A stretch of DNA of 64,000 nt from Nostoc sp. PCC 7107 (GTDB lineage: Bacteria; Cyanobacteriota; Cyanobacteriia; Cyanobacteriales; Nostocaceae). Where the stretch lies: the NCBI RefSeq assembly GCF_000316625.1, contig NC_019676.1, positions 269,501 to 333,500 of the forward strand. Direction: 5' to 3'. This document shows positions 1 to 64,000 of the stretch, piece by piece. Below the pieces are notes generated by a model that ran no database searches, had not been told where the DNA came from, and worked only from the letters and a program-made list of their open reading frames with translations. The translations under genes were made by a program, and so were the position numbers. Each line of letters begins with the position of its first letter. Positions within the stretch are counted from its first letter, which is position 1.

Positions 1-162
1 CCTAAAGCAGAAGATAAAACTACTGAAGCACAATCTACAGGTAATCCTGATGATTATTTAGAGTTAGCCAAAGAAGTTGGTGGTTCTCGTAACGAAGGTG
101 TCTCAAATGTTAGCGATGATTTAGTCAAACAAGCTATCGAAAAGGGTCGACCTAAAAAATAG
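1..162 (+). CDS. C-terminal end of an unidentified protein (partial)
   Basis: The window opens inside a frame that runs without a stop to a TAG at 160-162, giving 53 residues. The tail is highly charged and hydrophilic, starts Lys/Glu/Thr-rich and ends in a basic GRPKK. I do not recognise the family. A 12-bp hairpin followed by a T-rich tract lies just after the stop, which supports a real gene end. Confidence 0.5.
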   Translation, partial: PKAEDKTTEAQSTGNPDDYLELAKEVGGSRNEGVSNVSDDLVKQAIEKGRPKK

Positions 163-173
163 TCAATGGAAGT

Positions 174-220
174 ATGAAGTATGAATTTTTCTTATTCATG
201 TTTCATACTTCATTATTTTT
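174..220 (+). terminator. Hairpin with T-rich tail after the first gene
   Basis: A perfect 12-bp inverted repeat (174-185 and 202-213, arm ATGAAGTATGAA) closes a 16-nt loop and is followed by TATTTTT. It sits between two convergent genes. The arms consist of the heptad-like GAAGTAT repeat found elsewhere in the window, so it may be a dispersed repeat used as a terminator. Confidence 0.5.
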
Positions 221-253
221 GGGTTGTAATAAACTTGCCATATTGACCTGTGA

Positions 254-889
254 TCAACAATTTTGTACAACATCTAGCAGTTCACTTGGATGGTGAATCA
301 AGAAGTCAGGCTTTTGCTTTGCTAATACTTCTGGAGAATTAAATCCCCAAGTGACTGCAACTACTTTAATATTAGCCTTTCTGGAAGCTTCTATATCTCT
401 AGTTTCATCACCAACATAAATAACTGCTTGAGTTGACAGTTGTTTTTGTTTTAGTACGTTATTGATAATTGTAGTTTTGCCAAAAATGGTTACTCCTGAA
501 TAAATAAAATCAAAGAGGTTATCTAAATCGTGATTTTTCAGAAAAGCTGTAACGTTTTCCTGAGAGTTAGATGTGATAATCCCTAATTTATAACCTTGAT
601 TTTTCAGTTCTGTGAGTGCTTCTTGAATACCTGGAATTGGCTGAAATTCGTGAATTTTATTTTTTAGTTCTGATTTAACTTTTTTGAGTAGAAAGGGAAT
701 TTTTAGTAGAGAAACACCTGAATATTTAATAATTTCTCTAGAAGTTAAATTCCTTAAGTAAGCGAGTTGTTCAAGAGTGATTTGTTTATAGCCAAACTCT
801 GTAGCTAAACGATTGGCAATACCTATAAGAGCATCTACTGTATCTGCAATTGTGCCATCAAAATCAAAAACAATTACTTTCTGAGTCAT
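254..889 (-). CDS. HAD-superfamily hydrolase (phosphoglycolate phosphatase-like)
   Basis: Predicted soluble Mg-dependent phosphatase. Motif I is VFDFDGTIADT near the N terminus with the nucleophile Asp, followed by a helical cap. Motif II is the Ser in IITSNS, and motif III/IV is the Lys in FGKTT followed by VGDETRDIEASRKA. This is the HAD-IA arrangement of Gph-like phosphatases; the substrate cannot be read from the sequence. I start at the ATG before TQKVIVFDFDGT (889) because HAD proteins begin just before motif I; a longer frame to 925 only increases overlap with queG. The gene overlaps the end of queG by 26 bp on the same strand, so the two are probably co-transcribed. Confidence 0.85.
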   Translation of the reverse strand: MTQKVIVFDFDGTIADTVDALIGIANRLATEFGYKQITLEQLAYLRNLTSREIIKYSGVSLLKIPFLLKKVKSELKNKIHEFQPIPGIQEALTELKNQGYKLGIITSNSQENVTAFLKNHDLDNLFDFIYSGVTIFGKTTIINNVLKQKQLSTQAVIYVGDETRDIEASRKANIKVVAVTWGFNSPEVLAKQKPDFLIHHPSELLDVVQNC

Positions 890-1838
890 TATTTTGCTGG
901 GATGCGTCAAGATTAGCACGGGCATTCCGTCTTAACATTTCTGGCTTAATCCGCCGCAACGCTGATGCCGGAAATTGTTGATCCCACTCCTCATCTGAGA
1001 TTTTCGCTAATTCTATCAGCTTGGGCGCAATATTCCCAGGATAAGGTTGAAAATCTGCCACGTCAGTTGTCTTGGCAAATCGTTGATTCCAAGGACAGAC
1101 ATCTTGGCAAATATCACAACCTGCAACCCAGCCTTGTAAGTGGGGTGCGATCGCTTCTGGTAATTTTTCCCCCCGATTTTCAATTGTATGATAGGCAATA
1201 CAGCGATTAGCATCGACTATGAAGGGTTGGGTAATTGCACCAGTGGGACAAGCAGTTAAACAACGAGTACAGCTACCGCAATGTGGTGTATGGGGGCGAT
1301 CGCATTCTAGCTCTAAATTTGTCACAACTTCGCCTAAAAATACCCAAGAGCCATACTCTCTAGTAATCACATTCCCATTTTTGGCAATCCAACCAATTCC
1401 CGCTTTTTGCGCCCAGATTTTATCTTGTAAGGGGCCAGTATCTGCATAGTATCTCGCTTTCACGCCTTCACCTAGTGATTCTAGCCAAGTCGTCAGCTGC
1501 TTAAGTTTTTTGTGTATTACCTTGTGGTAATCTCGCCCCCAACTATAGCGGGAGATTTTGGCGTATTCTTCCCCTTCTGGGCGCTGATGTGGGGTGTAGT
1601 AATTCAGCGCCACACACACAAGCGATCGCGCCTCTGGCATAACTAAACGAATATTTTGCCGCTTCGGGTTATCCATCCATTCCATATCAGCGTGATAACC
1701 CAGCGCTATCCATGCTTGCAGTCTCTGAACTTCTGTATGATCTACCTCATCTACAGCAGCAATTCCAACTTTGTGAAAGCCTAAATCTAAAGCTTGTTCT
1801 TTTACTGCCCTACTGCTGGTTACAGAACTCTGATTCAT
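864..1838 (-). CDS. queG: Epoxyqueuosine reductase QueG
   Basis: Performs the last step of queuosine synthesis, reducing epoxyqueuosine in the tRNA wobble position with cobalamin and two 4Fe-4S clusters. The 324-residue protein has the N-terminal cobalamin-binding domain with the YADTGPL segment (Asp133 is the expected catalytic residue). Two ferredoxin-like cysteine sets follow: Cys187, 190, 193 and 197 (CGSCTRCLTACP), then Cys213, 241, 244 and 248 (CDICQDVCPWN). It lacks the C-terminal HEAT repeats of longer homologues. It overlaps the HAD gene downstream. Confidence 0.95.
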   Translation of the reverse strand: MNQSSVTSSRAVKEQALDLGFHKVGIAAVDEVDHTEVQRLQAWIALGYHADMEWMDNPKRQNIRLVMPEARSLVCVALNYYTPHQRPEGEEYAKISRYSWGRDYHKVIHKKLKQLTTWLESLGEGVKARYYADTGPLQDKIWAQKAGIGWIAKNGNVITREYGSWVFLGEVVTNLELECDRPHTPHCGSCTRCLTACPTGAITQPFIVDANRCIAYHTIENRGEKLPEAIAPHLQGWVAGCDICQDVCPWNQRFAKTTDVADFQPYPGNIAPKLIELAKISDEEWDQQFPASALRRIKPEMLRRNARANLDASQQNNDSESNCF

Positions 1839-2056
1839 GTTTTCGAGCTAAATTCTGCCCACATTTTAGATCCTTGATTATACACTATACAGTCAAATCT
1901 GCCATAGAAAATTTACCTTCCAACCTATTTGTAAATTTTATTTGCAGTTTGTAAATAAATGATGCAACATTAGAGAGTAAGAGAGAAAGTCACAAAAAGT
2001 AATCTGAACCTCCAACTATTGCTAGATCCTCCCAACCTCAATGATTTACCAAAAAC

Positions 2057-2082
2057 TGTTCCCGGATTTTTATCTGGGAACA
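2057..2082. other. Strong hairpin in the CTDH upstream region
   Basis: Inverted repeat of 11 bp (TGTTCCCGGAT against ATCTGGGAACA, one G-T pair) around a TTTT loop. It lies in the 355-bp gap between the divergent queG and CTDH genes, about 110 bp before the CTDH start. It has no T-run beyond the stem, so it looks more like a leader structure or binding site than a terminator. I see nothing else of note in this gap. Confidence 0.35.
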
Positions 2083-2193
2083 AGTTATTTCTTAAGAAAT
2101 AGCCTAAATTAATAACTTACCTCGACAGCTGCTTTTTTATCTTGACTTTTAGATTCAAAATAATTTCCAGTAAGTTTAATATCTGGTATTTTT

Positions 2194-2607
2194 ATGAAAA
2201 CTGCTGAATCTGTAGAGGCAATTAAAATTGCAGGAATTTCAGAGCCTTCTATCTTAAATTATTTTGCTACTTTAAATGCTGGTCAATTTCAACACACAGC
2301 TTCACTGTTTGCCGAGGATGGTGTGATGTATGCACCCTTTGAATCTGGTATTGTCGGCACAGATGCGATCGCAGCTTATTTACAACAAGAAGCCCAAGGT
2401 ATTAAAGCCTATCCCCAACAAGGGATTACTGATAATTTAGAAAATAACCAAATTCAAGTTCAGGTTACAGGTAAAGCCCAAACCTCTTGGTGTGGTGTGA
2501 ATGTAATCTGGCTATTTATTTTGAATCAACAACGACAAATTACTTATACCAAAATTAAACTATTAGCTTCTCCCCAAGAATTATTAGCTTTGCGGTCAGA
2601 AAAGTAG
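2194..2607 (+). CDS. OCP C-terminal domain homologue (CTDH), NTF2-fold carotenoid carrier
   Basis: A 137-residue NTF2-like protein closely resembling the C-terminal domain of the orange carotenoid protein: the segments NYFATLNAG, PFESGIVGTDAIAAYL and LLASPQELL match the OCP pattern from memory of the family. Such CTDH proteins bind keto-carotenoids, extract them from membranes and pass them to helical carotenoid proteins (HCP). Trp106 is in the position of the carotenoid-binding Trp288 of OCP. Cys100, in TSWCGVNV, replaces the Phe of OCP, as in Anabaena CTDH where the cysteine forms a redox-controlled dimer. No HCP gene lies beside it. Confidence 0.85.
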   Translation: MKTAESVEAIKIAGISEPSILNYFATLNAGQFQHTASLFAEDGVMYAPFESGIVGTDAIAAYLQQEAQGIKAYPQQGITDNLENNQIQVQVTGKAQTSWCGVNVIWLFILNQQRQITYTKIKLLASPQELLALRSEK

Positions 2608-2677
2608 CTTCTGTCCGCTGCAAGGGGTTTGTTATGCGGCTTTTTTACTTCGCTCCAGACCTGTTGTCAGCTTGTCC

Positions 2678-2941
2678 CTATGGTTCATACGCTTCACTAC
2701 GATGGGCGATCGCTATAACTAATACCTGAACCAGTTCATCGTCTACAGAATAGATTACCCTGTAGTCCCCAATACGGTAGCGATAGTAGCCTGCATAATC
2801 TCCTTTGAGCGCTTTGATGTTGGGGTGTGACTGGGGAGTTTGCTCTAACTGCTGCAAACATCGGGCAATTTTCTTCGCTAGAGCTTTGTCGGCATTAACG
2901 TAAACCTTTTGGGCATCGGGATGGAGAAGAACTTCATACAT
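2678..2941 (-). CDS. RelE/ParE-family toxin
   Basis: An 87-residue protein with the RelE/ParE pattern: an N-terminal beta strand (MYEVLLHPDAQK), two helices, then LKGDYAGYYRYRIGDYRVIYSVDDE and a C-terminal IAIAHRSEAY with the usual basic/aromatic tail. RelE relatives cleave mRNA in the ribosomal A site, while ParE relatives poison gyrase; the sequence fits RelE better. It overlaps the antitoxin gene upstream by 8 bp, the usual antitoxin-first order. Confidence 0.88.
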   Translation of the reverse strand: MYEVLLHPDAQKVYVNADKALAKKIARCLQQLEQTPQSHPNIKALKGDYAGYYRYRIGDYRVIYSVDDELVQVLVIAIAHRSEAYEP

Positions 2942-3212
2942 CGGAACGAAGGGTTCTCCAACTGGTGTACTCGGCTTTAGGGGTTGCTTGATTTTGCTTA
3001 ACTCGCTCTAGTAATCCAGGAATTGCCAAAAGTTCTTGGGTCGCAGTTTCACTTTCAGCATTTGCCAAATAAGCTGCAAAATCAGCAAGCACCTGTAGTC
3101 GCTCAGGTGATAGTTGTTTGAGTAAGTCATTAAGCTGGTTCTGCAACTCTGTTACAGATACCAAATCTGCCGACGAACCATCATCTATTGGGGCATTATC
3201 TGTAGTGTTCAT
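2934..3212 (-). CDS. Antitoxin partner of the RelE-like toxin
   Basis: A 92-residue acidic protein with a helical middle (LQNQLNDLLKQLSPERLQVLADFAAYL) and a disordered C-terminal tail ending in TSWRTLRSDV, a common layout for small cyanobacterial antitoxins. It is called an antitoxin from position and size: it is directly upstream of, and overlaps, the RelE-like gene. No classical DNA-binding motif is obvious. Confidence 0.75.
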   Translation of the reverse strand: MNTTDNAPIDDGSSADLVSVTELQNQLNDLLKQLSPERLQVLADFAAYLANAESETATQELLAIPGLLERVKQNQATPKAEYTSWRTLRSDV

Positions 3213-3334
3213 TGCCTACTGTGCAGTTGCTAGATTTGCATCCATTGTAAAGCAACTAATTGTGAGGAATGTTATTGCATAAAAATATCGCTGCATCAAT
3301 GCAAAATCAAGCACTTCACGCTGTTCTATTTCTC

Positions 3335-3658
3335 TTATAGCTGCTGCCTTGCTACTTTAGCCGCTACGAGTTTGTTATGCAAATCAGGATCACTGGCTTG
3401 AAGAGGTTGAGGCATAGAATCAAATGCTGCTTCTTCTGCTGCTAAGTAAGCGTCGATTTCAGTACAATTTGCTAGATAAAACGCGATCGCTCCATAAACT
3501 TGTTCAAGTGTTAGCAACGGAAAAGACTGAACAATACTTTCAGGTGATAACCCTTGTCGGAAAGTATAAACAATTGAGTCAAGAGAAATCCGAGTTCCTT
3601 CTACCCAATAAGCATCATTGCGGTACTCTACGTAAGATTTAGGTGTTAAGACTAGCAT
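3335..3658 (-). CDS. DUF433 protein (antitoxin-like), no toxin partner seen
   Basis: A 107-residue DUF433 protein. The core reads GTRISLDSIVYTFRQGLSPESIVQSFPLLTLEQVYGAIAFYLAN, the helix-turn-helix-like signature of the family. DUF433 proteins are usually the antitoxin half of a pair with a DUF5615 PIN-like toxin encoded directly downstream. Here only about 120 bp of non-coding DNA follow before the RelE antitoxin gene, so the partner is missing. A very short frame overlaps its start. Confidence 0.8.
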   Translation of the reverse strand: MLVLTPKSYVEYRNDAYWVEGTRISLDSIVYTFRQGLSPESIVQSFPLLTLEQVYGAIAFYLANCTEIDAYLAAEEAAFDSMPQPLQASDPDLHNKLVAAKVARQQL

Positions 3659-3741
3659 AAATTTACTTTTTCGAGATAGCGATCGCCTGCTAATTTCATC
3701 GCAAAAATACCGCGTATTGATTTGATTGCTACGAACTTCAT
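3652..3741 (-). CDS. Possible 29-residue peptide overlapping the DUF433 start
   Basis: A short frame from ATG at 3741 to TAG at 3652 encodes about 29 residues (begins MKFVAIKSIRG) and overlaps the DUF433 start by 7 bp. It may be a leader peptide, the stump of a lost gene, or chance. It contains one HIP1 octamer. No family is recognised. Confidence 0.2.
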   Translation of the reverse strand: MKFVAIKSIRGIFAMKLAGDRYLEKVNLC

Positions 3742-3809
3742 TTTGCTTACCTCAAGCTTGACACATAAGGTTTTTGGTCAATCCGCCGCACCAGAATTGT
3801 TATGTTAAG

Positions 3810-4070
3810 CTACAGTTTGCCAACTAACTTGTCGTACTCCGCGTGTGTCCCAATCCAAAACCAGGAAATACCGTTCTCGACTTCAACCCCCAAAGCTCGA
3901 TAACTTAACCCCGCTCGAACTGACCAATACTTATTTCCTAGTTTCTTGAAATGCAATGATGGATGAGACGGATCAACCTTAAGTAACTCGTAGCACTCGT
4001 CTGCCGTTCGTTGCACACTTTCTGGTAAAACGTTGTAGCATTGCCAGAAACGTTGGGTTGTGTAGTGCAT
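3810..4070 (-). CDS. ParE/HigB-like toxin
   Basis: An 86-residue protein with the small RelE-fold toxin pattern: LKVDPSHPSLHFKKLGNKYWSVRAGLSYRALG followed by WFWIGTHAEYDKL. This is the cyanobacterial type of cytotoxic translational repressor in which the C-terminal His/Asp/Lys patch replaces the standard catalytic residues. The start codon overlaps the stop of the antitoxin gene by one base, indicating a coupled type II toxin-antitoxin operon. Confidence 0.82.
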   Translation of the reverse strand: MHYTTQRFWQCYNVLPESVQRTADECYELLKVDPSHPSLHFKKLGNKYWSVRAGLSYRALGVEVENGISWFWIGTHAEYDKLVGKL

Positions 4071-4273
4071 TAGATTTCTCGGCAGTGTCCCGCTTCAAAC
4101 TCAGCAATTGCCTCCTGAGCAAACGCCTCTAATTTACCATCTTCAATATCTTGCTCTATCTGTGCATCCCAGCGTTCATAATCTAGGTTGAAAAACCATA
4201 ACCTTAACCGCTCAAACTCATCCGATGGCAGTGAAAGAATTGCTGCTTCAATTTGCTCAAGGTTTGACATCAC
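4070..4273 (-). CDS. Antitoxin of the ParE/HigB-like module
   Basis: A 67-residue acidic protein (IEAAILSLPSDEFERLRLWF, then WDAQIEQDIEDGKLEAFAQEA and a short tail). This matches a frequent family of small antitoxins encoded just before RelE-fold toxins in cyanobacteria. The one-base overlap with the toxin gene supports the pairing. Confidence 0.8.
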   Translation of the reverse strand: MMSNLEQIEAAILSLPSDEFERLRLWFFNLDYERWDAQIEQDIEDGKLEAFAQEAIAEFEAGHCREI

Positions 4274-4402
4274 CAGTTGACCTCTCCGCCCTGGAGAAAA
4301 TTATAGCTTTTTGATTTTGCTCAAACTCAATTTTGCTCGATTATGTATCAATTTTTAGATTTAAATTAAGATAAATGGTATTGTACACCTTCGCCACAGT
4401 CA

Positions 4403-4466
4403 TCCGATTTTAGATTTTGGATTTCCGATTGGTTCTACGGATAAATCCGCTTTTTTGTACCATCAA
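4403..4466 (-). repeat. Dispersed repeat (copy 1), pair of the one at 24211
   Basis: Read on the minus strand this stretch begins TTGATGGTAC, carries GCGGATTTATCCGT and ends in AAATCCAAAATCTAAAATC. A plus-strand stretch at 24211-24280 has the same order of blocks. The shared ATCCAAAATCTAAAATC tail also recurs at 7640-7680 and 7790-7806. Confidence 0.5.
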
Positions 4467-4510
4467 GGAATGATTGGTCAAGATTTTGTTGGGTTTCGCT
4501 GTTGCTCCAA

Positions 4511-4554
4511 CGCCACTTGCTACAACGCGGGGAACCCGCGCAACGCAGTGGCTC
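4511..4554. repeat. 44-bp palindromic dispersed repeat, copy 1
   Basis: Starts CGCCACTTGC and ends GCAGTGGCTC. An outer GCCAC/GTGGC stem continues with TGC/GCA across a one-base bulge, and an inner CGCGGG/CCCGCG hairpin is closed by a GAA loop. A near-identical copy is at 7812-7855 and a diverged copy of the same length at 19370-19413. Confidence 0.75.
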
Positions 4555-4568
4555 CCCAACCTACTTTT

Positions 4569-5012
4569 CTAAGATAAGAGTACGTATGTTGTAGAAAAAA
4601 TAGCTGCAATAAATGCAACTATGAAACCTGCTCTAATAAAATATGGTTTAACATCATCTTCTTTCTCAATTGCTTCTCTCACGTTTAGCAACTTTCTATA
4701 TAACAATGCAATTGGAGTACCTAACATCACTGTAAAAATAATACTAGCGTTTTGTACATTTGCATCTGCAATTCCAGTGTTGTGAATTCCTAATTCATTG
4801 AACATATTCAACGTTACTGAATCTGAAAGAAAAGCAACGCTAAGAGCAAAAAATAATGTAAATAAGGTTAGAGAATAAAGAGGAAAAGTGAAAATTCTTT
4901 TTCCGAATCCATCCTTATATCCAGGAAGTTTTAGCTTCTCTGCTTGAAAAAGATATGTTGCCAAAAATCCCAACCAGATACTAATAATCAGTAAAGTCTT
5001 AAGTTTAGTCAC
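4569..5012 (-). CDS. Small membrane protein of unknown function
   Basis: A 147-residue protein with four likely membrane segments: near residues 5-25 (LLIISIWLGFLATYLF), 45-65 (FPLYSLTLFTLFFALSVAFL), 85-105 (ASIIFTVMLGTPIALLY) and a C-terminal one (AGFIVAFIAAIFSTTYVLL). I start at the GTG at 5012 because AGGAGG lies 4 nt before it. The upstream extension to 5090 crosses repeat-like DNA and is unlikely to be translated. No family is recognised; it sits among toxin-antitoxin genes. Confidence 0.6.
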   Translation of the reverse strand: MTKLKTLLIISIWLGFLATYLFQAEKLKLPGYKDGFGKRIFTFPLYSLTLFTLFFALSVAFLSDSVTLNMFNELGIHNTGIADANVQNASIIFTVMLGTPIALLYRKLLNVREAIEKEDDVKPYFIRAGFIVAFIAAIFSTTYVLLS

Positions 5013-5267
5013 ACTATACCTCCTGATCTTATGGTCGATCAAAGCAAGCAGAAGCCTTCGATCTAATACCAATTCTGCATGAAGATGCACAGAACATTAA
5101 ACGAACCGCCAAGTACGCCAAGAGCGCTAAGAATGAGTGGTTAATTTTTTCTGGCTGTACCTCACCAGTATGAGAATCGCCATATATGGAAAACTTCTTT
5201 TTTACATCCTTAATTGGCATATTATACCGAATTTTTTCGTATATTTCTTAGTGTTGGGTTACTGGTG

Positions 5268-5516
5268 CTAACTCAGACCAAGTTGGCGTTTGACTTTATC
5301 AAGTGGAATAGTCTGCGTTTGTCTGGCTCGTTGATATAGCAACGCCATTAATTTCTGATTTCGACGTGTTTGCGCGATTTCAATATCGAAATCATCAATT
5401 GCACTTAACATAAAATGCCGCCCGTCAGCCAACTGTATAATTACATCTTCATCATTGGCTTGCTCAAATACTGAGTGGATCTCAGTAAGATTTTCTGCGA
5501 GTGTAATGGTTTTCAT
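5268..5516 (-). CDS. Antitoxin-like small protein, orphan
   Basis: An 82-residue protein. The N-terminal half (ITLAENLTEIHSVFEQANDEDVIIQLADGRHFMLSAIDDF) resembles cyanobacterial Phd-like antitoxins encoded before PIN-domain toxins. The C-terminal half is a basic helix ending VKRQLGLS. No toxin gene follows; the RNase gene comes next. The call is from pattern only. Confidence 0.55.
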   Translation of the reverse strand: MKTITLAENLTEIHSVFEQANDEDVIIQLADGRHFMLSAIDDFDIEIAQTRRNQKLMALLYQRARQTQTIPLDKVKRQLGLS

Positions 5517-5571
5517 AAATCGTACTCCTCGCCGTGAATAAAGAGCTTATTTCCTTCTTTGTAAATGGGAA

Positions 5572-7632
5572 TTAATTTGCGGCAGATTGAGCTTCTTGAT
5601 ACATGATTTCTTGGAATTGGATCATGTCTTTTTGCGGATCGGCGATGCTCACTTTTACTAATAACTGTTCGCCTAATTTCGCAGAACGTTTAAAAATCAT
5701 TGGTAACTGCAAGCCCAAATCTTCTAATAGAATCAGTGCTAAGTTACTGTCCTCTCGCAGCCACATTAAAACTGTGACTGACCAAACTTGTTCTGGATGA
5801 CGGCGGAGATATTCTAATGCCCAATATCTATTAGTTTGGCGTTCCACCATCGTTACTTCTTGGGTAATGGTAGAGACAGTCATCATTACTTCTTTGAGTT
5901 GGTCAGCGGAAAATGGCAGCACTTCTCCCCGCAAGTGGGCTTTGAGTTGAAAATGGGTGAGCAAATCACTGTAGCGGCGGATGGGAGAAGTTGCTTGAGT
6001 ATAGGTATCTAAACCCAAACCTGCGTGGCGTAACGGGGTAATACTCATTTCACTTTTGGGCATACACCGCCGCATCGCACAAGCACGGACAAACCCTGCT
6101 GGTAGCTGAATTAATTCTTCTTCTGGCGGTAATTCTGGCTGTGGCTGACCGCGGAAGGGTAAGGGTATGTTATGAGTTTTACCGTAACGGGCAGCTACTT
6201 CACCAGCAAGAATCATCATTTCTGCCACCAGTTGCCGCGATGAGGAATCATCTAAAATATCAATGCTGATCTCATCGCCTTTGACTTTAATCATCGCCTC
6301 TGGCATATTAATGCTGATGGCTCCTTGGTTGTAACGCCAAGATTTGCGTTTTTTTGCCCAATTAGCGATCGCTTCGATTTCTGGTTCTGCTTGTACGCCT
6401 ATTTGCACCATCTCATCCACATCTTCGTAGGTGAGGCGATAAGTTGGTTTAATTAAGCTGGCATGAATGCTGTAATCTTCTACTGCTCCGGTGCTATCTA
6501 AAATAATCCCAAAACTCAGGGCGCAACAAATTCTCCCCTGTACCAGACTCATTGGCCCAGTCGCCAAGATTTCCGGGAACATGGGAACCATCCCTGTCGG
6601 TAAATAAACGGTACTTCCCCGCTTTCTGGCTTCTAAATCTAAGTCATCTTCTGGCTCTAACCAGCGTGTTGGGTCAGCAATATGTACCCACAATCTTTCC
6701 CTACCATCGTTTAGTGATTCCCAACTCAGACCATCATCTATCTCAGTCGTACTTTCATCATCAATTGTGTAAACTTTCAGATGGGTCAAATCTAGGCGAT
6801 TTACATCTAAGTCTGTTGTTGGGGAATCCAAACGCTGTTGCGCCACTTCTAATACCTTGCTAGGAAACTGAACTGGAATTGACGAACGACGCAGGAACAA
6901 GTTCTCATATGGACTCCACCAGCCCAGGTCTATTAATAATTGAAAAGCTCCTTGGGGGGTTGCAGGCCGCCCCAGCATATTCATCGTTTCTAAGACTGGT
7001 GCTGGAGGAGGGTAAGCCCTGGCTAGGGCATCATATTTTACTCCCTCCCGCACAATATTTGCCATTAAAGCTGCGTATTTTTCTAACGCTTCTAGGCGAT
7101 GGCGATCGTGTCTTTGCCATTCTACCGCCTCACCTTTGAGCGCCTCCTCTACCCGGACTAAAAATTCCTGCTGTCCCTTGGCTTTGAGGGTTTCTACTTC
7201 TATTTGGTGCTTACGTTCTGCTACCTGAGCCGTTGTGCGTGGTTCATAAGCATCAGCTTTTTGCTTGAAGTAGAGTTTGTCATCTGATAACAAGCAATGG
7301 GCTGCATAACAAGGGGCTGGCTCTGATGCCGAAAACAGCAGATTTGCCATTTGCGATGGTGTGACGGTTTCCCCATCTTCCACCAATAATTCCCATGCCA
7401 CTTCTAAGCTAGATGGGTCTAAATATGGCTTGACTTCCTCCAGAAATTTAGCGATTTCCGAGGACTTGTACGTTTGTCCGTTAACTGTATAAGTAATTTG
7501 TCTCGGCGCGAGGCTGTGGGATTGACCACGTTCATCTACCACAAACCAACGGGTCTTACCATCTGGGCGATCTACTACACCCAGACGGCGATCGCCTTGA
7601 ACCCTAAATTCAACTAGCGTCCCCTTCTCCAC
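5572..7632 (-). CDS. RNase II/R-family 3'-5' exoribonuclease
   Basis: A 686-residue hydrolytic exoribonuclease. The catalytic RNB domain begins around residue 285. Its Mg-binding cluster is the four aspartates of IDDESTTEIDDGLS, and the conserved ATSPIRRYSDLLTHFQL lies near residue 560. The N-terminal region has a degenerate cold-shock-like segment and the C-terminal S1 domain is short, so it is shorter than E. coli RNase R. It follows rpsR and rpmG on the same strand with a 240-bp repeat-filled gap. It degrades structured or polyadenylated RNA in the cytoplasm; whether it is the RNase II or RNase R orthologue is undecided. Confidence 0.9.
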   Translation of the reverse strand: MEKGTLVEFRVQGDRRLGVVDRPDGKTRWFVVDERGQSHSLAPRQITYTVNGQTYKSSEIAKFLEEVKPYLDPSSLEVAWELLVEDGETVTPSQMANLLFSASEPAPCYAAHCLLSDDKLYFKQKADAYEPRTTAQVAERKHQIEVETLKAKGQQEFLVRVEEALKGEAVEWQRHDRHRLEALEKYAALMANIVREGVKYDALARAYPPPAPVLETMNMLGRPATPQGAFQLLIDLGWWSPYENLFLRRSSIPVQFPSKVLEVAQQRLDSPTTDLDVNRLDLTHLKVYTIDDESTTEIDDGLSWESLNDGRERLWVHIADPTRWLEPEDDLDLEARKRGSTVYLPTGMVPMFPEILATGPMSLVQGRICCALSFGIILDSTGAVEDYSIHASLIKPTYRLTYEDVDEMVQIGVQAEPEIEAIANWAKKRKSWRYNQGAISINMPEAMIKVKGDEISIDILDDSSSRQLVAEMMILAGEVAARYGKTHNIPLPFRGQPQPELPPEEELIQLPAGFVRACAMRRCMPKSEMSITPLRHAGLGLDTYTQATSPIRRYSDLLTHFQLKAHLRGEVLPFSADQLKEVMMTVSTITQEVTMVERQTNRYWALEYLRRHPEQVWSVTVLMWLREDSNLALILLEDLGLQLPMIFKRSAKLGEQLLVKVSIADPQKDMIQFQEIMYQEAQSAAN

Positions 7633-7872
7633 AACTCTCGCACTCTTATAATTTTAGATTTTAGATTTTAGGTTTTGGATTTAATAGATACTATTAAATC
7701 TGGAATCCTAGAAATTTTATGTAGGAATCAATTTTACACTGTATTATTCAGATTTGAGATTTTGGACTTAGAAAGACAAAGCTTTTCTTGTTAATCCAAA
7801 ATCTAAAATCACGCCACTTGCTATAACGCGGGGAACCCGCGCAACGCAGTGGCTCCTAATTTTAAAATTGAT
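7633..7872. other. Repeat-rich gap between the RNase gene and rpsR
   Basis: No gene is seen. It holds tandem TTTTAGAT-type repeats (7651-7680), a perfect 10-bp inverted repeat with a 3-nt loop (GATTTAATAG, 7678-7700), an AATCCAAAATCTAAAATC block (7794-7810) and the second copy of the 44-bp palindromic repeat (7812-7855). Confidence 0.6.
7812..7855. repeat. 44-bp palindromic dispersed repeat, copy 2
   Basis: Differs from the copy at 4511-4554 by one base (TATAACG instead of TACAACG). It has the same outer GCCAC/GTGGC and inner CGCGGG-GAA-CCCGCG stems. It lies 18 bp downstream of the rpsR stop and could act as a 3' end structure of the rpmG-rpsR transcript. Confidence 0.75.
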
Positions 7873-8088
7873 TTAGCCTTCAGCGTTGATAAATGGCAAC
7901 AATGCCACAATCCGCGATCGTTTAATTGCTAATGTTAACTCTCGCTGTTGCTGACAAGTCAGCCCAGTAATCCGCCGAGGTAATATTTTGCCCCGTTCGG
8001 TAATAAACTTCCGCAATAAATCAACATCTTTGTAATCGATTGGTTCTCCTGGCTTAATGGGAGACAAACGACGGCGATAGTAACTCAT
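7873..8088 (-). CDS. rpsR: 30S ribosomal protein S18
   Basis: A 71-residue protein matching bacterial and chloroplast S18: [23 protein letters not shown], then [19 protein letters not shown] and the C-terminal [13 protein letters not shown]. It binds the platform of the small subunit with S6. It is 2 bp downstream of rpmG, so the two form an operon. Confidence 0.97.
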
Positions 8089-8090
8089 CT

Positions 8091-8285
8091 TTACTTGATT
8101 TCCTTGTGAACGGTATGTTTGTTGCAGTGGGTACAGAACTTGCTCAGTTCTAAACGGTTAGTCGTATTACGACGGTTCTTCATGGTGGTATACCGGGACA
8201 CACCAGGAGAACGCTTGTCTGGATTACTACGACATTCGGTACATTCTAGTGTCACGATAATGCGAGCACCTTTACTCTTAGCCAT
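8091..8285 (-). CDS. rpmG: 50S ribosomal protein L33
   Basis: A 64-residue L33: [18 protein letters not shown], the [21 protein letters not shown] block and the C-terminal [14 protein letters not shown]. Both CxxC pairs are present, so this is the zinc-binding form. First gene of the rpmG-rpsR pair. Confidence 0.97.
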
Positions 8286-8329
8286 AATCTTACAAACAGT
8301 AAAGCCTGAAGAGAAATTTACACAAATGA

Positions 8330-8887
8330 CTATCTTCGCACATTTCGTTGCAAAGTATCAACTAAACGCTTAATTTTTAAATCAAGCGAGTACCCCCGCC
8401 GCGACGAAACTATGAACGTTCTAGCGTAACGGTCATGTAAAGCTTGCCGCAACTGGGTATCAGAGAAAGCTGCACCACAGTCTATTGCCAGAGGAAGCAA
8501 TAGGAGTATAGCAGTGGGATTAGCTCGAATGTTGCCGAGGGCGATCGAGACCAACAAAGTACCAAAGCCAATTATAGCTTCTCGCTTCACCAGTGCCAGC
8601 AACTGGGGAATTCTCCCCACGACTTGGCCATTTTCCACTTCTAAGATTTTCAAGTCAAAAGCCCAGCGTCCTAAACTTTGCCCTCGATTGTTAAATACCA
8701 CCACTACCCGCAAAATCAGCCAACAAAAGATAAAAACTAAAATTTGAACCAATTGAATACCGAAACTATTACTACCAAATAGCGAACTGATTAACCAAGC
8801 ACCCAAGAAATCCAGCCCCAAAGCCATACCGCGCCGCCAAATCTCAGCTTTGGGATAGTGTTTTTGCGGAATCCTTTCGATAGTCAT
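8330..8887 (-). CDS. RDD-family membrane protein
   Basis: A 185-residue integral membrane protein of the RDD family. The conserved Arg and Asp pair is in [19 protein letters not shown] at the N terminus. Three to four hydrophobic segments follow ([46 protein letters not shown]), with [15 protein letters not shown], the typical RDD loop. RDD proteins are suspected transporters or Na+/H+ antiporters, but the role here is unknown. It lies 45 bp upstream of rpmG on the same strand. Confidence 0.85.
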
Positions 8888-9006
8888 ATAAAATAGATTT
8901 TTTATTTAGGGGTTAGGAAATAATCTATGCTTCTATTTTTAATATTAAGGTGATGTCTGGGGTGTTTGCTTTGCTGCAAAAGCCCAAAATCACGCCAACT
9001 AAATCA

Positions 9007-9095
9007 GGACTTATGCAGAGGCTACGGAAAATCTAACCACTCCAGACACAGAGGTCACAGAGAAATGAGAGTTTGAGAGTTTTTTGGGTAAATCC
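9007..9095. repeat. MITE-like element with GGACTTAYGCA ends, copy 1
   Basis: An 89-bp stretch running from GGACTTATGCA to GGGTAAATCC. Its interior (GGCTACGGAAAATC, CAGAGGTCACAGAGAAATGAGAG) matches in reverse complement the element at 39425-39512. It lies just upstream of the DUF4160 gene and creates a false N-terminal extension of that frame. Confidence 0.65.
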
Positions 9096-9129
9096 TGTAA
9101 ACATAAAACTTCATCTTACTATTGTTCTA

Positions 9130-9390
9130 ATGCCAGAAATTAGCCGTTTTCTAGGAATTATTATTACCATGTATTATAACGACCATCCACCGCCACATTT
9201 CCATGTTCGTTATAATCAACAAAAAGCGATTATTGATATTGAAACTTTATCTATATTAGAAGGTAAACTATCTTCCAGAGTATTAGCACTTGTACTGGAA
9301 TGGGCGAATTTACATACAGCAGAATTGATGGATAACTGGGAAAAAGCTAGACTCAATAGTCCGCTAGAAAAAATTGAACCCTTGGAATAA
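9130..9390 (+). CDS. DUF4160 protein
   Basis: An 86-residue DUF4160 protein: PEISRFLGIIITMYYNDHPPPHFHVRY and ALVLEWANLHTAELMDNWEKAR are the family signature. The start is the ATG before PEISRF (9130); the frame extends upstream into a dispersed repeat. It is 3 bp from the DUF2442 gene downstream. The two families nearly always occur together and are suspected to form a toxin-antitoxin-like module; the biochemical role is not established. Confidence 0.85.
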   Translation: MPEISRFLGIIITMYYNDHPPPHFHVRYNQQKAIIDIETLSILEGKLSSRVLALVLEWANLHTAELMDNWEKARLNSPLEKIEPLE

Positions 9391-9393
9391 GCC

Positions 9394-9681
9394 ATGCTAA
9401 AAGATATTATTGCAGTCCAACCAAAAGAAGGTTATCAACTGTACATCAAATTTGAAGATAATAAACAAGGAATTATTGATATTAGTAAATTGATTTCTTT
9501 TACAGGGATTTTTGCACCACTAAAAGATATTAACTATTTCCATCAAGTGAAAATAAATTCTGAGTTGGGAACTATTTACTGGGAAAATGGGGCAGATTTT
9601 GATCCTGATGTACTTTATGCAGAAATTACGGGAGAAACAATCATTAATTATCAAATTTTCAAGACACCAAATGAAGATTGA
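9394..9681 (+). CDS. DUF2442 protein
   Basis: A 95-residue DUF2442 protein (IIAVQPKEGYQLYIKFEDNKQG, FAPLKD, ELGTIYWENGADFDPDVLY). It is the second gene of the DUF4160-DUF2442 pair, separated by 3 bp, so the two are co-translated. A strong bidirectional terminator follows at 9751. Confidence 0.85.
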   Translation: MLKDIIAVQPKEGYQLYIKFEDNKQGIIDISKLISFTGIFAPLKDINYFHQVKINSELGTIYWENGADFDPDVLYAEITGETIINYQIFKTPNED

Positions 9682-9750
9682 ACTATAGCAGCAGTGTATC
9701 GCTTTAAATACTAGCTTACACAAAAAATAGCTTACTAAGGTATTTATAAT

Positions 9751-9786
9751 AAAACCCAACATATCCTTTGATAATGTTGGGTTTTA
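9751..9786. terminator. Bidirectional terminator between convergent genes
   Basis: Perfect 12-bp inverted repeat (AAAACCCAACAT ... ATGTTGGGTTTT) with an 11-nt loop. The A/T ends supply a T-tract on both strands. It separates the plus-strand DUF4160/DUF2442 pair from the minus-strand DUF4230 gene. Confidence 0.8.
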
Positions 9787-9845
9787 TAGTTTATTTTATG
9801 AAATCCTTAATGTTTCTAATACTCCATTTATATGGAGGTAAATCT

Positions 9846-10526
9846 TTAGAAAATAGGACAATTACCAGATTTAGCTGATTGAGTATCTATGATAATTTTT
9901 TTATAGCCTGCTGCATAAAGTAATTTTTCTGCTTGTTCTTTTGCGTTTTTATTAGCAGTATCTATGATGCCATTTTCACAAGCTTCCACTCTAATGGTTT
10001 TAAGAGCATCTCTTTGTGCTTGGTCTTGCAGTTCAATTTTTGATTTAAAACTAACTCCATCACGATGATGATCTAAAAGACGTGAAGATTCAACATCTAG
10101 AGTAGTCTCCGTGATGTATGGTGGAGGTAAGATAATATGTACTAAATGATTACTTTCATCCAATTCTTTAACATCAAGTAGCTTCATATCCATTCCTACA
10201 CGAATCGTACCTACTCCTTCATAAATAACTTTTGTCTGCCCTAAAGGAATAGAAAAAACTACATTTTTTTCTTGTTCAACTACAGTAGCTTTACTTTGCA
10301 TTTTCACAACGTTAAAGTCACTTATTTCTTTTAATCCACCAAGAATAACTGTTTGTATTTTTGTCTCACTCTTAGTAGTAAACCAATGACCAGAAAAAAT
10401 ATAAAAGCTCAACAAAAGTATAGAGAAAAAAAATATTATTCCTGCGATTGCTGTTTTTTTGATGTCAACAAAAATACCTGTAGTATCTTGTATTGTCTGC
10501 ATTAAGCCACTGAAAGAAGTCATCAC
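9846..10526 (-). CDS. DUF4230 membrane-anchored protein
   Basis: A 226-residue protein with one N-terminal membrane segment (residues about 27-46, AIAGIIFFFSILLLSFYIFS). An extracytoplasmic domain of DUF4230 type follows: SETKIQTVILGGLKEISDFNVVKM, GTIRVGMDMKLLDV and a helical C-terminal ENAKEQAEKLL-like part with a DTQ end. The function is unknown. It is divergent from moeA across about 230 bp. Confidence 0.8.
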   Translation of the reverse strand: MMTSFSGLMQTIQDTTGIFVDIKKTAIAGIIFFFSILLLSFYIFSGHWFTTKSETKIQTVILGGLKEISDFNVVKMQSKATVVEQEKNVVFSIPLGQTKVIYEGVGTIRVGMDMKLLDVKELDESNHLVHIILPPPYITETTLDVESSRLLDHHRDGVSFKSKIELQDQAQRDALKTIRVEACENGIIDTANKNAKEQAEKLLYAAGYKKIIIDTQSAKSGNCPIF

Positions 10527-10756
10527 TAATGCCTTTTAGATTATATTTAGAGAACAATAGTAATACTTATAACTTATAATACTAATATACAGCTTGCGTA
10601 TTTACTCTTAAAATAATTGATATCAGTAATTGTGCTGTGTCAGAAATCCATTTTAAATTTACTTTATAAAATCTAGGAGATTTACTAATTACTCAAACAG
10701 ATAAATAGTAGTTTTCTTAAGAAGAATAATTACGTAAATAACTTGAGGCAATAGCA

Positions 10757-11998
10757 ATGTTACCAGTTACGGATGCAGAAGCAATTATTTTAAATTTGGT
10801 GCAACCGTTAGATGATCAGCAGGATATAGAAATTGTAGATTTATTGGCAGCAGGCGATCGCATTCTGGCACACCCTATCACCAGCCAGCTAGATTTTCCC
10901 CATTGGGATAACTCCGCAATGGATGGCTATGCAGTCCGTTATGCAGATGTACAGCAAGCTAATGCTGAAAAACCAGCTATCTTAGAAATTGTTGAGGAAA
11001 TTCCCGCAGGATATCAACCTAAAATCACAATTCAACCAGGACAAGCAGCGCGAATTTTTACTGGTGCGGTAATTCCAGCAGGTGCGGATACTGTAGTGAT
11101 GCAAGAAAGGACAAGCCGCGAGGAAAATCGCGTGTTTATTCAAGCTGCACCACAACCAAAAGAATTTGTCCGACACAAAGCATCTTATTATCAAGCTGGA
11201 ACACAACTGTTACCCGCCGGAATTCAATTAAAGGCGGCGGAAATAGCAGTATTAGCAGCAGCCCAGTGTCCCCAAGTCAAAGTTTATCGCCGTCCAAAAG
11301 TAGCAATTTTTTCCACTGGCGACGAATTAGTCACACCAGATACACCACTACAACCAGGCCAAATTGTCGATTCTAATAATTATGCCTTGGCAACTTTGGT
11401 AAAAGAAAGTGGTGCAGAACCTATATTATTAGGCATTGTTAAAGACAATCCAGTTGCTTTACAAGAAACAATTGCTTACGCCATAGCTAATGCTGATATT
11501 GTGCTTTCTTCGGGTGGGGTTTCTGTAGGCGAATATGATTATGTTGAAAAAATTCTCGAAACTTTAGGCGCAAAAATTCATATTCGTTCTGTAGAAATGA
11601 CTCCGGGGAAACCTTTAACTGTGGCGAATTTTTCTAATCAAAATTCAGCAATTTATTTTGGTTTACCAGGAAATCCTGTTTCTGCTTTAGTAACTTTTTG
11701 GCGGTTTGTACAACCAGCGATTAAAAAACTCGCTGGACTTGCTGAAGGTTGGGAGCCAAAATTTTTAAAGGTGCGATCGCATGATGAATTACGCGCCAAT
11801 GGCAAACGCGAAACTTATATTTGGGGTCGTTTAAATTTAGTTAACGGTGTTTACGAATTTCACAAAGCTGGCGGTACTCACAATTCTGGTAATTTAATTA
11901 ACTTAGCTCAAAGCAATACCTTAGCAGTTTTACCAGTAGGTCAAACATTAATTTCACGAGGAAAAGAAGTGCAAGTTTTATTAATTGCTGCGGTGTAA
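10757..11998 (+). CDS. moeA: Molybdopterin molybdenumtransferase MoeA
   Basis: Inserts molybdate into adenylated molybdopterin, the last step of Mo-cofactor synthesis; in this clade the cofactor serves enzymes such as nitrate reductase. The 413-residue protein has the MoeA signatures FPHWDNSAMDGYA near residue 50, FTGAVIPAGADTVVMQE, the MogA-like domain FSTGDELV with SSGGVSVGEYDYV, and MTPGKPLTVANF followed by GLPGNPVSALVTF. The C-terminal beta-barrel domain is present. A nuclease-like gene starts 3 nt after the stop. Confidence 0.96.
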   Translation: MLPVTDAEAIILNLVQPLDDQQDIEIVDLLAAGDRILAHPITSQLDFPHWDNSAMDGYAVRYADVQQANAEKPAILEIVEEIPAGYQPKITIQPGQAARIFTGAVIPAGADTVVMQERTSREENRVFIQAAPQPKEFVRHKASYYQAGTQLLPAGIQLKAAEIAVLAAAQCPQVKVYRRPKVAIFSTGDELVTPDTPLQPGQIVDSNNYALATLVKESGAEPILLGIVKDNPVALQETIAYAIANADIVLSSGGVSVGEYDYVEKILETLGAKIHIRSVEMTPGKPLTVANFSNQNSAIYFGLPGNPVSALVTFWRFVQPAIKKLAGLAEGWEPKFLKVRSHDELRANGKRETYIWGRLNLVNGVYEFHKAGGTHNSGNLINLAQSNTLAVLPVGQTLISRGKEVQVLLIAAV

Positions 11999-12001
11999 AT
12001 T

Positions 12002-12838
12002 ATGAGCTTTGACAACATTTGTAAAGTATTAGCTGAAAAATATCCAGTAGAATTTGTTAATTGGTTACTTGCTGAAGAACCGACAAAAGTTAAAGTATTA
12101 AAAACAGAATTAAGTTTAGAACCAATTCGTGCTGATTCTGTGACCTTTCTGCAAACCGCCAATCGAATTTTGCATATCGAATTTCAAACCCGTACTATAT
12201 CAAATCCTCCACTTCCATTCAGAATGCTAGATTATTCGGTGCGGTTAATACGTCAATATAATGTGCCTGTAACTCAGGTGGTAATTTTTTTGCAAGAAAC
12301 AAATAACGAAGTTGCTTTTACCGAAGAATATGTAAATGAGACAACCACTCACCATTATCGAGTTCTACGAATGTGGGAGCAAGACTCAGCAATATTTTTC
12401 GATAACCCTGCATTATTACCCTTAGCACCATTAACACGCACAACTTCACCTCAACAGTTGCTATCGCAGGTTGCCCAGAGTCTTGCTAGAATTCCTGATA
12501 TGAATACTAGGCAAGATATTGTAGCCTACACCGAGATTTTAGCTGGATTGAAATTTGAAAAGGGATTGATTCGTCAATTTTTAAGCGAGGATGTTATGCA
12601 AGAGTCAGTCATTTATCAGGATATTTTACAGAAGGGACAACAACAGGGAAAACAAGAAGAAGCCTTCCGGTTTTTCATGCGTCTGTTAACTCGACGTTTT
12701 GGTGAGATAGACTCATCAATTGTTGAGCGTATGCGAGGATTATCTACTGAACAATTGGAAGTATTGGGAGAAGAATTTGTTGATTTTTCTACAATATCTG
12801 ATTTGGTTACTTTGTTAGAACAACAGGAAAATAGTTAA
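12002..12838 (+). CDS. Rpn-family recombination-promoting nuclease / transposase-like protein (DUF4351 C terminus)
   Basis: A 278-residue protein of the Rpn (YhgA-like, PD-(D/E)XK) group common in cyanobacteria. The nuclease-like core includes ADSVTFLQTANRILHIEFQT, where the Asp and the ExQ are the expected metal ligands, and RMLDYSVRLIRQYN. The C-terminal LLTRRFGEIDSSIVERMRGLSTEQLEVLGE is the DUF4351 segment. It begins 3 nt after the moeA stop and is probably read from the same message. Rpn proteins are linked to recombination and, more recently, to phage defence. Confidence 0.85.
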   Translation: MSFDNICKVLAEKYPVEFVNWLLAEEPTKVKVLKTELSLEPIRADSVTFLQTANRILHIEFQTRTISNPPLPFRMLDYSVRLIRQYNVPVTQVVIFLQETNNEVAFTEEYVNETTTHHYRVLRMWEQDSAIFFDNPALLPLAPLTRTTSPQQLLSQVAQSLARIPDMNTRQDIVAYTEILAGLKFEKGLIRQFLSEDVMQESVIYQDILQKGQQQGKQEEAFRFFMRLLTRRFGEIDSSIVERMRGLSTEQLEVLGEEFVDFSTISDLVTLLEQQENS

Positions 12839-12858
12839 AAAGCTAACAACAATTTAAA

Positions 12859-12897
12859 CGCAGAGTATCGCTGAGGTAAACGCAGCGATACTCTGCG
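12859..12897. repeat. Perfect 15-bp inverted repeat after the Rpn gene
   Basis: Arms CGCAGAGTATCGCTG (12859-12873) and its complement at 12883-12897 enclose a 9-nt loop. A second GC-rich hairpin follows (GCGGGGGTTCCCCCG at about 12901-12915). There is no T-run, so it is a REP-like hairpin between convergent genes rather than a classic terminator. Confidence 0.6.
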
Positions 12898-12968
12898 CGC
12901 GGGGGTTCCCCCGTTGAGCAAACTTTTCAAGACAAAGTTACGCGGAGTTTTTGTTCAATTTTTAAATA

Positions 12969-15461
12969 TTATTGCACTAAAGCTCTAACGTCATTTGCCG
13001 AATCTAATTGTAAGGCTGTTACTACGATCGCCTCGGCTTGAGTTACAGTTAATTTGGCGATCGCCTGTTTAATTATCCCGATAGCTTGGGGATTGACGCT
13101 CAATTCATCTAACCCCAAACCTAATAAAATCCCCGCTGCCGTTGGTTCTGCTGCTAGTTCTCCACATAATCCTACCCAAATTCCGGCGGCGTGGGCAGCC
13201 TGTACAGTTTGTTGGATCATTCGCAATACGGCAGGGTGTAGGGCATCGGCTAAATAAGCTACTCTGGGGTTATTGCGATCGCCTGCCATGACGTACTGAC
13301 TAAGATCATTAGTCCCGATACTGAAAAAGCTGACTTCCGCCGCTAATTGATCAGCTATGGCGACGGCTGCGGGAACTTCAATCATGACACCCACTGGCAG
13401 ATTTTCATCAAAGGCTATACCCGCTTGTCGCAGTTCGGTTTGTACTTCACCTAAGATTGCTTTAGCTGCACGTACTTCTGTGACAGTCGCAATCATCGGA
13501 AACATCACCTTAATATTATGTTCTGCACTGGCGCGTAAAATTGCCCGCAACTGAGTTTTAAATAATTCTGGATGATCTAAACAAAAACGTATCCCTCGCC
13601 AGCCAAGGAAGGGGTTGGCTTCGTGAAGTCCGACTCGCAAATAAGGTAATGGTTTGTCACCACCGACATCCAAAGTGCGAATAATTAAGGGACGGTTGTC
13701 TAAAACTTGGGCGATCGCTTGATACACTGTCAGTTGTTCTTCTTCGGTTGGATCGGTAGTTCTATCTAAATACAAAAACTCAGTCCGCAATAATCCCACA
13801 CCTTCAGCACCACCAGCTACCGCCGCTTGTACATCTGCAATGCTACCAATATTGGCGAGGATATTTATCTGTTTGCCATCACGGGTGATTGCTGGTTGAT
13901 GCGCCTTGGTGAGTGCTTCTTGTTTAGCAGTTTGCCAAGCTTCCCGTTTAGTTTCCAATATCGTGAGAATATCTGCTTCTGGTTCTACCCAAGCTTTACC
14001 GCTTTCACCATCCAGCCCCATCAATGTACCATCTTCCAAGCGCAGCACTTCGGGATTCACGCCCAAAACAGCAGGAATTCCCAATGTCCGTGCAATAATC
14101 GCACTGTGAGATGTGGCACTTCCTGATACTGTACAAATACCAAGTACCTTGCGGGGATCTAATGCGGCTGTATCTGATGGTGTCAAGTCTGTGGCGACTA
14201 TAATCGCTGGTTCAGCTAGATACAAGCTAGTAGCAGCATTTCCCGCCAACAGTCGTAGTACCCTTTGTCCTATATCGACAACATCTTCCACTCGTTCTCG
14301 CAAATACGCATCTTCCAGGGTGCGGTAAGAAGTTGCAACTTCCTCAACTACAGCTTGCCAAGCGGCTTCTGCATTGAGGTGATGTTCCATAATGCGTTGC
14401 TGCACAGTTTCTAGCAATACGGGGTCTTCTAAAAATAGTAAATGAGCATCAAAAATTGCCGCTTCGGTGTCACCTATTTGCAAAGATGCTTGGGAAAAAA
14501 TAGTCTGAATTTCTTGTTGCGCTGTGTGAATTGCTGACTGTAAACGTTGCCATTCTAGCTCCGGGTCATCTACATGATACTGTGTCACAGTTACCGGAGC
14601 AGGTTGATAATGAATTACAGGTGCGATCGCCACTCCCGGAGAAGCCGCAATTCCTGAAAGTTCACCATGTGTTGCTGGAGTTGCTTGTTGCTGTATTGTT
14701 GGTGGAGACACAACAGCCGTATTATCTTCACCAAAGTTATTCGCAAATAACGTTTGTAATGCTGCTAGTGCTGCATCCGCATCAACACCAGTTGCAGTAA
14801 TTAACAGTTCATGTCCTTGACGCACACCTAAAGTTGTGACTTGGTTAATACTGTCACCCCGGACAACTGGGCTATTTCTCGTTAAATTCTGCACCTGAAT
14901 TTGAGATTGAAATTTAGCGGCGGTGGCGACAAACTGCGCCGCCGGACGCGCGTGTAAGCCTAAGCGATTACTCACAGTCAGCCGAATTTCTCTACTAGGA
15001 TAAGCGGTGCTTTTGGTTGGTTGGATGTGGCTATTAACATCTGCTGCGATAGTAATACCCAATTGTGTGGCTTTGGCGCTTAATGCTCCCCTAGCTTCCG
15101 CCATTACCTGCTGAATATTCTTACCTATGGCGGCTGCAACAGCGGCAGCGATCGCACCTTCTACTAGTGGCGCTTCACAGAGATATACTTGTTTTTGATG
15201 GGCTTCTGGTAAGAATTCCACAGCCATTTCTGCATTCATGACTGCGCTACCCAGATCCATCAGCACTAATACACCATCATCGCTAAATACAGATGCGATC
15301 GCCTCATAAATTTTCAGCGCATCCGTACCGAGTGGATTTTCCGCATCTTCAATCCCCGCCGCCACCGCAATGGCAACTTTGCCCTGAACCATTTGTGCAG
15401 CGAGTTCCTGCACACCCAGAGCCAATTGTTTACTATGAGAAACGATAACTATTCCGACCAC
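12969..15461 (-). CDS. dhaM: Fused PTS phosphotransferase: EIIA(DhaM)-HPr-full-length Enzyme I
   Basis: An 830-residue soluble PEP-dependent phosphorelay protein. Residues 1-130 are a DhaM/EIIA-Man domain with phosphorylatable His9 in IVIVSHS. Residues 157-240 are HPr with His170 in NRLGLHARPA. From about 268 to the end lies a complete Enzyme I: SGIAASPGVA, active His452 in GSATSHSAII, and a PEP-binding barrel with LLRTEFLYLDR, DVGGDKPLPYL, FSIGTNDLSQY and GLCGELA. E. coli DhaM has only a truncated EI part. By homology it phosphorylates ADP bound to DhaL for dihydroxyacetone kinase; no dhaK or dhaL lies in the window. It is transcribed alone and contains several HIP1 sites, so it looks native. 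Confidence 0.93.
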   Translation of the reverse strand: MVGIVIVSHSKQLALGVQELAAQMVQGKVAIAVAAGIEDAENPLGTDALKIYEAIASVFSDDGVLVLMDLGSAVMNAEMAVEFLPEAHQKQVYLCEAPLVEGAIAAAVAAAIGKNIQQVMAEARGALSAKATQLGITIAADVNSHIQPTKSTAYPSREIRLTVSNRLGLHARPAAQFVATAAKFQSQIQVQNLTRNSPVVRGDSINQVTTLGVRQGHELLITATGVDADAALAALQTLFANNFGEDNTAVVSPPTIQQQATPATHGELSGIAASPGVAIAPVIHYQPAPVTVTQYHVDDPELEWQRLQSAIHTAQQEIQTIFSQASLQIGDTEAAIFDAHLLFLEDPVLLETVQQRIMEHHLNAEAAWQAVVEEVATSYRTLEDAYLRERVEDVVDIGQRVLRLLAGNAATSLYLAEPAIIVATDLTPSDTAALDPRKVLGICTVSGSATSHSAIIARTLGIPAVLGVNPEVLRLEDGTLMGLDGESGKAWVEPEADILTILETKREAWQTAKQEALTKAHQPAITRDGKQINILANIGSIADVQAAVAGGAEGVGLLRTEFLYLDRTTDPTEEEQLTVYQAIAQVLDNRPLIIRTLDVGGDKPLPYLRVGLHEANPFLGWRGIRFCLDHPELFKTQLRAILRASAEHNIKVMFPMIATVTEVRAAKAILGEVQTELRQAGIAFDENLPVGVMIEVPAAVAIADQLAAEVSFFSIGTNDLSQYVMAGDRNNPRVAYLADALHPAVLRMIQQTVQAAHAAGIWVGLCGELAAEPTAAGILLGLGLDELSVNPQAIGIIKQAIAKLTVTQAEAIVVTALQLDSANDVRALVQ

Positions 15462-15719
15462 TGCAACACCATCAACCTTGTTGAGAGTCTAATATTTAGC
15501 CAATTACCCGTTATATTTACCCTGGCGCACCACCAAAATAGCATCAATACTTCATTTCAATTGCAATTGTCCAAAATTTTTTAGAATGATGGGTTAGTTG
15601 CGGTAAAGATGCGTAGACACATACTGGCTTATCGTAAACATCACACTGAATATTTAGAAACAGTTAATACTATTGGATAAAATACAATGATATAAAATAA
15701 ATCTCATCTAAAAAATATT

Positions 15720-16031
15720 ATGTTTATCCCCATCATTAAAGAACACACTGAAATTACTCCTGGTGTGTGTGGAGGAAAGCCGAGAATTGCCGGACACCGC
15801 ATTAGAGTTCAAGATATTGTCATCTGGCATGAACAAATGGGACTGTCACCAGATGAAATTCTTCATCATCATCCTAGTATTAGCCTAGCTGATGTTTATG
15901 CAGCTTTAGCTTATTATCACGATCATCGAGAAGAAATTCGGCAACAAATCGTTGCTGATGAAGAATTTGCTCGTCAATTGCAAGACCAAAATCCATCATT
16001 ATTGCAACAAAAACTAAAGCTTAAAATATAG
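15720..16031 (+). CDS. DUF433 protein, orphan antitoxin-like
   Basis: A 103-residue DUF433 protein with a complete signature: GVCGGKPRIAGHRIRVQDIV, GLSPDEILHHHPSISLADVYAALAYYHDH. The usual downstream DUF5615 PIN-like toxin is absent; the convergent CD-NTase gene ends 22 bp away. Either the toxin was lost when the CBASS operon arrived or the protein acts alone. Confidence 0.85.
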   Translation: MFIPIIKEHTEITPGVCGGKPRIAGHRIRVQDIVIWHEQMGLSPDEILHHHPSISLADVYAALAYYHDHREEIRQQIVADEEFARQLQDQNPSLLQQKLKLKI

Positions 16032-16053
16032 TCTGTAATAGAAATTATACTCA

Positions 16054-17316
16054 CTACTCTGGTAATTTTATTGGCACATCAATTCTAGCTCGTGCTACAC
16101 AAAAATTATTTTTGATAAGATAACATTCTACAAAATGGGAGCCATGAAAATTACTTGATTCATTTATTCTGTAATTTCCACTATCCTTCACAATTTGTCC
16201 TCGAATTTGTCGTCTTCTTATTGCTTCATTTCCAACATTACGAACCTTCCATTTTACTTTAAATGGCTCTGGTGCATTAAAATCAACAATATAAAATTCC
16301 AATTTTTTATTAGGTAGCAAAGGTAATTTTTTTGAAAACATTTGCTTTAATGAATAAGTTCTAAAGCCTGCTTGTGTAACTCGGCAATCTATTGTTAACT
16401 TATATCGAAGATCAAGTTGATAGTAATCTTCAATAAATTCTTCAGATTCAAACGGAAATCTATCTTTGCCAAAGTGCCGTTGCCAAGCTTTGCAAGCATC
16501 CCTTTGGCTTGTATTATCATCCAAAGCTGTTTTAGCAGATTCAATAAAACTACTAAGCTGTCCTAAAAAGTAATTTTTCTTAGTTTTGCTGTAATCTTCT
16601 AACAGATTTTCATAAGCAGGAGTTGTCGGGCGATAGCATACAAAATTCCATTCTAGGTTTCTCTTGATATTAAGTAGAGTTTGATAAAAAGCTACGTCAT
16701 CTCGTTCATCAAAAACAATATTATTAGCTGCTAGAATTGAGAAAATTAATCCACTAGGTAAATCACCTTTTCTATAATCACTCCAAGCTTTTAAATAACG
16801 GACAATTCGCTTTAGTTGACCTTCATTGTCAGCTTTTTTATTAAACCATTTAATGAATTCTCTAGGGTCACTTTGAATCCATCCTTTGGCCTTATGAGCT
16901 AAATATGGAGTTTGCCCTTCAATAACATAGTAAATAGGCAGATCAATATGATATTGTCTGGTATAGACAATTCTGACACAAGTTTGTTTGTCAATAGGCT
17001 CTTGTTTTGTCTGCCCATTGACAGCTTCCCAAATCCATTGGTGGAATGTACTTACACTTTTAACTGGTTGTGTTTCTACTTTGAAATAGATACCATCATC
17101 AATGTCAAATTCACCATCAAGTGGCTCGATGATAGTATTCATCATGAATGAACCCTGTCCATGAAACTTTGGAACAAAGCCATTCTGTTTATCCTGAAAG
17201 TACCGCCTAATTTTATCTCGAACAGCATTACGGGATACACGTAATCCCTCTTTCCGCTTAGAGTTTAAGGCAATAAAAGTATTGAATTCCAAGAACAATT
17301 TATGACAATCCGCCAC
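16054..17316 (-). CDS. CBASS CD-NTase (cyclic oligonucleotide synthase) with C-terminal AGS-C-like domain
   Basis: A 420-residue nucleotidyltransferase that should make a cyclic nucleotide signal on phage infection. The active site is FHGQGSF (Gly55-Ser56), followed by EFDIDDG with Asp71 and Asp73, and a third acidic residue Asp125 in YHIDLPIYY. The last 120 residues (YIVDFNAPEPFKVKWKVRN ... GSHFVECYLI ... CVARARIDVPI) match the AGS-C domain found on some CD-NTases and suspected of nucleotide sensing. I choose GTG 17316: AGGTGA, which contains the capV stop, is a well-placed ribosome site, and relatives start at the equivalent of ADCHKLF. An ATG at 17364 would overlap capV by 44 bp. The product nucleotide cannot be read from the sequence. 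No HIP1 site. Confidence 0.88.
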   Translation of the reverse strand: MADCHKLFLEFNTFIALNSKRKEGLRVSRNAVRDKIRRYFQDKQNGFVPKFHGQGSFMMNTIIEPLDGEFDIDDGIYFKVETQPVKSVSTFHQWIWEAVNGQTKQEPIDKQTCVRIVYTRQYHIDLPIYYVIEGQTPYLAHKAKGWIQSDPREFIKWFNKKADNEGQLKRIVRYLKAWSDYRKGDLPSGLIFSILAANNIVFDERDDVAFYQTLLNIKRNLEWNFVCYRPTTPAYENLLEDYSKTKKNYFLGQLSSFIESAKTALDDNTSQRDACKAWQRHFGKDRFPFESEEFIEDYYQLDLRYKLTIDCRVTQAGFRTYSLKQMFSKKLPLLPNKKLEFYIVDFNAPEPFKVKWKVRNVGNEAIRRRQIRGQIVKDSGNYRINESSNFHGSHFVECYLIKNNFCVARARIDVPIKLPE

Positions 17317-17320
17317 TGAA

Positions 17321-18343
17321 TCACCTAATAATATATTGTTTACGTTCTTTAAAAAACTCAGCAATTTCTGGTTTTCTACCCCAGAACAACCCCTGATCTG
17401 TACCCATCTGCGACATTAAATGCAAGGCTTCACTAGACGTGTTATCAAGGTTAATAATCTGTGCTTGCTGTGGAGATAAAGGCGCACCAGGAATACGAAC
17501 ATAATCAAACCTAGAGTCACAATAGTTTGCTAGAGTGTCCACAAAATAACCTGTGACATAGGCCTGTCCCTCAAAAAACGTAGTGATCAAATCTGTGTTC
17601 CAGTCAAGAACAGAACGATGATACTTAGAAACAAATCTTCTTCCAGGATTAGGTTCTAAAGAGCCAATAGACATAACCATTAGCTTCTGAAATCTTTTGC
17701 CATTACCAACGAAGTATCGAAGTGCTTCCACCACACCGACTAGAGTTGGATTATTGGCATAAACTCCTCCATCTATAAACTGTTTGTTATCGTAAGTGTC
17801 AATAGTAACAATCGGTAAGTAAGCTGGTGCTGCACTTGTTGCAAGAGCTATATCAACATATCTCGTTTTACCATCTCTACGTAGAAGGCCTTCATTATGG
17901 TCATACTTAAAAATGAATGGTCTACCATCAGTTAAAGAAAATGCGGGGATGCACAGCAAACAGCGAGATTCAGCAAGGGTTCGCTCTCCAAAAATTTCTT
18001 CCAATGCTCTCTTTAATTCGCTATTGTCATACTTGCTTCGCAGGAAAACCTGTTTAAGTAAACTTAGAAAACCATTTCTCTGCGGGAAAATGTGTTTGCC
18101 CCGCCTATAGTAGAGATTACTTATTAGTCCAACAGGGATATTCAGGGACAATCCTAGTGCAATCAAACCTCCTGTTGAAGTGCCACAGATCAAGTCAAAA
18201 TAATCAGCAATATGGCAGTTAAATCTATCCTCAAAATGTTCTAGAATTCTGGCTGAATATAGTCCTTTAATCCCCCCTCCATCTATTGATAAAACTTTGA
18301 ATACTTGTGAATTTTGAGCAGAAGGCAAAGGAGAGTTAACCAT
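17321..18343 (-). CDS. capV: CapV-like patatin phospholipase, CBASS effector
   Basis: A 340-residue patatin. The oxyanion motif is DGGGIKG (residues 21-27), the nucleophile Ser56 is in GTSTGG, and the dyad Asp191 is in DGGVYANNP. Directly upstream of, and coupled to, a CD-NTase, it is the effector of a two-gene CBASS. When the cyclic nucleotide binds, CapV-type enzymes degrade membrane phospholipids and kill the infected cell. No signal peptide or membrane helix, so it is cytoplasmic. There are no Cap2/Cap3 or HORMA/TRIP13 genes, so this is the minimal (type I) form. No HIP1 site in the gene. Confidence 0.88.
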   Translation of the reverse strand: MVNSPLPSAQNSQVFKVLSIDGGGIKGLYSARILEHFEDRFNCHIADYFDLICGTSTGGLIALGLSLNIPVGLISNLYYRRGKHIFPQRNGFLSLLKQVFLRSKYDNSELKRALEEIFGERTLAESRCLLCIPAFSLTDGRPFIFKYDHNEGLLRRDGKTRYVDIALATSAAPAYLPIVTIDTYDNKQFIDGGVYANNPTLVGVVEALRYFVGNGKRFQKLMVMSIGSLEPNPGRRFVSKYHRSVLDWNTDLITTFFEGQAYVTGYFVDTLANYCDSRFDYVRIPGAPLSPQQAQIINLDNTSSEALHLMSQMGTDQGLFWGRKPEIAEFFKERKQYIIR

Positions 18344-18506
18344 ATATGAGCGGTTATTTGTTTTGATGATATGCGGAATGTGGGATTGAAATCTGCGTCT
18401 AAATAAATTCGAGTAAATATTTATATACTCTTCAAAGTATATTTATTGAAGCTTATTCGTTAACCTCCAAGAGAAGTTTTACCCATAGTGAAATTTTTTA
18501 GACTTT

Positions 18507-18527
18507 AAAACTACAATGTGTAGTTTT
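18507..18527. promoter_or_regulatory. Inverted repeat upstream of capV
   Basis: Perfect 9-bp arms (AAAACTACA and TGTAGTTTT) around a 3-nt spacer, 164 bp before capV. It could be an operator or a weak terminator for the XRE gene. The role is inferred from position. Confidence 0.35.
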
Positions 18528-18555
18528 TGAAATTTTAACAAGTGTCTAAGTATTA

Positions 18556-18591
18556 TGTGTACGAATTGAATAGCAGGGATAACCGTACACA
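18556..18591. promoter_or_regulatory. Inverted repeat TGTGTACG ... CGTACACA between XRE gene and capV
   Basis: 8-bp arms at 18556-18563 and 18584-18591 with a 20-nt spacer, 35 bp after the XRE stop. The arms share a GTAC/CGTAC core with the palindromes upstream of the XRE gene, so it may be a weaker or split site for the same regulator. Confidence 0.35.
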
Positions 18592-18625
18592 ATTTATAGA
18601 ACTAACGAATACAGAATGCAATCAC

Positions 18626-18838
18626 TTAATCTTCCACAACTTCTACCAATTCTTCTAAGGTAACTTCAAAAGCTTGGGCTATTTTAAAGACAGCAGATAA
18701 GTCAACGGTATTAAGTGCGCCACGTTGCACATAACTTCTTACAGTGTTGTAGTTGACTCCTGAGCGATTAGCCACATCTTTTAGTGTCCAACCTCGCTGT
18801 TCAGCTAGTTCTCTAATCTTTAACCTAACGTAACCCAT
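18626..18838 (-). CDS. XRE-family HTH transcriptional regulator
   Basis: A 70-residue Cro/CI-type repressor made of little but the helix-turn-helix (LAEQRGWTLKDVANRSGVNYNTVRSYVQRG) and a C-terminal helix (FKIAQAFEVTLEELVEVVED). I start at the ATG 18838 (MGYVRLKIREL); the longer frame reaches into a palindrome that is more likely an operator. It is on the same strand as, and 283 bp upstream of, the CBASS operon. Autorepression through the two palindromes is likely; control of CBASS is possible but unproven. Confidence 0.85.
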   Translation of the reverse strand: MGYVRLKIRELAEQRGWTLKDVANRSGVNYNTVRSYVQRGALNTVDLSAVFKIAQAFEVTLEELVEVVED

Positions 18839-18854
18839 TCTAAATAGTTGACAA

Positions 18855-18870
18855 TGATGCGTACGCATCA
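18855..18870. promoter_or_regulatory. Perfect 16-bp palindrome, proximal operator of the XRE gene
   Basis: TGATGCGTACGCATCA, preceded on the plus strand by GACAA. It ends 17 bp before the XRE start codon. The identical sequence recurs at 18891-18906, with centres 36 bp apart. Confidence 0.65.
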
Positions 18871-18890
18871 GATAATCTTTTTATAGACAA

Positions 18891-18906
18891 TGATGCGTAC
18901 GCATCA
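18891..18906. promoter_or_regulatory. Perfect 16-bp palindrome, distal operator of the XRE gene
   Basis: Second copy of TGATGCGTACGCATCA with the same GACAA flank. On the minus strand it overlaps a plausible promoter: TTGATG as -35, 16 nt, then TATAAA as -10. A repressor bound here would block the XRE promoter. Confidence 0.6.
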
Positions 18907-19010
18907 AAAGTTGTTAAAGCACGTTAAAAGCGATCGCTCCTCTTGCCTGGAAAACATACGAAGCGATCGCTATTCTTAACACATCCCACAAAGTGGGACA
19001 GTATTGACCT

Positions 19011-19235
19011 ATGATACCAACCTTAAAGCCAAAATCAAATAGTCATCCTTGGTGTATTATTCGACAACTACCAAATATGCAACGGATGGTAGTAGCTAGA
19101 TTTCATCGTCGCCATGATGCAGACGCTTATAGACAAATTCTTCAACGATTATTACCCACAGCCAACCATGTAATTGTCTTTGACTCAACAGTTCCAGAAA
19201 TAGCAGAAGAGATTGAAAGGACTTTAGTAGAGTAA
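19011..19235 (+). CDS. Small conserved cyanobacterial protein
   Basis: A 74-residue protein (HPWCIIRQLPNMQRMVVARF, RRHDADAYRQILQRLLP, VIVFDSTVPEIAEEIE). This pattern, from HPWCI through the RRxDAD block, I associate with short hypothetical proteins frequent in cyanobacteria; the function is unknown. It is divergent from the XRE gene. Two HIP1 sites lie in its upstream region. Confidence 0.6.
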   Translation: MIPTLKPKSNSHPWCIIRQLPNMQRMVVARFHRRHDADAYRQILQRLLPTANHVIVFDSTVPEIAEEIERTLVE

Positions 19236-19252
19236 ATGTCTTAGAACTCAAG

Positions 19253-19318
19253 CAAAAATTCTCTCAACCTCTCATTCCTCCGTGACCTCTGCGCCTCTGT
19301 GGTTCGTTATCTGTTTTA
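19253..19318. repeat. Partial copy of the GGACTTACGCA element interior
   Basis: CTCTCAACCTCTCATTCCTC followed by CGTGACCTCTGCGCCTCTGTGGTTCG matches the interior of the element at 39425-39512, but neither terminal repeat is present. Confidence 0.5.
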
Positions 19319-19369
19319 TCCCATCTACTGAGACAGCACAAGACTTTTCTATCTGTCACCCTTCGGGTT

Positions 19370-19413
19370 CGCCACTTGCTTTATGCCAGGGAACCTGTCC
19401 ACCGCAGTGGCTC
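19370..19413. repeat. 44-bp palindromic dispersed repeat, copy 3 (diverged)
   Basis: Same length and same outer stem (CGCCACTTGC ... GCAGTGGCTC) as the copies at 4511 and 7812. The inner hairpin is CCAGG-GAA-CCTGT: two base pairs have changed on both sides and one pair is lost, so the fold is largely kept while the sequence differs. Confidence 0.6.
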
Positions 19414-19451
19414 ACCTGTAACCTGTCCCCTATCACCTGTTCTCATTTCAA

Positions 19452-19485
19452 CAAAAAACCGAGAAACTTTGATGTTTCCCGGTTT
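19452..19485 (-). terminator. Rho-independent terminator of fba
   Basis: On the minus strand AAACCGGGAAAC, loop ATCAAA, then GTTTCTCGGTTT followed by a further T-run. It lies about 65 bp after the fba stop. Confidence 0.85.
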
Positions 19486-19551
19486 ATTTTTAATATTAAA
19501 ACCCTCAGTTTAAGGAAACACAAAAGTGTCCCCTATAAATTTTTAGCTAAA

Positions 19552-20631
19552 TTAAACCTTAGCAGCAGCCTTGCTGATAGCGTTCAATTCACCTTTAGCA
19601 TATTTAGCAGCAAAAGTTTCTAGAGAAACTTGTTTAATCTTGCTTGCGTTACCAGCAGTACCGAATTGTACATAGCGTTCTGCACAAACCTTCTGCATAT
19701 ATGTAATAGAAGGCTTGAGGAAGTGACGGGGGTCAAATTCCTTGGGATTTTTTGCTAAAGCTTCGCGCACAGCAGCGGTGATAGCCAAACGGTTGTCGGT
19801 GTCGATGTTCACTTTGCGAACACCACTCTTGATACCTTTTTGAATTTCTTCTACAGGTACACCGTAGGTTTCGGGAATCGCACCACCGTACTCGTTAATC
19901 AAAGCAATTAAATCTTCAGGTACAGAAGAAGAACCGTGCATTACCAAGTGGGTGTTAGGTAGACGACGGTGAATTTCTTCAATGCGGCTGATTGCCAAAA
20001 TTTCGCCAGTTGGTTTGCGGGTAAACTTGTAAGCACCGTGGCTAGTACCAATAGCTACAGCCAAAGCATCTACTTGGGTGGCTTCTACAAAGCTAACAGC
20101 TTCATCGGGGTCAGTTAATAGTTGAGAATGGTCAAGAGTACCTTCAAAACCGTGTCCATCTTCAGCTTCACCCGCGCCAGTTTCCAGAGAACCCAAGCAA
20201 CCGAGTTCGCCTTCAACGCTTACGCCTAAAGCATGAGCTACATTAACAACTTCGCTAGTAACTTTAACGTTGTACTCGAAGCTAGCAGGGGTTTTAGCGT
20301 CAGCTTCCAAGGAACCATCCATCATGACGCTGGTAAAGTTGTTCTTGATTGCTGAGTAGCAGGTAGAAGGAGCATTACCATGATCCTGGTGCATGACGAT
20401 GGGAATCTCAGGATAGGTTTCTACCGCAGCCAAAATCAGGTGGCGCAGGAAGTTTTCACCTGCATAGTTACGAGCGCCACGGGAAGCTTGCAAAATTACG
20501 GGGCTATCTGTCTCGGCAGCAGCTTTCAGGATTGCCTGAATCTGCTCCAAATTGTTAACGTTGAAAGCTGGGATGCCGTAACCGTTCTCAGCCGCGTGAT
20601 CCAAGAGCAGCCGCAATGGTACAAGCGCCAT
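19552..20631 (-). CDS. fba: Fructose-bisphosphate aldolase, class II (Calvin-cycle type)
   Basis: A 359-residue zinc aldolase that splits or forms fructose-1,6-bisphosphate and also makes sedoheptulose-1,7-bisphosphate in the Calvin cycle. It has the Zn-binding [29 protein letters not shown] with an active-site His, MHGSSSVP and the phosphate-binding [10 protein letters not shown]. The length fits the cyanobacterial CbbA subtype. It is monocistronic with its own terminator and a 155-bp AT-rich upstream region. Confidence 0.96.
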
Positions 20632-20929
20632 AGATAGTCCTCCTAATAATGATTTTCAGCTAGTCGTTATGAGACAAGCGTAATTTTTACGCTAATCTTA
20701 AGAGTTTTTTCAACTTATAGGAAATTATAACTAGTGTAGGGTGCTTATGTTGAAAAAGTTTGCGCCACCTCTCATCAAGATGACCTATGCTTGACCTAAC
20801 CTGCTGTCAAGTATGCTACGTTACAGTTATTTGCTTTAGTAGTGTGGTAGTCCAGATAGGTAATAATCCACTGTTGATTATTCAGGCAAATATACAGGCG
20901 ATGCCTGCGGCGGGTTATGCCTACGCTCC

Positions 20930-21619
20930 TTATTCCACTCCCAGTTCCACAACAAACGTTAAGTGTTCAATAGATTGTAAGCCAGCTTGCAAAACAGCCA
21001 ACACAGCCTGCATATTTCCTGCTAGTAGCTCTGCAACTGCTAACCACAAACCGGGAAAAACCTGACTTTTTAGAATCCCATCATTATCAGGCACTAACTC
21101 CAAATATTCGCCCTGTTCCAAATAAAACCAAGTCAATTTCGACTCAAGCACTTGCCAAACAATATATTCTTTCACACCATTACGGCGATAAGCTTGTTTT
21201 TTAGCATGAAGGTCAATAGCCACACTACTAGCCGCAATTTCAATAATTAACTCTGGCGCACCTTCGATATAATCATCTTCACTCAGCCTTGTTTGACCGC
21301 CTGCTTCTGGTGCGATGAGCAGAACTGCATCTGGTTGAGGTTCGTTATCTAAGTCTAGACGCACAGTTGGTTCCACCCCCAAAGCTACACCAGGTGTAGC
21401 GGCTTCGTAAGTAAATAACCAACCAGTAATCCAACCATGTGGTTGACCGTGACTTCTAAAACGTAACGCAGCAGGCATTATATATACAATTCCTTCAATC
21501 AATTCGGCTTTTTTGACATTAGGCGTAGCGTTATAGCGACGCTCAAATTCATAGCGGGTGAGTTTGTCGCCGTTTTCTAATTGGTGAATTGTCCGAAGTT
21601 GTGAAGGAGTTTTTACCAT
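20930..21619 (-). CDS. Uma2-family PD-(D/E)XK endonuclease-like protein
   Basis: A 229-residue protein of the Uma2 (DUF820) family, greatly expanded in cyanobacteria. Family marks are ELIEGIVYIMP, the catalytic-type Asp in EPQPDAVLLI, and ELIIEIAASSVAIDLHAKKQAYRRNGVKEYIVW with the E-x-A and Lys positions. I start at the ATG before VKTPSQLRT (21619); upstream sequence in the same frame is not family-like. The biological role is unknown. Confidence 0.85.
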   Translation of the reverse strand: MVKTPSQLRTIHQLENGDKLTRYEFERRYNATPNVKKAELIEGIVYIMPAALRFRSHGQPHGWITGWLFTYEAATPGVALGVEPTVRLDLDNEPQPDAVLLIAPEAGGQTRLSEDDYIEGAPELIIEIAASSVAIDLHAKKQAYRRNGVKEYIVWQVLESKLTWFYLEQGEYLELVPDNDGILKSQVFPGLWLAVAELLAGNMQAVLAVLQAGLQSIEHLTFVVELGVE

Positions 21620-21835
21620 GACAACGGTAGTTGTTGAGCTTATGCCTATCCTACCGAATTGAGAATATTTCTTGTAGGTTTTGTGGGTAGATGCAAAGCC
21701 GTGAAGTAGTCGCATTCCTGGTGGTTTCCATCGGTTGCGTACTGTTAGCGGCACAAGAGCATCTCTTTTGAAACCCTACATACAACAATACTTGCTTCAA
21801 CATCAAAGTCTTAGCAAGCATTCTTTCCTTTTATA

Positions 21836-21907
21836 TGGGTCGCCCGGGATTCGAACCCGGAACTAATCGGTTAAAAGCCGAGTACTCTACCGTTGAGTTA
21901 GCGACCC
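21836..21907 (-). tRNA. tRNA-Lys (UUU)
   Basis: On the minus strand a 72-nt cloverleaf. Acceptor stem GGGTCGC pairs with GCGACCC, with discriminator A. The D arm is present, the anticodon stem CTCGG/CCGAT-type holds loop CTTTTAA with anticodon TTT, and the T arm CCGGG-TTCGAAT-CCCGG is perfect. CCA is not encoded. Confidence 0.96.
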
Positions 21908-21970
21908 GTGCGTTTCTTTTCGCAACTTTGCCATCATAGCACGAACATCGGTAGAATTGCAAAGGTTTTT

Positions 21971-22840
21971 TTAGAAAAAGTTTGCAGTGAGTCTAACAGA
22001 TGCAGTGTAGCTGGCTCCTGGCTCTACCACAGTTAGGTTTTCACCTGTGTTGAGGGAGTTGCGGGGAGCGCTCCAAGGTTCTAGACAATAGAATTCTTTC
22101 CCCTTGACTGTCCAAAAAACAACGACGGGAAAATCATCCCCATAATCTAAGGTCAATTTTAACCTACGGCTATTGTCGGTGACTGTAGCTGATTTAGCAG
22201 TTAAGCGCTTGAAGGCAGCATCAATTTCATCTAAATTAAAATCAAAATTGCCGTTAAAAGCTCTAATTTCCTTGGTTATGTTGTCTTGATACTCGTGACC
22301 TGCAATTTCCACTTCTAGCTGTGTTTTATCTGGCGCTTGGAAGTAAGGATGAAACCCAGTGGAAAAAGGTATGGATGTTGCAGAAGAGTTATGTAGATGT
22401 TGCAGAATTTCTAGAGTATTCCCGTTAACTTTATAACTAAAACTTAAATGGAAATCAAAGGGGTATACGGCTTTGGTTTGCTCGTTACTGGCAAGATGGA
22501 CTTTGAGATAAGTTGTGTTGTCCTCGGATACTTCCTCAACGTCCCACGGTAAGTCACGGGCAAAGCCATGCTGTTTGAGGGTATATTGCTGCCCGTTGTG
22601 AGTATAGGTGTTATCTGGTAAGTTGCCACAGATGGGAAATAATATGGGATTCCCACCCCTGACACTTAAATCGGGGTGAGTAAAACGCTCTTTATCTAAA
22701 TAGAAAATTTCTTGACCTTGAACACGCCAACTAGTAATAATCCCACCTCGCTCTGGCACAACTTCTATTTGAGTGTCGGAGGTCTCATCAGAAAGGATGT
22801 AGGTTTTGTACTGCTGCTGTTGAATAGTAATTTTCGGCAC
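21971..22840 (-). CDS. Aldose 1-epimerase family protein
   Basis: A 289-residue beta-sandwich mutarotase that interconverts alpha and beta anomers of aldoses or hexose phosphates. Catalytic candidates are the His in STGFHPYFQAP and the Glu in TVVEPGASY; the Arg lies in SVRGGNPILFPICGN. The last pattern is typical of the galactose-mutarotase/YeaD-like group. It is read alone between the tRNA and pdhA; the preferred sugar cannot be told. Confidence 0.88.
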   Translation of the reverse strand: MPKITIQQQQYKTYILSDETSDTQIEVVPERGGIITSWRVQGQEIFYLDKERFTHPDLSVRGGNPILFPICGNLPDNTYTHNGQQYTLKQHGFARDLPWDVEEVSEDNTTYLKVHLASNEQTKAVYPFDFHLSFSYKVNGNTLEILQHLHNSSATSIPFSTGFHPYFQAPDKTQLEVEIAGHEYQDNITKEIRAFNGNFDFNLDEIDAAFKRLTAKSATVTDNSRRLKLTLDYGDDFPVVVFWTVKGKEFYCLEPWSAPRNSLNTGENLTVVEPGASYTASVRLTANFF

Positions 22841-22939
22841 AATATTATTCCTTAGAGGTGAAAAGTGAGAAGTGAGAGGTGAGGAGTCTAAACATAAATC
22901 ATCTCTAGCCCCTACTTCTCACCCCTTACTCTCTAACAT

Positions 22940-23974
22940 TTACTCGTCTTCTGCAAATATAAAGCGATACAATTCGCTAGGATCAGGTTCAGGACTACTT
23001 TCGGCAAATTTCACAGCTTCGTCAATCACTTCCTGAATTTTTTGGTCAATGGCTTTTAATTCTGCCTCACTGGCCAAATTTTGCTCCACCATATAAGCAG
23101 CCAGCTTCTTAATTGGGTCGCGGGAGAACCAAAATTCTTTTTCGGCCTTGCTGCGTAATTCATCTGGGTCTGCTAGGGAGTGACCACGGAAGCGGTAGGT
23201 GAGGGCTTCAATTAATGTTGGCCCTTCTCCAGCACGGGCGCGGGCGACGGCTTCTTGAGCGACTGAGTGGACTGCGAGTACATCCATTCCGTCTACTTCT
23301 ACGCCTACCATGTTAAATACGCTGGCTTTCTTGTAAATTTCGGGTTGGGAAGTTGCCCGTTCGTGAGCCATACCAATTGCCCACTTATTATTTTCTACCA
23401 CAAAAAGAATTGGCAATTTCCATAAGGCTGCCATATTCAAGGTTTCAAAAAACTGACCGTTGTTAGCAGCACCATCACCAAAAAAGCAAGCGGTTACTTG
23501 GTCAGCTTTTGGGTCTCCCAAAACTTCTCTGCGGTATTTGCTTTGAAAAGCTGCGCCAGCCGCTACAGGAATACCTTCTGCAACAAAAGCATAGCCACCT
23601 AATAAGCCATGTTCCGCAGAGAACATGTGCATGGAACCGCCGCGTCCTTTGCTACATCCTGTCTCTTTACCAAATAATTCCGCCATGACTTCTCTGGCGG
23701 GAACTCCTGCACTCAGGGCGTGAACGTGGTCACGGTAGGTACTGCTAACAAAATCTTCCCCCGGACGCATTGCTTTGATAACGCCAGACGAAACAGCTTC
23801 TTGACCGTTATATAGGTGGACAAAACCAAACATTTTGCCCCTGTAGTACATTTCCGCACATTTATCTTCAAAAAAGCGTCCTAACACCATGTCTTCGTAA
23901 AGCATTAAGCCTTGTGCTTTGGTGATTTGAGCGCTGGCAGTATCAAATTTAGGTAACGTCCGTTCTTGAACCAT
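22940..23974 (-). CDS. pdhA: Pyruvate dehydrogenase E1 component, alpha subunit
   Basis: A 344-residue ThDP-binding alpha subunit of the pyruvate dehydrogenase complex. It has [17 protein letters not shown], the SMHMF block with [17 protein letters not shown], and the ThDP/Mg motif [17 protein letters not shown] ... VVENNKWAI. The regulatory-loop region [15 protein letters not shown] is also present. It works with a separate E1 beta (not in the window) and with the E2 gene pdhC at 35233. Confidence 0.96.
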
Positions 23975-24210
23975 TATTTTTTTAGTATCCCTGTTGTAAA
24001 ACTGAAATTTACCATGTTAAATAGGCCGCTTTCTGACAAATCTGCTGGTTTATCTAAGCTAGGTTGTGCTAGAGACCAAAACTAAAAATTTATGCACTGA
24101 GGCGGATTATTGGGAAAGAGGGAATAGATAGGTTAATTTTGGCATTTTTATGAGTTGCCATCGGCGATTTTGACACCCTAAATGCAATAAATGACAAATG
24201 ATTCGATTTC

Positions 24211-24280
24211 TTGATGGTAAAAGTCACCGGATTTATCCGTGGGATAAATCCAAAATCCAGAATCTAAAATCCAAAATTGT
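24211..24280 (+). repeat. Dispersed repeat (copy 2), pair of the one at 4403
   Basis: TTGATGGTAAAAG, then CGGATTTATCCGTGGGATAAATCC and CAAAATCCAGAATCTAAAATCC. The block order equals the minus-strand reading of 4403-4466. Confidence 0.5.
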
Positions 24281-24655
24281 CTGACCTCTCATGCTGCCCT
24301 TTGAGGTTTTACAATCCCAAATCCTGTAGAAATGCTATCAATCAGGATAGCTCGGTTTCTGCATATCTATTAACAATTTCGCACAAATAAACATTGAAAC
24401 TGAATTTATCTTGCGAAATAGTTGTCATTAATATCTAAGCATGGTATCGTTTTATTCCTTGATATTATTAACATCTACCATTAGCAATATTACTATTATC
24501 ACCGCATAGCCAGGGTAATAAATTACGTAAAAGTCAAGCAGATAAGCTTATAAGTTAGGTATGACTAGTATGATTAACTATCGCAATATAGTTTTGCTGT
24601 GTCTCATGACTGATAGCAGTTATACACAAGTAAATACTAAGAATTAAGACAAAGT

Positions 24656-24720
24656 TTCCCTCTGACCTAGGCGAAGTCAAATTAATAGTACTAAAATGTG
24701 TCTCAAAATTTCAGAGGGAA
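24656..24720. promoter_or_regulatory. Inverted repeat in the ftn2 leader
   Basis: 10-bp arms TTCCCTCTGA and TCAGAGGGAA separated by 45 nt, ending 137 bp before the ftn2 start. It could form a leader hairpin or be a paired binding site; no known motif is recognised. Confidence 0.3.
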
Positions 24721-24856
24721 CAAAATTAATTGTTGCACTATACACTTATAGTGTAAGTCCGGCACGGTATTATTCACCGTAATATTATGGCACGGTTTTA
24801 CAGGCCTGGAATGCTCTAGGTGGGTTATGTTGATCACGGTGCAGGGGAAGTAGGCT

Positions 24857-27190
24857 GTGCGAATTCCGCTAGATTACTACCGAATTTTAGGACTACCGTT
24901 AGCGGCAAGTGAGGAACAGTTGCGACAAGCGTATAGCGATCGCATTGTACAATTGCCGCGACGGGAGTATTCTCAAGCAGCAATTGCTTCTCGTAAACAA
25001 TTTATAGAAACAGCTTACGTGGTTTTATCCAATCCGAAAGAACGTAGCAGTTACGATCAGCTTTATCTGTCCCACGCTTATGATCCTGATGGCACTGCTA
25101 CAGCAACGGTTACAGCAGGCAAACGCACAGAAATTAATCGCGATCTTGATAACCAAGGTCTCAGTATTGAAATTCCCCAACAGGAATTAGTTGGTGCGTT
25201 GTTAATCTTGCAAGAGCTAGGGGAATATGAGCTGGTACTAAAACTAGGTAAAACATATCTAGCTAATCATAGTGCCACCTCTGCCAAAATCGGCACTAAT
25301 CTCCTTGAGGAAGATTTTCTCGCAACTAGTGACCATCCTGATATTGTCTTGACTGTAGCTTTGGCTTGCCTAGAATTAGGGCGGGAACAATGGCAACAAG
25401 GTTATTACGAAAATGCCGCAGTTTCTCTAGAAGCTGGGCTAGAAATGCTGTCCAGTGAAGGAATATTTGCGAGTGTGCAGGCAGAAATCCAAGCTGATCT
25501 TTATAAATTGCGTCCTTATCGGGTTTTAGAATTACTCGCACTACCTTTAGAAAAAACTGTGCAACGCCACCAAGGCTTGGAATTATTGCAAAGCATCCTG
25601 GAAGATCGTAGTGGTATTGATGGAACTAACAACGATCAATCCGGTTTAAGCATTGATGACTTTTTGCGATTTATTCAGCAAATCCGCCACTACTTAACAG
25701 TCGCCGAACAACACAAGCTATTTGAAGCTGAAAGCCAGCGTCCATCTGCTGTAGCCACGTATTTAGCAGTTTATGCTTTGATTGCTAGAGGATTTGCTCA
25801 ACGTCAACCAGCCCTAATTCGTCAGGCGAGACAAATGCTGATGTATTTGGGTAAGCGCCAAGATGTACATCTAGAACAATCGCTCTGTGCGCTATTGTTG
25901 GGTCAAACCGAAGAAGCAACCCGTGTTTTGGAAATGAGCCAGGAGTACGAAGCCTTAGCTTTTATTCGGGAAAAATCCCAAGACTCTCCTGATTTGTTAC
26001 CAGGGCTGTGTCTGTATGGTGAACAATGGTTACAAAATGAAGTTTTTCCCCATTTTCGTGATCTGTCAAGACAGCCAGTTGCACTCAAAGATTACTTTGC
26101 CAACCCCCAAGTGCAGGCTTATTTAGAAGCACTACCAACTGATGCGGAAACTAGCAACGAGTGGGGTGTAATTAATCGCCAACCTTTTGCTTCTCCACAA
26201 TCTAATAATCAGCATCCACAAAATCATTCTGCGGTAAATTCTCGCCAGAATCACGGGAAAACTCCGGATCTGAATTTACCAGAACCAAGTAATTATAAAG
26301 TACCTGAGTATTCTAATTCCTCACTGCCGAAAACGAATCCACCACCTGCATCAGCTACGGCTAATCATCACCAACCGCCAGAAATACCTGTAGCATCGTT
26401 TACGCCACCAGAACGAACAAGCAGCACAACTAGTCATAATCTCAATGGGAAAACTGCTACATCTCGTCCTCCCCAAAAACGCAGACGTCGTAAGCCTCCC
26501 AGTCAACCTGTTAACCGAGAACATAGGTTAGATAATAATCGCGATCGCCCGACTCGGCAACGACGTAATGTCACCAGCAACTTAGATCGGAAAACACGAT
26601 TAGTCTGGACGGTATTTGCCTCATTGGCGGGTATATTAGTTTTCTGGCTCATAGTTTCTACCACTTTTGGTTGGTTGAAAAACCTCTTTTTACCAGATAT
26701 TTTTTTACAAGGTGAGCAATTATCTGTGAAATTAAATCAACCACCAATAGAAATTCCTCATGGTGATAGTGAGTTACTACCACCGGATGGCCCTCTCACA
26801 GATACAACAGCCGAAGAAGTGATTCGGACTTGGCTGTCTACTAAATCTTTAGCTTTAGGGCCGAACCATGATATTGAGAGTTTAACTAACATTTTGACTG
26901 GTTCATCTCTATCTCAATGGCGATTAATTGCCCAGCAAGATAGAGTCGATAACCGCTATCGCAGGTACGACCACAGCGTTAAAGTTGAATTTGTGAGTAA
27001 AAATGACCTAGATCCCAATCGCGCCGCCGTCTTAGCTACTGTCAAAGAAGCAACACAATTTTATGAAAACGGTCAGAAGAAAAAGTCTTCTAGCGAAAGT
27101 TTGCGGGTTCGCTATGATTTAATTCGCCGAGAGGGTACGTGGCGAATTCAGAGTATGTATGTTGTAAATCAAATTAGTATGGGCTTTTAA
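24857..27190 (+). CDS. ftn2: Cell division protein Ftn2/ZipN (ARC6 homologue)
   Basis: A 777-residue inner-membrane divisome protein that tethers FtsZ and recruits later division proteins; the plant homologue ARC6 divides chloroplasts. N-terminal J-like domain (DYYRILGLPLAASEEQLRQAY ... NPKERSSYDQLY; no HPD triad visible), a helical region to about 430, a disordered Pro/Asn-rich and basic linker (430-580), one membrane helix at about 583-606 (LVWTVFASLAGILVFWLIV) and a C-terminal domain after LTDTTAEEVIRTWL. The start is GTG 24857, preceded by AGGGGAAG; the J domain begins at once after it. Confidence 0.94.
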   Translation: MRIPLDYYRILGLPLAASEEQLRQAYSDRIVQLPRREYSQAAIASRKQFIETAYVVLSNPKERSSYDQLYLSHAYDPDGTATATVTAGKRTEINRDLDNQGLSIEIPQQELVGALLILQELGEYELVLKLGKTYLANHSATSAKIGTNLLEEDFLATSDHPDIVLTVALACLELGREQWQQGYYENAAVSLEAGLEMLSSEGIFASVQAEIQADLYKLRPYRVLELLALPLEKTVQRHQGLELLQSILEDRSGIDGTNNDQSGLSIDDFLRFIQQIRHYLTVAEQHKLFEAESQRPSAVATYLAVYALIARGFAQRQPALIRQARQMLMYLGKRQDVHLEQSLCALLLGQTEEATRVLEMSQEYEALAFIREKSQDSPDLLPGLCLYGEQWLQNEVFPHFRDLSRQPVALKDYFANPQVQAYLEALPTDAETSNEWGVINRQPFASPQSNNQHPQNHSAVNSRQNHGKTPDLNLPEPSNYKVPEYSNSSLPKTNPPPASATANHHQPPEIPVASFTPPERTSSTTSHNLNGKTATSRPPQKRRRRKPPSQPVNREHRLDNNRDRPTRQRRNVTSNLDRKTRLVWTVFASLAGILVFWLIVSTTFGWLKNLFLPDIFLQGEQLSVKLNQPPIEIPHGDSELLPPDGPLTDTTAEEVIRTWLSTKSLALGPNHDIESLTNILTGSSLSQWRLIAQQDRVDNRYRRYDHSVKVEFVSKNDLDPNRAAVLATVKEATQFYENGQKKKSSSESLRVRYDLIRREGTWRIQSMYVVNQISMGF

Positions 27191-27519
27191 GGCCATTTAA
27201 ACTTAATTTAAGTGTGAATGAATTCTGCACTAGGTTAGGTCGCCAAATTGCTCGCAACTGTTGTAGAAATGTATACAAATATCTAGCAATCTGTTGCTTA
27301 ATAGCAAACAAACTTGTTTGCTGTTTATCTCCTTTACGAATATTTTATCAATTCACTAAAATTGCTATTTGTATATTTAGTTTAGTTAACTAAGATGAAA
27401 ATAGTTGCAGTTTGTAACATTAATCCCAGGGCTTATTGCAGTTTGTAAATATTTTGTATAACTGAAAGGAATATTCCTTTAGACTGAATCTCAACTGGAA
27501 AGTATTGGGATCGAGGCAA
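27191..27519. other. Gap after ftn2
   Basis: About 330 bp of AT-rich DNA. TTGCAGTTTGTAA occurs twice (near 27400 and 27435) as a short direct repeat. No gene or clear terminator is seen. Confidence 0.4.
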
Positions 27520-27840
27520 ATGCAGTCGATGAATTTTTTGTGTCATGAATTTGTAGTCGCTGTCTCATTTGGTGCTTGTATTCTTGGTTTAGTAATGCTT
27601 TGGGATGGTAAGCATCCAAAAGATGACATAGAAGAAACAGAGAAGATTTTATTGAGAATGAGTTTTTCTTACTGGCTGGTATACTGTGTTGCTTTTGCGT
27701 TAGAAAAGGTAATTTTACCTGATTGGGAATCTGTAATTGTTTCTTTGAAAATCACAACAGTACTGTCATATTTTTTAACTTTTTCTTGTATTCTGAGTTT
27801 ACCGCTACATAAATTTGCAGTACATAGAGTTGAAGAATAG
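27520..27840 (+). CDS. Small membrane protein of unknown function
   Basis: A 106-residue protein with three hydrophobic stretches: FVVAVSFGACILGLVMLW, SYWLVYCVAFALEKVIL and ITTVLSYFLTFSCILSLPL. The start ATG 27520 is preceded by GAGG; a TTG frame from 27505 is less likely. I recognise no family. It converges with the DUF2103/clpS genes. Confidence 0.55.
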   Translation: MQSMNFLCHEFVVAVSFGACILGLVMLWDGKHPKDDIEETEKILLRMSFSYWLVYCVAFALEKVILPDWESVIVSLKITTVLSYFLTFSCILSLPLHKFAVHRVEE

Positions 27841-27900
27841 TCAAATGAAGTGTGAAATGGGGTCAACCATCAAAGGACGGGCTAGTAACTATTAAGCTGA

Positions 27901-28224
27901 TTAATGTTTCATAGCGATCGCAATAGCTGTTTGTAGTTCATCCTGGACTAAACTAGTTAGGATGAACACCTCTTGCACTGTTTTACCTTGTCTAGCAATG
28001 ACTTTGTAACCGCCACGAATTGGTACAGATATACGCAACTGCATTTTCGGGCTATGACCTCTCACCCGGCCAATTACGCCTGGGGTAACAGTATAAATAC
28101 CATCTTGCCGACAGAGAAGTTCTAAAATAGGGATAAGACCGGGAAGATGGGTAGAGTGATTCCAGACTAGTCTGCCATCTTTGCGGTTATTTGGTTTTTG
28201 GGAATCTGGCTGAGATTTATCCAT
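27901..28224 (-). CDS. DUF2103 protein (predicted metal-binding)
   Basis: A 107-residue protein of the DUF2103 type: GRLVWNHSTHLPGLIPILELLC with the HSTH candidate metal ligands, ITPGVIGRVRG-like strand and a C-terminal GGYKVIARQGKTVQEVFILT. I start at the ATG before DKSQPD (28224), 5 bp after the clpS stop; the longer frame lies inside clpS. Co-transcription with clpS is likely. Function unknown. Confidence 0.8.
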   Translation of the reverse strand: MDKSQPDSQKPNNRKDGRLVWNHSTHLPGLIPILELLCRQDGIYTVTPGVIGRVRGHSPKMQLRISVPIRGGYKVIARQGKTVQEVFILTSLVQDELQTAIAIAMKH

Positions 28225-28229
28225 GATAA

Positions 28230-28556
28230 TTAAGCTGCTTCTAGGGGAGCCATTGTTAAACCGGCTCGCCGCAGCTGTTGGTGATACAATTCTGCTGGTT
28301 CTTGGGGGCCTACCCACACGATCGCTTGCCCTTCATAATGTACTTGATTAGTTAAATCCCAAGCGCGATCGCTAGTCATATTTGGGATATACTTCATCAA
28401 ACACTCAGCAACGTGTTGAAAAGTATTGAAGTCATCGTTTAAAACGATCACCTTGTAATTGGGATACGGTTTACTAACAGTTTGACTAGACCGTTCAGGA
28501 GCAACAGTTGGTGCGGTACCCATCCCGTACACAGCTGCTGAAAGTCTTGTAAGCAT
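28230..28556 (-). CDS. clpS: ATP-dependent Clp protease adaptor ClpS
   Basis: A 108-residue adaptor that delivers N-degron substrates to ClpA/ClpC. The core carries YKVIVLNDDFNTFQHVAECL, with the Asn-Asp pair that holds the N-terminal residue, and VHYEGQAIVWVGPQEPAELYHQQLRRAGL. The N-terminal 30 residues are disordered, as needed for handover to ClpC. Confidence 0.93.
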   Translation of the reverse strand: MLTRLSAAVYGMGTAPTVAPERSSQTVSKPYPNYKVIVLNDDFNTFQHVAECLMKYIPNMTSDRAWDLTNQVHYEGQAIVWVGPQEPAELYHQQLRRAGLTMAPLEAA

Positions 28557-28966
28557 AAGACAGTTAATTACTAAGATTTTGCAAAACTACATTATCAATA
28601 AATAGTTTAGTCTATAGAAAGTCTGAAGTATGAAGTCTGAAGTGTGAAACGTTGTTCTTTAGACTTTTGATCATCAAAAATAGGTAAGCCTAGCAGGTAG
28701 CACATCACAAAACCACCTGCTAGGAGATAAAAATCTATATCTCGCCATGTTTGAAGGGTAGAGCTTATTTGTAATCAATAATGCCTATCCTTAGTTAGAA
28801 TAACCAAATTGCTTGTACAACAGGGTTAAGAAAAGTCAATCAATTAGTTAACCCTTGGGGAAAGATCAGGGGTTGCTGCTGTCTACGCTCCATCTTCTGT
28901 CCCTTAATAGCTCATAATATTAAATAAACGCTTCATACTTCTTAACTATTTAGTTTTATTAGAACA
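28557..28966. other. Gap between clpS and ubiD
   Basis: 410 bp without a gene. Contains tandem heptad-like GTCTGAAGTATGAAGTCTGAAGTGTGAA (28621-28648), which also occurs at 60810, and an imperfect repeat around CCTAGCAGGTAGCACATCACAAAACCACCTGCTAGG that forms a hairpin (28690-28723). Confidence 0.5.
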
Positions 28967-30475
28967 ATGGCGAGAGATTTGCGGGGATTCATCAAAATTT
29001 TAGAAGAAAGAGGGCAATTACGGCGGATTTCTGCCTTAGTTGACCCAGAGCTAGAAATTGCGGAAATTTCTAACCGAATGCTGCAAAAAGGCGGGCCGGG
29101 GTTGTTGTTTGAAAATGTCAAAGGTGCATCTTTCCCGGTGGCAGTAAATTTGCTGGGAACTGTCGAAAGAATATGCTGGTCAATGAATATGCAGCATCCG
29201 CAGGAGTTAGAAACTCTGGGGAAAAAGCTGAGTATGCTACAGCAACCGAAACCGCCGAAAAAGATTTCCCAGGCGATAGATTTTGGTAAAGTGCTGTTTG
29301 ATGTCATCAAAGCCAAACCTGGAAGAGACTTTTTTCCCGCTTGTCAGCAAGTGGTAATTCAAGGCGATGATTTGGATTTAAATACTTTACCCTTGATTCG
29401 CCCTTATCCTGGTGATGCTGGCAAGATTATCACCTTGGGGTTGGTAATTACCAAAGATTGTGAGACAGGTACACCGAATGTTGGTGTCTATCGCTTGCAA
29501 CTGCAATCTAAAAATACCATGACTGTTCACTGGTTATCAGTGCGGGGTGGGGCAAGACACTTGCGAAAAGCGGCAGAACGTGGGAAAAAATTAGAGATAG
29601 CGATCGCCCTTGGTGTTGATCCACTAATTATCATGGCAGCTGCTACACCCATTCCAGTAGATTTATCAGAATGGTTATTTGCTGGGTTATATGGCGGTTC
29701 TGGTGTGCAGTTGGCAAAGTGTAAAACAGTAGATTTAGAAGTTCCCGCTGATTCCGAATTTGTTTTAGAAGGGACAATTACCCCAGGGGAAGTTTTACCA
29801 GACGGGCCTTTTGGCGACCACATGGGTTATTACGGCGGTGTGGAAGACTCGCCCTTAATTCGCTTCCAGTGTATGACGCACCGCAAAGACCCGATATATT
29901 TAACCACATTTAGCGGTCGTCCACCCAAAGAAGAAGCAATGATGGCGATCGCACTCAATCGGATATATACCCCAATTTTACGACAACAAGTCTCAGAAAT
30001 TGTCGATTTCTTCTTACCAATGGAAGCGTTGAGTTACAAAGCCGCCATTATCTCCATTGATAAAGCCTATCCCGGACAAGCACGCCGCGCCGCCTTAGCC
30101 TTTTGGAGTGCGTTACCGCAATTTACCTACACCAAATTTGTGATTGTCGTCGATAAAGATATCAATATCCGCGACCCCCGACAAGTAGTTTGGGCAATCA
30201 GTTCTAAAGTTGACCCCACCCGTGATGTGTTTATTCTGCCGAATACACCCTTTGATACTTTAGATTTTGCCAGTGAAAAAATTGGTTTAGGTGGAAGGAT
30301 GGGAATTGATGCAACTACCAAAATTCCCCCAGAAACCGAACATGAATGGGGCGCACCACTAGAATCAGATCCTGATGTTGCTGCAATGGTAGAAAGAAAA
30401 TGGGCAGAATATGGTTTAGGAGACTTACAGTTAGGAGAAGTTGACCCTAACTTATTTGGTTATGACATGAAATAA
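28967..30475 (+). CDS. UbiD-family decarboxylase
   Basis: A 502-residue prenylated-FMN-dependent (de)carboxylase. It begins ARDLRGFIKILEERGQLRRI and holds the mid-protein block GVYRLQLQSKNTMTVHW that binds prFMN/metal. EFVLEGTITPGEVLPDGPFGDHMGYYG supplies the catalytic Glu-Arg-Glu region, followed by the C-terminal oligomerisation domain. In cyanobacteria it is the candidate for decarboxylation in plastoquinone synthesis, though the substrate is not certain. No ubiX lies in the window. Confidence 0.92.
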   Translation: MARDLRGFIKILEERGQLRRISALVDPELEIAEISNRMLQKGGPGLLFENVKGASFPVAVNLLGTVERICWSMNMQHPQELETLGKKLSMLQQPKPPKKISQAIDFGKVLFDVIKAKPGRDFFPACQQVVIQGDDLDLNTLPLIRPYPGDAGKIITLGLVITKDCETGTPNVGVYRLQLQSKNTMTVHWLSVRGGARHLRKAAERGKKLEIAIALGVDPLIIMAAATPIPVDLSEWLFAGLYGGSGVQLAKCKTVDLEVPADSEFVLEGTITPGEVLPDGPFGDHMGYYGGVEDSPLIRFQCMTHRKDPIYLTTFSGRPPKEEAMMAIALNRIYTPILRQQVSEIVDFFLPMEALSYKAAIISIDKAYPGQARRAALAFWSALPQFTYTKFVIVVDKDINIRDPRQVVWAISSKVDPTRDVFILPNTPFDTLDFASEKIGLGGRMGIDATTKIPPETEHEWGAPLESDPDVAAMVERKWAEYGLGDLQLGEVDPNLFGYDMK

Positions 30476-30480
30476 GATCA

Positions 30481-30587
30481 GGACTTACGTAAAAATATGA
30501 TCTGTTGAGACTGGGTATAGGGTGTAAAGATTCTGGATAATACACCCTTACCTAAACCCTTAATTTTTCGTTGTTATAAGTAAGTCC
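30481..30587. repeat. 107-bp MITE-like element with GGACTTAC / GTAAGTCC ends
   Basis: 8-bp perfect terminal inverted repeats (30481-30488 and 30580-30587). A second internal inverted repeat GGGTGTA ... TACACCC makes the whole element foldable. The ends are the same as those of the 9007 and 39425 elements but the interior differs. It starts 5 bp after the ubiD stop codon. Confidence 0.55.
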
Positions 30588-30697
30588 CCAATTAATTACA
30601 CAAGTTTTTTCCTGTTACCTCTAATCTGTCTCCTATTCTTCACTAATAAATTTAATTGTGTCCGACTATTTATAAAACCTAGTTAAAATACACCCAA

Positions 30698-31240
30698 ATG
30701 AAAAAAATTATTTTAATGACAGCGTTAACTAGCTTGTTTTCGCTTTCTTTGACAGCCAACCAAGGCTTGATTTTGGCGCAGCCTCCACAAGTAACACAAA
30801 CTCAAAACACAATCATACCCATTGCGAAAGTTGGACTGGGAAAAATTCGTCCGGGGATGTCTGAACAACAAGTACGCCGCATTCTAGGAAAACCCACCAG
30901 CACTAAAACCGAATTTAGCCAAGGAGTTGGCGATAATATTCGCACGCTGGAATATCCTCATATTTCTTTATCTTTAGTTCCTTATGTCAACAAACCGAAA
31001 AACTTCTTTGTTTACCACTTTCTTACCCGTAGTCCAAAACTTCTAACTCCCACAGGCGTGAAAATTGGTGATACGCAATCTCAGGTAATTAAGGCTTACG
31101 GAAAGCCATATATATCAAAAGACGGAAAAGTCACTTTTTTCGTATATGGGGTTGGTAGTCAAGATAATACAGCAGCATTCACATTCCGCATCGAGGCTGG
31201 CAAAGTCACGAAAATTGAGTACAGTGAACCGCTAATTTAA
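30698..31240 (+). CDS. Exported BamE/SmpA-like protein
   Basis: A 180-residue protein with a signal peptide (MKKIILMTALTSLFSLSLTA). Two repeats of the BamE/SmpA pattern follow: GKIRPGMSEQQVRRILGKP and VKIGDTQSQVIKAYGKPY. There is no lipobox cysteine, so it is periplasmic rather than a lipoprotein. The function is unknown; the fold is often found in envelope assembly proteins. Confidence 0.65.
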   Translation: MKKIILMTALTSLFSLSLTANQGLILAQPPQVTQTQNTIIPIAKVGLGKIRPGMSEQQVRRILGKPTSTKTEFSQGVGDNIRTLEYPHISLSLVPYVNKPKNFFVYHFLTRSPKLLTPTGVKIGDTQSQVIKAYGKPYISKDGKVTFFVYGVGSQDNTAAFTFRIEAGKVTKIEYSEPLI

Positions 31241-31315
31241 CTTTGACTGGGAACTGTGAATAAGTAATTTAATTGCTATAAATAAGGCATATTTTTGAGC
31301 AAAAATAAAGCAAAT

Positions 31316-31855
31316 ATGAATAGAATAATTACTCATTGTCTGCCAAAACTAGTAATTACATTAGGACTTGCAAGCATAAGTGTATTTGTAAATACTGGGA
31401 TATGTGAGCAAATTGTTTTCGCAAAATCAATTAATGTTAAAAAATGCGAAATTTCCGCTTATGTAACTGATCCAGATCCGCAAGGCTTGAATGTGCGGAA
31501 TGGTGCAAGTTTGCGGCACAAAATTTTAGGACAAGTACCCATAAACGAAACAGTTCAGATTATTGCAACTACCAAAAATTGGGTGAAAATTACGAATGCC
31601 AGTGCTGGTTTTTCGGGAACCGGATGGGTATCTGTAGCAAAATTAGGCTTATCAAGTCGTGGTTACAGTACTAATGGTGTGCATCTTTACGCTAGTGCTA
31701 ATCAGCAAAGCTTCAAAATAGCCAAGGTTCCGGCTAATGCGACAATGAAATTATTAGGCTGTCAAGGAGATTGGGCGCAAGTAGAATATCAAGGTAGCAA
31801 GGGTTGGTTAGTTAAAGAAGATCAGTGCGGTGCAGCCTTAACAACTTGTTCATAA
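31316..31855 (+). CDS. Exported SH3-domain protein
   Basis: A 179-residue protein with a signal peptide (LPKLVITLGLASISVFVN) and two bacterial SH3-like domains. The first carries AYVTDPDPQGLNVRNGASL ... VQIIATTKNWVKI, the second VHLYASANQQSFKIAKVPAN ... WAQVEYQGSKGWL. The paired cysteines near the start and end of the mature chain may form disulfides. Such domains usually bind peptidoglycan. The ATG at 31316 is used; a TTG frame from 31295 adds seven residues. Confidence 0.75.
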   Translation: MNRIITHCLPKLVITLGLASISVFVNTGICEQIVFAKSINVKKCEISAYVTDPDPQGLNVRNGASLRHKILGQVPINETVQIIATTKNWVKITNASAGFSGTGWVSVAKLGLSSRGYSTNGVHLYASANQQSFKIAKVPANATMKLLGCQGDWAQVEYQGSKGWLVKEDQCGAALTTCS

Positions 31856-31979
31856 TATTGCCGGCAGTGAAGAAGGCAATTTAAACTAAGTTTTAGTGGG
31901 GAGAAGTTTATCTAGAACTATTTAGCTACCATAAGAATTAGTACTTATAGTCCAATATAATTACGTTTGAGGTAAATGA

Positions 31980-32795
31980 ATGCCTTCTCCCTTTCCCGGA
32001 ATGAACCCATATTTAGAACATCCTAACTTGTGGCCCGGATTACATCACTGGCTAATTATTGAAATTGCGAGACTACTCTCTCCTCAGTTACGTCCCAAAT
32101 ATCGGGTAGCCGTAGAAGTTAGGATGTATGAAACAAGTGGGGGAAATTCCCTGTTTGTTGGTATTCCTGATGTCACAATAAAACGCCTATCAAATGTGAC
32201 AGATTCAACAAAAACAAATGTCGCAGTTGCAGAACCAGCCACAAAACCTATACAAGTTACAATTCCCAGACCGGAAATAATCAAAGAAGGTTATTTAGAA
32301 GTGCGAGAAGTTGGCACTGAAGATGTAGTTACTACCATAGAAATTTTATCCCCGACTAATAAACGCCGAGGTAAAGGACGGGAAACTTATGAAGAGAAAC
32401 GTCAAGATGTACTAGGCAGTAAAACTCATTTGGTAGAGATTGACTTACTGCGAACGGGGCAAGCAATGACATTTTTTGATACTGATATTGAAAGCCATTA
32501 TCGCATTTTAGTTTGTCGTGGCGATCGCCGTCCTTATGCTGATTTATATGCTTTTAATTTACAAGAAGTAATTCCGGCTTTTCCCTTACCTTTGCGTCAA
32601 GAAGATATGGAACCAATTATTGATTTACAAAAATTGTTAAATGAAGTATATGATATTTCCGCCTACGATTTAGTCATAGATTACAATCAAGCGCCATTTC
32701 CACCATTGTCAGAGGCAGATGCAGCTTGGGCAAATGAAATGTTACAGGATAAAGGATTACGCTCAACAGCCGACAGTCCAGAAATCCCCAACTAA
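31980..32795 (+). CDS. DUF4058 protein
   Basis: A 271-residue member of DUF4058, a family common in cyanobacteria. It has the N-terminal PSPFPGMNPYLEHPNLWPGLHHWLI, then VEVRMYETSG, VVTTIEILSPTNKR and KRQDVLGSKTHLVEIDLLRTG. The E-x(n)-EIDLLR arrangement resembles a PD-(D/E)XK nuclease core. No function is established. Confidence 0.85.
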   Translation: MPSPFPGMNPYLEHPNLWPGLHHWLIIEIARLLSPQLRPKYRVAVEVRMYETSGGNSLFVGIPDVTIKRLSNVTDSTKTNVAVAEPATKPIQVTIPRPEIIKEGYLEVREVGTEDVVTTIEILSPTNKRRGKGRETYEEKRQDVLGSKTHLVEIDLLRTGQAMTFFDTDIESHYRILVCRGDRRPYADLYAFNLQEVIPAFPLPLRQEDMEPIIDLQKLLNEVYDISAYDLVIDYNQAPFPPLSEADAAWANEMLQDKGLRSTADSPEIPN

Positions 32796-32829
32796 AATTT
32801 AAAGTTAGGGATTCTCTTAACTTAGACTC

Positions 32830-33720
32830 ATGACATTTTCTGCTCGTCTGCTTTTGCTTTGTAGCCTAGTCAATACATTGGGACTAGCATTCACACTGCC
32901 AAACTTAGAAATAGCTCAGGCGCAAGCCGCTAACTGTCCGACTCCGGCTTTAAATCGCTTCCAGCGCCATAAAGTTGCTCGTGGCGAAACTTTAGAGAGC
33001 ATAGCACAAAGCTACAATCTCGCTCCCGAAACACTCATTGTTATGAACCCGAATGTGAATAATGGGCGTGTGAGCGTGGGTAGTGAACTGCAAATACCCC
33101 CCTACAACGGCGTTGTTGTAGAAGTGCCGAGTGGGCAAAATTGGCGACAAATAGCAGCAAAATATAAAGTTCGTCCTGATGCACTATTTGAAATTAATGG
33201 TTGTCAACAAAATCCTAAAATTGTCTTTGTACCGGGTTTGAATTGGTTGCCAAATCCTCCGCAAACGACATCTCTGATAACAGAAAATTCAAATACACAA
33301 AGCCGTGTGTCCATCAGTGGCTATCCTTTGGAGAAAGCTGCAACTGTAGTGTTAGGGTATGGTTGGCAAATTAATCCTCAGAATGGAGAGGTATTTTTTC
33401 ACAGTGGTGTAGATTTGTTAGCCGCCGTGGGTAGTCCGGTAGAGGCGATCGCACCTGGTAATGTAGTATTTGCTCAAGAGCAAGGTAGTTATGGTCAATT
33501 GGTGATTGTTAACCACAGTGGCGGAATGCAAAGCCGCTACGCTCATCTTGGTACTATTAAGGTGAAGGTTGGTCAGCAAGTCAATACCGGCGATGTCTTA
33601 GGAACTGTGGGAACAACTGGCGAACCTTCTGCGAAAGAACCTCATCTTCATTTTGAAATGCGTTCTAGTTCATCTCAAGGATGGGTGGCGCAAGATCCTA
33701 AGAGTTATTTGAAGAAGTGA
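32830..33720 (+). CDS. LysM and M23-family metalloendopeptidase
   Basis: A 296-residue exported cell-wall enzyme: signal peptide (LLLLCSLVNTLGLAFTL), a LysM domain at about 45-93 (HKVARGETLESIAQSYNLAP), a second LysM-like stretch (VPSGQNWRQIAAKYKV) and a C-terminal M23 domain. The zinc ligands are in place: HSGVD, the His of SRYAH, and EPHLHFEMR. It should cleave peptidoglycan cross-bridges or act as a division or remodelling hydrolase. Confidence 0.92.
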   Translation: MTFSARLLLLCSLVNTLGLAFTLPNLEIAQAQAANCPTPALNRFQRHKVARGETLESIAQSYNLAPETLIVMNPNVNNGRVSVGSELQIPPYNGVVVEVPSGQNWRQIAAKYKVRPDALFEINGCQQNPKIVFVPGLNWLPNPPQTTSLITENSNTQSRVSISGYPLEKAATVVLGYGWQINPQNGEVFFHSGVDLLAAVGSPVEAIAPGNVVFAQEQGSYGQLVIVNHSGGMQSRYAHLGTIKVKVGQQVNTGDVLGTVGTTGEPSAKEPHLHFEMRSSSSQGWVAQDPKSYLKK

Positions 33721-33754
33721 TTAACGCAGAGGAGCGCAAAGAGGAGATGGAGAA

Positions 33755-34765
33755 TTAGATGAAATCTGTTGTTTTAATAATGTGCATCCCAGCTTCCGCA
33801 AACCTCGAAAACGCTGCATCTGCTTGTTCGGTATAGTCAACAACCCCTGGAACGACAACTGGGGAAGTGGAATCTTCTAAGAGATAAACTTTTTTGGCAA
33901 GGGTAGCATCTACCTGTTTAATTTCTGTTAATAAATCATCAATTGTCCAGGCAACACAATGGCTTTTTGCTTGACCGCCAATAATCACAATATCAAATTC
34001 TAAAAGTTGTTTGATGAGTTTTGTATTTTTGTGGGCGAGGGGATTTTGATCGTACCCAATTAAAACTTCTGGACGTAATATGGAGTAATTTTCTGTTAAG
34101 GCATTCTCACCTTTCAGTTCAAATTGTGTTTGGCTTTGACGGGCAATACTATGAAAGAATATTGCTTCTTCTACAGCAGAAACTAAAGCATGGCCGATTC
34201 CCCCTAACATAGAATGGTAAGGCCAAACAATCAGCGGATATTTACCATTTTGACTTAGTTGATTGACGTAGTGGTAAGCTTGTTTTTTTAATAGTTCATA
34301 GTCGCCATTGGCGATGCTGGCAACTGCGGGGTTAATTTGCCAAATACCTTGGTCAATATCAGCCGGAGTAATATTAGTGGCGGCTGGTGTGGGGTGTTTT
34401 CCTTCAGCATTCACCCAAAAAATCGGGTGAAAAATTTGCATTGCTGTATGTGTATCTAGGGTAGGAATAATTGTGGTAATTTTGCCTAAGTTACGATAAA
34501 TAAATTCACATAATCTTTGATTATCATCTACGGCGGCGGTGCCAGATTTTCCACCAACAAATAATTCAAACCCTGGAATACAAAAGGTATTTTGGACATC
34601 AATTAATAGGAGACAAATCCGGGTTTTATCTAAAGCTGATGGTGGAATATTGTGTTGCTTCGCCCAATTTTCGGCTGTGTCTGCACATTCTTGGTAGGGT
34701 ACGCGCCAAACTTCGCCGACTTTATTGGGGTTGAAGTGTGGGGGAATAAGTAGTTCGCTATTCAT
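33755..34765 (-). CDS. Isochorismatase-family cysteine hydrolase
   Basis: A 336-residue protein with the isochorismatase/nicotinamidase fold: catalytic Asp in LLIDVQNTFCIPG, the Lys region in LLKKQAYHY, and the Cys in IIGGQAKSHCVAWTIDDLL. It is longer than pncA-type enzymes (about 200 residues), with extensions at the N terminus and in the middle. The amide substrate is unknown. Confidence 0.82.
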   Translation of the reverse strand: MNSELLIPPHFNPNKVGEVWRVPYQECADTAENWAKQHNIPPSALDKTRICLLLIDVQNTFCIPGFELFVGGKSGTAAVDDNQRLCEFIYRNLGKITTIIPTLDTHTAMQIFHPIFWVNAEGKHPTPAATNITPADIDQGIWQINPAVASIANGDYELLKKQAYHYVNQLSQNGKYPLIVWPYHSMLGGIGHALVSAVEEAIFFHSIARQSQTQFELKGENALTENYSILRPEVLIGYDQNPLAHKNTKLIKQLLEFDIVIIGGQAKSHCVAWTIDDLLTEIKQVDATLAKKVYLLEDSTSPVVVPGVVDYTEQADAAFSRFAEAGMHIIKTTDFI

Positions 34766-34846
34766 AGTTTAGCTGCTGGTAGTTGCGATCGCATTTCTGC
34801 TGCCTTGGTAGCCGAATATTCTCAGAAAGTCAATGCTTTTGACAAA

Positions 34847-35044
34847 TCAGTAATCAAAGAGAATTAAGATACTGCGTATTGGCAAGGTGAAATAAAACGT
34901 ACTACCTTCACCGAGAATGCTATTTGCCCAAATACTACCACCATGCTGTTGAATAATACTTTGGCAAATTGCCAAGCCGAGACCTGTTCCGCCTTTAGCA
35001 CGTGCATCAGAGACATCAACCTGTTCAAAGCGTTCAAATATTGT
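34847..35044 (-). pseudogene. Remnant of a histidine kinase C terminus (HATPase domain)
   Basis: On the minus strand a stretch ending in TGA at 34847 reads [54 protein letters not shown]. This is the F box, G2 box and end of a sensor kinase ATPase domain. Upstream of IFERF there is no kinase sequence, start codon or ribosome site, so only about 65 codons survive. No frameshift inside the fragment, so the loss may be recent. Confidence 0.85.
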
Positions 35045-35232
35045 TAAAGAATAAGTCCTGAAGGAGCAACAATAGCCAGTAGTTAATTAATAATTTTCAG
35101 CTTCACCCAGATATTGTTTCCTGCTTAGTGACATAAAATAGAAAGTCGAAAACTCTCTAGCCAAGATACAATTCGATCTAGCAAAAGCTGTTAAAGTCCA
35201 TAAATTATTTATCGATTCTGAAACCACCATAT

Positions 35233-36537
35233 ATGAGCATTCACGAAGTATTCATGCCGGCGCTGAGTTCCACCATGACCGAAGGTAAAATCGTTTCCTG
35301 GGTAAAATCGCCAGGGGATAAAGTGGAAAAAGGCGAGACAGTGGTGGTTGTCGAGTCAGATAAGGCAGACATGGATGTAGAAACCTTCTATGAAGGATAT
35401 CTGGCACACATCATTGTACAAGCCGGTGAGAGCGCGGCTGTTGGTAGTGCGATTGCCTACGTAGCTGAAACCGAAGCAGAAATTGAAGCAGCAAAATCTC
35501 TGGCTAATTCCGGTAGCACTGCGGCGACAGCATCTGCTCCCAAAAAAGTCCCAGCGACAGCAGCTGTCGGCGCATCCACCGCCGCCGCTCACAACGGTAA
35601 CGGCTCGAACCACAAAGAAGGTAGACTCGTCGCTTCCCCCCGCGCCCGCAAGTTAGCAAAAGAATTAAAAGTTGATTTAACTAGCCTCAAAGGTAGTGGC
35701 CCCTACGGTCGAATTGTGGCTGAAGATGTGGAAGCTATCGTTAATAAAAGTAAACCCGCGGTTCCTACCACCCCCGTATCGACTGTTGCGCCAGTAGTTC
35801 CAGCAGCAACACCCGCGGTAGCAGCAGCCTCAGCACCAATTCCCTCTGTCAGTAGTGTAGTTCCTGGTCAAATCGTACCTTTGACTACTCTGCAAAATGC
35901 TGTAGTCCGAGGGATGGTTGCTAGTTTAGCTGTACCTGTTTTCCGTGTAGGCTACACAATTACTACCGATGGCTTAGATAAGCTTTACAAACAAATTAAA
36001 TCGAAAGGCGTGACAATGACTGCTCTACTGGCGAAAGCTGTTGCAGTCACATTACAAAAACATCCATTACTCAACGCCAGCTACTCAGATCAAGGAATTG
36101 TCTATCATTCTGATATCAACATATCTGTAGCTGTGGCAATGGATGACGGAGGATTAATTACACCAGTATTGCGGAATGCAGACATGGTAGATATTTATTC
36201 CCTCTCACGCAATTGGAAATCTTTAGTAGACCGCGCTCGCGCCAAGCAACTACAACCTGACGAATACAACACTGGTACTTTTACCCTGTCTAACTTAGGG
36301 ATGTTTGGGGTCGATACTTTTGATGCAATTTTACCACCTGGTCAAGGTTCAATTCTGGCGATCGGTGCGGCTCGTCCCCAACTAGTGGCTACTTCTGATG
36401 GTTTATTTGGGGTAACCCAACAAATGCAGGTAAATATCACCTGTGACCACCGAATTATTTATGGCGCTCACGCCGCAGCCTTCCTACAAGACTTGAGCAA
36501 GTTGATTGAAACTAACGCTCAATCTTTAACCCTCTAA
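35233..36537 (+). CDS. pdhC: Pyruvate dehydrogenase E2, dihydrolipoamide acetyltransferase
   Basis: The 434-residue E2 core of the pyruvate dehydrogenase complex. It has one lipoyl domain (lipoylated Lys in VESDKADMDVE), an Ala/Pro/Thr-rich linker (85-135), a peripheral-subunit-binding domain (ASPRARKLAKELKVDLTSLK, GPYGRIVAEDV), a second Ala/Pro linker and the catalytic domain with CDHRIIYGAHAAAFL at the C terminus. It matches the cyanobacterial/plastid type, with a single lipoyl domain. It is transcribed alone. Confidence 0.96.
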   Translation: MSIHEVFMPALSSTMTEGKIVSWVKSPGDKVEKGETVVVVESDKADMDVETFYEGYLAHIIVQAGESAAVGSAIAYVAETEAEIEAAKSLANSGSTAATASAPKKVPATAAVGASTAAAHNGNGSNHKEGRLVASPRARKLAKELKVDLTSLKGSGPYGRIVAEDVEAIVNKSKPAVPTTPVSTVAPVVPAATPAVAAASAPIPSVSSVVPGQIVPLTTLQNAVVRGMVASLAVPVFRVGYTITTDGLDKLYKQIKSKGVTMTALLAKAVAVTLQKHPLLNASYSDQGIVYHSDINISVAVAMDDGGLITPVLRNADMVDIYSLSRNWKSLVDRARAKQLQPDEYNTGTFTLSNLGMFGVDTFDAILPPGQGSILAIGAARPQLVATSDGLFGVTQQMQVNITCDHRIIYGAHAAAFLQDLSKLIETNAQSLTL

Positions 36538-36741
36538 CTTAAATTACTCAAATAATAAAAGTAAAATTTGAGACCTGGAATTTTCTTGCAAGAATCCAGG
36601 TCTCTGTTTTTATGTTTATTTTCAAGTAAAAATACTGAACTTGGCACAATAATAACAACTATATTATTGAATCTATCTAAAGTACATTTGGCTCGTTTAT
36701 TCCTCAAGCAACAGCCACCAAGATCAAGATTAGGAGATTAC

Positions 36742-37836
36742 ATGGCTTATCGCTACAAAATATTATCTATTGACGGCGGCGGTATTCGCGGTGTTATACC
36801 AGCAATTATTCTCGCTGAAATTGAAAAACGCACGGGTAAACCGATTTGTCAGCTATTTAATCTAATTGCTGGAACTTCCACAGGCGGGATTTTATCTGCT
36901 GCTTTAACTAAGCCACATCCTAGTAATCAAAATCTTCCACATTTTAAAGCAGAAGATTTAATTGATATCTATCGCAAAGAGGGAAAGCGGATTTTTGCAG
37001 AATCTACACTAGCAAAAAGCATCAAAATGGATGATATTTTAAAAGCAAAATATTCTTCAAAAGGCCGAGACGAAGTTTTAACAGAATATTTGCAAGATAC
37101 TTTTATTAAGAAAGCATTAACCGACCTGTTTATCACAAGCTATGACATTGAATTGCGAATGCCTATTTTCTTTGTCAATAATGTAAAAGACCAAAAATTA
37201 GGCGAAAACTTTCGCAAAATTTGTGACGGTTACACTATGAAGCAAGCCGGAATGGCTACATCTGCTGCACCAACTTATTTCAAGCCTTACAAAATTGATA
37301 CAGCTGACCCGACAAATGGGGGTTACTATGCCTTGGTAGATGGTGGTGTATTTGCTAATAATCCTACATCCTTGGCAATTATGGAAGTTTTAATTTCTTC
37401 CGCTAGACCTGATCCGCAACAGCCAGACAAAAAACCATTGACTATTAATGATATTCTAGTAGTTTCATTAGGTACAGGTTCTCTTAATCGTCGATACAAT
37501 TACGATCAAGCTGTGGAATGGGGAATGATTCAATGGGTACAGCCAATGCTAAATATTACTTTGGATGGTAGTAGTGAATCGGTAGCTTGTCAGCTAGAGC
37601 AATTGTTACCACAAGCTGATGGTTATCCTAAACAATACTATCGTTTTCAAAGACAATTAACCAAAGCTAATGACAATATGGATGATGTCAGTCCAGAAAA
37701 TATTAGACGATTGATCACATTAGCACAACAGATTATTGAGCAGAGAGATTCGGAATTAGATCAACTTTGCCAACAGCTAAAACAAGGACTTTATCAGCAA
37801 GAACAGCCAGAAAAATCAGTTCTTGTTGGGATATAA
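36742..37836 (+). CDS. Patatin-like phospholipase
   Basis: A 364-residue patatin: DGGGIRG (11-17), nucleophile Ser46 in GTSTGG and Asp200 in DGGVFANNP; further typical blocks are MATSAAPTYF and VVSLGTGS. I start at ATG 36742 (MAYRYKILSI), 5 nt after AGGAGA; the upstream frame extension is not family-like. It belongs to the plant-type long patatins and has no CD-NTase beside it, so it is not evidently a CBASS effector. A strong terminator follows. Confidence 0.9.
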   Translation: MAYRYKILSIDGGGIRGVIPAIILAEIEKRTGKPICQLFNLIAGTSTGGILSAALTKPHPSNQNLPHFKAEDLIDIYRKEGKRIFAESTLAKSIKMDDILKAKYSSKGRDEVLTEYLQDTFIKKALTDLFITSYDIELRMPIFFVNNVKDQKLGENFRKICDGYTMKQAGMATSAAPTYFKPYKIDTADPTNGGYYALVDGGVFANNPTSLAIMEVLISSARPDPQQPDKKPLTINDILVVSLGTGSLNRRYNYDQAVEWGMIQWVQPMLNITLDGSSESVACQLEQLLPQADGYPKQYYRFQRQLTKANDNMDDVSPENIRRLITLAQQIIEQRDSELDQLCQQLKQGLYQQEQPEKSVLVGI

Positions 37837-37880
37837 GTTTTCAGGATTTATAATCCCATCTTAATATCACATCATTCTGT

Positions 37881-37912
37881 AAAGACGCAATTAATTGCGT
37901 CTTTATTTTTTT
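37881..37912 (+). terminator. Terminator after the patatin gene
   Basis: A perfect 24-bp palindrome, AAAGACGCAATT and its complement, followed by ATTTTTTT. It lies 45 bp after the patatin stop. Confidence 0.85.
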
Positions 37913-38140
37913 CTGGTATTTTGTTATCAGTCATAAGTAATAAATTAGTTGGGTTGAGGGATTGAGGTTGAGAAATGTACTTCAGACAAACGGGAACTGG
38001 TATAGAATTTTAGGCGATCGCTACCACTCTAGTTCAAAAATCAAATATGATTCCTAGAGCAGTCATAAATTATTCTTGAATCACAATATACCCAACTTCT
38101 TGAATAATTTAGGTTTCTGGGTATCTTGATTTTCATATAT

Positions 38141-39289
38141 ATGAAAAAAATGATTCATCAACCAATATCACTTAAAAAAATTAATTTCCAAATTAATGGC
38201 TATCTTTTTGTCATTTTAATGTGGCTGGTGAGCAGACTTGTAATTATCATTGCTATGCAAGTTGTTGCTCCTTTAATGTACACATCAGCAGTACATCCAG
38301 ATTGGCAACCTCCATATCCACTGGACTATACTCCTGGTTTTTTTCCTCAACCGAGTTGGGAACTGTTTTCTCATTGGGATGGTAAATGGTATCGCAGTAT
38401 TGCTGTTGAAGGTTATGACTACGCTAATGATGGAAATCAACATTCGATAGCCTTTTATCCTTTATTTCCCTTAATTAGTCGTGGGCTAATGATGTTTGGC
38501 TTACCCTTTGAAGTTGCAGGGACAGTAGTTAACAACTTCTTTTTTTTGGGGGCGCTGCTACTGGTCTATTCTTGGGCAAAAGAACGTCATGGTATTAATG
38601 TTGCAAGATGGACAATAGCTGTAATGGCTTGGTGTCCTTTTTCTTTATACGGTACAGTTATCTATACTGAAGGTTTATTTCTATTTTTGACTACGGCAGC
38701 TTTGCGAGCATTTGATCATCGTCAATATGTCTGGGCTGCTGTTTGCGGTGCGCTGGCTAGTGCAACTCGCGCCACAGGAATTACATTATTACCTACTTTT
38801 ATTTTTGTTGCTTGGCAAGAAAAAAGACCATTAACTGCATATATTACGGGACTCTGTGTCCCATTGGGGCTGATTTCATTTAGCTTATATTGCGCCATTA
38901 ATTTCCAAGATCCTTTAGCATTTGTTCATGTACAAAAGGCATGGGCGCAACCAAGTTGGTGGTATATATTTAACGATGCTATTTCTGTAGGCAAAGATAG
39001 TTTAATTAAAGTTGTGATGGTATTTGGCGGCGGCTACATGTTGTGGTGCTTGCGAACTCATCTGAGTAAAACTGCTGTAGTCTATGGTTTTTGCTCATTG
39101 TTACTCATAATATTTTCTGGAGCGCTGATGTCTATTAGCCGTTATGCTTATGGCATTGTGTCGCTCTCACTAGCATTAGGCTGGTTATTTTCTGCTTACA
39201 ATCGCTGGGGATATCTGATATTAACTTGGTTTGCTGTATTACTCTTTTCATATTCCTTTAACTTTACTATTTGGAATTGGGTGGCGTGA
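38141..39289 (+). CDS. PIG-V-like membrane mannosyltransferase
   Basis: A 382-residue polytopic membrane protein (about nine hydrophobic segments). The large loop after the first helix carries WELFSHWDGKWYRSIAVEGY, with the Asp expected for GT-C transferases, then SIAFYPLFPLISRG. ALASATRATGITLLPTF matches the PIG-V/GPI mannosyltransferase group. Bacterial members are thought to add sugars from lipid-linked donors outside the membrane. The acceptor is unknown. ATG 38141 is preferred over a TTG 15 bp upstream. Confidence 0.8.
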   Translation: MKKMIHQPISLKKINFQINGYLFVILMWLVSRLVIIIAMQVVAPLMYTSAVHPDWQPPYPLDYTPGFFPQPSWELFSHWDGKWYRSIAVEGYDYANDGNQHSIAFYPLFPLISRGLMMFGLPFEVAGTVVNNFFFLGALLLVYSWAKERHGINVARWTIAVMAWCPFSLYGTVIYTEGLFLFLTTAALRAFDHRQYVWAAVCGALASATRATGITLLPTFIFVAWQEKRPLTAYITGLCVPLGLISFSLYCAINFQDPLAFVHVQKAWAQPSWWYIFNDAISVGKDSLIKVVMVFGGGYMLWCLRTHLSKTAVVYGFCSLLLIIFSGALMSISRYAYGIVSLSLALGWLFSAYNRWGYLILTWFAVLLFSYSFNFTIWNWVA

Positions 39290-39588
39290 TATCAATTATG
39301 GGTAGTGCGATAGAGTGTTTTGTAGAGTAATAATTCAGTTGAACATGAGAACTTCTTCTGCGACAAAATTTGATGGGATTGTTATCACAGGACTTACGCA
39401 ACTGTTACAGCGCAATCGCTAATAGGACTTACGCAAAAAACCTTTCAAACTCTTATTTCTCCGTGACCTCTGCGTCTTTGTGGTTCGATTTTTCGTAGCC
39501 TGTGCGTAAGTCTTGTCTAAATTATAGTACCTATGTACCAATAAGATAGATAATAGAAAGGTATTGCTGAAATTAGTCACACTTTCTC
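39290..39588. other. Gap before the defence island, holding a MITE-like element
   Basis: 299 bp: the tail of the PIG-V gene region, one isolated GGACTTACGCA at 39390-39400, the complete element at 39425-39512, then about 75 bp that must hold the helicase promoter. Confidence 0.5.
39425..39512. repeat. MITE-like element with GGACTTACGCA / TGCGTAAGTC ends, copy 2
   Basis: An 88-bp element with near-perfect 10-bp terminal inverted repeats. The interior (TTATTTCTCCGTGACCTCTG, CGTCTTTGTGGTTCG) matches 9007-9095 in reverse complement and, in part, 19253-19318. It lies immediately upstream of the PLD-helicase gene. Confidence 0.7.
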
Positions 39589-42504
39589 ATGCCTCGTAAG
39601 CCTAAGCCGAAGTTAGCATTAGTTTTACAGTATAATCCTGATGGTCAGCCTATTGCAGGTGTCGGCCCTGGTGTTGGATTAGAGTTTATCAAAGCCTATT
39701 TTCCCGAAGCTCAAAATATAATTCGTATTGCTAGTGCTTACTTTAGCCTAGTTGGATACAAGTTGGGTCGTAAGTATGTGGCATCAGACATACAATTTCA
39801 AATCTTAGTTGGTCGGGAGGAAGGAAAACATGTCCGAGCCACTGTCATTGATGAGATTATGGCAGATTTGGGGCAGTGTGATACAGATCTGTGGAAAACA
39901 GTTTTTGAATTAGTTGAACGCATGAAATCCGGACGCTTCATTATTCGAGATGCCCGCGAAATGCAAGTGCCTTTTCACTGTAAATTTTACATCTGTGATT
40001 CAAAGCTAATATGGCATGGTTCATCAAACTACAGTCGTAGGGGACTTTGCCAATCAGCTGAGCAAGTGAGCGTTAGCCACGATTCTGAGCGGATCTGTTT
40101 GTTTACAAATTGGTATGATGATGTTGCTCAAAATGCCCAAGATTTACTGGCTGAACTGATCAAAAAGTTAGAGGATTGGCTTAATCTCGCCACCCCATTC
40201 GAGGTATATCTCAAAACACTTTTTCTGCTAAATAACTTAGCTGAATATCCTTTGTGTTTAGGTGCTTATTCTCCTGTGTATTATCAGAAGGGTGTAATTG
40301 CACGCGCTCTTCGTCAAGCTAATGAGTATGGTGGCGCACTTATTATAGCTGCGACTGGATTAGGTAAGACTGTTATAGGTGCTGAAATTGCTTTGCGTTT
40401 GCAACCAATAGGCAGAACCAGTCTAGTTATTTTAATTGCTCCTAGCGGAGTACGCGAAAATTGGGAACAGCAGCTTGAAAATCGCAATGTTTACTTTAAG
40501 TTTTTTAACATTGATCTGCTGTTTCGCAAAGCTTCTGAGGAATCTCGCCATCTAACAACCCAGCTAGAGAAGTTGCTTCAACGAGCTAATGATAATACTG
40601 TAATTATTATTGATGAGGCTCACTTCTATCGAAATGAACTTCTACGGGAGAAATCCAATCGTGGTAAGAGTTTGGTTTATGAACGTATAGTACCAGCAGT
40701 CAAAGCAGGTGCAAAAATCTTTCTTCTCACGGCTACAGCATACGGCACAGATTACTTAAATCTTAATAGTTTACTATATCTTCTACCTCATCGGTTTTAC
40801 AAACCTAATCTATTGGAAGAGCAAATTCCTTGGGAAATTATTGATGCCGAAGAGTTTTCCCGCTTACCAATTGTGACTATTTTGGGGTTACCTCATGTCT
40901 TACAAATGGCTCGAAACAGAGGTGATATTGATACAAACGGACGAACTTTTATTCAGTTTGGTGATGAACGACGTTATCTACCAAAAAGCCTCAAGCTACA
41001 TTCGTTACGTTACCAGTTGTTCTTGCAGCCTGAACTACAAGCTGCTTTTGATCGCCGTTGTTTTGATCAAGCTTTTAAGTCTCCACATAAATGGTTTGAT
41101 GATGACAAAATGGCTTTATGCGAGAGTGCGATCGATACAGTGTATAATTCTTCACTTACAAACTGGCTTAGTTCACCTGTAGCAATGGCATACAGTATTG
41201 AACAAAACCTTGCGACATTAAGCTATTGTGAGCAAACAGAAGACTCCTCTCAACTCACTCTAAATCTATGGGAACAGTCTGCTACTGATATTCATAATCA
41301 AGAACATCGTTCTTTTAACGTGCTTGATACACAAAATCGGTCTCATAAAACACCGATGTATCTAAGCTTAGAAGAGCGTAGGAATACTCTGATACCACTA
41401 TTGGCACGGCTTACGCAGAGTAACTACACAGATGACAAGTTTCTGAAATTGCAGAACATTATTGAGGAGCATTGCCTAGATACAAGGGGTAAAGTAATCA
41501 TATTTGTCAAGAGATATCTTACTGCCCAGTATTTACTAAGTATGTTGGAGAGAAGATTTAGTGAGGTACTTAGGATTGGTTGTACAGTTGAAACGGATGA
41601 AGGTAATCTGCGATTAAAAGCTGGATTACAGCGTTCTGAAGTACTAAAACAGTTTTCACCACGTTCTCATAATTACAATGCCAGCCGAGAGTATGACGTA
41701 CTAATTTGTACTGATGCAGATGGTGTAGGTGTTAATTTACAAGATGCTGATACTGTGGTAAACTACGACCCACCCGAAGGAGCGGATGAGCTATTTCAAA
41801 GGGCAGGTAGAGTGTTGAGGATGACCGCAAATTCTGAACGAGTGCTTCAGTTCTATACACTTGTACCGTTAATCATAGATCAAACAGACAGCCTCTCCCG
41901 CGTACAAAACGATATCTGTAAGAGATTTACTCGCATTGCTCATCGCCACAATAAATCGAAACGCATTTTGAGATCTGGTGTCATATCAGAAGAAGAACAC
42001 TCTGAAATCACGCTTGATAGCGATTTGGATGTGGAGCAACTTACACGAGATAGTCAATTTTTAAAAGATATTGGTGGACTTGGTGCTGAATCCATGCTGA
42101 CTCATGTAGCAGTGCTTGAACAATACCGGAGTCGTGCAGAAGAACTGCCAGAATATTTACTGAGTGCAAGGAGCTATTCCAAACCTCAATCTCGTATCTT
42201 TGTACTGCTTAAGTATGAAAGCAAGTATTGTCCCATACTTTTCAACTTGTCAAGCAAAAAGCTTGAAAAGCAAGATGAACTTGTTATTCTTGACTTAATT
42301 GCTTGTATAAAATCAGAACCTTGTGCCGCAATTCAAGCTGCTGAGATTGAGAAGATAGCTAACCAAGCTGCCCGTGCTTGGTGTGATTTTGAGAATATTT
42401 CGATAGATCAGGTAAGCAAAATTTGTGGTCTTTATCTCGTACCTCTTGACAAGACAGCAGAAATAAATCGGTTGCTAAATGACACTTCTAACGATGAAGA
42501 ATAA
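39589..42504 (+). CDS. PLD-nuclease/superfamily 2 helicase fusion (defence-type)
   Basis: A 971-residue fusion. Residues 30-195 form a phospholipase D-type nuclease domain with a single HxK motif (His130-Lys132 in FHCKFYICD) and the following GSSNYSRRG, so it would need to dimerise. Residues 240-400 are helicase domain 1: Walker A ATGLGKT (255-261), DEAH at 342-345, TATA at 381-384. Residues 590-750 are helicase domain 2: VGVNLQDADTVVNYDPP and QRAGRVLR (737-744). The 230-residue tail is unassigned. The mix recalls the PLD-helicase of ATP-dependent restriction systems such as NgoAVII and the SNF2-like proteins of DISARM. No HIP1 site occurs in its 2.9 kb. Confidence 0.88.
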   Translation: MPRKPKPKLALVLQYNPDGQPIAGVGPGVGLEFIKAYFPEAQNIIRIASAYFSLVGYKLGRKYVASDIQFQILVGREEGKHVRATVIDEIMADLGQCDTDLWKTVFELVERMKSGRFIIRDAREMQVPFHCKFYICDSKLIWHGSSNYSRRGLCQSAEQVSVSHDSERICLFTNWYDDVAQNAQDLLAELIKKLEDWLNLATPFEVYLKTLFLLNNLAEYPLCLGAYSPVYYQKGVIARALRQANEYGGALIIAATGLGKTVIGAEIALRLQPIGRTSLVILIAPSGVRENWEQQLENRNVYFKFFNIDLLFRKASEESRHLTTQLEKLLQRANDNTVIIIDEAHFYRNELLREKSNRGKSLVYERIVPAVKAGAKIFLLTATAYGTDYLNLNSLLYLLPHRFYKPNLLEEQIPWEIIDAEEFSRLPIVTILGLPHVLQMARNRGDIDTNGRTFIQFGDERRYLPKSLKLHSLRYQLFLQPELQAAFDRRCFDQAFKSPHKWFDDDKMALCESAIDTVYNSSLTNWLSSPVAMAYSIEQNLATLSYCEQTEDSSQLTLNLWEQSATDIHNQEHRSFNVLDTQNRSHKTPMYLSLEERRNTLIPLLARLTQSNYTDDKFLKLQNIIEEHCLDTRGKVIIFVKRYLTAQYLLSMLERRFSEVLRIGCTVETDEGNLRLKAGLQRSEVLKQFSPRSHNYNASREYDVLICTDADGVGVNLQDADTVVNYDPPEGADELFQRAGRVLRMTANSERVLQFYTLVPLIIDQTDSLSRVQNDICKRFTRIAHRHNKSKRILRSGVISEEEHSEITLDSDLDVEQLTRDSQFLKDIGGLGAESMLTHVAVLEQYRSRAEELPEYLLSARSYSKPQSRIFVLLKYESKYCPILFNLSSKKLEKQDELVILDLIACIKSEPCAAIQAAEIEKIANQAARAWCDFENISIDQVSKICGLYLVPLDKTAEINRLLNDTSNDEE

Positions 42505-42762
42505 AATATGAAAATACAAGGTTAATATATACTTGATTTGGTTCAAGCCTAGTTAGTCATAAGTTAAGAAGGCTAACACTGACGTGAGTTCTGCGACGAA
42601 TTAAAAAGTAGCTGGTGCTAATAAATATTAGCTGAGTTTGTCAATAACTAGCGATCGCTCCAGTGTTCTTGCGAGTAGGTGAGTGAATATGCCAGGTGAT
42701 AGAATTAATTTTCAAGCCTTTCCTACTCTGATAAATCTACTCTATCCAAATTGGAGAGCAAG

Positions 42763-43872
42763 ATGGCAAAAGCCTCAAATATACCACCACCAGAACCAGA
42801 AATTACAGATGATCAAAGAGAAGCAGCAGAAGTAGAAATTCGGGAAAAACAAAAAATAGTTGACTACGACACAAAAGAGTATCCAGTGGAAGTGCTTGTC
42901 CAAAAATATAGAGATGGGCTGGATGAGGACGTTAATGAGTTGTATATACCAGACTATCAACGGGAGATGATTTGGGAAGAATCTCGGCAGTCAAAGTTTA
43001 TTGAATCTATTATGCTAGGACTACCAATTCCATATATTTTTGTTGCTGATTTACGACCAAAAGATGATGATGATAGTGATGATGAAGCTCGGTTAGAAAT
43101 TGTTGATGGTACTCAACGTATTCGTACACTAGACAGATTTATAAATAATGAGTTAAAGCTTTGTGAGCTAGACAAACTACAAAAACTTAACGACTTTAAA
43201 TTTAAAGATTTACCACTGGCACGAAGAAGACGCTTCAATCGGGCAACTATTCGGATGATTGTACTAACGGATAAAGCTGATGAAGAAACAAGAAGGGATC
43301 TGTTTGAACGCATCAATACAGGTAGTGTCGAACTAAATGACATGGAGAAGCGTAGAGGTATATCTCCAGGCCCATTTGTTAATCTTCTTGAAGAACTTGC
43401 TAAAGATCCTCAATTTCGCAAGCTATGTCCATTCTCAGAAGCACTTGTTAATAAACGTGAACCAGAGGAATTTGTGTTACGTTTCTTCGCGTACCTAGAT
43501 AACTATAATAAATTTGAAAGACGCGTTAATCTTTTTCTCAATGAATATCTAGAGAAACATAACCATACTGGAATAGACAGAGAAACTATGCGAAATGAAT
43601 TTCACGCAATGTTAAATTTTGTTGAACAATATTTGCCAAATGGATTTAGCAAAAAAGAAGGACATGTAAGAACACCAAGAATTAGATTTGAGGCAATTTC
43701 CGTAGGTGTTGCACTTGCTTTAAGAGAAAAAAGCAATCTTAAACCTAAATCAATGAATTGGCTTGAATCACCAGAATTTAAGGATTACACCACATCAGAT
43801 GCAAGTAACTCCAGACCTAAAGTAATTCGGCGTATCGAGTATGTGCGCGATCAACTTCTCGGTAAAATATGA
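42763..43872 (+). CDS. DUF262 (ParB/Srx-like) protein, GmrS-related, without HNH domain
   Basis: A 369-residue protein with an N-terminal DUF262 domain. YIPDYQREMIWEESRQSKFI and ESIMLGLPIPYIF are the family signature, and VDGTQRIRTL (DGTQR at 115-119) is the nucleotide-binding or catalytic motif usually written DGQQR. ERINTGSVELNDMEKRR follows. There is no C-terminal DUF1524 HNH nuclease, unlike GmrSD, so an effector is needed from elsewhere. The start ATG 42763 has GGAGAG 5-10 nt upstream. The stop overlaps the next start as ATGA. Confidence 0.88.
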   Translation: MAKASNIPPPEPEITDDQREAAEVEIREKQKIVDYDTKEYPVEVLVQKYRDGLDEDVNELYIPDYQREMIWEESRQSKFIESIMLGLPIPYIFVADLRPKDDDDSDDEARLEIVDGTQRIRTLDRFINNELKLCELDKLQKLNDFKFKDLPLARRRRFNRATIRMIVLTDKADEETRRDLFERINTGSVELNDMEKRRGISPGPFVNLLEELAKDPQFRKLCPFSEALVNKREPEEFVLRFFAYLDNYNKFERRVNLFLNEYLEKHNHTGIDRETMRNEFHAMLNFVEQYLPNGFSKKEGHVRTPRIRFEAISVGVALALREKSNLKPKSMNWLESPEFKDYTTSDASNSRPKVIRRIEYVRDQLLGKI

Positions 43873-44567
43873 CAAGTACATTATTTCAGGATTTTAATGA
43901 ACGCTCTAAAGAAGTAAGCAAATATTTTATTTTTTTGAAGACCTTAGAAGATGGCACTACTAAATTAAGTATGCAAGGTAAACAAGGAAACCCAAAAATT
44001 AGAGAAATTGATTCTGAATTAATAAAAACTTTGAAAGCAAGTGGGTTTTTATTGCTCTATAACCTAGTAGAAGCAACAATGCGAAATGCTATCGAAACAA
44101 TATTTGGTGAACTTAGCAGTAAAGGGGTTTCCTACGATCAAATTAGACCTGAACTTAAGAAAATAGTCCTTCAAAACCTTAAAAAACGAAATCCTGACAA
44201 AATATTTTCGAGCATCACAGCTATCTCTATTGATATTATTACTGCTGGATTTGATAAAGAAAATCTATTTTCAGGCAATATTGATGGAAAACGAATCAGA
44301 ATTACGGCGGATGAGTATGGATTTTCACATGCAACTGACTATGCTAAAACAGGACATGGGAGTGATTTAGTAACTATTAAAACAAACAGAAATCTTTTGG
44401 CACATGGCTTTAAGTCTTTTGCAGAGGTAGGACGAGACAAAACTGCTGATGAGCTTTTAAAGATTAAGAGTAAAGTGATTAGATATTTGAGACAAATTCT
44501 ACAAAATATTGAAAAGTATTTAGTTAATAAAGACTATTTGGATTTATCTATTATGGTAAATCCTTAA
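43869..44567 (+). CDS. MAE_28990-like HEPN-domain RNase
   Basis: A 232-residue protein of the MAE_28990/MAE_18760-like HEPN type. The defining Rx4H motif is intact (Arg174-NLLA-His179 in KTNRNLLAHGFKSF) and lies in the predicted active-site helix, as in HEPN endoribonucleases. The N-terminal helical part (LLLYNLVEATMRNAIETIF) is the partner helix of the fold. It is coupled to the DUF262 gene by an ATGA overlap, so equal amounts are made. I infer that it is the toxic RNase arm restrained or triggered by DUF262. The target RNA is unknown. Confidence 0.85.
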   Translation: MTSTLFQDFNERSKEVSKYFIFLKTLEDGTTKLSMQGKQGNPKIREIDSELIKTLKASGFLLLYNLVEATMRNAIETIFGELSSKGVSYDQIRPELKKIVLQNLKKRNPDKIFSSITAISIDIITAGFDKENLFSGNIDGKRIRITADEYGFSHATDYAKTGHGSDLVTIKTNRNLLAHGFKSFAEVGRDKTADELLKIKSKVIRYLRQILQNIEKYLVNKDYLDLSIMVNP

Positions 44568-45604
44568 TGGACAACTTCAAGATGATTGAGTATACTTTGA
44601 GCGATAACTTTGCCTAGTTTAACAGGAACAGCATTTCCAATCAATCGTCCTATATGACTTAAGCTTAAAGCCTCATTAGGGGCTACAAACTCGTAATTTG
44701 CTGGAAAACTTTGTAGTAATGCTGCTTCTCTAAGAGATATAGCCCTATCTTGTTCAGGATGTCCAAAACGACCGTTACCAAATCCAAAACATTGTGTAGT
44801 GATGGTTGGGCTAGGTCGATCCCATTCCATCCGACCATATACCCCAGGATAAGTTTTACCACTCTTTTTTGTATGGCATTCTGCAATTAATTCTCTAGGC
44901 CAATCCCGCCAAGTTCCTCCAGGTTTTGAAGCACGAATACGACGAAGATTCAGATTAGATAGCTTACTGCATAGATGGAGCCGATCTATCTTAGATTTTT
45001 GACCCGCAGCAAGTGGTTCAAGATGTTCAATAGCTTTTCTTACTGTTTCGTATCTTTCTGCATTATGTGTTGGTGGAATTAAGTTAACTTTGCCAAATTT
45101 TGAAGCCAGTAAAACTAATCGCTTTCGAGATTGAGGGATTCCATAATCTAGACAGTTAATTTCATAAGATTCCAAAAAATAGTTTAAATGTTCTAATTTC
45201 TGGATAAATTCATGAAATACTGGATGGTGTTTTAACTGAAGCACATTTTCCATTGAAATAATCTCTGGTTCACATTCTTGTACCAGACGAGCAAAATCCT
45301 GCAAGAGCTTCCACTTTGATTCTCTATCGTTATAACGTCTTGAATAACTTGAAAATGGTTGACAAGGGGCACATCCTGCTAAAACCCTAATACTGCTGTC
45401 AGAAAAATGCTTTGCCAGATCAGAACCGCTAAGATATTCTACATCTTGCAGTATAAATTTTGCTTTGTTATTGTACTCATATGGAAATTTACAAGCTCGA
45501 TCAATATCATATCCAGCTTTGACTGGAAGACCTGCTTGCTCAAACCCATGAGTTAGTCCTCCAGCACCACAAAACAGATCTACTGTAGAGATGCCGCTAG
45601 CCAT
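44564..45604 (-). CDS. DNA (cytosine-5) methyltransferase
   Basis: A 346-residue C5 methyltransferase with all main motifs: I (VDLFCGAGGLTHGF), IV with catalytic Cys81 (CAPCQPFSSYS), VI (MENV, Glu119), VIII (QSRKRLVLLAS), IX (LREAALLQSFP) and X (IGNAVPVKLGK). The target recognition region is about residues 185-280. The recognition site cannot be predicted. Its stop overlaps the HEPN stop by 4 bp on the other strand. Most likely it is the self-marking part of the island; an orphan methylase is the alternative. No HIP1 site. Confidence 0.93.
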   Translation of the reverse strand: MASGISTVDLFCGAGGLTHGFEQAGLPVKAGYDIDRACKFPYEYNNKAKFILQDVEYLSGSDLAKHFSDSSIRVLAGCAPCQPFSSYSRRYNDRESKWKLLQDFARLVQECEPEIISMENVLQLKHHPVFHEFIQKLEHLNYFLESYEINCLDYGIPQSRKRLVLLASKFGKVNLIPPTHNAERYETVRKAIEHLEPLAAGQKSKIDRLHLCSKLSNLNLRRIRASKPGGTWRDWPRELIAECHTKKSGKTYPGVYGRMEWDRPSPTITTQCFGFGNGRFGHPEQDRAISLREAALLQSFPANYEFVAPNEALSLSHIGRLIGNAVPVKLGKVIAQSILNHLEVVH

Positions 45605-45677
45605 TTACTTCCTCTTCTTGCCATATATAGCCCGACTAGCTAGACTAGCTCATTTGTACAATGACTACAACAAAGGT

Positions 45678-45701
45678 TTTTTTGAGGACTACCTCAAAAA
45701 A
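45678..45701. other. Palindromic hairpin upstream of the methyltransferase
   Basis: TTTTTTGAGG, loop ACTA, CCTCAAAAAA. The T-run is 5' of the stem on both strands, so it is not a standard terminator. A second hairpin, GTAGTAGCG-CCGAGA-CGCTACTAC, follows at 45720-45743. They lie between glmS and the methyltransferase promoter. Confidence 0.5.
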
Positions 45702-45756
45702 GCATGAATACATTGGCTTGTAGTAGCGCCGAGACGCTACTACCTCTATAAATAGA

Positions 45757-47649
45757 CTATTCCACCGTTACAGACTTGGCCAAATTTCTTGGTTGATCGA
45801 CATCCAAACCGCGACGGGCGGCGATGTGATAAGCCAATAGTTGTAAAGGTACAACTGTCAGGATGGGTGATAATAATTCATCCACTGAGGATACAGGAAG
45901 TAAATCGTTAAAGATTTCTGCTGCTTCGCCATCGTTGACTGGTGTTACACCAATTAACCGCGAATCTCTGGCTTTAGCTTCTTGGGCGTTAGAAATAACT
46001 TTTTCATACACACTACCAGGAACTGCGATCGCCACTACCGGAACTTTCGCATCTAATAAAGCAATGGGGCCATGTTTCATTTCCCCAGCGGGATAACCTT
46101 CGGCGTGGATATAGCTAATTTCTTTTAATTTCAAAGCCCCTTCTAAAGCAATGGGGAAGTTAATTCCTCTACCTAAAAAGATGAAATCTTGAGTATCAGC
46201 AAATTCGTGGGCTAGGTGTTCTGTTAAACGTTCTTGACTGGCTAAAGTTTCTTCAATTTCTTGAGGAATTTGTCGCAGTCCGTTAATAATTTTCTCTATA
46301 GTTACTTGAGAAACTGTTTGACGACGAGCAGCTAAATCTAAGGCTAAAGCATAAAATGCCATTAATTGCGCGATAAAAGTTTTGGTGGCTGCAACACCAA
46401 TTTCAATTCCGGCTAATGTACTGATGATATGCGGCACCATGTGACCAAGGCTGCTTTCTGGACGGTTGGTAATGCCTAAAAGTCGCGCTTGATATTTCGC
46501 CTCTTGACCTTGGCGGCGTTCTTTTTCCATTGCTAAGGCTGCCAATGTATCAGCCGTCTCACCCGATTGAGTAACACCGATAATTAATGTATTTGGTGTT
46601 AGTGGTGATGGTGCATAGCGATATTCAGAAGCATAGTGTACCTGAGTCGGAATTTCTGCTAATTGTTCTAATAAGTATTTACCAACTAAGGCGGCGTGCC
46701 AACTTGTACCACAGGCGACGATGTGAATTTGTTCTAAATCTGCGTAAAGTGACTCAGATAAGCCGAGGTTAACAGGTGAAGGAGAAGCATCTCCTAAATT
46801 GGAAAAATAAGCTTCTAAATTAGCTCTTACTACTCCTGGTTGCTCATAAATCTCTTTGAGCATGAAGTGTTTGAATCCCTGTTTTTCTACCATTGTGGGA
46901 CTCAAATTGAGCATTCGCGGTTGTTTTTTCAACCTATCGCCAGAAAAGTTATAGATTTCTACGCCCAATGGTGTGAGGCGGGCAATTTCCCCATTGTCTA
47001 AAGGTAATACGGCGCGGGTGTAAGCAACGATCGCCGGCGTATCCGAAGCACAGAAAAATTCACCCTGGCCAAATCCAATCACTAAAGGTGCTTGTTGACG
47101 CACAGCAATTAATTCATCGGGATAGTCAGCCGAAATTATTGCCAGTGCAAATGCCCCATTCAGGTGGTTAACTGCTTGGCGAACGGCTTCCAGGAAGAGA
47201 GATGGGGACGTAGGAAGAAGGGGAGATGGGGGATTCTTTAAATATTCGGCTATTAAATGGGGAATTACTTCAGTATCAGTTTCCGAGCGGAACTCATATC
47301 CTTTTTGTTTTAATTCTTCTCTTAATTCACGGTAGTTTTCAACAATGCCATTTTGAATAACTGCTACTCGCCCCGCCATATCCAGATGCGGATGGGCGTT
47401 ATGTTCTTCTGGTTTACCATGAGTTGCCCAGCGAGTGTGACCAATACCAATGGATGACGGGTTTTCTAGCTGTTCGAGTTTAGAACGCAGGTTATGTAGT
47501 TTACCTTTTGCCTTGATGCAATTAACTTCACCTTCCCAAATTGTGGCTATTCCTGCGGAATCGTAGCCTCTATACTCTAGTTTTTCTAGACCAGACAGTA
47601 AAATTTCTGTTGCTGTTTGAGTGCCTATATACCCAACGATTCCACACAT
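45757..47649 (-). CDS. glmS: Glutamine-fructose-6-phosphate aminotransferase (isomerizing)
   Basis: A 630-residue enzyme making glucosamine-6-phosphate for peptidoglycan and lipopolysaccharide. The N-terminal glutaminase domain has the catalytic Cys2 (MCGIVGYIG), HTRWATHGKP and ENYRELRE. Two SIS domains follow, with CGTSWHAALVGKYLLEQ, VTQSGETADTLAAL and the C-terminal DQPRNLAKSVTVE. A Pro-rich insertion at about 130-150 (NPPSPLLPTSPS) is lineage-specific. No ribozyme or riboswitch is seen upstream. Confidence 0.97.
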   Translation of the reverse strand: MCGIVGYIGTQTATEILLSGLEKLEYRGYDSAGIATIWEGEVNCIKAKGKLHNLRSKLEQLENPSSIGIGHTRWATHGKPEEHNAHPHLDMAGRVAVIQNGIVENYRELREELKQKGYEFRSETDTEVIPHLIAEYLKNPPSPLLPTSPSLFLEAVRQAVNHLNGAFALAIISADYPDELIAVRQQAPLVIGFGQGEFFCASDTPAIVAYTRAVLPLDNGEIARLTPLGVEIYNFSGDRLKKQPRMLNLSPTMVEKQGFKHFMLKEIYEQPGVVRANLEAYFSNLGDASPSPVNLGLSESLYADLEQIHIVACGTSWHAALVGKYLLEQLAEIPTQVHYASEYRYAPSPLTPNTLIIGVTQSGETADTLAALAMEKERRQGQEAKYQARLLGITNRPESSLGHMVPHIISTLAGIEIGVAATKTFIAQLMAFYALALDLAARRQTVSQVTIEKIINGLRQIPQEIEETLASQERLTEHLAHEFADTQDFIFLGRGINFPIALEGALKLKEISYIHAEGYPAGEMKHGPIALLDAKVPVVAIAVPGSVYEKVISNAQEAKARDSRLIGVTPVNDGEAAEIFNDLLPVSSVDELLSPILTVVPLQLLAYHIAARRGLDVDQPRNLAKSVTVE

Positions 47650-47762
47650 TGCTCACACCATTCTGGTTTTAGGATTATTAGATCCAGTATAGTGTTTAGC
47701 ACAAAGCTGGGGTTTTGTCACAAGTTTTTCGGGTGGCAAATAGAGAATTTATTGACTATTTC

Positions 47763-47790
47763 CTCAAAAAAAAGGAGCAAGATGCTCCTT
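47763..47790 (-). terminator. Terminator of psaC
   Basis: On the minus strand AAGGAGCA-TCT-TGCTCCTT followed by TTTTTT, about 155 bp after the psaC stop. A second hairpin (GTAAGGTGGG-CAGTA-CCCACCCTAC, 47845-47869, one mismatch) stands in the 3' untranslated region and may stabilise the message. Confidence 0.85.
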
Positions 47791-47945
47791 CTGCCACTAA
47801 GGTATTTTTATGGTTTTTGAAGTTGTACGCTTAAAAGTCACCTAGTAAGGTGGGCAGTACCCACCCTACGATGCTAAAAAAGCTTGCTATGGAGACAGTT
47901 AATTGTGAGTCTGATGAGAAATTTGGGGCAAATTTCTCAATTCCT

Positions 47946-48589
<644 letters not shown>

Positions 48590-49642
48590 TTATGCCATTT
48601 GAAAATTAGTTGTTTCTTCTACCAGTTCATAACCAGAGGCTAATTTTTCAGTGGCGCGGTCAATTAAATCTAAACCTTGTTGGACTGTTTCAATTAAGCT
48701 TAACTGTCCGCGCAATTCGGCTGCACCGACGAATCCTTTAGCGTACCAAGTCATGTGTTTGCGGGCTTGACGAACACCGCGATCGCCTTTATACTCCCAT
48801 AAAGCTTGTAAATGATCTCTGGCGCATTCTAAACGCTGAATTGGGGTTGGTGGCGGTAAAAGTTCCCCTGTTTTCAAGAAGTGGTCAACTTCGCCTACCA
48901 AAAAGGGATAACCCAAAGTTCCGCGCGAACACATCACACCATCAGCGCCAGTTTCTTCTAAGCATCTCACAGCAGCTTCCACAGAAAATATGTCGCCATT
49001 GCCAATTACAGGTATCGACAGCACCTCTTTCACACGGGCTATCCATTCCCAGCGGGCGTTACCATTGTAACCTTGAGCGCGGGTGCGTCCATGCACTGTA
49101 ATCATTTGCGCCCCTGCATCTTCCATCCGTTTGGCAAAGTCGAGAATGGTAATTTCCTTGTCATTCCAGCCAATACGCGTTTTGACTGTGACTGGTACAC
49201 TAACAGCTTTGACAACTTCGCGCACAATTGCTTCTGCAACTTCCGGCTGACGCAACAGCGAAGAACCACCACCATTTTTGGTAATTTTATTTACCGGACA
49301 TCCCATATTAATATCAACAGTATCAGCCCCTTCAGCCACAGCTTTGATAGCTGCTTCAGCTAAAAAATCAGGGCGACAGTCAAATAACTGAATACTAATT
49401 GGGCGTTCGTTGGGGTCAACTTCCATGATTTTCGGTAACTGCTTCACATAGTGCAGTCCCGTGGCGTTGACCATTTCGGTATACATCATCGAATCTGGTG
49501 CATAGCGACGCACCAAACGGCGAAACACCAAATCTGTCACCCCAGATAAAGGCGATTGCAGTACCCGGCTTTTAACTTCCAAAGAGCCGATTTTTAAAGG
49601 TTGGGAGAGTCTAGCTTGCAGGCTGGGAGACAGAGTAAGCAT
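48590..49642 (-). CDS. dus: tRNA-dihydrouridine synthase (DusB-like)
   Basis: A 350-residue FMN enzyme that reduces uridines in the D loop of tRNA. It has SPLSGVTDLVFRRLVRRY, the catalytic cysteine in DINMGCPVNKITKNGGGS, TVKTRIGW, TVHGRTRAQGYNG and PVIGNGDIFS. The C-terminal helical domain (HMTWYAKGFVGAAELRGQL) fits the DusB type. It is monocistronic. Confidence 0.95.
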   Translation of the reverse strand: MLTLSPSLQARLSQPLKIGSLEVKSRVLQSPLSGVTDLVFRRLVRRYAPDSMMYTEMVNATGLHYVKQLPKIMEVDPNERPISIQLFDCRPDFLAEAAIKAVAEGADTVDINMGCPVNKITKNGGGSSLLRQPEVAEAIVREVVKAVSVPVTVKTRIGWNDKEITILDFAKRMEDAGAQMITVHGRTRAQGYNGNARWEWIARVKEVLSIPVIGNGDIFSVEAAVRCLEETGADGVMCSRGTLGYPFLVGEVDHFLKTGELLPPPTPIQRLECARDHLQALWEYKGDRGVRQARKHMTWYAKGFVGAAELRGQLSLIETVQQGLDLIDRATEKLASGYELVEETTNFQMA

Positions 49643-49756
49643 ATCAACAATTCACAATGCACACTTAATCATATCTTTTTATCCTTGGCGCTTGTTGATG
49701 ATGGTAGCGATCGCCTACTAAAATTTGCTCACACTTTAAATTGCCAATATCCTTAT

Positions 49757-50329
49757 TCAACCAGTTGGGTACAACCACTTGTAAAACAATCGTGTTAACT
49801 GAGGCATTAACAGATAAGTTAATATGCAAACAACAACACCGATAGTAATTACTTGTGCCAGCAACATAGGTAAAGGTGTCAATAAAGGACTGAGTAAACG
49901 ACTGACAATTGAGATTGTCACAAACACTCCTAGCCAAGTCAGTAACACCATTTTGTAACGCTTTGGTGGAGATTTTTGAGAGCGTCTTGGCAATTCAAAC
50001 CAAGTTTCTAAACCTGTGAGGATTTGTACATCTTCCTTTGATTCAATCAAGGGTTTGGCTCGTTCAATCAACTCCAGACGCAAATCTGACTCTAACCATG
50101 CTTGTAGATTCTGGTGATGATCAAAATGAAGAACGATAATGTATTCTGAATGCACCCCTTTTTGGGGTCTGAGAACATTCACTCCCAAGTGGCCTGGAAA
50201 AGTCCTTGCTACGGGAATAATACCGCGCATCCATTCCTCATATTCTTCCTCTCGACCTAGTTTGATTAAATGAGTAATCACGGCCGTAACATGGTATTCA
50301 ACATTAAATTGAGCGCTATTCATGCACAA
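49757..50329 (-). CDS. Antibiotic biosynthesis monooxygenase-domain membrane protein
   Basis: A 190-residue protein. Residues 10-105 form an ABM dimeric alpha-beta domain (VTAVITHLIKLGREEEYEEWM, GHLGVNVLRPQKGVHSEYIIVLHF). Two C-terminal membrane helices follow (MVLLTWLGVFVTISIVSRLL and LAQVITIGVVVCILTYLLM). This ABM-plus-two-helix layout occurs in several bacteria. The substrate is unknown. Confidence 0.82.
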   Translation of the reverse strand: MCMNSAQFNVEYHVTAVITHLIKLGREEEYEEWMRGIIPVARTFPGHLGVNVLRPQKGVHSEYIIVLHFDHHQNLQAWLESDLRLELIERAKPLIESKEDVQILTGLETWFELPRRSQKSPPKRYKMVLLTWLGVFVTISIVSRLLSPLLTPLPMLLAQVITIGVVVCILTYLLMPQLTRLFYKWLYPTG

Positions 50330-50484
50330 ATATAGATAATTGGTATAGCCTTTCTCAATATCTTTGCCAATTTATAAGATTGCTTTTAGATATTGTTTTT
50401 TGTTTCAGGCTTGGCAAAAATAATAAGTCATAAAAATTACTTTTAACTTTCCCGCAAGATTTTTTTAATATTATAGAAATAACA

Positions 50485-50521
50485 AAAAAGTAAGTGAGAC
50501 AGTTCTTCTCATTTACTTTTT
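50485..50521 (-). terminator. Terminator of the subtilisin-like protease gene
   Basis: On the minus strand AAAAAGTAAATGAGA pairs with TCTCACTTACTTTTT (one mismatch) and is followed by a T-run, 24 bp after the protease stop. Confidence 0.8.
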
Positions 50522-50544
50522 AACTCAAGTCATATTTTCTAATT

Positions 50545-52017
50545 TTAGCTATTAGATAAGCCCAAAAATCTGCGATATTCGTTTAGTTGTTTTTGAAGTT
50601 GATCTATCTGTTCTAAAAATTTGCCCAGATTACCATTATTACCATTGGTCGGACTATCAGTTGGGCGATCTTCATCAGTACTGTTGTAACTCTTCATACT
50701 GATACTATTGTTGTAGTAGTGGAACTGGAACTGAGTTGCAGAACCAGTTGCAGCAGTGTGGTTGGTAAGTTTAGCAGAAGCGTTGATATCTGACGAAGAG
50801 CTATTGTCAACCTTGAAAGAGGAATTTGATAGTTGATAATTTGCGATCGCTGACTGTAGTGTTGATCTAGTGCTAATTGAGACAGTCTGAGAACTAGCAG
50901 TTGCAGCTTGGGTATTATTTCCGGCTGTATCTGTAATGATTTGCCTAACCTGTGCAGGAGTTAAGCTACGGTTAGCACTCAACATCAACGCAACTACCCC
51001 AGCTACGTGAGGACTTGCCATAGATGTACCGCTGTAAGAAGCATACTGATTATTTGGCACTGTGGAATAGACATCAACTCCTGGGGCTGTCACATAAGCA
51101 AGTTGATTTGTTCCAGAACGATTAGAAAAATTAGCCAAGTTATTGTTTCTATCCACTGCGCCCACAGCAATTCCTGTATTGTTGGCGTAACGAGCCGGAT
51201 AATTTGGTTGAGAACCGCCATCATTACCAGCCGCCATCACCACCACTACGCCTTTACTATTGGCATACTCAACTGCATTTTGCAGAGTACGGTTAGAAAA
51301 ATTACCCCCCAAGCTGAGGTTAATCACATTAGCGCCATTATTCGCTGCATAATAAATGCCATTAGCGATCGCACTGTAAGAACCAGAACCAGATTCATTT
51401 AAAACTTTCACAGGCATAATTTTGGCATCATAAGCAATGCCAGTTACACCATAGTCATTTTTCTGTCCCGCAATAGTACCAGAAACATGAGTACCGTGGC
51501 CGTTTTGGTCTAGGGTGTTGTTGTTGTTATTGACAAAATTCCAGCCGCGAACATCATCAACATAACCATTGCCATCATCATCTATGCCATTACCAGCAAC
51601 TTCTTTCGTATTAGTCCAGATATTATTTTTTAGATCCTCGTGGTTGTAATCAACCCCAGTATCAATCACCGCAACAACAACACCCTTACCTGTATATCCC
51701 TTATTCCAAGCTTCGGGAGCGTTTACAAGGTCAGCGCCCCAATTATTACCTCCCGAATTGGGAACATCTGCAAAGGTACTTTTACCCGCAGCTTTAGCTA
51801 CAGCCGCCGCCCCATTTACTAACCCATATCCAGTAGTAGAATTATAGCTTTTGGTAGTTGCTGTAGTTGTTTTTGCATTGTTAGTTTGGGAATAACTACT
51901 GTGACTAAGGTACGAATTAGATTCATTTTCAGTATGAAAGGTATCGGCGGAGGAGAACAATTGAGAATTCAGCCCGTTATGAGAAAGTAATGCTTTACTA
52001 GTATCATTAATGGGCAT
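50545..52017 (-). CDS. Subtilisin-like serine protease (S8 family)
   Basis: A 490-residue subtilase with a complete triad: Asp in VVVAVIDTGVDYNHEDL, His in NGHGTHVSGTIAG and Ser in SGTSMASPHVAGVVALM; oxyanion Asn in VVVMAAGNDGG. GNGIDDDGNGYVDDVRGWNF is a Ca-binding type insert. Residues 1-55 are Ser/Asn/Thr-rich and carry no signal peptide. GYGLVNGAAAVAKA follows at about 62-75, ahead of the catalytic domain. The C-terminal 120 residues are low-complexity and end in a coiled-coil (FLEQIDQLQKQLNEYRRFL). Export route and targets are unknown. Confidence 0.92.
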   Translation of the reverse strand: MPINDTSKALLSHNGLNSQLFSSADTFHTENESNSYLSHSSYSQTNNAKTTTATTKSYNSTTGYGLVNGAAAVAKAAGKSTFADVPNSGGNNWGADLVNAPEAWNKGYTGKGVVVAVIDTGVDYNHEDLKNNIWTNTKEVAGNGIDDDGNGYVDDVRGWNFVNNNNNTLDQNGHGTHVSGTIAGQKNDYGVTGIAYDAKIMPVKVLNESGSGSYSAIANGIYYAANNGANVINLSLGGNFSNRTLQNAVEYANSKGVVVVMAAGNDGGSQPNYPARYANNTGIAVGAVDRNNNLANFSNRSGTNQLAYVTAPGVDVYSTVPNNQYASYSGTSMASPHVAGVVALMLSANRSLTPAQVRQIITDTAGNNTQAATASSQTVSISTRSTLQSAIANYQLSNSSFKVDNSSSSDINASAKLTNHTAATGSATQFQFHYYNNSISMKSYNSTDEDRPTDSPTNGNNGNLGKFLEQIDQLQKQLNEYRRFLGLSNS

Positions 52018-52308
52018 AAGTATTTTCTCCTCAAATAAATTTAAAATTTCATATTTTTGACAGCATTAACTGTTAAAACCTTAGCTCTCAGGTCTTAAGC
52101 CGTAAATTTACCGTCCTTGCCAATAATTACTATGAAATTAAATGGCAAAATGCTGCTTTTTTTACAAAAAAATATTAAACATAATTTAATTATTTATCCT
52201 TGTTTTTGGCTAAAAACAAGTTCGAGTAAGGATTAGACAAAATTATTTTAAAAAAATAAATAGATAAATGCCGATAAAAAATGATAGTTCGTTGATATTT
52301 ATCAGGCT
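52018..52308. other. Gap upstream of the protease gene
   Basis: AT-rich, no gene seen. TTTCTCCTCAAATAAATTT holds the protease ribosome site on the minus strand. Confidence 0.4.
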
Positions 52309-52698
52309 TTAATTTGAGCTTATAATTTGGAATAAAAATACTCCAAAGATAATGCTAATACTGTAGAGTACAAACCGATACACTCCTATCAATATATGAG
52401 CATTACGCAAAGTATATTTACTTTTACCAGTTGAATCTTGAAAATACCAAAATATGAGAGATAATGTCATCGCCAGTACAGAACCAAAAATAGCAAAGAA
52501 AATCAACCAGCCTAAATTAATTTTTGCTTCACGAAAAAGCCAGTTTTGCAGAAAACTCCAAAATATACTAGTAGTTCCTAGACAAATTGCTTCCCAAAAG
52601 GGATTGATTATTGGATTAGCAGGATGTAATTTTTGTATCGTTTCGACAACAATCAAGGCTACTACGAAAAAGAACCCAACAGTTAGGAGTGAAAACAT
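52309..52698 (-). CDS. Small membrane protein of unknown function
   Basis: A 129-residue protein with four hydrophobic segments: SLLTVGFFFVVALIVVETI, PFWEAICLGTTSIFWSFL, IFFAIFGSVLAMTLSLIFW and FVLYSISIIFGVFLFQII. The ATG at 52698 is used; a GTG 12 bp upstream is possible. No family is recognised. Confidence 0.55.
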   Translation of the reverse strand: MFSLLTVGFFFVVALIVVETIQKLHPANPIINPFWEAICLGTTSIFWSFLQNWLFREAKINLGWLIFFAIFGSVLAMTLSLIFWYFQDSTGKSKYTLRNAHILIGVYRFVLYSISIIFGVFLFQIISSN

Positions 52699-52769
52699 AA
52701 AATTAACCACAGCTAATTTTGTACTTTATTTAAAGTAGGCAATTTTAGAGTAATCCTAAAGCTTTGAAA

Positions 52770-52943
52770 CTACGTGCCTAGTTCGTTGAAATAACTGCCA
52801 AGATTTACATTTTGAGCAATTACTGAAGGGGTTTGATTTACTGGTGGTGTTGTAGAGATACCGGGAAGACAGGTAAAAGTTAGCAGTGTGATGATACTAA
52901 TAATTGTAATTGAGATGATGAATAGCGATCGCCCACTTCGTGC
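52770..52943 (-). CDS. Short secreted or membrane-anchored peptide
   Basis: About 57 residues: basic start MARSGRS, a hydrophobic helix (LFIISITIISIITLLTF), then a cysteine and a Pro/Thr/Asn-rich tail (ISTTPPVNQTPSVIAQNVN). The LLTFTC end of the helix is lipobox-like. No family is recognised; it lies in a cluster of small minus-strand genes. Confidence 0.45.
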   Translation of the reverse strand, partial: ARSGRSLFIISITIISIITLLTFTCLPGISTTPPVNQTPSVIAQNVNLGSYFNELGT

Positions 52944-53056
52944 CATAACTTTTATCCTTACACAACTGGCTGACAAACCAGAGATAATACAGCAATAAAA
53001 TAGGCAATTCCCAAAATCTGTTTACTAAACTTAATTATGCTGATTCAATCTCAAGC

Positions 53057-53293
53057 TTACAAATCAGTTTGTAACCAATAATCGTAATATTTGGCAAGTT
53101 CTTTAATAAAATTGAGTTCTTCGCCTGCCAAATTATTAAACAGTTGACGATAGTGCCAACCTCGTTCATAGCGACTCAGCATTTGCTCAGGAGTAAACTG
53201 ATAAACATCTACTGTCTGCCAACAAATGGACTCTAAAAAAGGCAACTTTTGAGGTCTAATAGGTGGATTTAAGTTGGGTATCGAGTTTGTCAT
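53057..53293 (-). CDS. Small protein of unknown function
   Basis: A 78-residue protein (LPFLESICWQTVDVYQFTPEQMLSRYERGWHYRQLFNNLAGEELNFIKELAKYY). It overlaps the end of the ACP-like gene by 4 bp (ATGA), so the two are translationally coupled and probably act together. I do not recognise the family. Confidence 0.65.
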   Translation of the reverse strand: MTNSIPNLNPPIRPQKLPFLESICWQTVDVYQFTPEQMLSRYERGWHYRQLFNNLAGEELNFIKELAKYYDYWLQTDL

Positions 53294-53682
53294 ATTTCCC
53301 GATTTTTAAGGTTATTATGTTCTGGAAAGTTGCGGCATAAAAACTCTACAATCCATTGACCTAGAGTTATACTTTTACAAGTCCAGTCAGGTACTTGTTC
53401 TTCATCAATACCTATTTTGAGAATTTCTTCAAGAGCGAATACAAGCTCTATCATGTCCCATTCCCAGCAGGGAAGTGAGATTATCTCTCGAAAATTATCA
53501 TCTGGATATAATTTTTCTGGAGGAAGACGAAAAGCTTTACCCAATTCTATTCGGACACAATTCACTATTTTGAGTGCTAATTCACCAGACAATTGCAGCT
53601 TATAAAGAAATTCTTCATTCCTCATGTCAGAACGCTGTAAAATATCATTTAAATTTTTAGTTTTTTTAAGTATGAATCTCAT
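53290..53682 (-). CDS. Acyl-carrier-protein-like protein lacking the phosphopantetheine serine
   Basis: A 130-residue protein whose residues 35-115 look like an acyl carrier fold: IVNCVRIELGKAFRLPPEKLYPDDNF, then WEWDMIELVFALEEILKIGID and ITLGQWIVEFL. Aligned on the ACP motif DSLDxVELVxALEEEF, the modified Ser is replaced by Glu74, so it cannot be phosphopantetheinylated there. The start may be at internal Met20. The ATGA overlap links it to the 78-residue gene. The ACP resemblance is by eye only. Confidence 0.55.
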   Translation of the reverse strand: MRFILKKTKNLNDILQRSDMRNEEFLYKLQLSGELALKIVNCVRIELGKAFRLPPEKLYPDDNFREIISLPCWEWDMIELVFALEEILKIGIDEEQVPDWTCKSITLGQWIVEFLCRNFPEHNNLKNREI

Positions 53683-53855
53683 AAAATTTATGTTGCTTTT
53701 ATGGTGAAGACAGCACTTTTTATATAAATATTATTGAACAGCTAGGATAAAATTTCTTTCTAAAAGAGCATGGATATTACACCAGTAGTTAGTATTCATT
53801 ACAGGAATATTAGATTAACAATATATAAGAAGTCTATCAAGGTAGGTAGGGGGGA

Positions 53856-55769
53856 ATGGTGCGCTTAAAACCGTGGCAGTTGATTATTTTAGCAACACCG
53901 ATCGCAGCTATTATCATTTTTTTACTGATTGCCGCAGGCATACAAATCAATGTCTGGGGAATTAACTGGATTTGGGCTGTGTTTACCGTGGCGTTTGTTG
54001 GCTGGCGATGGTTGTTGGTGAAATGGACACAACCAGCGATTGTGCAAGTAGAAGCGGCGTTAGCAGAATTTCAAGAAGAGCTAGAAACGGCAATAGATAC
54101 AACTACTTCAACGGCGGGAAGTGATGCGACCCAGCAAGCAGAAGCCGCACTACAAAAAATCTTAGAAGCATCAATTAACGATCGCCCAATTTGGGAAGAT
54201 TGGCAAACTTTTTGGCAGCGCTGTCAAGATGTCGTAGTTGCTGTGGCGAATATCTACCATCCCCAAGTGCAGTATCCTCTCCTAAATATCTACGTCCCCC
54301 AAGCTTACGGACTTATCCGCGGTACAGTAGACGATTTAGACCAGTGGATGCAGAGGTTATCACCTGCCTTAAATCAAGCGACAGTCGGGCAAGCTTATCA
54401 AGCGTATGAAGTCTACCGCAAGCTAGAACCATCGGCTCGTAAACTTTTGCGAGCATGGAACTGGGCGCAATGGTTGTTAAATCCAGTGGCTGCGGTGGCG
54501 AACCGGGCGACGAAGGGTTACACTAACCGCGCTAATCAGCAGTTGTTGATCAATTTAGGTCAACTGTTGCGCGAAGCAGCTTTAAGAAACTTATGCAGAC
54601 AAGCGATCGCACTTTACGGAGGTATGACCCTAGTAAATACAACAGCAGCTATTTCCACACCAACCATCCCACAAACCAAAACCCAAACTCTGCGGGAAAT
54701 CCTCACCCAAGCTGAACCAGTCGAGGAAGTTGAGCAAAAACCCATCAGTATTTTACTAGTGGGGCGGACAGGTGCAGGCAAAAGCAGTTTAATTAACACG
54801 TTATTTCAAGCTGATCTGGCAGCGGTGGATGTGTTACCCAGTACCGACGAAATTCAAAATTATCATTGGGAAACTCCCAGCGGCGAAAGTCTGACTCTTT
54901 GGGATACTCCTGGTTATGAACAAGTGAAGCGGGCAGAACTCCGCCAATTAGTATTAGACTATGCAACCAACGCAGATTTGTTATTGCTGGTGACACCCGC
55001 CCTTGATCCGGCTTTGCAAATGGATGTGGACTTTTTAGCAGATATGAAAAGGGAAATTGATGATTTACCTGCGATCGCCGTTGTCACCCAAGTAGATAAG
55101 TTGCGTCCTATCCGCGAATGGCTACCGCCATACAATTGGGAATGGGGAGAAAAGCCCAAGGAAATTTCTATCCGCGAAGCTACTCAATATCGGGCTGAAA
55201 AACTAGGAGAATTTTCTAACTTTGTTGTACCGGTAGTTACTAGCGATCGCACAACCAACCGCACAGCTTGGAATATAGATACTTTATCGTTAGGATTGAT
55301 AGAGGCGATCGCACCAGCCAAGCAATTGCGACTCGCTCGGTTTTTGCGTGACTTAGACTCTCGCACCGTCGCCGCCGCTAAAATTATTGATCACTATACC
55401 TTCCAGATGGCGACCACCCAAGGGCTAACTTCACTGATAAAAAGTCCTGTGCTGCAATTTATTTCTACTATGTCCACTGGTTCGCCCACCTTGGCATATT
55501 TACTAGCAGAGCAAATTCCTGTAGAACAATTACCGATTGTCATTGGTAAACTCCAAATCGCTTATGAACTTTTCTCATTATTAAAAACAGACGATGCCAA
55601 TAAAATTAACTTTGATTTAATGGCTCTCTGGCCATTATTGTTAGAGAATTCTGCTACACCTGATCGCAACGCTTGGGCATTTGGTCACGCTCTTGTGGAA
55701 TACTGGACTCAGAATTTAGCAGTGGAACAACTACGGCAGCGATTTGAGTATTATTTACAACAACTTTGA
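53856..55769 (+). CDS. Membrane-associated dynamin/Era-like GTPase
   Basis: A 637-residue protein with two N-terminal membrane helices (about 8-30 and 36-53), a helical region, and a central GTPase domain. G1 is VGRTGAGKSSLINTLF (near residue 308), followed by a switch I stretch, G3 DTPGYE and G4 TQVDKL. A helical C-terminal region ends the chain. Such GTPases are conserved in cyanobacteria, but the function is unknown. The gene is rich in HIP1 sites, so it is probably native. Confidence 0.8.
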   Translation: MVRLKPWQLIILATPIAAIIIFLLIAAGIQINVWGINWIWAVFTVAFVGWRWLLVKWTQPAIVQVEAALAEFQEELETAIDTTTSTAGSDATQQAEAALQKILEASINDRPIWEDWQTFWQRCQDVVVAVANIYHPQVQYPLLNIYVPQAYGLIRGTVDDLDQWMQRLSPALNQATVGQAYQAYEVYRKLEPSARKLLRAWNWAQWLLNPVAAVANRATKGYTNRANQQLLINLGQLLREAALRNLCRQAIALYGGMTLVNTTAAISTPTIPQTKTQTLREILTQAEPVEEVEQKPISILLVGRTGAGKSSLINTLFQADLAAVDVLPSTDEIQNYHWETPSGESLTLWDTPGYEQVKRAELRQLVLDYATNADLLLLVTPALDPALQMDVDFLADMKREIDDLPAIAVVTQVDKLRPIREWLPPYNWEWGEKPKEISIREATQYRAEKLGEFSNFVVPVVTSDRTTNRTAWNIDTLSLGLIEAIAPAKQLRLARFLRDLDSRTVAAAKIIDHYTFQMATTQGLTSLIKSPVLQFISTMSTGSPTLAYLLAEQIPVEQLPIVIGKLQIAYELFSLLKTDDANKINFDLMALWPLLLENSATPDRNAWAFGHALVEYWTQNLAVEQLRQRFEYYLQQL

Positions 55770-55802
55770 TCCATTAGGTTATTGATATTTGAGCTATTAA
55801 TA

Positions 55803-56054
55803 ATGAAATCTAAATTCAACCAAAAGCACGAAATCTTTATTCAAGAGAAACTCAGTAGTGGTAGATATCACACTATTGAAGAAATACTTGTCGAAGCCTT
55901 AGAACTCTTAGAAGAACATGATAAAAAGTATGAGCAATGGTTACAAGCAGCCTGTGATCATGGTGATGTTTCTATTGCCGAGTTAGAAAAAATAGACGGC
56001 AAATTTTTAATAGCACAATTGGAACGAAAATTACGTAAAGCGCTTGAATCTTAA
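55803..56054 (+). CDS. ParD-like antitoxin, no toxin partner seen
   Basis: An 83-residue protein of the ParD/CC2985 type: FIQEKLSSGRYHTIEEILVEALELLEEHDKKYEQWLQAA. The ribbon-helix-helix N terminus is preserved (KFNQKHEIFIQEKL). No ParE gene follows; a hairpin and a MITE occupy the next 400 bp, so the toxin may have been lost. The ATG at 55803 is preferred to one at 55782. Confidence 0.7.
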   Translation: MKSKFNQKHEIFIQEKLSSGRYHTIEEILVEALELLEEHDKKYEQWLQAACDHGDVSIAELEKIDGKFLIAQLERKLRKALES

Positions 56055-56160
56055 GCATTTAATTATTACCTGTTAATCCATCTCTCACAATTATGGCTCA
56101 TGCCTTGCGCGTAGGTTAACATTTGTGTGTGAGCAATAATGCAATAACTTCTTTTAATAG

Positions 56161-56205
56161 GATGGCTTGGTTGATAAAAGTAACACCTTTACCAACCAAG
56201 CCATC
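56161..56205. other. 13-bp inverted repeat after the ParD-like gene
   Basis: GATGGCTTGGTTG (56161-56173) and its complement (56193-56205) enclose a 19-nt loop. No T-run follows. It may be a 3' end structure of the ParD message or the relic of another element. Confidence 0.45.
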
Positions 56206-56228
56206 ATGAGGTTAAGTCAACTATGACC

Positions 56229-56439
56229 CAATACGGTTCAGTTAAGGTGATGAGAGTTGATTTCTCAATTTATGCTTACCTATCAGACAAGAAGTAAGAT
56301 TTGGTGGATTCTCCCCCAAGCCACCGATTGGGTGACGGTTGCGTCCCCCAAACCCCCGGCAAAATAATTCTTTCGTTTTTGATTGAGTAATTATTTTTTG
56401 GTTTTGTCGTGATTTAGTTTTCTTATCTGAACTGTATTG
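56229..56439. mobile_element. 211-bp MITE with 10-bp target duplication
   Basis: Terminal inverted repeats of about 18 bp: CAATACGGTTCAGTTAAG at the left and the complement of CAATACAGTTCAGATAAG at the right (56422-56439; 16 of 18 match). The element is flanked on both sides by the perfect direct repeat AACTATGACC (56219-56228 and 56440-56449). It has no coding capacity. A 10-bp target duplication fits IS4-type transposases. No parent transposase lies in the window. Confidence 0.85.
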
Positions 56440-56454
56440 AACTATGACCTTTAT

Positions 56455-56895
56455 TTAGCTTGCTTGCTGTCGGACATATTGACCATTCAGTCCAGCTTGA
56501 ATCCAACTCAAGCATTCATATTCAGAATTGAATAATTTTGGGGCGGCAATATTATTCAAGATTTCTGGTGGATAATGATCGTAGAAGTATTTGCCTTCTT
56601 CTTGAAAGATAATAATTAAATTATCGCGGAAAATATAGCGAGACTTAAAACAATCTTGATGACTGATAAATTCTAAATTTTTATCCAGATGTTCTTGGGC
56701 AATATCAATAATATTATTAATGCTATTACCGTAGATACCCGCTGGATTTTCTGTTTTGTGAAATCTACTTTTATTGCCAATTTCTGACAACAGCTTATAG
56801 GAGTAGATTTCGTAAGCATCAGCTTTGCCGTAAACAAACGGAATGATGAGATATCCTTGATATGAAACTGAGTTTTCATAAAGAAGACGACTCAT
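56455..56895 (-). CDS. Protein of unknown function
   Basis: A 146-residue soluble protein (YQGYLIIPFVYGKADAYEIYSYKLLSEIG, FISHQDCFKSRYIFRDNLIIIFQEEGKYFYDHYPP, ECLSWIQAGLNGQYV). There is no signal peptide or membrane helix and no family is recognised. It starts with a good ribosome site (AGGAGG before ATG 56895). It lies directly beyond the MITE. Confidence 0.6.
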   Translation of the reverse strand: MSRLLYENSVSYQGYLIIPFVYGKADAYEIYSYKLLSEIGNKSRFHKTENPAGIYGNSINNIIDIAQEHLDKNLEFISHQDCFKSRYIFRDNLIIIFQEEGKYFYDHYPPEILNNIAAPKLFNSEYECLSWIQAGLNGQYVRQQAS

Positions 56896-57165
56896 CTGAA
56901 CCTCCTTTGATTAAACTGCTTACACAACGATCGCCCCAATCACAATCCGCATTAAAAATCAAGCCATTTCTATTAGCTATTTTTAAGCATTGTTAATATC
57001 CTCTTGGCAGATTTACTCAGAGGTATATAATCCTCTTGCTAAAAAAGAGAATTGCTTTAGCTTTATTAAAAATGTCTTGCAATAACTATTATGACTCTTT
57101 TTGAAGTGAGTATGAGTTAGATATTTTGTGAAAATCAAAAAATTATCAAAATATTCCTCAAAGGC

Positions 57166-58020
57166 TTACCACAAACTTAGCTGACTGGGTGGCTGTTCTA
57201 GTTGATTCCAAGGTAAAGGCGGAACTTCAACACCTCTTTGTTCTAACAGCTTTTGAAAATGACGGGCAGTGTATGGCGATCGCTCTTCTAGAGGACAATG
57301 GACAAAGAAGTAGATTTTTGTCCCGGCTTGTAACCACTGTTGAATCTGAGTTACCCATTCTGCCATAAACGGCTGATTCTCCGACAATGTGGGATGAGAA
57401 ATAAAGCGAATCAGGCTAAAGGGCGCTGTAACACTGAATTGTACAGGTAATTTAGGTTTGCGTCGTTCTGAGTGTAACTGCGGATCATCTTCGCCATTGT
57501 AAATCGGCCGTGAATCTAAGAGTACCCGTCCTACACCAAGATTTTCTAACAACGCTGTTAATTGACTACTATAAGGTTCTTTGAACCAATCAAAATGTCT
57601 CACTTCTAAAGCCAGCGGTGCAGTTTCCCGCGGCCAAGCTACCAAAAAATTAGTTAAATCATCAATTAATGTAGGCGAATAACTTGGTGGTAACTGGACA
57701 AACATCGGCCCCAAGCGTTTTCCTAAAGGCTGCATTCCTGCCAAAAATTTCAACGCTGCGGGTATATTCGGCTGGAGTAAACCTGTATGGGTAATGTCTC
57801 GCGGTAATTTGAGGCAAAATTCAAAACCTGGGGGTGTTTGGGCTACCCAACGGCTGATAGTTTCTTGGTTAGGTACAGCATAAAAGGTAGTATTGCCTTC
57901 AACCGTAGTCAAGCGACGACTGTAAAGGCGCAAAAAATCGGTAGCGCGAGTACCTGGGGGATAAAATTCACCCATCCAACCTTTATAAGACCAAACGGCA
58001 CAACCAATAAAAAAGTTCAC
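57166..58020 (-). CDS. DUF72 protein
   Basis: A 284-residue TIM-barrel-like DUF72 protein (YecE family): IGCAVWSYKGWMGEFYPPGT, LRLYSRRLTTVEGNTTFYAVP, LGPMFVQLPPSYSP and the PLALEVRHFDWF strand. The reaction is not known. It is divergent from the DUF1622 gene across about 100 bp. Confidence 0.9.
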   Translation of the reverse strand: MNFFIGCAVWSYKGWMGEFYPPGTRATDFLRLYSRRLTTVEGNTTFYAVPNQETISRWVAQTPPGFEFCLKLPRDITHTGLLQPNIPAALKFLAGMQPLGKRLGPMFVQLPPSYSPTLIDDLTNFLVAWPRETAPLALEVRHFDWFKEPYSSQLTALLENLGVGRVLLDSRPIYNGEDDPQLHSERRKPKLPVQFSVTAPFSLIRFISHPTLSENQPFMAEWVTQIQQWLQAGTKIYFFVHCPLEERSPYTARHFQKLLEQRGVEVPPLPWNQLEQPPSQLSLW

Positions 58021-58126
58021 TGACTAGCCTTGAGTGTTCTTACTTAATAGTAAACGCTTGCGGATGGTGCGATCGCTTGGTGCTGTTTTTGCCAAAACTA
58101 GAAACATAAAAACTAATTTAATTTTT

Positions 58127-58639
58127 ATGCGACAAAAATCTTTACAAGAATCATTGGTAGAAATCTTACTACCTTTAGCACTAATTTTTGGTTTAGTTTT
58201 ACTTTTAAGCCTCAATGTCGGCGAGACTCACCAAACCGAGGCAGCACAAGCGCCATTAGAATCATGGTTAAAATTAATTGTCGGTTATCTAGCCGCAACA
58301 GCCGAAATCGCCGCAGCATTAGTAATTGGACTGGCGGTAATTCGAGGGATGTTAGTTTATCTGCGTCAAACTTTTTCTCGTTCCAAACAACATATTGATA
58401 CTACGGAAGTCGTGCGCTTGCAGTTGGGACGGGTGTTAGCGTTGGGATTAGAATTTACCGTGGCTAGTGACATTTTACGGACTGCTGTTGCACCCACACG
58501 TCAAGATATTCTCAATTTAGGGGCAATTGTGCTGCTAAGAACATTGCTGAATTACTTTTTAGAACGGGAAATTCAGCAGGTAGAACAAAATCGTTCTCAA
58601 ACTTATCAAAATACTGAACAATCTGAAAACAGACGGTAG
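58127..58639 (+). CDS. DUF1622 membrane protein
   Basis: A 170-residue protein with three to four hydrophobic segments (LVEILLPLALIFGLVLLLSL; LKLIVGYLAATAEIAAALVIGLAVI; ILNLGAIVLLRTLLNYFL). The DUF1622 signature VRLQLGRVLALGLEFTVASDILRT is present. I use the ATG at 58127; earlier in-frame starts lie in the overlap with the divergent gene. Function unknown. Confidence 0.85.
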   Translation: MRQKSLQESLVEILLPLALIFGLVLLLSLNVGETHQTEAAQAPLESWLKLIVGYLAATAEIAAALVIGLAVIRGMLVYLRQTFSRSKQHIDTTEVVRLQLGRVLALGLEFTVASDILRTAVAPTRQDILNLGAIVLLRTLLNYFLEREIQQVEQNRSQTYQNTEQSENRR

Positions 58640-58797
58640 ATTGAGATAGGCAAAAATTTCTATATGCAGCAACTTATATGGGCAATTGTCTGACTCGAAA
58701 AATGCGATCGCTATTTTTCTCAAGGGTGAATGCGATCATTACTCAAACCCGATTAAAATAAATTACGCGATCGCATTTTCTACAGGAGTATGCAGCA

Positions 58798-59451
58798 GTG
58801 CAGCCGGATTTACTAGGCTTAGAAATTAGCAAGGGAGAACTGAGACGTTTGACTGGGTTTGACCCAGAAGATGTTTTCCGTCCTTCGGTAATGAAGGACA
58901 AAGAAAAGCGACTCGGCTTTTTGGTGAATGAATTACTAGTGGCGTTAGCACTCACACCAATTATTGTTGGTTTTATTTATGCGTTTATTATTTTGCCAAC
59001 TATTGGTTCTTCCATTAAATTAGGCATCATTTTATTAATTTTAGTACCCCTGGCTGTGATTTTTGGGCGATCGCTCTGGCGAAGTTTTACTTGTCCCAAA
59101 GCCCTAACTATACTTTTAGATGAAGTTGATCAATATCACTCTGTGATCAACGCTATAGATATTCACGACCAATTAGCAACCTCAGATAATTCCATCAACG
59201 ATAGAGAACAAGTAATCTCTGCTTTACAACTAATTCGGGAAGATTTAGTACGCGCTTTAAAAACAGAACGAGTTTTGCGGGATAATAAAAAATTGCTGGC
59301 AAATAATCAAGAATTATTTGTGAATAATTTGGCAAATCTGCAAGCATTACAAGTCAGTACGCAAGCTGGCGAATATGCTCAACTACTCAATCAATCTTTG
59401 CAGATTGCCCTTGATGTGCAAACCGAAATTAAAAAATTGCAAAAGCCCTAA
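58798..59451 (+). CDS. Cyanobacterial membrane protein of unknown function
   Basis: A 217-residue protein starting at GTG 58798 (AGGAGT is 13 nt upstream). The N-terminal cytosolic part has LGLEISKGELRRLTGFDPEDVF. Two membrane helices follow (LVALALTPIIVGFIYAFIIL and LGIILLILVPLAVIFG), then a long coiled-coil (residues 125-215). The layout suggests a membrane-tethered scaffold. No family is recognised. Confidence 0.6.
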   Translation: MQPDLLGLEISKGELRRLTGFDPEDVFRPSVMKDKEKRLGFLVNELLVALALTPIIVGFIYAFIILPTIGSSIKLGIILLILVPLAVIFGRSLWRSFTCPKALTILLDEVDQYHSVINAIDIHDQLATSDNSINDREQVISALQLIREDLVRALKTERVLRDNKKLLANNQELFVNNLANLQALQVSTQAGEYAQLLNQSLQIALDVQTEIKKLQKP

Positions 59452-59484
59452 TTATCCCACACAACAGTTGCGCTGCTGACTCTC

Positions 59485-60810
59485 ATGAGTAATAAACCAA
59501 AAATAATTGTTTTAGATGATGACCCTACTGGTTCGCAAACAGTCCACAGTTGTTTGCTGCTAATGCGGTGGGATGTGGAGACTTTACGCATCGGGTTGCG
59601 CGATGATTCACCAATTTTTTTTATTCTGACTAATACCCGCGCCTTACCTCCAGAGTCAGCCGCAGCAGTCACAAAAGAAGTGTGTCAAAATTTAAAGCAA
59701 GCAATCACGGCTGAAGAAATCAGCGATTTTTTGGTTGTGAGTCGTTCTGATTCTACCTTACGTGGGCATTATCCTATTGAAACAGATGCGATCGCCGATG
59801 AACTCGGTTCTTTTGATGCTCATTTTCTCGTCCCGGCGTTTTTTGAGGGCGGACGTATCACCCGCGACAGCATCCATTACTTAATTATTGATGGTGTACC
59901 AACCCCAGTACACGAAACTGAGTTTGCTCGTGATTCCGTATTTGGTTATCATCACAGTTACTTACCCAAATACGTCGAAGAAAAAACTCAAGGTCGCATT
60001 AGTGCTGAGTCTGTCACCAGATTTTTACTGAATGATATTCGTGCTGGTAGTTTAGACAGATTACTCCAACTAACTGGTAATCAGTGTGCCGTAGTTGATG
60101 GTGAAACTCAAACCGACCTCGATATTTTCGCCAAAGATTTATTAGCCGCAGCCAGCCAAGGTAAACGCTTTTTATTTCGTAGCGCCGCCAGTATTTTAAC
60201 TGCTTTAGCTGCATTACCACCCCAAACCATTCCAGCCGAAAACATGGCAAAATATGTACGGCAAGGCAAACCTGGCGCAGTTATTGTCGGTTCCCATGTC
60301 AAAAAGACAACACAGCAATTAACCGCACTCTTGGAAACAGAAGGGACAGTGGGAATTGAAGTTGATGTCCAGCGACTGCTAAATCAGGAAGAGAATTCCG
60401 CTACGATACTTCTCACCGAAACATTAGCAAATATTCAGACTGTACATAATGCTGGTAAAACGCCAGTTATTTATACTAGCCGTCAAGAACTCACTTTTAA
60501 TGATGTTAAAACACGGCTTGATTTTGGCATTCAAGTTTCCAGTTTATTGATGGATATTGTACAGGGTTTACCCGCTGATATTGGCTTTTTAATTAGCAAA
60601 GGTGGGATTACATCAAACGATGTCTTGAGTACAGGCTTGGCTTTAACAACAGCGCGATTATTAGGGCAAATTTTAGCTGGTTGTTCAATGATAATTACAC
60701 CTGCTAACCATCCTCAATTTCCCAATTTACCAGTTGTACTATTTCCCGGCAATGTTGGTGATGTTCATGCTTTGGCAACAGTTTACCAACGATTAACTAA
60801 ACAATTATGA
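59485..60810 (+). CDS. Four-carbon acid sugar kinase family protein (DUF1537)
   Basis: A 441-residue kinase of the OtnK/DtnK (DUF1537) fold: IIVLDDDPTGSQTVHS with the conserved Asp cluster, SRSDSTLRGHYPIETDAI, PAFFEGGRITRDSIHY, SHVKKTTQQL and the C-terminal GGITSNDVLSTGL and PVVLFPGNVGD. It phosphorylates four-carbon acid sugars such as erythronate or threonate in the characterised members; the substrate here is unknown. It starts 33 bp after the preceding gene and may share its transcript. Confidence 0.88.
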   Translation: MSNKPKIIVLDDDPTGSQTVHSCLLLMRWDVETLRIGLRDDSPIFFILTNTRALPPESAAAVTKEVCQNLKQAITAEEISDFLVVSRSDSTLRGHYPIETDAIADELGSFDAHFLVPAFFEGGRITRDSIHYLIIDGVPTPVHETEFARDSVFGYHHSYLPKYVEEKTQGRISAESVTRFLLNDIRAGSLDRLLQLTGNQCAVVDGETQTDLDIFAKDLLAAASQGKRFLFRSAASILTALAALPPQTIPAENMAKYVRQGKPGAVIVGSHVKKTTQQLTALLETEGTVGIEVDVQRLLNQEENSATILLTETLANIQTVHNAGKTPVIYTSRQELTFNDVKTRLDFGIQVSSLLMDIVQGLPADIGFLISKGGITSNDVLSTGLALTTARLLGQILAGCSMIITPANHPQFPNLPVVLFPGNVGDVHALATVYQRLTKQL

Positions 60811-61223
60811 AGTGTGAAGTATGAAGTCTGAAAGCTTTATTAGTAGAGTTTTCAGCCTTTAAAAATAACTTGTCACTAGATGTTAATAAAAACTAATGAC
60901 CATTGACTATTGACCAATCACTAATGACAATCCGCCAAAAAAAGTGCAATATGTATGCCTAATAGCTGTCTAGATCACTAGTTAAGAATAATAAATCAGG
61001 GTTGATACAAAATGTTTGTTCTGAAATACTTCAGAAACATGAGTTCAGTGAAATCCTCAAAAGTTCTGAGCCGCAGTTGTTGCTGCATCTCACGGGAGGT
61101 AACAGAAGCGTTTACAGCACTCAGTCCTCATAACTTTCTTGGGTGAGAATGTTGTTCCTTTGTATAACTAATTTAAGATAAGTAATTACCCGGAGTTTCA
61201 GTTGTGTTTATGGCTGGTGCTGC
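60811..61223. other. Upstream region of minC
   Basis: 413 bp without a gene. Begins with tandem heptads GTGAAGTATGAAGTCTGAA (60813-60831), then direct repeats of the TGACCATTGACTATTGACC type (60897-60916). The minCDE promoter lies beyond them. A palindrome-like TTCTGAAATACTTCAGAA is found near 61019-61036. Confidence 0.5.
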
Positions 61224-62366
61224 ATGACTTCTGATTTTGCTATCCCCAATCCAGAGTCAAATTCTGCACTTCCTGATGCAGAGTCTATCTCTCATCTATC
61301 TGATGTAGATGTAAATTCCCATGTTTCTCATATTGAGACGAATTCCACCGTTTCTGAGCCAGATCCTCACTCTGTCATTCCAGATACGGAGTTATCATCT
61401 GTTCTCCTTTATTTAAAATCAAATTCTCCGCCTTTAGTGTTAAATCCAGAGTCTGTACCCCAAGAATTAGAGTCAAATTCTCCACTTCAGGATGTAGAGT
61501 TAAATGCTGCGCCTGGAGAATTGGAGTTAAATTTGGCTAAGGACTTAGAAACCAATGCTGAATTACCCATTGCAGATGCAAGTCCTACTCTTTGGGATGT
61601 GACAGAAGCCGAAATAGACAATCGACTCAAAAATTTTCAAGTTCAGTTCAAACATGAAGCAGAAAAACTGTTGGTCATCTTACCGACAGAATCTCAATTA
61701 CCAGCATCAGAACTAGCTTGGTCTGATATTTGGCAACAATTGAAGTTGCGATTAAACGCAGGCGATCGCTTAAGGATACCAAATACACCTGTATACTTGA
61801 TAGCCTATGATCGCTTGTTAGACAGCAGACAACTGCAAGATTTAGCCGACAGCTTTAGTGAAGTGCAACTGTTGCTAAAATGTGTCGCTACAAGTCGGCG
61901 ACAAACTGCGATCGCCGCTGTCACATCAGGGTATTCTGTAGAACAACTACAGCCACAAACCTCCCTCAGTTCCGAAGCTCAAGTAACTACAACCAGCCAA
62001 GCAGACGCACTCTATCTCGAAATGACTGTCCGTTCAGGAGTTGAAATTCGTCATCCCGGAACAGTAATTTTGCTAGGAGATGTCAATCCAGGTGGTATCG
62101 TAGTTGCAGAAGGAGATATTTTAGTCTGGGGGCGTTTACGTGGAATTGCTCATGCTGGCGCTGGGGGGAACCGCGAGTGCTTAATTATGGCTTTGCAAAT
62201 GGAACCAACTCAATTGCGAATCGCCGATGCTGTAGCCAGAGCGCCTGAAAAGCTACCATCGCAATTTTCTCCCGAAGTGGCACATATCACGCCCCAAGGA
62301 ATTCGCATCGCTAGGGCTACTGATTTTTCTAGAAATCAATTAGCTAGGATAAATCAAGTACCATAA
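61224..62366 (+). CDS. minC: Septum site-determining protein MinC
   Basis: A 380-residue FtsZ-ring inhibitor. The C-terminal MinC domain (residues 270-365) has RSGVEIRHPGTVILLGDVNPGGIVVAEGDILVWGRLRGIAHAG with the beta-helix pattern. The N-terminal MinC domain is at about 140-230. Residues 1-120 are an acidic Ser/Asn/Pro extension built from degenerate repeats (SNSALPDAES, SNSPLQDVEL), encoded by repeated DNA at 61253-61284 and 61469-61500. First gene of minCDE. Confidence 0.94.
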   Translation: MTSDFAIPNPESNSALPDAESISHLSDVDVNSHVSHIETNSTVSEPDPHSVIPDTELSSVLLYLKSNSPPLVLNPESVPQELESNSPLQDVELNAAPGELELNLAKDLETNAELPIADASPTLWDVTEAEIDNRLKNFQVQFKHEAEKLLVILPTESQLPASELAWSDIWQQLKLRLNAGDRLRIPNTPVYLIAYDRLLDSRQLQDLADSFSEVQLLLKCVATSRRQTAIAAVTSGYSVEQLQPQTSLSSEAQVTTTSQADALYLEMTVRSGVEIRHPGTVILLGDVNPGGIVVAEGDILVWGRLRGIAHAGAGGNRECLIMALQMEPTQLRIADAVARAPEKLPSQFSPEVAHITPQGIRIARATDFSRNQLARINQVP

Positions 62367-62411
62367 ATAACTATTATAATTCCTGAACCCTCATCGCTCG
62401 CAACTCTGAAC

Positions 62412-63218
62412 ATGACTCGCATTATTGTGATTACCTCCGGTAAAGGAGGGGTGGGTAAAACTACAGTGTCAGCAAACCTAGGTATGGCCCTCGCTAAATT
62501 GGGTCGTCAAATTGCCTTGGTTGATGCAGATTTTGGTTTAAGAAATTTGGACTTGCTGTTAGGACTCGAAAACCGCATCGTCTATACAGCCGTAGAAGTT
62601 CTCTCCAGAGAGTGTCGGTTAGAACAAGCGTTAGTCAAAGACAAACGCCAAACTAACCTCGTACTTCTACCCGCAGCCCAAAATCGTTCCAAAGATGCAG
62701 TCACTCCCGAACAAATGAAATTGTTAGTGAATGCACTGGCGCAAAAATATCAGTACGTAATTATTGATAGTCCGGCGGGGATTGAAAACGGATTTAAAAA
62801 TGCGATCGCCCCAGCCAAAGAAGCTTTGATTGTCACTACTCCAGAAATCTCCGCGGTTCGAGATGCTGATCGGGTAGTTGGGTTACTAGAAGCACAAGGT
62901 GTTAAGCGTGTACACTTAATAATAAACCGCATCAGACCAGCAATGGTACGGGCAAATGATATGATGTCTGTTCAAGATGTTCAGGAACTGCTGGCAATCC
63001 CCTTGATTGGCGTTATCCCTGACGATGAGCGTGTAATTGTCTCGACCAATCGCGGCGAACCCTTGGTATTAGGGGATACTCCCTCTTTAGCTGCTATAGC
63101 TGTGGAAAATATTGCTCGGAGATTGGAAGGAGAAACAGTCGAATTCTTGGATCTCGACGCGCCCCCAGATAACATCTTCGCCCGTTTGCGGAAGTTGTTG
63201 TGGACAAAGATTGTTTAA
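62412..63218 (+). CDS. minD: Septum site-determining ATPase MinD
   Basis: A 268-residue membrane-cycling ATPase that recruits MinC. Deviant Walker A GKGGVGKTT (10-18), VDADFGLRNLDLLLGL, VIIDSPAGIENGF and the C-terminal amphipathic membrane-targeting helix (FARLRKLLWTKIV). It begins 45 bp after minC. Confidence 0.97.
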   Translation: MTRIIVITSGKGGVGKTTVSANLGMALAKLGRQIALVDADFGLRNLDLLLGLENRIVYTAVEVLSRECRLEQALVKDKRQTNLVLLPAAQNRSKDAVTPEQMKLLVNALAQKYQYVIIDSPAGIENGFKNAIAPAKEALIVTTPEISAVRDADRVVGLLEAQGVKRVHLIINRIRPAMVRANDMMSVQDVQELLAIPLIGVIPDDERVIVSTNRGEPLVLGDTPSLAAIAVENIARRLEGETVEFLDLDAPPDNIFARLRKLLWTKIV

Positions 63219-63249
63219 TGTTTCAGTCTCCTGAGATCTATTAACAACA

Positions 63250-63549
63250 ATGATCATTGAACTTATCGAACGACTTTTTTCTCGACCTCCTGAAAACAGT
63301 CGCAATCAAGTTAAACGCCGCCTACAAGTAGTCATAGCTCACGATCGCGCTGACTTAGATGCTCAGACGTTAGAAAAAATGCGTCAAGAAATTCTTGATA
63401 TCGTCTGTCGCTACGTGGAAATAGAAACTGATGGTTTGGAATTTACGCTCGAAAGCAACCAAAGAACAACAGCTTTGATTGCTAATTTACCAATTCGGCG
63501 GGTGAAAGATTCTATGTCTCTTTTGGAAAGTGGTGATAAATCACAGTAG
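63250..63549 (+). CDS. minE: Cell division topological specificity factor MinE
   Basis: A 99-residue protein that stimulates MinD ATPase and drives its oscillation. N-terminal membrane/anti-MinCD part ([15 protein letters not shown] ... [13 protein letters not shown]-type, here [20 protein letters not shown]) and a C-terminal topological specificity domain. Last gene of the cluster, 31 bp after minD. Confidence 0.95.
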
Positions 63550-63795
63550 TTGACCAAACTATATTTTTTCACGAGTTAGTACTGAGATTCATCTCAATTA
63601 CTGTGAATTTTTGGTGAGCAAAATCTATTTTTTTAATAAATTTATTTGCCATGAGTTGAGGAAGAAGTCAGAATTCAGCAGCCAGAATCAAGAGTGTTGA
63701 GAATAAAGATTATGCACTGAAGAAAGACTAGTGACAGATGTCGCCCATACTATCTATTTTGGGCAAACTAAACTAGCCAAATACTCAGATAAGTC
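63550..63795. other. Gap after minE
   Basis: No gene seen. Contains GTCAGAATTCAGCAGCCAGAAT, a repeat type common in this clade, and no clear terminator. Confidence 0.4.
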
Positions 63796-64000
63796 ATGAT
63801 ATCGCTACCATTTGCCAACAAATTATCTTTGAGCTTGCTAGTTTGCACTACTTTACTCACTACTGGTCAAGTATCTCAAGCATCTCAAGTATCCACTCCT
63901 CAAACATCAGGTGTGAAAGAAAGTAAAATTATTGGAGGTGCAATTGATTGCGACAATGATGGGCGACAAAATGACTCACGCATTGATGATGATGGTGATG
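63796..64000 (+). CDS. Start of an exported Asp-rich protein (partial)
   Basis: An open frame from ATG 63796 to the end of the window. The signal peptide (NKLSLSLLVCTTLLTTG) is followed by a Ser/Gln stretch and then IDCDNDGRQNDSRIDDDGD. The Asp/Asn spacing of the last part resembles calcium-binding thrombospondin type 3 or dockerin-like loops. Cut off by the window end. Confidence 0.6.
   Translation, partial: MISLPFANKLSLSLLVCTTLLTTGQVSQASQVSTPQTSGVKESKIIGGAIDCDNDGRQNDSRIDDDGD

Follow-up and report, generated by a model that had tools for sequence, protein, structure and literature searches.

The DNA at 39589-45604 of the window, by which we mean the whole 64,000-nucleotide stretch of Nostoc sp. 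PCC 7107 that was analysed, holds two independent defence modules side by side, not one system. The first is a single gene specifying a PLD-nuclease/SF2-helicase protein whose domain architecture makes it a putative restriction-like module, and the second is a three-gene cassette specifying a DUF262 protein, a HEPN protein and a C5 cytosine DNA methyltransferase. We put at roughly 50% the probability that these are two anti-phage modules sharing one slot and that, within the trio, the methyltransferase marks self DNA, the DUF262 protein is the sensor and the HEPN protein responds. The features concerned are as follows.

38126..39289, + strand: conserved chromosomal gene opposite glmS, 93% conserved across the slot in G428 and L198
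39517..42590, + strand: shared DNA unit found with blastn, comprising the helicase gene with 72 bp before and 20-86 bp after it
39589..42504, + strand: PLD-nuclease/SF2-helicase protein, 971 aa (ORF list, Pfam)
42647..45604: three-gene cassette, with DNA homology to L035, L055 and L056 at 89-90% identity
42763..43872, + strand: DUF262 (GmrSD_N) protein, 369 aa (ORF list, Pfam); alternative start TTG at 42751 (373 aa)
43869..44567, + strand: HEPN_MAE_28990 protein, 232 aa (ORF list, Pfam)
44564..45604, - strand: C5 cytosine DNA methyltransferase, 346 aa, convergent with the DUF262-HEPN pair (ORF list, Pfam)
45757..47649, - strand: glmS, whose 3' end borders the variable slot holding both modules

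Two modules in a slot beside glmS

A preliminary description of this DNA had reported a PLD HxK and SF2 helicase protein of 971 residues, a DUF262 protein lacking HNH, a HEPN protein with an intact Rx4H motif and a converging C5 methyltransferase, and each of these assignments was borne out, with all four open reading frames intact at the positions it gave. The helicase protein matches PLDc_2 (37-175), ResIII and Helicase_C in Pfam and carries the motifs HxKx4D and DEAH. PF03235 is the sole Pfam match above its cut-off in the DUF262 protein, where no DUF1524/HNH family was found at E<=1. The HEPN protein is a member of PF18737 (HEPN_MAE_28990, 6.8e-57), and its Rx4H motif is R174-x4-H179, of which H179 is invariant in alignments and R174 almost so. 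The methyltransferase matches the C5 DNA methylase family at 5.7e-56. By their ORF coordinates, the DUF262 and HEPN genes overlap by 4 bp, as do the HEPN and methyltransferase genes.

The proposal that the four genes stay together as one set did not survive a co-occurrence check, and as a conserved unit this set is refuted in the genomes searched. These were 292 genomes of the phylum, with 21 HEPN genes, and the best 80 of 173 relatives recovered by a contig scan with one peptide pattern, a sample in which distant members are under-represented because of that single pattern and the restriction to the best 80. In the 292 genomes the helicase adjoins HEPN in the window only, and a PLD-helicase was found at 0/80 of the further HEPN loci within 6 kb on either side. 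The nearest helicase relatives (G308, G427 and G469, 94-95% protein identity) have no cassette nearby, which leaves unsupported the suggestion that the PLD-helicase attacks unmarked DNA within the same system.

Comparison of DNA between loci places the boundary between the modules. The helicase unit is 94.8-96.2% identical to L170-L172 by blastn, starting at 39517 and ending at 42524, 42530 or 42590, and homology of the cassette with L035, L055 and L056 begins at 42647-42655 and continues through glmS. Beside glmS, the helicase occurs without the trio in G308, and the trio without the helicase in G167, L055 and L056. That the PLD-helicase is the DNA-attacking arm of a four-gene system, as its common strand with the pair, the gap of ~250 bp and the common slot might suggest, is very improbable given that homology stops at or before 42590 and resumes at 42647, that the modules are separately mobile and that the helicase is missing from all 80 loci.

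At the other end of the slot, away from glmS, gene 38126..39289, provisionally labelled PigV, has no Pfam match; its neighbour, a patatin (36568-37836), is 96% conserved across the slot in G428 and L198. Other genes occupy the slot between this pair and glmS in G428. The patatin was considered as part of a CBASS system and rejected (lipase model, 177.6 bits vs a cut-off of 200); because it falls below that cut-off and remains paired with gene 38126..39289 in G428 while the slot differs, it looks like chromosomal flank. Carriage of the modules by a Tn7-like element with the one type of end sequence known from relatives was likewise rejected: a search of the window for that sequence, allowing up to 3 mismatches, gave 0 matches.

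The helicase resembles several restriction proteins in part. Its PLD-then-SF2 order is that of SauUSI, as given in excerpts of PMC7913695; a match to SRA, the target domain of SauUSI-like type IV enzymes, or to DUF3427 was not obtained at E<=1 (Pfam). In NgoAVII/CglI the domains are divided over two proteins, whereas here they lie in one chain, and no solved chain was matched at E<=1e-5 by sequence search. With regard to DISARM, the helicase scores 60.6 bits vs the DrmD-type cut-off of 610, although the methyltransferase does match DrmMII (5e-92).

Recurrence of the cassette and its relation to described systems

The part of the proposed set comprising the DUF262, HEPN and C5 methyltransferase genes does occur together across phyla. 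DUF262 adjoins HEPN in 20/21 HEPN genes of the 292 genomes, the exception (G268) being a 25-bit HEPN match with 5 stops, and in 79/80 of the best 80 of 173 loci, where the exception lies at a contig end; across these 80 loci the two genes mostly overlap or abut. A methyltransferase adjoins the pair at 5/21 HEPN genes, window included, and at 30/80 loci. Conversely, methyltransferase matches at E<=1e-130 in the 292 genomes number five including the window, and all adjoin the pair.

The cassette is a mobile unit, and not an uncommon one. Twelve further annotated loci were opened and ten hold the trio: five E. coli chromosomes, Klebsiella, two Roseomonas plasmids, Moraxella phage Mcat26 and the P2-like phage P2_4B2. 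It rides in P2-like and lambdoid prophages of E. coli, in a Moraxella phage and on Klebsiella and Roseomonas plasmids, and the gpA-gpQ region of P2 is described as a hotspot in excerpts of Rousset 2022 (PMC9122126). One cassette type is present, at 80% or more of its length, in 106/5426 complete E. coli genomes; as the query contained the methyltransferase, this figure does not give the proportion of E. coli pairs that are trios. L213 and L214 were matched via the methyltransferase alone and both nonetheless hold a DUF262-HEPN pair. The motifs (V/I)DG(T/S)QR and Rx4H are retained in 11/11 trios compared, and PHROGs lists the DUF262 and HEPN families as 'unknown function'.

Whether the cassette is undescribed, as had been supposed, depends on what is meant. 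No experiment on the trio was found in the literature, and in that respect the supposition stands. The operon itself was tabulated in 2013: a table in Anantharaman 2013 places HEPN family MAE_28990 in an operon 'with a ParB nuclease and DNA methylase genes', the same HEPN family and the same three partners as in the window, where a HEPN protein with Rx4H adjoins a ParB-fold DUF262 protein and a DNA methylase (PMC3710099). In the excerpts of that source the operon is a table entry, and a function test, an effector swap or spread on mobile elements was not found there. Moreover, a DUF262 and HEPN pair was tested as PD-T4-2 (Vassallo 2022) and protects against T4; the excerpted accounts describe this two-gene system without a methyltransferase, unlike the window cassette (PMC10952713, PMC9519451).

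Comparison with PADLOC profiles was similarly divided. The window DUF262 protein matches PD-T4-2_A over most of its length (8e-36) and, as its best profile, NsnA of Menshen (1.8e-58). The window HEPN protein has no PD-T4-2_B match at E<=1 and no NsnB/NsnC match, and among four relatives scanned PD-T4-2_B gave one weak match, in Roseomonas (0.017). The scan covered the four proteins of the interval, with the full list of matches for HEPN and the first 25 rows for the helicase and the methyltransferase. In Menshen (NsnABC) the partner of DUF262 is a predicted OLD nuclease according to excerpts of PMC10952713, whereas in the window it is HEPN. The DUF262-DUF1524 proteins GmrSD, BrxU and SspE share the DUF262 nucleotide-switch domain with the window protein, and SspE acts alongside a separate DNA-modification system. 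They differ in having an HNH nuclease domain; the window protein lacks the DUF1524/HNH domain that defines the GmrSD type, and its neighbour is a separate HEPN protein.

Exchange of the HEPN gene and loss of the methyltransferase

Tree and identity comparisons show that the middle gene of the cassette was swapped in cyanobacteria while DUF262 and the methyltransferase stayed, an observation that is new here. Trees were built from intact ORFs only (64 DUF262 and 76 HEPN rows, 60 loci with both and 27 with all three). Across the 27 cyanobacterial trios the tree-distance correlation was 0.67 for DUF262-methyltransferase, 0.25-0.29 for DUF262-HEPN and 0.21 for HEPN-methyltransferase. At the 33 pairs that lack an intact methyltransferase, the DUF262-HEPN value is 0.85. 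Between L069 and L123, DUF262 is 89% and the methyltransferase 94% identical vs 52% for HEPN, with the dip in DNA identity confined to HEPN. These correlations and this locus pair indicate that cyanobacterial DUF262 goes with the methyltransferase and that HEPN is exchangeable, as would be expected of a sensor and mark plus an effector. In the larger unmatched sets, the label with or without methyltransferase needs 5 changes on the DUF262 tree and 10 on the HEPN tree, counts that exclude three contig-edge loci. Against the proposed model, an AU test of tree groups picked after the trees had been seen gave a mild rejection of the DUF262 clade by the methyltransferase data (p 0.035).

This coupling is not a general rule, since proteobacterial DUF262 follows HEPN more closely than it follows the methyltransferase. 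In 9 proteobacterial trios, in which the coupling was not seen, DUF262 identity tracks that of HEPN (0.97) above that of the methyltransferase (0.81), and over 33 distant pairs the values are 0.59 vs 0.27.

An adjoining C5 methyltransferase ORF is absent from 50/80 loci (best 80 of 173 relatives), three of them at contig edges. L114 lost the gene relative to L129, with which its pair shares 96% DNA identity, both ORFs being intact; elsewhere in the L114 genome C5 methyltransferase matches reach no more than 36% identity, so the methylation mark is not strictly needed. Sister loci L065 and L073 are with and without the methyltransferase, respectively, L073 having ~2 kb downstream, and L079 and L105 hold only methyltransferase remnants beside intact pairs. 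Substitution by another methyltransferase in the 50 C5-less loci is not the rule, because N6_N4_Mtase matches 2/89 nearest ORFs (Pfam tally, top 25 of 105 families listed), the neighbour in L077 among the genes so identified. Strict methylation-based self-protection is thus opposed by the 50 loci, by recent loss and by the proteobacterial trios.

Proposed working of the cassette

We infer that the DUF262 protein, with a ParB/BrxU-like nucleotide switch and no nuclease of its own, would read DNA. The C5 methyltransferase would mark host target sites and thereby keep self DNA from triggering DUF262; unmarked incoming or replicating DNA would lead DUF262 to switch HEPN on, and HEPN would cut RNA, stopping infection probably by growth arrest. 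For the three genes, the earlier suggestions that methylation marks self and that DUF262 and HEPN give an RNA-directed response are therefore kept as plausible. The DUF262 protein is likely an NTP-switched DNA sensor, its predicted structure resembling ParB-CTPase, BrxU and SspE N-domains in Foldseek, with no match at E<=0.001. The HEPN protein is likely an RNase effector, judging from its motif and family; its model gave 0/410 Foldseek matches at E<=0.001 (best E 0.03 among the matches listed), with the HEPN protein Csm6 at rank 27 (E 0.85), and its profile gave only chance-like matches against PDB sequences. We tentatively advance a more specific form, in which the cassette carried by cyanobacteria and by temperate E. 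coli and Moraxella phages is a restriction-modification system with an RNase restriction arm, DUF262 and the methyltransferase sharing a DNA target and HEPN serving as an exchangeable cartridge.

The alternative with most in its favour, although we consider it unlikely, is a type IV-like one in which DUF262 recognises phage-modified DNA and fires HEPN, the methyltransferase being an accessory (e.g. a shield from other restriction enzymes) and not a self mark. Its precedents are GmrSD and BrxU, which act on phage-modified DNA, and the protection by PD-T4-2 against T4 (excerpts of PMC10952713, PMC9519451), and it accommodates both the 50 loci without a methyltransferase and recent loss with the pair intact. 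Such a sensor would, however, have to be blind to the resident 5mC methyltransferase, which is kept in 30/80 loci and in 10/12 of the annotated loci opened from E. coli, plasmids and phages, and is co-inherited with DUF262 in cyanobacteria.

It is considerably less probable that DUF262, or the methyltransferase, silences HEPN in a PrrC-like guard arrangement, such that a phage inhibiting or saturating the modification system releases HEPN. This has been proposed generally for HEPN genes linked to restriction-modification (excerpts of PMC3710099), yet in the cyanobacterial trios HEPN has been exchanged from one DUF262 partner to another, which tight inhibitory contacts would resist. A plain toxin-antitoxin pair, with HEPN neutralised by DUF262 and the methyltransferase a passenger, has a low probability: the two genes lie next to each other, in most cases overlapping or abutting, are nearly always paired and are tightly co-inherited in proteobacterial trios and in pairs without the methyltransferase, all of which would fit it, but the weak DUF262-HEPN coupling in cyanobacterial trios and the recurrence of the methyltransferase beside the pair across phyla do not.

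Because E. coli prophages carry copies of the cassette and HEPN swaps occur naturally, the self-mark and sensor model is readily testable. If it is true, a DNA methylation mark would control an RNase, and restriction-modification and abortive infection would be combined in one three-gene unit.

Conservation of the four genes

The preliminary description presented four neighbouring genes of the window as one candidate undescribed defence set. ORF calls and a protein-family search confirmed that all four ORFs are intact, with the content ascribed to them, on the single contig of this 6.33 Mb genome (G000):

39589-42504, + strand: PLD-nuclease/SF2 helicase (the helicase)
42763-43872, + strand: DUF262 protein, HNH absent
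43869-44567, + strand: HEPN protein of family MAE_28990, Rx4H present
44564-45604, - strand: C5 DNA methyltransferase

A second DUF262 gene, 33% identical, lies in the same genome at G000:C1:1541111-1542094.

In 292 genomes of the phylum, we found matches to the helicase (E<=1e-20) in 5 genomes, to HEPN (E<=1e-4) in 19, to the methyltransferase (E<=1e-60) in 7 and to DUF262 (E<=1e-30) in 20. Helicase and HEPN occurred together in only two of the 292, the window's own genome and G099, where they are separated by 1.4 Mb. A DUF262 gene adjoins 20 of the 21 HEPN genes, the sole exception (in G268) scoring 25 bits and carrying five stop codons; the methyltransferase adjoins 5 of the 21, window counted, and the helicase only that of the window. 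The two weakest of the seven methyltransferase genomes (G146 and G216, at 40-42% identity) lack any match to HEPN. When further HEPN loci were scanned in named genomes (best 80 of 173 relatives, up to 6 kb on each side), DUF262 adjoined HEPN in 79 of 80, the contig of the remaining locus (L128) ending at that point; a methyltransferase ORF of more than 250 aa adjoined in 30, and the helicase in none. The proposal that the four genes belong together thus holds for DUF262, HEPN and the methyltransferase, and fails for the helicase.

A variable slot beside glmS

The helicase and the trio of DUF262, HEPN and methyltransferase occupy a slot bordered by the following genes:

36568-37836: patatin gene, far side
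38126-39289, + strand: chromosomal gene, far side
45757-47649, - strand: glmS

The 3' end of glmS, the Tn7 target site, borders the slot, whose content differs among the 18 relatives compared: four (L200, L202, L207, L210) have a common Tn7-like gene set (in L207, TnsA, a TniB-like ATPase and TniQ/TnsD were recognised), and three (L201, L203, L204) have one large protein in common, NACHT-HEAT by identification in L201. In the relative G428 both far-side genes of the window are conserved, the patatin gene at 96% identity and its neighbour at 93%; other genes fill the space up to glmS, which is directly followed by a Tn7-like end. An end of this kind was not found in the window. Tn7-like ends (picked out by eye, and tested in L198 only), TnsA/TniB/TniQ-type sets or both lie directly downstream of glmS in L194, L198, L200, L202, L207, L210 and L211. 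The patatin-like phospholipase of the flank conserved in G428 is CBASS-lipase-like, under the curated cut-off.

In G167, Nostoc NMS4 and N. flagelliforme the trio lies beside glmS with no helicase within the stretch examined, homology to the window beginning at 42647-42655; the whole genome of G167 gave no helicase match. G308 has the helicase next to glmS and no trio there. When 217 genomes from the same family as the window were searched for near-identical helicases, 15 gave matches (E<=1e-30), including, besides the window, three with full-length genes at 94-95% identity and one more with a fragment at 93%. DNA homology of related helicase loci to the window runs from 39517 to 42524-42590, and no DUF262, HEPN or this methyltransferase was detected by tblastn (E<=1e-5) in 22 helicase loci, some ending at contig ends. 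Because helicase and trio each occur beside glmS without the other, in a slot that varies, we conclude that their adjacency is the meeting of two mobile modules. Distant PLD-helicase relatives adjoin a pPIWI-RE gene set (L033, in G197) and a SNF2 helicase with an Eco57I-type methylase (L034, in G080).

Spread of the trio and exchange of its HEPN gene

The trio is real and travels. It was present in 10 of 12 annotated pair-bearing (DUF262 and HEPN) loci that we inspected, the other two, an E. coli plasmid (L167) and a Polaromonas plasmid (L169), listing no methyltransferase.

Annotated loci carrying the trio
Klebsiella plasmid (L166)
Two Roseomonas plasmids (L168, L212)
P2-like prophages of E. 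coli, flanked by the portal and replication genes (L186, L213, L214)
Lambdoid prophages of E. coli, next to the gene for the Q antiterminator (L187, L215)
Moraxella phage Mcat26 (L188)
P2-like phage P2_4B2 (L189), whose methyltransferase annotation spans just 705 bp

Nine of these ten have a convergent methyltransferase, and in L212 it is co-directional; among loci of the cyanobacterial scan it is co-directional in G002 and a Verrucomicrobiales locus (L134). The Klebsiella cassette has matches at 60-80% identity in 204 of 5426 E. coli genomes, covering at least 80% of its length in 9, and the L187-type cassette is matched over at least 80% of its length in 106 of the 5426. In the Roseomonas plasmid L168, a very large DEAD/DEAH helicase gene (L168:1-4744) ends ~45 bp before the DUF262 gene.

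In cyanobacteria, HEPN is a swapped cartridge within the cassette. Across the same 58 labelled loci, methyltransferase presence can be mapped with 5 changes on the tree of DUF262 and with 8 on that of HEPN (~19.5 in shuffles). The 27 intact trios give tree-distance correlations of 0.67 for DUF262-methyltransferase, 0.29 for DUF262-HEPN and 0.21 for HEPN-methyltransferase, with bootstrap intervals of 0.13-0.66 and 0.21-0.72 for the differences. The control set, 33 pairs that lack an intact methyltransferase and of which two lie at contig edges, gives 0.85 for DUF262-HEPN. In clade tests, whose groups were chosen after the trees were seen, HEPN data reject a 20-row DUF262 clade of support 100 (AU p 1.5e-6), and rejection by methyltransferase data is mild for the DUF262 clade (p 0.035) and stronger for the HEPN clade (p 0.00017). 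Two loci, L069 and L123, are 89% identical in DUF262, 52% in HEPN and 94% in methyltransferase; HEPN is the middle gene, yet the least identical. Per 100 DNA columns, identity is 80-99%, 53-67% and 91-100%, respectively, with one transition block at 75%. Nine proteobacterial trios did not repeat the cyanobacterial coupling pattern: pairwise identities gave 0.97 for DUF262-HEPN and 0.81 for DUF262-methyltransferase, and 0.59 and 0.27 in 33 distant pairs of these trios.

Partial extra copies of DUF262 upstream of the cassette (L063 and L064, Hormoscilla) and of HEPN after or within HEPN (L072 and L127, Okeania) are possible traces of part exchange. In N. flagelliforme, DUF262 is split into ORFs of 296 and 87 aa (L056:4841-6004) and the methyltransferase is intact.

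Pairs without a methyltransferase often sit among ordinary chromosomal genes, as the 89 ORFs nearest to 50 such loci include 12 for aconitase B and 5 for a ClpB/ClpC-type ATPase; some neighbours match defence models. A recurrent minimal version, also lacking the methyltransferase, combines HEPN with a short DUF262 of ~175-187 aa that stops at about residue 187 of its counterpart in the window (L076, L078, L080, L083-L086, L088, L091, L099, L117, and also L036 and L052). In L077, an adenine-type DNA methyltransferase (6787-7761) lies directly downstream, on the same strand, of a pair without the C5 enzyme.

Relation to described systems

Among PADLOC profiles, the window's DUF262 protein is nearest to NsnA of Menshen (1.8e-58), followed by PD-T4-2_A (8e-36). 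HEPN matched no confident PADLOC model (best E 0.0016, Csx1/Csm6), and the helicase gave weak, partial matches (top 5.6e-19, 'HKD+Snf2'). PADLOC, NCBIfam and PHROGs yielded no profile named after a trio of this kind, and no published experiment on it was found in a search beyond whose reach lay most subscription papers and all supplements. The system is nevertheless not undescribed as a gene association, since a survey of HEPN proteins from 2013 gives for MAE_28990 the entry 'In operon with a ParB nuclease and DNA methylase genes' (PMC3710099). For PD-T4-2, a composition of DUF262 plus HEPN has been described (PMC10952713), and its deletion led to more T4 plaquing in the E. coli native to it (PMC9519451). 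Given this listing, the PD-T4-2 precedent and the lack of an experiment on the trio among the sources searched, we regard the trio as an already known kind of gene set and the swapping of its effector, HEPN, as the new observation, one that is worth testing.
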